NCBI RefSeq assembly: GCF_000611645.1
Contig: NW_014012938.1
Coordinates: 1-21,691 of the forward strand
Source of the DNA: Monoraphidium neglectum
Lineage: Eukaryota; Chlorophyta; Chlorophyceae; Sphaeropleales; Selenastraceae
DNA length: 21,691 bases
Direction of reading: 5' to 3'
Part shown: in pieces, positions 1 through 21,691 of the stretch
How positions within the stretch are numbered: the first letter of the stretch is position 1
Layout of the letters: each line of letters starts with the position of its first letter
Position numbers and translations under genes: made by a program
Notes under the pieces: generated by a model
Databases searched by the model: none
What the model was told of the DNA's origin: nothing
The model's input: the letters and a program-made list of their open reading frames with translations, nothing else

Positions 1-78
1 GGCGCGGACGGCGGCGCGCAGGCGGTGGACCAAAGCGCGGCGTGGGGCGCCGGCGGCGCGTGGGGCGCGTGGACGTGA
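1..78 (+). CDS. Possible C-terminal tail of a plus-strand gene cut by the window edge
   Basis: Frame 1 is open from base 1 to a TGA at 76-78. It reads as a Gly/Ala/Trp-rich tail ending WGAGGAWGAWT. The composition is more protein-like than the arginine-rich alternative frames. No domain can be recognised in 25 residues, so no function is proposed. If real, this gene converges on the large minus-strand gene that ends at 1240. It could equally be a chance open frame in GC-rich DNA. Confidence 0.25.
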   Translation, partial: GADGGAQAVDQSAAWGAGGAWGAWT

Positions 79-1239
79 GCGTGGCTGCGGAGGCGCCTCG
101 CTCGGCAGGACGCACACCTCTTGCTCTGGTCAAGTTCAGCAACGGTGTTGCATCGCCGCGGGATGGCAGCACGGGCGCTTGCGCACAGGGCCTCTTGCTC
201 AGCTGCGGAAGCCTCTGATGCGCTGCGCGCAGCCGCTCGCCCAGGGACAAGGGCTATGTGTAGTGGCAGCGGCGGGGCTAGGGCCGGGGTGGGGGCCTTG
301 TGCAGTGGTGGCAGGATGGGTTAAAGTTCTTTCAGCCCTTTATAGCGCTGCAGGCAGCTGCTGTTTTCTACCCCGTGATCTGATGTGCAGCAGGGACACT
401 ACGTCTTCCTTCCATTGTGTGAGTTACTGGAGAGATGAATGATCTGCAGCAGCGCGCTCACAGCGTGCGACCACACCTGCTGGTGATCGTGGCGCGCAAC
501 AAAGTGTAAACCTCAGTCACATTACAGCATTTCACATCACAGTGAGCCGACGGCAAGGTTGAGAGCAAAATGGTACACAAGGCTCTACAAGCAACCCAGC
601 ATCAAACCATTACTGCAGCACAAGGCCGTGTCACTGCGACCGCCCTGCACCGCGATGCGCCCGCCGCGCGGTCGTGTCAGGGGACAAGCCAGGGGCCCGC
701 GTCAGCACGCCGCACCGCCCCCGGCCGCCCACGTGGCGGCCGCATCGCGGTGCAGGCAGCCGCTGTTTTCTAGCTCGTGATCCAACATGCAGCAGGGACC
801 TGCTCATTTGCTTCAGGTGTGTGCTCAAGTCGAGAGACGAATGATCTGCAGCAGCGCGCTCACAGCATGCGACTTCTCCTGCTGGTGATCGTGGCGCGCA
901 ACAAAGTGTAAACCTCAGTCACATTACAGCACCTCACCTCACATCGAGCTGACGGCAAGGTAGAGAACAAAATACACAAGGATCGACAAGCAATCCAGCA
1001 TCAAATCGTCAGCGCAAGGCAGGAGTAGGACGACCGCCCTGCACCGCGATGCGGCCGCCACGCGGTCGTGTCGAGGGCCACGTCAGGGGCCCGCATCAGC
1101 ACGCCGCGCCGCCCCCGGTCGCCCATGCGCGCCCGTGACGGCGGCCGGGAGATGGGCCCGCATCAGCGCGCCTCGCCGCGCCCGCACCCCTACCCGCGCC
1201 GGCACCCCTACCCGCGCCCGCGCCCCCACCCGGCGGCCC
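79..1239. other. Intergenic region with convergent 3' ends and a tandem repeat
   Basis: I see no convincing gene here. The short open frames are Arg/Pro/Ala-rich and have no recognisable motif. The stretch is dominated by the ~402-bp tandem duplication described separately. Each copy carries a TGTAA on the plus strand (505-509 and 907-911) and a TTACA, which is TGTAA on the minus strand (522-526 and 924-928). TGTAA is the usual green-algal polyadenylation signal, so these could serve transcripts arriving from either side. A short C-rich direct repeat of the form gcacccctacccgcgcc lies at about 1183-1220, just downstream of the stop of the large minus-strand gene. Confidence 0.5.
345..1148. 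repeat. Direct tandem duplication, about 402 bp period, two diverged copies
   Basis: Copy 1 starts near 345 and copy 2 near 747. Matching landmarks are all offset by 402 bases: ctgttttcta at 361 and 763, gatctgcagcagcgcgctca at 441 and 843, aaagtgtaaacctcag at 501 and 903, and attacagc at 521 and 923. The shared block around gccctgcaccgcgatgcg also recurs in both copies. The copies differ by substitutions and small indels, so the duplication is not recent. The outer boundaries are approximate. No open reading frame, terminal inverted repeat or transposase is visible. Confidence 0.8.
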
Positions 1240-4200
1240 CTAGCCGCCCACGCCCCCGCCGCCGCCCCGCCCGAACAGCTTGTCCAGCAGCGCCACCGGC
1301 GGCCGTGCCTTGCCGCTCACGGGCCGCCCCATCACGTCAAACGGCCCGGCCTTGCGCCCCGCCGTGCGCCGCGCCTCGCGCCGCGCCTCTGGGGACTCCG
1401 GCTTTGGCACCGCCGCAATGGTGGCGTCCTGCAGCGCGCCGCGTAGCAGCAGCGCCGGCCCCGCCGCCGCCGCCGCCGCCAGCCCAACGCCAGGCTGCAG
1501 AGGCCGCCCGCCGGCGCCTGCGGCCGGGGGCGGTGGGGCGCGCGGCGCCAGGGCCTGCATTTCGAGGGCCGCGGGGTCGTCGCGCGCGGCGCCGGCGGCG
1601 GAGGCGTGCGCGGCCACGTCTGCGCGGGACAACTGGTAGAGGCGCCGCAGCTCCGGGCTCGCCTGGAGGGCAGGGGGCGGCGGGCAGGTGCGGCGGGTGT
1701 GTGTGTGTGGGGGAGGAAGGTCCGGATGTGTCGAGAGCGCGGGGCCTCCCGGCCCGCGAGACCCGCTTCCAGCAAGCGGGCGTCGCCCGCGGCGCGGTCT
1801 GGGAATCAACGGGCGCCCCGGCGCGTGTTCACACGCCCTGCACGGCCCCGAGCCGCGGGCTCCCACCTGGAACAGGCCCCCTCCCATGTACTGCACATCT
1901 GTGTAGTCCAAGCGCCGCGCACGCGCGCCCGCGGGCCGCGCCCCCGCCCCTGCCGCCGCGCTCCGCGCGCCACCGCCGCCGCTGCCATTCCCGGGCTCCC
2001 CCGCCAGGCAGCTGTCGCCGCCACCACGGCGCCGGCGCCGCAAGTCAATCGCTGCCAGGAGGCGGCCTTTGGGGTCGAGCGCCTGCCGGGGCTGCGCCGC
2101 GGCGCCTTGCAGGCTCCCGGGCGCTGCGGACCCGCTTGCCGGCCTGCTGCTGCCGTCCCCACCCCCGTCCCCATCCTCGTCGCTGCCGCTGCCGCTGCCA
2201 TCGCCCCCAGCCCCGCCCGCCGCCACCCAAGCGGCAGCGCCGCCGCCGCCCGCCGCCGCGACGCGCACGGCGCGGTGGCGCACGTGCTGCGCGTTGCGCG
2301 CCGCGACCAGCGTTCGAGGGTGGTCGCGGCCGAGGACCTCGGACAGCAGATCGCGCGCGCCCTCCAGCAGCCTCAGGCCGCGCGCGCTCTGGCCGAGACG
2401 GTCCAGCACGCATCCGAGGTTGTGAGCGGCGACGGCGGTGTCGGCGTGGCCGGGGCCGAGGGCGGCGCACTCCTGCCGGATGACCAAAGCCCTCACGCAG
2501 TGCTCAAACGCGCCCTGAGGAGGTTGTGCCGGCCGGGGGCTCGCAGTCAGAAATACGAGGTTGCAAAAAGCAAGACCCAGGAAAGTTTCCGTCTTCACGC
2601 TCGCATCTTTGTGGCCGTGTGAGGGCGGCTGCACGCTTTGTCAAACCATCCGGGTCTGTGTGCGGCGGCGTCCGTCAGGCCGGAGAGCACGCCGATGCCA
2701 CCGGCCGCCGCCCAAGCTTGGACGCGCTCCAACACCCCCTTCCCCCCCCTATTGGTGAAACCACCAAAGCAGGTCAAAACCCTGCCATGACACACGCGCC
2801 CCTTCGATCGGCACCCACGAGCAGGGCGCACAACACCACTAACATGCAGCCCGTTGGATGGCCCCGTAAAGCACAGCATCCCCAGCCACAGCACGCAGCC
2901 CTGCAGGCGGCCCCCACCTGCAGGTCCCCCAGGTGGTGCATCACCACCCCCGCAGCGCCATGCCACGCCGCCGCCTCCGCCCCCGCCTCGTGGACCCACG
3001 CCAGCGCCGGCGCCGCACTGCGCAGCTCCCGCAGCGCCGCGGCGTCGCGGCCGGCGGTCAGCAGCACGCCGGCGGCGGCGCGGCCGAAGAAAAGCGTCAG
3101 CTGCGGCCCCAGCGGCCCCGCAGCCGCTGAGCTGCCCGTTGCGCGCTCCTGCTCGGCCCCGGCGTCGCACTGCCCCTCCTCGCGCCACGTCAGCGTGCGC
3201 GCAGCCCTCAACCCGCGGACCTTACAGTCAAAAGGTGCGTCTGCACCCAAATCCAAACCGCAACTGCTGCAGGAGGATGTGTCGTCGTCGCCGGCGGCGC
3301 CGGCCGTGGCGCAGGTGGCGCCCCGCGCCTCCCAAGCCTCCCGCGCCGCCTGCAGCAGGGCCAGGGCGTCGTCGCAGCGCCGCTGCGCGTGCGCGTCGCA
3401 GGCGGCCCGCACCAGCTCGCGCACCGCAGGAGGGCAGCCCGCAGGCGGCAGCACGGGCTCCTGTGTGTGTTGAAGCGACAGTGCCAGACGTGTATGCATC
3501 AAAAGGTGCGCATCGTAGTTGGCTTCTGACGCCGCCGCACCTGGCTATGCAAGAATGCAGCAGCCTGGCTCTCAGGTGCGGCGCATGCGTCCCTGCCTGC
3601 ACCCAGCCCGAAAGCCCGACCTGGACAAAGCAGCGCCCCACCTGCAGCAGGACTGGCTTGTAGTAGGAAGACGACAGGTAGCTGCCGCCGCCGCCGCCGC
3701 CCGCAGCAGCCTCGAGCTCTGCACACTCTGCCGCGCCTCCCGGCGCCCGTGCGTCCGCCTGCCCCCCAAAGTCCATGGCCCACCACTCTGCGTACGGGTC
3801 GGCGCCCGCCTCCCGCCCGCCGCCGCCGCCCGCCGGCCCGAGCTGCGCGGCGCCGCCGCCGCCGGCGCCGGCCATCAGCGCGGCGTGCGCCGGGAGCGGC
3901 GGGAGGCCGAGCTGCGTGAAAAAGGCGGCCAGGCGCTGCTCCGGCCGCGCAAAGGCGCCGCCGAAGCGGCGGGCGCGGAAGGCGGAGAGGCCCAGCAGGG
4001 CGAGGGCTTCGATGAACTCTGATGGCTGGAGGTCCGACACCAGGTGGGTCTGATGTGGGCAGAAGGGCGCCGGGGTTGGGGCGGGCATGTGGCAAGGGGC
4101 TGGGTCCGTCGGGGTGGGGTGCGGTGGGTTAGGGTGGCGTGAGGGCAGTCGGGCAGGTGTCCTTTGTTGACGCGAGGAGAAACAGAGTGAAGGATGTGTG

Positions 4201-7200
4201 CTTGCTCTTCCTGCAACCAAGGGTAGTTCCAATTCCCATTGTTGAAATGATGACCGAGAGGTGCTGAGCTAGCACGATGCATAACCCGCACGGCCGCAGC
4301 CGCGAGGAACCTTTGCCTGCAGCCGGCCCCACCGTGTGCAGCCTCGCCCACCTCTGGCCGGCCCCCAAAGTCGACGCGCCGCAGCGCCTCCTCTACATCC
4401 CAAGGCTGCAGCAGCTGCGGGATGGCGCCCCTATCCTGCAGCAGCACAAACAGGCTGCGGAAGCTCAGAGGACACAGCGGAGGCCCCCCATCGTCATCCC
4501 TTGTGGGGCCCTCTGCCGCGGCGGGCGGCGGGCTGTGCAGCTGCGGCCGCTGAGGAGATGTCGAGCAGGGCTGGCCAGACGGCGCCGCGTCGGCGTCGAG
4601 CGCGGCCGCTGCCTGCAGCAGGCGCTGCATGTCGGGCGCCCAGGCCTGCAGTAGGGCCGCCACGCCGGGCGTGTGCAGCGTGGCGCTGCACTCGTCAAAC
4701 CTGGGGGAGCCAGGGTGCGTTGGCAAGGTTGGGTGCGGGTGCAACGTGCGAGTCGCACCAGCAAAAAACCACCAGGCTTTCATTGACAACATCACAACCC
4801 CTCACAGCACCCCCCAACTGCGCCACTGCTGGTCCGCCTGCCCGCACCCGCCCGCCCCACCTGTTGCGCCGCCGCTGCACCGCAGGCGTCACGTGGCGCT
4901 CCACCAACAGGCACCAGGCAGTGACCTTGTTTGCAATTCGCGGGTACTTGGCGCACGCCAGCCGCCGCAACGCCTCGCCAAACTGATCTCCTGTCAGGCA
5001 GGGCCGCGGGGGCGTCGCCGCCAGGCACGGCGCGGCGCCGGAACCCGCGCCCAGGCTCGAGCTTGAACAGCTGCTGCCGCCGCTGCTGTCTGTCGCCGCG
5101 GTGACACTGCTGCTGGGCCGGCTGCCACCATCTCCGTCCTGCGTGCTGTGCCCAGGGCTCGCCGATGAGGAGGGGCTGGGTGAGCAGCTGCGGCCCGCAC
5201 TGCCCTCCTCCCCTTCCTCCGCCCCTCCCTCCTCGCTCCCGCTGCCCGTCCCGCTCCCAGAGCCGGCGTCGTCGCTGCTCTGCGCCTCGCTGCTGCGGCT
5301 CTGATCGGCGACGCCGCCAGTGACGCGCCCTTGAGGCCCACGACCGCTGGCCCGGGGCCCCTGTCGCGCTCCTGACGGCCCTCCCTTCTGCCTGTGTCCG
5401 CCAGCAGCCTGCGCCGCGCCGCCGGCCCCGCCCCAGCCGCGGCGCAACCGGTCCTCCGCCGCCAGGCTGGCCCTCGCGTCGACGCCCAGCTGGGCCAGCC
5501 GCTGCTCCGCAACACTTTGCATGAATGGCGACTGCGCGCCCCCGCCGCCGCGGGGCCTGCAGCCGGCCGCCTCGTCGCCGCGGCCGCCAGCCCCAGGGCC
5601 GTCCGCCCGCGGCGGCGCGGCGCGGCGGGCCCTTTTGGGGGGCGGCGGCTGCTGGACGGGTACGCAGCCAGAGGTGAGGCCTCGAAATAGGGCGTCCGCC
5701 TCTGACAGGGGGACACTGCGGGAGGCGGCGCAGCAGGAGGGATTGGCAATCATGTGCATTGCGGGATGGATGGCGCGAGGCCGCCAACGCGGAGGGGGCG
5801 CCGGCTGCGGCAAGCACGCACTCTGCTAGAGAAGCAGCCGTGTGTCCCCGCCGCGGATGCAGGTTCTAGGACAGTGAGCCAAAGGGGTGAGGCAGCGCCG
5901 AGCGTTTGCAGTGGAATCGCCTGACCCTAGCCACGGCTGGCGGCGCAGGGCCGCCCGCCCCGCCCACCTGCGGTCTCCCTCGCTGGCGCCGCCGCCCCCG
6001 CCGGCCGCGCCGCCCCCACAGATCTTCGCGTCGAGCAGCAGCCGCCTGAATCCCGGCAGATCCACAGCAAACGCCGCTGCGCCGCGACACTGCGACCCGC
6101 GTGCCGCGCTCCCCGCCGCCGCAGCAGCCGCGGTCGCGCCGGCCTTTGGGCCGCGGCCATAGACGCTCTGCGAGTCCAAGCTGCAGCTGAGCGAGTAGCA
6201 GCGCCGCACAGCGGCCTGCAGCTCGGCCTCGGCGCGCCGCCCGGCTGCGGGGCCGCCGCCGCCGGCGGCCGCTGGGGCGAGCCGCGGGGCGGCCGCGGAG
6301 CTTCCTCCAGCAGGGCCCGAGAGCGCCCGGTCTCGCCAGCGGCGGGCCAGGTTTGTGACGGTGCGGAGGTGCTCCTGGGCGGGTGGGAGGAGGGTTGGGG
6401 ACCCGGGTTTGTGATCGACGTTGGCCTCTGCATTGCTGCACAGCGCCTCACGCGACAGGGTCTCACCCGGGCCCGCCGCCGTTGTTGCAGGCGCCGGCGC
6501 AGAGCTGCACCTGGTGTGCCCGCAAGCCCACGGCTGTCAACGGGCAACCCCGTCGGCCAGCCCTGTCGCGTCGCGCGTCATGCGCCGCGAGAGGTGGCGT
6601 GGAGTGGGTGCTGCAGCACTCAGCTATAGCCGTTTTCACTGAAACCCCCTGGCCACCTGAACCTCGCACCTGCAGCTCCGGTCCCAGCTCCAGGGGCGGC
6701 GCCGCCTTGGCTGTGAGGTCCAGCAGCCCGCTGCACCTCAGGGCGGCGCACACCAGCAGCAGCTCCAAAAACTGGGGGTAGCTGACGCGCGATGACATCA
6801 GGTCGACGCACACGCCGGCGCCGGCACCGACACCCGCGCGGCGGCGCGCGCCAGGCTTCGCACTGCCGGTCACGCGCGGCTGCTGGCCCTGTTGCTGCGT
6901 GGCCTGCGGGGCAGCGCATGGCGGTCCCGTTGCTGCGCTGTCAGCAGGACCCACCACGAAGCTGCCCAGCAGCTCCGCTAGCACAAACACAGTCCATGTG
7001 TCCTGCCGCTCCTGCTCGCGCTCCGCAGCCACCACTGATTCAGAAGCGGCGGCGGCCTGCTGCTGCCTGAGCAGCGCCTGCTGCTCCTGGAACGTCGCCC
7101 CGCCGCCGGCCCCTGAGCGGGTCCCCGGGCTGGCGCCGCCGCCGATCCCGCGGGGCGGCAGGGACGACATGCGCGACGCGGCGCTTCCAGTGCGCCGCGG

Positions 7201-8502
7201 CGTCGCGCGGCCCTGGCCGCCGTAGCTGCCGCAGGCTGCTGCGATGCGGTCTGGCGCTGCGGTACCCGCGTGGCGGGCGCGGGTGGGCACCAGTACCGCG
7301 TCGTCCAGCAGTGACCCGTCGATGACGTCACCTACGTGCAGGCTGACGTGGCATGGGGGGTTGCACAGGGCGGGGGCCATACTTGGGCTATTAAATGGTG
7401 GGTTGGCAGGTATGATCACATGAGCAGGGGGGATGCAGGATCCGTTGTTGCCTGTTTGTGTGTGTGAACACACACACACACACACATGTGTGTTTGTGTG
7501 TGTGGAAACACACACGTGTGTGTTCACACACGCATGTGTGTGTGTGTGAGTGTGACTGTGTGTGTCTGTTTGTGTGCACTGACCCCTGAAGCGCCCTGGG
7601 CCCTGTAACCAGGCCAACTGCGGCCTGACAGTCACCCGGTGTGAGCTGTCCAGGGCCCCACCTTTCTGGCTCCCTGCTGGCCCGCCTGCTGAAGCCGGGG
7701 CCCGCCATGCGCCTGCTGCCAGACAACGTGCGGGCGCTGCCGCTGCTCCACTGCCGAGACAGCCCCAAGCCTGCGCCGGGCGGAGAGGCCGGCGGCGCGC
7801 CGCCTGTCCCCCACTGACCAGACCAGTCCTCGTCCTCGCTGCTGCTCCCCCAGCGGCGGCTTGCGCCGCGCGTGAGCGGGGAAGCCCCAGGTGACTGAGG
7901 CGCGGGCACGTGCTGAGGCGGCTTGCTGCCGGGCGCCTCCTGCGCCGGGCGGCTGCCGCCCCCAGAGCGGCGGCTGGGGACTCTGGACAGCGTGCGGCGC
8001 AGGCCGGCGGCGCCGGCGCCCCCGCTGCTGCTGGCCTGCTGGCCGCGCCGCTGGTGAGCTGGGGCGGCCTCCTCCAAAAGCACCCCCAGCCCAACACCGC
8101 CAGGGGTCCTTGAAAAGAAAGGGGTGGGAAGAAGCGGGCTATGAGTGCAAGCGAGTACCTTGATGGCACGCGCGCGTTCCCTCTTGCACTGTGCGGGCAC
8201 GCTGACCTTGTGTCACAGCTCGGACGCCGCACCTGGCGCGACGCCCAGGCAGCTGCTGCGTCCCGTCCAGAGCCTCCCCGAACGCCGACGGCCCGCGCGC
8301 CGGCATGAGCAGGGACGGCATCATTGGAGCGCCGCTGCTGCCGCCAACGCGCCCCTCCATGTCGCCGGGCCCCGCGCCCGCCAACCGCTGCAGCTGGGCG
8401 ATGTACAGGGTCAGCACGCGCGGCACAAGGCCCGCCTTGCGCAGGAATGCCGCCAGGCGGCCAAGCGGCAGCCCAAAGCGTGCAGCAGCTGCCTGCTGCA
8501 GC

Positions 8503-8567
<65 letters not shown>

Positions 8568-11500
8568 CGGCCCCCGCTCAGCGCCCTGCGCCGCCGCCCC
8601 AGCCGGCGCAGACTCGGCCCAGGCTGCGGCTTCGCCTGACATGGCGGCGTCCTTCATCCCCAGCCGCGCGTCGGCCAGGCTGATCGACAGGTCGGCTGCG
8701 CTGCCGCCGCCGCCCGCCAGGTGCACGTAGATCCCGTGCAGCATCTCGCTTGCGCCGGCTGTCGAGCCTGCGGCGGCGGCAGCGCCGCTGCAGCCGTCCT
8801 CGAGGGCGGTGATGATGTCGGGCTGCATGACCTGTCGCAGGATCCACGGCGGGCCGCGGTCCGCGCGCCGCCCCCGCAGCCGCGCCACGTGCCGCGCCGC
8901 CAGCAGGCGCAGCAGCGCCTCGGGGTCCCGCCGCAGCGGCGGGTGGCGGTTGCGTGTCAGCAGCAGCAGCAGCTCCAGCAGCTCTGCGGGGTCCAAGGTT
9001 GTGGGGCCCCAGCTGCTTCGGACCGTGGCGCCGCCGACGCCGTTTGGGGTGCGGCCTCTGCTGTCCGCCGGGCCGCCTCCGCCGCCACTGCCGGCCGTGC
9101 TGCCAGGAGGCGGTGATCCGCGAGCGCCCGGCAACGGCGGCCGCCCCAGGGGCGGCGACGCTGCCGCGATGGTCAAAGGCACGCCTGGCCGCTCCACCGG
9201 GAGGAACAGCAGGCGCGGCGCCAGGCCGCCCGGCGCACCATCCTCCACTCCACCCTCTCCTCCAGCGCCGCCGCTGCGTGGCCTCAAGTCCGGCGCCGGC
9301 GCCGGCCCCGGCGGCTGCTGCCGGCTGTGTGCGGGCCCGAGCCTGCCCAGCTTCCGGTGCAGCATCAGGCGGAAGGCGTCGCTGATGTCAGCGTACTCTG
9401 TGACGTCATCGACCAGGCCGATTTCGCGGCACAGCATAAACACGCCGTGCAGGGCCACCTCCAGCTGGAGGGGCGGCTGGGCTGCAGCTGCACCTTCCAT
9501 TGCCTGCGGCCGCAATTGCAACTGCGACTGCGGCCCAGGCTGAGCCGCGGCGTTGGAGTGCGGAGTGCTCGCGGCAACCGCGGAGCCTGAGGAAGTTGCA
9601 GTTTCCGAAGGAGCCTTCAGCCGCTGGGTTGGGCCCTGGTGGTGTGCCACCTGGTTAGCGAGACCTGCGCCGGCGCTGCTGCTGCCAGGCCCTTCCTGTG
9701 GCGCCGGCTCGGCGCCCCCTTCGACAATCGCACCCCCTGTGGGCCCCGCTTCACAGAACGATACCGCCTTGCCCGCAGCAGCCCCTGCGGCCGCCGCGCC
9801 CCTCTTCGCTGCCAGCAGCGGCGGCAGCGCGTCGCCGCTGCCGCTGCCGCTTCCGGCGTGGGCGGCGCGGCCGCCGCCACCGGCCGGGCCTGCCTGCTCC
9901 GCAGGTGCCACGCCGAACGCGCCACCAGCCCGCCGCGGCAACCCAATCGACACGACTGTGGACGGAGCGTAGGCACGGCCGCCGCCCATCGACCGCGCGC
10001 CGCCGCCTGCGTCGGAGCCGAGCACGCTCCCGCGCGTCACGCAGCCGGCCCCCGCCGCAGTGCTGGCGCCGCCCCAGGTGCTCGCTGCGCAGCCAGCGCT
10101 GCCGCCGCCGCCGCCCACCGCGCCGGCCCCGGCGTCGAGAGGGAGCAACCCCGCCTCCTTGGCGCCAGCGCACGCGCGCATGTACGCCCTCAATACTGCC
10201 AGCACTGCATCGCGCACCTCCGCCACGGACGGCGTGTGAATGCTGGGTCCGCAGAGCAGCAACGTGTGCGCCTCGCCGCAGGCCAGCTGCTCGGCAGCTT
10301 CCTCGTCCGGATCGTACGGCGGGCTTGAGCCCAATTCGTGGCGCGGCCACTTTTGCTGCCGCTCTAGCGCTGCTAACCTTTCAAGGGCGCCTTCCGTGTC
10401 GCTGTCGCTGTCATTGCCATCGCCGTCGCCGTTGCTGCCGCCGGCAGCGGCAGGCTTGGTGGCTGTCAGAGGCGCGGTGGCTGCGCTCGCCGACGACTGC
10501 GGGGGCTGCTGCACGTGCAGTGCAACCCTCACGCGGCCCGCTGCGCTAACAGCGCACTGCACGCTGATGCGCGGCTGCTCAATGGCGCTGGGACCATTGA
10601 TTGCAGGCGGAGGCGCAGCTGGCGCTGCTACCGCTTGCTGCTGCTGCCGCTGCTGTGGCTGCTGCTGTTGCTGCTGCTCAAGCGCCCGAGAACGCTCGCT
10701 CTGCGCCTGCGCACGCATGCTTGGCGGCATGGCCGCACGGCTGCCAAACAACAGGAGGGCCCCGCCTTCTGTCACCGCCGCCGCGCCCTCAACGCCGCAC
10801 GCAATTGCGCGGACTGGGGAGCCAGCCAGCCACGCGACCGGCGCATGCTTTACGGTCTCGCTGGCCCCTGCTGCGCCTGCACCGCCGCCGCCGCCGCTGC
10901 CGCCACGGCCGCTGCTGCCGCGGCCGCCGCCGCCGCCGACCAGCGCGCAGTCGCCCCAGACGTACAGCTCGCCAGAGCATCCGAGTGCCATCGACGCGGC
11001 TCCTGCGGCTACAGACACACACGGCCGCAGGCCCTGCACCTGGGCTGGCGCCAGGCGGTCCCTGTTGTCCGCAAGGCCCAGCGCGCGGCGCCCGTTGTAG
11101 CCGAACGCGTACACGCGGCCGTCGGCGGTCAGCGCGAGCGTGTGGGCGCTGCCGCAGGCGGCCTGCAGCACCGTGGCGCCGCGGAGGGCGCCGTCCACCG
11201 CGGAGGGCGGCTGCGCGTCGGGCTCAAAACCCAGGCCAAGGCGGCCATACCTGGGTGAGCACGCAGGGGGCCCGCGGGCAGACCTAAAGCGTGGCCAGGC
11301 TGCCCCAAAGCGGCGTCTAGAAGGAGTTGCGGCGCTGCAGGGCTGCCCCGCAGCTGGCCCTCCTCAGGTGCAGGGACATTTGTGCTTGGCAAGCGCGACT
11401 GCAGAGCCCCCTGTCCTGAGCCGCGCGCCTCACCTGCCGCACCCAAAGGCGCACAGCACGCCGCCCTCCTGGACCACCGCACTGTGCTTTGACCCGGCGG

Positions 11501-12900
11501 AGACGTGGACCAGGCGCGCGCCGTCGAACGAGTGCACGCGCGCCGGCTGCCAGATGGTTTGACATGCGCTGCACGGCAGGCCGCACTGCCCCTGCGTGTG
11601 GTATTGACGCGGAGTAGGACTAAGGGGCGCGGTGGGCGTGCGCAAAGCGCGAGTGCCGGCCCTGGCCGGCTGGTCACGCTCGAAGCCGGCGCCCCTACCT
11701 TTGAATTGTCGCCCCAGGCCATCAAGCCGGACGACTGCAGGCTGGCCAGGGTGTGAGCCTGCAAAGCGGCAGGGGCACGGCATGGTTGCGCTGGCAGGCT
11801 TCAGTTCTCCGCCACTGACTGACGACAACTCAGGCTGACGTGGTTGGCTGCTGAGTGCTCAGGGCGAGACTCCGCCTGTGCAAACCAGCTGCAGTGCCGG
11901 GGTGCCGCTGATGCCCATTGCGAAGCAACCACTCTCAATCGACTCACCGCGCCGCAGGCCACCATGTGCACCGCCTGGCCAATGGTTACGCGGTAGACAT
12001 GCAGCTGTCTGGCAGACGCCCCGTCCGCCTCGGCGGCGGCACACCCCTCAGGAACGGCCTCGATTTGGGCGTTCGCCTCCAGCGCCTGCTGCTGCTGCCT
12101 GTGCAGCGCCTGCTGCTGCTTCAGGGATTGCAGCAGCGAGGGCGGCAGGCGCACGCTGCTCGCAAGAAGCGCGAGCGAGTCCAGCTTTGTCAGCCGCCGC
12201 GACGCGGCATCACCGGTTACACTGGTCTCATCGCCCACATCGGCAGGCAGCGCGTGGCTGATAACAGGGGCTGCGTCCTTAGCGACACCGCACTGGCCGG
12301 CTTCATTGGCGCCCCATGTGTAAACGTGCCCCGCCCCGTCTGCTGCGGCGCTGTGCGCGCGGCCAGCGGCGCAGCTGACGAATACAACGCCGCCGCGGAT
12401 CGACAGCGGCTCCGCGCTGCTAACGGCTGGCGTGCTGGCATCGGCGCCGTCGGGGGCGCGGCGGCCAAACGTCCAGACGCGCCGCTGCTGCACACTGCCG
12501 GACAGCACCTCCCACACGCGCAAGCAGCGTGTTTCGGTCGGCAGGTGCAGCGACGCGCCTGCGTAGAGAAGCAAGCCGTGATTGAGAATCTCACATGCAA
12601 AACTGCATGCAGATCCTCCAGGCAACAAGCCGATGGCTCAAAACACACGGGCCAAGCGCGGGCTGCTTTGAACACGTGGGTGCAAATGGCTGCATGCCCA
12701 CCTCGCCGCATGTGTCGGAGCCGATCCATGACGGCCTTTGCATCGTCAATCGCCACCTTGTAGTCAAGCAGCTGCCGCGAGGGCGACCGCAGCTGTTGGT
12801 GGGCATGCTGTTGCAGCTGTGGGTCCAGCTGCTGTTGCTGCTGCTGCCCTCCTCTGGCTGCCACATACGGTGCTGGCATGGGCGCCAGCCGCCCTGGCAT
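1240..12900 (-). CDS. Giant multidomain protein: RCC1 propeller, EF-hand/TPPP-like modules, TPR
   Basis: Fourteen exons (minus strand, high to low): 12900-12702, 12558-11948, 11758-11699, 11591-11434, 11250-8233, 8108-7662, 7342-6670, 6374-5968, 5715-4861, 4700-4352, 4049-3642, 3460-2918, 2514-1867, 1662-1240 (stop). All thirteen introns are GT-AG and all junction phases agree, giving about 2932 residues. Order: Gln-rich N-terminus; RCC1 repeats (~93-677); low-complexity Gly/Ala/Ser/Gln linkers with a 21-residue polyglutamine at ~1239-1259; at least four degenerate EF-hand/TPPP-like modules (~942-2310); TPR region (~2396-2657); basic, Gly-rich C-terminus. The ATG at 12900 is the first in-frame Met I can support, and an upstream exon is not excluded. 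RCC1 domains often bind or regulate small GTPases and TPRs bind partner proteins. The EF-like plus TPR half resembles flagellar-associated proteins as I remember them. Cellular role is unknown. It could be two fused models, but no promoter or stop separates them. Confidence 0.8.
2272..3460 (-). other. TPR (kinesin-light-chain-like) coding segment
   Basis: Exon 12 opens with EPVLPPAGCPPAVRELV, then helices such as CDDALALLQAAREAWEA and RELRSAAPALAWVHEAG. The exon 12/13 junction falls inside a repeat: HHLGDLQ joins GAFEHCVRALVIRQ in phase 0. It continues with HADTAVAAHNLGCVLDRLG and the GRDHPRTLVAARN end typical of kinesin-light-chain-type TPRs. TPRs of this type bind partner proteins. The repeat continuity across the 403-bp intron is good evidence that the splice is right. 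Confidence 0.8.
7454..7577. repeat. Alternating TG and CA blocks (imperfect dinucleotide repeat) in an intron
   Basis: This lies in the 319-bp intron 7343-7661 of the giant gene. Runs of TG alternate several times with runs of CA on the same strand, for example tgtgtgtgaacacacacaca and gtgtgtgttcacacac. Adjacent TG and CA blocks are reverse complements, so nested hairpins or Z-DNA are possible. One minus-strand frame stays open through the block as a His-Thr/Cys-Val repeat, but the splice model removes it. Confidence 0.85.
8502..8564 (-). repeat. Uninterrupted CAG repeat encoding polyglutamine
   Basis: About 21 uninterrupted CAG codons on the minus strand (CTG on plus) lie in the 3-kb fifth exon of the giant gene and encode polyglutamine at about residues 1239-1259. 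Purity at codon level suggests recent or ongoing slippage rather than selection for glutamine alone. It sits between two EF-like modules, so length changes would only alter a linker. Shorter, interrupted Gln tracts occur near 10630-10680. Confidence 0.9.
10248..12558 (-). other. RCC1-type beta-propeller coding segment
   Basis: RCC1 signatures in order: VWTFG; FVSCAAGRAHS with VYTWGANEAGQCG; VHMVACGA joined by splicing to AHTLASL with GLMAWGDNSKGQCG; VHVSAGSKHSAVV with VLCAFGCGRYGRLG; AACGSAHTLALTADGRVYAFG; VSVAAGAASMALGCSG with LYVWGD; AIACGVEGAAAVTEGG with LLLFGSR; and a final LACGEAHTLLLCG. Taking the last fragment as pairing with the first VWTFG strand gives a seven-bladed propeller. About 150 residues of Gln/Ser/Asp-rich sequence separate the last full blade from the closing strand. 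Three introns split repeats at or near blade positions, supporting the splice model. Confidence 0.85.
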
Positions 12901-13136
12901 GGGTCAGTCACGCATACACGCTTCTGTTACTGATGACCTGGAGGAGTGATTCAAGGCAGCTGGGTTCTAAAATTGAGTCAACACCGTGTTGCCGAGACTT
13001 GTTGCATGCTTTATGCAGAGCGCGAAGTACGCAACACACAGACCCGAACTTCTTCAACTATGCAAGATCCACGCGTTATGGTAAAAATGGTGACACAGAC
13101 GATCTAGCCATCGCAGTGCCCAAGACTCACCTCAGT
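12901..13136. promoter_or_regulatory. Short spacer: 3' end of KAS gene and presumed promoter of the giant gene
   Basis: These 236 bases separate the KAS stop (13137) from the first ATG of the giant gene (12900), both on the minus strand. The stretch is noticeably more AT-rich than the flanking exons. It must hold the KAS 3' UTR and, unless an upstream exon exists, the promoter and 5' UTR of the giant gene. I found no TGTAA on the minus strand and no convincing TATA box here. Confidence 0.4.
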
Positions 13137-15337
13137 TCACGAGCTGGGTGGCGTGGTGAACAGCAGGGACGCGTTGGTGCCACCAAATCCGAACGAGTTG
13201 CAAAGCGCCGCCATCGGCCCGCTGCCCAAGTGCAGCGCGTTGCCCGCGACCAACAACGGCAGCAGCAACGGGTTGGGCCGCTCCAGGTTGGCCGTCGGTG
13301 GCGCGACGCGCGCATGCAGCGCGAGGACCGTAAACGCGGCCTCGACCGCGCCGGCGGCGCCCAGCAGGTGGCCTGTCGCGCCCTTCGTTGACGACACCGC
13401 CAGCCGCCCCACCAAGCGCTCGCCAAACACCTGAAGGATCGCCTGCTGCTCGATCTCATCGCCCGTCGGCGTGCTGGTCGCGTGCGCGTTGATGTAGCGC
13501 ACTGCAGCGGGGTCGACGCCGGACCCAGCGAGGGCGCGCGCCATGGCGAGCGCGGCGCCAGCACCGCCAGGGTGGGGCGCAGTGATGTGGTGGCCGTCGC
13601 CAGACATCCCGTAGCCGCGAACCTGCACGCATGCGGAGGCGCGGCACAGCGCGGCGCCGCGTCACGCCGCTCGGCATCACATGCACACGCGCATGTCGCC
13701 GCTTGGCAGGCCGACGCTGCTCAGCATGTTCCAGACGGGGGCTCCGTTGCAGCGGCCCATGGCCGTGGCACACCACGCAGAATCACCTCAGCGTACGGCT
13801 TCCGCCCGCGCGCCAGCGCGTGGCCGAGCTCCTCCAACACCAGCACCCCCGCGCCCTCGCCCATGACAAAGCCGTCCCGCCCCGCGTCAAAGGGCCGGGA
13901 CGCGCGCTCTGGGGTCGCGTTGTACGCCGTTGACAGCGCCTTGAGGCGGCTGAAGCCGCCCAGCCCGATCGCATCGATGGCCGCCTCTGCCGCGCCGGCG
14001 AGCTGGGGGTGCGTTTTGGCGCAGCAGCAGGCGGCCCGACGAGTGAGGAAAGATGGAAGTTGCAGCTGTGGGTGCAGCTGCACGTGCACTCAAACGTGTG
14101 CACTAACGTTCGCTGCAGCACCCCCCCATGTGCCGCCAGGCCCTCATCCATTCCCAGGTGTGCAGGCATGAAAAACATTTCAGCCGCCAACCTACCATGA
14201 CGTCAGCGTCCCCCCGCTGCACTGCCCTGAACGCGTCACCGACCGCGTGCACCCCCGTGGCGCACGCCGTCGACGGCGCCAGGTTGGGGCCCTGCAGGCT
14301 GTGCCTGATGCTGACCGCGCCGGCCGCCATGTTGGGCAGGATGCGGGGCACAAAGTAGGGCGACACCCGCCGCAGCCGGCCGGCAGCGATCAGTGTGGCC
14401 GCGTCAGCGGTGTCAGTTGTAGAGCCGATGCCCGCGCCGATGCAGACGCCGGTGGCGGCGCGCTGCTCAGGCGTGGAGGGTGCCCATCCGGCGTCAGCCA
14501 GAGCCTGTGAGTGGTGGGTTATGCAGGGGGGGGAGCTTAGGGACGCAAGTCCCTTTTGACCGACGCCCTGGGGCGGTGCAGCCAAACGGCGTGGTTTTAA
14601 ACCTTTGCGCATCCTGCCGGATGAAGGCATATCGATTATACCAGCACCAAAAGTGTTTGCGCGGCACTTCCAGGAGCCGTGAACCCATTCGCTCACAGCA
14701 GTACTCGCCTCTGCTGCAGCGCACAGGGCAAACTCCATAAAGGGTGCGTTGCGGCGCGAGTCATTGCAATCATAATGCGGCCACGCCGCCAGCTGGTGTC
14801 GCGGCACGGCAGCGATGACACGGGAAGGCAGCGTCTCGAAGGCGCCGCGCTGAGGCTGCGGATTGGGGGGGCGCGTTGACGTGGAATGCATATTGGGGGT
14901 GATGCGTTTTTGGAACATGTGCCCCCTGCGTCGCATGCTCCAGGTCAGTGGCATGACCTCAGGCGCACAATGCATCTGTGAGCACGCCCATGCAGCGGCT
15001 GAAATCTTCCTCTGCCACAGGAGGGGCTGCGGCGCACCTCTGGCAGGTCCTCCGGCAGGAGCGCACGCGTGCCAGTGCGCCCCGCCACGAGCGCCGCCCA
15101 GCTGTCAGCCGCGCCAGCGCCAACTGGGCTGACGATGCCAATGCCCGTGACCACCACGCGCCGCTGCGGCAGCGGTGGCAGGCTGCCAAAGGGGTCCGCT
15201 GCGGTGGAGAGCCCGTGCGCGCCTGCTGCGAAGGGGCCGCATGCAGCAGTGAAGGCAGCTGTGTTGGCTGCCCTCAAATGTGCCAGACCAATGGCAGCTT
15301 TGGTCGTGACTGATTGCGCCACTGAACACCATGCCAT
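13137..15337 (-). CDS. mtKAS: Beta-ketoacyl-ACP synthase (FabF/KAS II fold), mitochondrial type
   Basis: Five exons: 15337-15038, 14849-14709, 14504-14196, 14002-13787, 13622-13137 (TGA). All phases are zero, giving 483 residues. The enzyme condenses acyl-ACP with malonyl-ACP. The catalytic triad is visible: Cys228 in [13 protein letters not shown], His369 in [12 protein letters not shown] and His407 in [14 protein letters not shown], with conserved Lys402. The domain begins at [15 protein letters not shown] (~59) and ends with [13 protein letters not shown], so it is complete. The first ~55 residues lack acidic residues and are rich in Ala, Ser, Thr and basic residues, as in an organelle targeting peptide. 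The stretch [20 protein letters not shown] resembles mitochondrial KAS more than plastid KAS I/II. In mitochondria it would build octanoyl-ACP for lipoate. Plastid targeting cannot be excluded. Intron 2 appears to be GC-AG. Confidence 0.92.
14505..14708 (-). other. GC-AG intron in the KAS gene
   Basis: The donor is GAG|GCGAGT at 14709/14708 and the acceptor CACTCACAG|GCTCTG at 14505/14504. Joining gives AAAEALADAGW, the expected KAS sequence, in phase 0. No GT donor nearby preserves the protein, so a non-canonical GC donor is the simplest reading. Confidence 0.75.
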
Positions 15338-15682
15338 CAGGAGAGTCGTGTCAGCCGGAGTTGCAAGCACCACTTGTATTGCTGGCCAGGCAGGTTCAAC
15401 TTCAAAGATCAGAGTGCCACTGCAGTGAAAACGCCGGTTAGAGCCACACTGTACAATTTGAAACGTCTGCAAGAATTTGAATTTCTGCCTGTCGTGTCAC
15501 ATACGTTGATACGCGCTGATCTGAAAGTCTGTAAGCAAGGGTGCTTGCTTGAAATCAATCACCTTGAGCAAATTATATTTCAGCTTGACGGTCACGGTTC
15601 GTCTGCTAAGCAGCCACGGTACCAGACACTCCTTGCACAATCGGCGCAGCACAAGCAGTGCCAGAGGCGCATCTCCAGGGCC
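15338..15682. promoter_or_regulatory. Divergent intergenic region between KAS and PGP genes
   Basis: 345 bases lie between two start codons that point away from each other. The sequence is clearly more AT-rich than the exons. A TATA-like aattatattt is at 15571-15580, about 100 bases before the plus-strand ATG, and it is near-symmetrical, so it could work either way. No other conserved element is recognised. A shared bidirectional promoter is inferred from geometry only. Confidence 0.5.
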
Positions 15683-18106
15683 ATGGAGTTTGCGACAACA
15701 GATGATATGGAGGGCATGCTGGTGAGCGCATAAGTTCGAGGTAAATCGCGCAAGGGCTAGAGTCTGGCGTGCACAGCAGACAGCAACGCCAAGACACTGC
15801 CGTACATACAGTACATGGGTACAGAACGGCAATGTGAGCGCCACCAGCATTTGCCGACATTCCAACCTGCATCCGAGGGTTTGAGCAAACCCTTTTGGCA
15901 TAGAGAAAATGAAGAGTGAAGCATGCATGGTGCTGCCTCATTGCCCACAACCAGGCCAGGTATGACTGCTGGGTGTTTGATTGCGACGGGACCCTGTGGA
16001 AGGGGAACCAAGTGATTTCTGGCGTCAGGGAGGCGCTGCAGATGCTGCGAGACCAGGTGTGCAGGGACTTTACGCCAGCTGGGTTAATGTCTATGGCAGA
16101 ATCAGTGGCTGTGCAGGGTGTGTGCTGCAGAAGAAGCGCTTGGCGTTGTGCATCCTGAATGGTGCACAAGCATACCAAAATGCAGGGTATTCAACCATGT
16201 TGCTGCACCTTTCTTTTGCCCAGGGCAAGCAGGTGCTCTTTGTCACCAACAACAGCATGAAAAGCCGCAAGTCTTTCAAGAAGAAGTTTGACGATTTGAA
16301 CCTGCCGGTGGCGCTGGTGGGTCCCAGGGTTTGGCGCTGGTGGGTGTAATCTCTCCAGATGTTTGGGAAATGCGGATACCGCATCGTATGTTGCATCCCT
16401 CACCCATCCCTCACAATCAATGCCCGCCGCAAATCGCAGGAGGAGATCTACAGCAGCAGCTACAGCGCAGCCGCGTATCTGCAATCTGTAGGCTTCAGCA
16501 AGAAGGCAAGCAAAGGCTAGACAGCTTTTGGGCTAATCCGCAACCCCTTGAGTCCCACGCGCTGCTTGTGCAGGCACTAGGCTAAGCATTTGCGCTCCCG
16601 CATGCGTGGTCGCTCAATCCACTCTGTCAGATCCATTGCATCTACGGCTGACCTCCTCTGCGTTTCTCCACCCACGTAGGCATATGTGCTGGGGGAGCGC
16701 GGGATTTGCGAGGAGCTGGCGGTAGTAGGCATAGAGAGCATCGGCGGCCCGGAGCACAGTGAACTGCGCGTGGATTGGACTCCCATTGACATCGACCCCG
16801 AGGTGCATTGATGTATCGTTATTGCAGCCGGTGTAAAGTGGGGTGCTGGTCATTGCACTGTCTTCTCTTGTGCTGCCGTAGGCCCCATTCAGCACGTACT
16901 TGCTGCATGAGCGATGACAGGTTTCTCAGCTGGACTGCCACACCACCTTCGCCTGCTGGAACACCATCACACAGATTGGCGCTGTTGTTTGCGGGGTCGA
17001 CCCAAACTTGTCCTACTACAAGGTGGGTCAGGGGGCAGTCATGCGCAATGAACCATCACACGCTTAATGCTCAAGACAGCCTGCCTTGCGTCTGGCGTGG
17101 CCTAGCCTGAGCCCACCTTGCGGGTGAGCTTGCCTCCTTGGAATGCCTTTCGCCCACAATGTCCGCTCTGCGCCCACCCTCTTACCCCCACCCCTTGCTC
17201 CAACACAAGGTGGCTTACGCGGGCCTCTGCTTGCAGCACAACCCTGGCTGCTTGTTCATTGCCACAAACCGGGACGCACGCGGCCACTTCATAGCAACGC
17301 AGGAGTGGCCCGGCGCAGGCGCCACAGTTGCGGCCGTCCAAGGTAAACAACCACGTATGCTGCAACTGTTCTGCACATGGCTGCATCGTACCTCACGCCC
17401 CGCGCCTGCAGCCTCACGTCCTCCATTTAGTGCGCCGTCCATGCACCGCTGCTCCCAGCTGTCACCGGGATCGAGCCCATTGTGACGGGCAAGCCAGCGC
17501 CCTTCATGATGGAGAACGTCTGCAGCACCCACAACACCCGGCCGGAGCGTATGCTGATGATTGGGGACAGGTAGGGAGGTGTCCTGTGCATGCGTGCCCC
17601 TGCTGCTTCCCTTCTTGAGAGGTGTCTAACTCAATTCGTCCTAGTTTTGGCGGTCCCGGTGTAAGATATGCCTGCTGGGAGGAACGGCGTTATCTCTCTG
17701 TAAGTCAACATGCTGTCTGGGTGGCACCACACGTGACAGGCTGGACACAGACATCGCATGGGGGCACAACACGGGGATGGGCACGCTGCTGGTGAGTTTG
17801 CCTCGCACGCTGCTCGCTGCCAACTGTCAGCAGCTGCGCCCGCCTCATTGCCTATGGTCGTGCAGCCCCGCTCACCCAGCGCTGCTGCACAGCCCAAACC
17901 CGCAGCTGGCTATGCTGCTGGCCTGCCCCACGCCCCACTGCCCCATGCCTGCGGCACAGGTCATGACTGGCGTCGTCTCCCCAGCTGACCTGGCGGCGGC
18001 GCGGCTGCAGCCGGGCTTCCAGGCCCCTGACTACTTGATGGCATCCTTTGGCGACCTGCTGGATGTCCAAAGATCGAAGCAGCTGCCGCAGTCAACTGCT
18101 CCATAG
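15683..18106 (+). CDS. PGP: HAD phosphatase of the phosphoglycolate / glycerol-3-phosphate phosphatase family
   Basis: Ten exons: 15683-15721, 15955-16056, 16224-16316, 16440-16505, 16680-16802, 16975-17022, 17210-17342, 17459-17570, 17740-17791, 17960-18106 (TAG). Phases agree and give 304 residues, the usual family length. HAD motif I is VFDCDGTLWKG (nucleophile Asp22, Asp24), motif II VLFVTNNS, motif III Lys213 in VTGKPAP and motif IV MIGDRLDTDI split across exons 8 and 9. GCLFIATNRD and FMMENV are typical C2-cap/core elements. The likely reaction is hydrolysis of 2-phosphoglycolate, the first photorespiratory step, but glycerol-3-phosphate phosphatases share the fold. The ATG at 15683 (ccATGG context) is the only in-frame Met before the domain; no plastid transit peptide is encoded, so a cytosolic isoform or an unseen upstream exon is possible. 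Intron 4 appears to be GC-AG. Confidence 0.9.
16506..16679 (+). other. GC-AG intron in the PGP gene
   Basis: The donor is AAG|GCAAGC at 16505/16506 and the acceptor CACGTAG|GCATAT at 16679/16680. Joining gives GFSKKAYVLGERG in phase 0, with the family's expected spacing. The only nearby GT (inside the TCTGTAGGC stretch) would delete six conserved residues. Confidence 0.7.
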
Positions 18107-18525
18107 CGCAGGCTCATCAGGCGTGCTGAATGCGCATCGAGTGACTGTTGCTAGTACGGTATGTGACGTTCACATGTGGCGTTTGCACAAGAGGACAAGT
18201 TACCAGCAGCGCACGCAGTCCAAAGGTGCACGGTCGCAGCAAAAATGGAGCATCGAAAGGGGCAAAAATGGTTGCCGGAGTCAACGAAGGTACCTCCGGA
18301 ATGGATACGTGGGTGGTGTTAATCACGCTAAATTTCAGTGCATGATCAAACACAGGGGAGATCGGCTCGCCACTACTGATGTATGAGGCAGCCAATATGA
18401 TCATGCTCGGTAGACGGTACGGTGGCGGCAACCATGCGGCGCGGCCCACACGCATCACCACCGCCAGCAGGAGTCGTTGCCCACACGCCAGTTGCCACTG
18501 CAGCCGCTGCCTCCTACTTTCCCGC
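18107..18525. other. Convergent intergenic region between PGP and TatA genes
   Basis: No gene is supported in these 419 bases, which hold the two 3' UTRs. No TGTAA polyadenylation signal was found on either strand. A short perfect inverted repeat, atgtga-cgt-tcacat, lies at 18161-18175. It is too short to call a terminator or operator. Confidence 0.4.
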
Positions 18526-18957
18526 TCACTTGCTGCCCGCCTTGTCCTCAGCCTTGGGGGCGTCGGCGGGCTTCTTCTCGGCTTCTGCTGCTTGGTCGTT
18601 CCCCGCCGCCTGCTTCAGCTCGGTCTCAAACTCCTTGGCTGCCGTCTGGAAGCTCTTGACGGTCTTCCCTAGACCCTTGCCCAGCTCAGGAAGCTTGCTG
18701 GGACCGAAGACGAGAGCTGCCACGCCCGCAATGACGACAAGCTCGGGCACGCCGAGGCCGAACAGGCCGCGGCAGGCTACCGTCCGCTGCTGCTGGAGGC
18801 CCAGGAGCTGCTTCGGACGCGAGCTACCCGCGAATGGCTGAGCAGCGGCGCCCCTGAATTGCTGCACCCGCTGGATCTGGGCGCCCGTCGCAGGCCTGGC
18901 GACGCGAGCGGGCTCGCGTCCAATCGAGACAACACCCCTACGCATCGAGACGGCCAT
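18526..18957 (-). CDS. TATA: Thylakoid twin-arginine translocase subunit TatA/Tha4
   Basis: A single exon encodes 143 residues. Residues 1-62 are rich in Arg, Ala, Ser and Gln with few acidic residues, as in a chloroplast transit peptide, likely cut around RTVACRG. Then comes the TatA signature: LFGLGVPELVVIAGVAALVF (one membrane span, ~65-84, with conserved Glu72), the FGPSKLPELG hinge, and an amphipathic helix GKTVKSFQTAAKEFETELK (~98-115). The tail (~119-143) is charged and Ala/Lys/Glu-rich. Tha4/TatA oligomerises to form the transport pore for folded proteins crossing the thylakoid membrane, with Hcf106 and cpTatC. The conserved Glu and FGP...LPELG motif favour TatA over TatB/Hcf106, although these paralogues are similar. 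The Met at 18957 is chosen because it begins a clean transit peptide. Confidence 0.93.
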   Translation of the reverse strand: MAVSMRRGVVSIGREPARVARPATGAQIQRVQQFRGAAAQPFAGSSRPKQLLGLQQQRTVACRGLFGLGVPELVVIAGVAALVFGPSKLPELGKGLGKTVKSFQTAAKEFETELKQAAGNDQAAEAEKKPADAPKAEDKAGSK

Positions 18958-19592
18958 GCTGATGGTGTATAGGGCCCGCGAATGAGGCTTGCAGGTCGAG
19001 ATGCGAGCGGAATGGTTTATTGGAGCGACGACGGCACAGCGTGAATGTTGCACGACTAAGTAGACGATCTTGTGATGCACGCATGCAAGGTGCCTGTTGT
19101 GCATCAGATCTGGCCGTGTCACCGATGGGTCACTTGAACTGCAGCTGCTGCTCCATCGAGTCAGCGGCGATGCACAACCACCCCTGCTTCACAGTATCTA
19201 GTGTCGAATATTTGATATACCGGTCTATGTGTCCAACAGCCTTCTCGTGGGCAGTTCTGCTGTCCATCTTGCACGATCCTGAGGGCCTCGGCGGACTCCA
19301 GGCGCGGACGCAGCCACCTGTTTGCTCCTTTACTAGCGCTGGAGGAGCAAATCTGAGCCCCGAGGCCCGTAAGTGGGTCGGCCCACAGGCACTCCGCCCT
19401 GCCTCTATGCCGTAAATCGGGCACAGGGCGCCCAACGCAAGACGATCCTGCGTGATGCGCTTGATGATTGCAGGTTGGTTATAACCTGTTGCTTGTGCAG
19501 GGCAGCAGTGCACCCGGCGGCCCCAGCTGTGATCATCCTGCTGCTCAGTGCGCGCTGCTTGCTGCCAAACCGTCCGCCATGCGCTTTCCACC
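18958..19592. promoter_or_regulatory. Divergent intergenic region between TatA and RING/RanBP2 genes
   Basis: 635 bases separate the TatA start from the first good ATG of the RING gene. Open frames here lack motifs and mostly lie antisense to, or run into, the RING exon. An AT-rich patch, atttgatatacc, lies near 19209-19220. No clear promoter element, RNA gene or conserved domain is visible. An untranslated first exon of the RING gene could sit here; a tgcttgtgcag splice-acceptor-like sequence ends near 19500. Confidence 0.4.
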
Positions 19593-20256
19593 ATGGCGCA
19601 GAGGCCTGCGGCGAGGATGAGCACCATGCACACAGCCAGCGTGTGGGGACAGGGGCGCGCAGCGCTGACGCTGTCGACGATGGCGGGGCGCGTCAAGGAC
19701 GGCGAGGAGGAGTGCATGATCTGCCGCGACGACGTGCCGGCCTGTGTGTCTTTCCAGCCATGCAGCCACTCAGTGTGCTTTGGGTGCGTCGAAAACATGC
19801 GCGCCAAGAACATCTTCAAGGTGGGGTCATCGGTGTGGGCGCTTTGGCGGCCGCAGCAGGGGGCGAGTGATGTGGTTGGCCGAGGGGTGGGCTGGTGCAC
19901 ACATCAGCAACCTTAGGAAGGGCAAGCCACTGCTGTCGCACGCATTTCTCACACCTGCCTTCCCCACAACTCGGGCTTGACGCGTGTGGCGCCTGCTCCG
20001 GTGCCCGGCGGCAACGCGCTCACCTACGCAACCACCCCTCTGCCGCTGCATTGCCCCCGCTTTGTGCAGCCTGACAAGGGCGTCAAGTGCCCCTTTTGCC
20101 GCTCCTACATCGACGGCTACAAGTCCCTCATAGGGTGAGGCCCTCCAGTAACGCAGAGTCCCAGGCGCATTGCAGTGGCGCTGCATGTCCCCACCTGATG
20201 GGCGTCCGCTGTAGTCAACTCGTGCACCTGCTGCTACTTTCCTTGGGCCCCTGGAG

Positions 20257-20305
<49 letters not shown>

Positions 20306-21640
20306 GGCATCAGCAGCGACGTCAGAAGCAGCAGCACAGCAGAAGCAGCAGCAGCAGATGCAGCAGCATGCCCTTCTCGCACAGTGCCTTGCCGACCCTG
20401 ACCCGCCCTGAACAACACGTGCATTGCACTCCGCGCTTCTCCGGTGCCTCCTGGCCTGCCGCAGGGCCGACCCGTCCGTGCTTGCATTCCTGGAGAAGGC
20501 CAACAAGGCGGCGTCGACGGCGGCGCAGGCGCGTGCGATCATGGAGCGCAAGGCGGCGGCGGCGGCACGTGCGGCAGTGTCTGATGGGCGGGCGGCGTAC
20601 TCTGGCGGCAGGAGCCAGGTGGGCTGCGTGATAGGGGGGCGGACAGTTGCGCAGCTGGGCGGCGGCAGGGCGGTGGCTGCAGAAGCAGCAAAGGTATTAA
20701 ATGCAGCGGCAATGTCTAGTTGAGCCTTTGCTGGGCCAGGCTGCATTCTGCGGCACCAGCCATGCACCGGCCGCTAGGTCGAGCGAGCACCGCATGAGAA
20801 CTCCTGGCAGCAGGATTCAAGCAGTGAGCGGAGCACCCCCTTCTTGTTCCACGTGCAGCATGCAACCAGGCCCCCTTCTCGCCACCAATACCTGTGCGGC
20901 CCCCGCCCCTACCTCGCCACACCTCTCAACCTCAGGGCACGACGTCGACATCGGCGTACCAGTCTGCGGTGTCTAGCCAGGACGACCGCTGGAACTGCCA
21001 GGGCTGCGGCGGCACCAACTACATATGGCGCGAGTTCTGCAGCCGATGCCGGCGCCCCAACCCGTCGCCACCGCCGGCCCTGGGCTTCAACAAAAAGGTT
21101 TGATTTTGAAGTGCAGGGATGAGGTGGCTACTTTTGCCGTGGATGTGCTATGTGGGCTGCCGTGGCACATGCACGCACGCACGTTTTGCAAAGTTTTGTT
21201 GCGCTCAACAATATGCACAGGGCCTCGCAGCTCGTTGAAGCTGAAGGGCGCCCCTCTGAGTCTGTTTGACGCTGCCCTCTGGCCCCTTTGCACACCGCAT
21301 ACCCGCCCTGCTCCGCCCTGCATAATATCTCCTGCCGCCCCACCCCTGCCCCCTCTTTGGCGTGAGGCCCACCCCCTGATTCTCTAACCCTGCACACGCC
21401 AACCCTCACGCGCACCACGCTTGCCGCTCGCCTTGACCCCGGACCCAACCCAGGAGATTCTCAAGATGTCTCCGGAAGAGATTGTCGCCCTGATCCGCGA
21501 CAAGGGCGGCCTGGGTCTGGCGCGGCCGCTGCTGGACATGGGCGTCAACGTGGACGCGTTCAAGATCACGGGTGCGTGTTTCTGGGTATGTGAGTGCGCG
21601 TGCATGCGTGTGCATCACGTTGCAAGCTCGTGTGTGTGTG

Positions 21641-21672
<32 letters not shown>

Positions 21673-21691
21673 TGTGCGGGGAGGGGGGGAG
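19593..21691 (+). CDS. RING-finger (C3HC4) and RanBP2-zinc-finger protein, 3' end missing
   Basis: Five exons are visible: 19593-19820, 20070-20134, 20465-20618, 20936-21097 and 21454-21571, then an intron runs off the window. Phases agree and give 242 complete codons. The RING ligands are Cys41, Cys44, Cys57, His59, Cys62, Cys65 (CMIC...PCSHSVCFGC) and Cys83, Cys86 (CPFC), split by intron 1. An Ala/Lys-rich helix follows (LAFLEKANKAASTAAQ). The RanBP2 finger matches W-x-C-x2-C-x3-N-x6-C-x2-C: Trp168, Cys170, Cys173, Asn177, Cys184, Cys187. Exon 5 encodes an unassigned helical segment, MSPEEIVALIRDKGGLGLA. RING domains usually recruit an E2 for ubiquitin transfer, and RanBP2 fingers bind ubiquitin, proteins or RNA. 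E3 ligase function is inferred. The start may instead be Met at 19680, 29 residues later. Confidence 0.85.
20258..20303 (+). repeat. AGC/CAG trinucleotide repeat in an intron
   Basis: About 15 uninterrupted AGC units lie inside intron 20135-20464 of the RING/RanBP2 gene, followed by a looser CAG-rich tail to about 20366. The run is not part of the spliced coding model; in several frames it would give poly-Ser, poly-Gln or poly-Leu. It is the same motif family as the polyglutamine tract at 8502-8564. Confidence 0.85.
21630..21674 (+). repeat. TG / TGCG microsatellite at the right edge
   Basis: A run of TG units passes into TGCG units near the end of the window, within the intron that follows exon 5 (21571) of the RING/RanBP2 gene. 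No coding or regulatory role is indicated. Confidence 0.85.

What the first reader, a model, noticed from the sequence alone, without database searches (positions are those of the whole stretch)
1240..12900. A ~2930-residue RCC1 / EF-like / TPR fusion protein
Fourteen exons join without a phase error and link an RCC1 propeller, repeated EF-hand/TPPP-like modules and a kinesin-light-chain-type TPR in one polypeptide. I cannot name a characterised protein with this order. RCC1 domains are found in ciliary regulators such as RPGR, and EF-like plus TPR combinations occur, as I recall, in algal flagellar-associated proteins. A ciliary scaffold with a GTPase-regulating head is a testable idea, not a conclusion.
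Basis: partly seen in the sequence, partly recalled or inferred. Interest (0 to 1): 0.8.

Follow-up and report, generated by a model that had tools for sequence, protein, structure and literature searches.

The report
Giant algal RCC1-TPR scaffold protein
A green-alga gene of 14 exons encodes one very long protein that joins a seven-bladed propeller, conserved helical blocks and a repeat domain; the same order occurs in relatives from Chlamydomonas and Astrephomene and, in part, Volvox, so it is a real, conserved and unstudied protein, perhaps of the cilium.

Summary
The gene is real. Fourteen GT-AG exons on the minus strand (12900..1240) join in phase to a 2932-residue protein. It is one gene: collinear relatives exist in Chlamydomonas schloesseri (3854 aa) and Astrephomene gubernaculifera (3135 aa, partial), each with RCC1 and TPR in one polypeptide, and in Volvox africanus (2417 aa, partial, without the RCC1 end). 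So the order is not unique to this genome; it is a conserved family named only as hypothetical. RCC1 and TPR are solid. The middle gives no EF-hand hit; it shows weak, sub-threshold p25-alpha (TPPP) similarity, mainly in the volvocine relatives. The propeller is nearer UVR8 and RPGR than the Ran exchange factor RCC1, so a GTPase-regulating head is unsupported. The host genome has dynein heavy chain sequence on nine contigs, a radial-spoke head protein and a TPPP, hence axoneme genes; IFT57, IFT81 and BBS2 models found nothing. Best reading: a scaffold linked to the cilium or basal body; the place is inferred only.

The parts
12702..12900 (-). exon 1, start codon at 12900; Q-rich N-terminus
   Evidence: no aligned block with relatives; C. 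schloesseri has about 400 residues before the first block
11948..12558 (-). exon 2: propeller closing strand (WTFG), blade 1 and start of blade 2
   Evidence: aligns to P0001 409-536
11699..11758 (-). exon 3: RCC1 blade 2
11434..11591 (-). exon 4: RCC1 blade 3
8233..11250 (-). exon 5: RCC1 blades 3-7, linker, helical modules A1 and A2, run of 20 Gln (residues 1239-1258)
7662..8108 (-). exon 6: low-complexity linker
   Evidence: no aligned block to relatives
6670..7342 (-). exon 7: start of helical module B1
5968..6374 (-). exon 8: end of B1 and start of B2 (weakly p25-alpha-like in relatives)
4861..5715 (-). exon 9: end of B2, linker, module C1
4352..4700 (-). exon 10: module C2, first part
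3642..4049 (-). exon 11: module C2, second part, and linker to TPR
2918..3460 (-). exon 12: TPR region, first part
1867..2514 (-). exon 13: kinesin-light-chain-type TPR (TPR_12) and linker
1240..1662 (-). exon 14: conserved C-terminal block and stop codon
10248..12484 (-). RCC1 seven-bladed propeller, residues 92-677, with an N-terminal WTFG strand and a C-terminal GEAHTLLLCG strand that would close the ring; blades placed by eye
2266..3656 (-). TPR region, residues 2391-2659
   Evidence: fold judged from the Volvox fragment

Best explanation
One gene encodes a conserved giant scaffold of green algae. Its N-terminal seven-bladed RCC1 propeller and C-terminal kinesin-light-chain-type TPR region are two separate protein-binding ends. 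Between them lie six conserved, mainly helical blocks separated by fast-evolving, probably disordered linkers; part of these resembles the tubulin-binding p25-alpha (TPPP) family. Most likely the middle contacts microtubules of the cilium or basal body, while the ends hold partner proteins or cargo. Shown: the single polypeptide, its domain order, its conservation, and that the host has axonemal genes. Inferred: scaffold action, tubulin contact and ciliary place. Not supported: nucleotide exchange on a GTPase.
For: Gene and order: (relatives in C. schloesseri, Astrephomene, Volvox; C. schloesseri models were made with BRAKER and RNA-seq, PMC8226300, passages seen). RCC1 and TPR_12 over cut-off in the spliced protein; RCC1 also in relatives. 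For the volvocine C1-to-TPR alignment, kinesin light chain is the only kind of solved chain listed (6 chains, best E 0.12), and the TPR part of the Volvox model (84 of 545 residues at pLDDT 70 or more) has kinesin light chain on top in Foldseek (best E 1.3e-3, none at or below 1e-3). p25-alpha: E 0.02 and 0.03 for module B2 in 2 of 3 volvocine pieces; against the host's own TPPP, 9 of 56 module comparisons had p<=0.01, all in A1 or B2. Axoneme genes in the host: DHC_N2 on 9 contigs, AAA_8 on 6 (5 shared with the 9), Radial_spoke on 1, p25-alpha on 1. p25-alpha proteins track flagella, and FAP265 (Chlamydomonas TPPP) is at basal bodies and flagella (PMC10304595 passages; PMC5607191 abstract).
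Against: No localisation, proteome or expression data were found. IFT57, IFT81 and BBS2 Pfam searches of the host were empty (in the last two nothing rang in any control, so they do not show absence). Dynein heavy chain hits by themselves include non-axonemal dyneins, and contigs may hold pieces of one gene. p25-alpha similarity is below cut-off, absent for the spliced window protein and for C. schloesseri; in the window protein it rests on a nine-residue match in A1, while its B2 block was not distinguished (p 0.076 and 0.51) and low-complexity stretches scored nearly as well. The four sequences compared are related, so the 56 tests are not independent. AlphaFold of the volvocine A2-to-B2 stretch failed (mean pLDDT 34). 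No protein named as from Chlamydomonas reinhardtii was returned, so no flagellar proteome entry could be tied to the family.
Confidence: 0.5

Rival explanations
1. A cytosolic or membrane-associated signalling or trafficking scaffold with no special tie to cilia, its propeller working like those of UVR8 or HERC proteins.
For: Propeller is nearest UVR8 and also close to HERC1/HERC2 by sequence; the helical middle has no family hit over cut-off; cilia-specific localisation is untested.
Against: No HECT, kinase or other catalytic family appears at E<=10 in the spliced protein; the three relatives found are from volvocine algae, flagellated as I recall; weak p25-alpha similarity.
Confidence: 0.35
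2. A guanine nucleotide exchange factor for a ciliary GTPase, as the first reader's 'GTPase-regulating head' suggests.
For: The fold is shared with RCC1 and RCC1-like exchange factors.
Against: RCC1 itself scores far lower than UVR8 and RPGR (about 7e-26 against 8e-61 and 1e-42); long inserts interrupt the propeller between blades 1-2 and 6-7. I did not test RCC1's catalytic residues one by one.
Confidence: 0.1
3. Two or three neighbouring genes wrongly joined.
For: Exons 5-6 hold long low-complexity linkers; exons 1 and 6 have no aligned block in relatives; no transcript data for this genome.
Against: RCC1 and TPR lie in one predicted protein in both C. schloesseri and Astrephomene, and aligned blocks occur in 12 of 14 exons.
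Confidence: 0.04

Closest known systems
Hypothetical proteins HYH02_006197 (Chlamydomonas schloesseri), Agub_g3309 (Astrephomene gubernaculifera), Vafri_2921 (Volvox africanus)
   Same: Same order of blocks over the shared length; 29-48% identity in the collinear BLASTP pieces.
   Different: The first two are longer (3854 and 3135 aa, the latter partial); the window protein has its own poly-Q and glycine-rich inserts. Vafri_2921 is partial and lacks the RCC1 end.
UVR8 and RPGR (RCC1-like propellers)
   Same: RCC1-type blades (UVR8 E 8e-61, RPGR E 1e-42); seven blades in the window protein by eye.
   Different: No helical blocks or TPR are known to me in those proteins (recalled); the window propeller carries long inserts.
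Kinesin light chain TPR domain
   Same: TPR_12 type over cut-off; nearest solved chains for the volvocine alignment and for the Volvox model, neither significant alone.
   Different: No other part of kinesin light chain matched.
TPPP / p25-alpha proteins, e.g. Chlamydomonas FAP265; RCC1-type domain plus two p25-alpha in Cladocopium CAI3986388
   Same: Weak p25-alpha similarity in module B2 of relatives; an RCC1-type and p25-alpha combination is listed in a dinoflagellate (PMC10304595 passages).
   Different: Below Pfam cut-off; no TPR is listed for the dinoflagellate protein.

Membership tests
RCC1-like propeller proteins | RCC1 repeats over Pfam cut-off forming a seven-bladed propeller | tested here: met
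   WD40_RLD 161.2 bits (cut-off 150) and RCC1 111.7 bits (cut-off 21.7) in the spliced protein; seven blades plus closing strand placed by eye in window and P0001; no structure solved or modelled for it
RCC1 (Ran exchange factor) proper | closest similarity to RCC1 among solved propellers | tested here: not met
   UVR8, RPGR, HERC1 and HERC2 rank above RCC1; exchange activity not testable here
EF-hand proteins | EF-hand family match | tested here: not met
   none at E<=10 in the spliced protein, in P0001 or P0002 or in 9 module pieces
TPPP / p25-alpha | PF05517 match over its cut-off (22.6 bits) | tested here: inconclusive
   14.6-15.6 bits in Astrephomene and Volvox, none in the window protein; 9 of 56 shuffle-controlled comparisons p<=0.01
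Kinesin-light-chain-type TPR | TPR_12 match over cut-off | tested here: met
   39 bits, cut-off 30.1; TPR_10 28.4 bits in the exon 13-14 frame but 24.8 in the spliced protein, cut-off 27.5
Volvocine RCC1-TPR hypothetical family | RCC1, conserved helical blocks, TPR and C-terminal block in one order | tested here: met
Ciliary or axonemal proteins | presence in cilia or basal bodies | not testable with these tools
   no proteome entry found; only the host's axonemal genes were shown

The most novel reading that the evidence does not exclude
An undescribed class of giant microtubule-linked scaffold of green-algal cilia, in which a UVR8/RPGR-type propeller and a kinesin-light-chain-type TPR are joined by a chain of diverged p25-alpha (TPPP) modules, so that cargo or signalling partners are tethered at both ends to ciliary tubulin.
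Probability: 0.25. Interest if true: 0.6.

Novelty: new variant of a known kind. Interest (0 to 1): 0.4.

Why it matters
It names a conserved, uncharacterised giant protein of green algae, reachable by knock-out and tagging in a Chlamydomonas. If ciliary, it would add an RCC1-propeller scaffold to the axoneme or basal body and a parallel to ciliary proteins of the RPGR type.

Tried and rejected
EF-hand reading: no family hit. Tandem copies of one module: hhalign among seven blocks gave at most 12.8% probability (21 pairs). Profile search of solved structures: 0 hits at E<=10 for the volvocine alignment covering blocks A2 to B2 (alignment id A1), and 6 kinesin light chain chains, best E 0.12, for blocks C1 to TPR (alignment id A2). 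AlphaFold of A2-B2: unusable; of C1-TPR: usable only in the TPR part. NCBIfam on P0001 and P0014: only a bacterial TPR model far below its cut-off. The homologue search on the C-terminal half returned 8 proteins: 3 family members including the query, and 5 TPR proteins. No relative outside volvocine algae was found, but each of the 3 searches needs shared five-residue words and scored only the candidates sharing most words (7972, 1936 and 7980). No protein named as from C. reinhardtii was returned in the 3 searches; I do not know why. The first regex for propeller blades caught only some of them, so blades were placed by eye. One search scanned open frames that leave out exons 3, 10 and 12; one search repeated the scan on the spliced protein.
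Full report
Observation. The gene lies on the minus strand. I rebuilt it by listing open frames, reading splice borders by eye and checking them in a script: 14 exons, 13 GT..AG introns of 107-403 bases, consistent phases, a 2932-residue product ending at 1240. Third-position G+C is 0.71-0.91 in all 14 exons.

One gene. A search of the full protein returned 13 proteins; 2 of 13 share the RCC1 and TPR order: Chlamydomonas schloesseri HYH02_006197 (3854 aa) and Astrephomene Agub_g3309 (3135 aa, partial). The other 11 carry RCC1 families; 7 of them are named HERC2 or HERC2-like. A search with the Chlamydomonas protein returned itself, Astrephomene, Volvox africanus Vafri_2921 (2417 aa, partial, without the RCC1 end) and two proteins that share only RCC1 families. 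Nine of 14 BLASTP pieces against C. schloesseri run in the same order through the protein; the other five are cross-matches among RCC1 repeats; 20 local shuffles gave none. Alignments of seven blocks and of the C-terminal block add to this. Aligned blocks lie in 12 of 14 exons, not in exons 1 and 6. C. schloesseri gene models were made with BRAKER and stranded RNA-seq (PMC8226300, passages), so that model is not blind prediction, though I did not see reads over this gene.

Domains. In the spliced protein WD40_RLD (161 bits), RCC1 (112 bits), RCC1_2 and TPR_12 (39 bits) pass Pfam cut-offs; TPR_10 and TPR_NPHP3 do not. Seven blades can be placed by eye in the window protein and in P0001, with a WTFG strand on the N-terminal side and a CGEAHTLLLCG (CGEGQTVCLCG in P0001) strand about 570 and 940 residues later. 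Against solved structures the propeller ranks UVR8 (8e-61), RPGR (1e-42), HERC1 and HERC2, then RCC1 (about 7e-26). The TPR part of the Volvox fragment models as helical hairpins, 84 of 545 residues at pLDDT 70 or more; kinesin light chain leads the Foldseek list, with no match at or below E 0.001.

The middle. No EF-hand family appears; one EF-loop-like pattern lies in a low-complexity stretch at 2681 and none in three relatives. p25-alpha PF05517 appears at E 0.039 in the whole Astrephomene protein, and at 0.02 and 0.03 for module B2 of Astrephomene and Volvox, not for C. schloesseri or the window. The host's own TPPP, found on contig C8, was compared with seven blocks of four proteins: 9 of 56 comparisons gave p<=0.01 with 2000 shuffles, four of them A1 in all four proteins and five B2 in volvocine proteins; the four proteins are related, so these are not independent. 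The window's B2 gave 0.076 and 0.51. With 100000 shuffles, A1 of the window gave 6 as good or better, but over nine aligned residues only; B2 of Astrephomene gave 171. Slid along the whole window protein, the second TPPP peptide is best at A1, while the first scores 39 at B2 and 38 and 36 in other stretches. Modules did not resemble one another by profile comparison, and AlphaFold failed for the A2-B2 stretch. I call the p25-alpha link suggestive.

Host. The window is given as contig C661:1-21691 of a 34.6 Mb assembly of 1632 contigs. Dynein heavy chain motifs fall on nine contigs for DHC_N2 and six for AAA_8; a radial-spoke head protein and a TPPP are present. IFT57, IFT81 and BBS2 models found nothing, which is weak evidence as the search runs exon by exon; the IFT57 search rang below cut-off in 3 archaeal controls and the other two in no control. 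The host thus has genes of a motile axoneme. I did not identify the species; 'green alga' rests on the volvocine relatives.

Meaning. The protein looks like a scaffold: two interaction domains at the ends, conserved helical blocks between low-complexity linkers. Its place at the cilium is inferred from the company it keeps and from weak p25-alpha similarity. Literature: FAP265, the Chlamydomonas TPPP, is at basal bodies and flagella and its loss hinders flagellar reassembly (PMC5607191, abstract); p25-alpha occurrence follows flagella, and one dinoflagellate protein is listed with two p25-alpha and an RCC1-type domain (PMC10304595, passages). RCC1 repeats also occur on two Toxoplasma myosins of the conoid and apex (MyoH, MyoL; PMC7951837, passages), a parallel for RCC1 on cytoskeletal proteins, not a relative. 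Eight paper searches aimed at this protein listed nothing that describes an RCC1-TPR algal protein; one search showed 25 of 34 papers. I opened six papers, by passages or abstract only; two of them (PMC8754002; PMC10605206) mention RCC1 only in unrelated ways.

Noticed in passing
window 342-731 and 744-1125: Two tandem copies of about 390 bases, 82% identical, just beyond the 3' end of the gene; each holds a TGTAA (minus strand, at 522 and 924), the algal poly(A) signal as I recall it.
   Followed up: partly
window about 13137-15300, minus strand: Beta-ketoacyl synthase gene directly upstream on the same strand; the stop of its last open frame lies about 240 bases from the start codon of the RCC1-TPR gene.
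   Followed up: partly
window about 15980-18106, plus strand: HAD-type hydrolase, probably phosphoglycolate phosphatase (Hydrolase_6 just under and Hydrolase_like over the cut-off; the enzyme name is my inference).
   Followed up: partly
window 18526-19188, minus strand: Open frame of the TatA/Hcf106 family.
   Followed up: partly
window about 19533-21600, plus strand: Gene with a C3HC4 RING-like zinc finger slightly below the Pfam cut-off, probably running off the window's end.
   Followed up: no
window 8488-8566: CAG/CTG repeat coding a run of 20 glutamines inside exon 5, absent from the three relatives.
   Followed up: partly
own genome contig C8, 20335-22724 (L017-L019): TPPP gene that seems to carry two p25-alpha domains.
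   Followed up: partly
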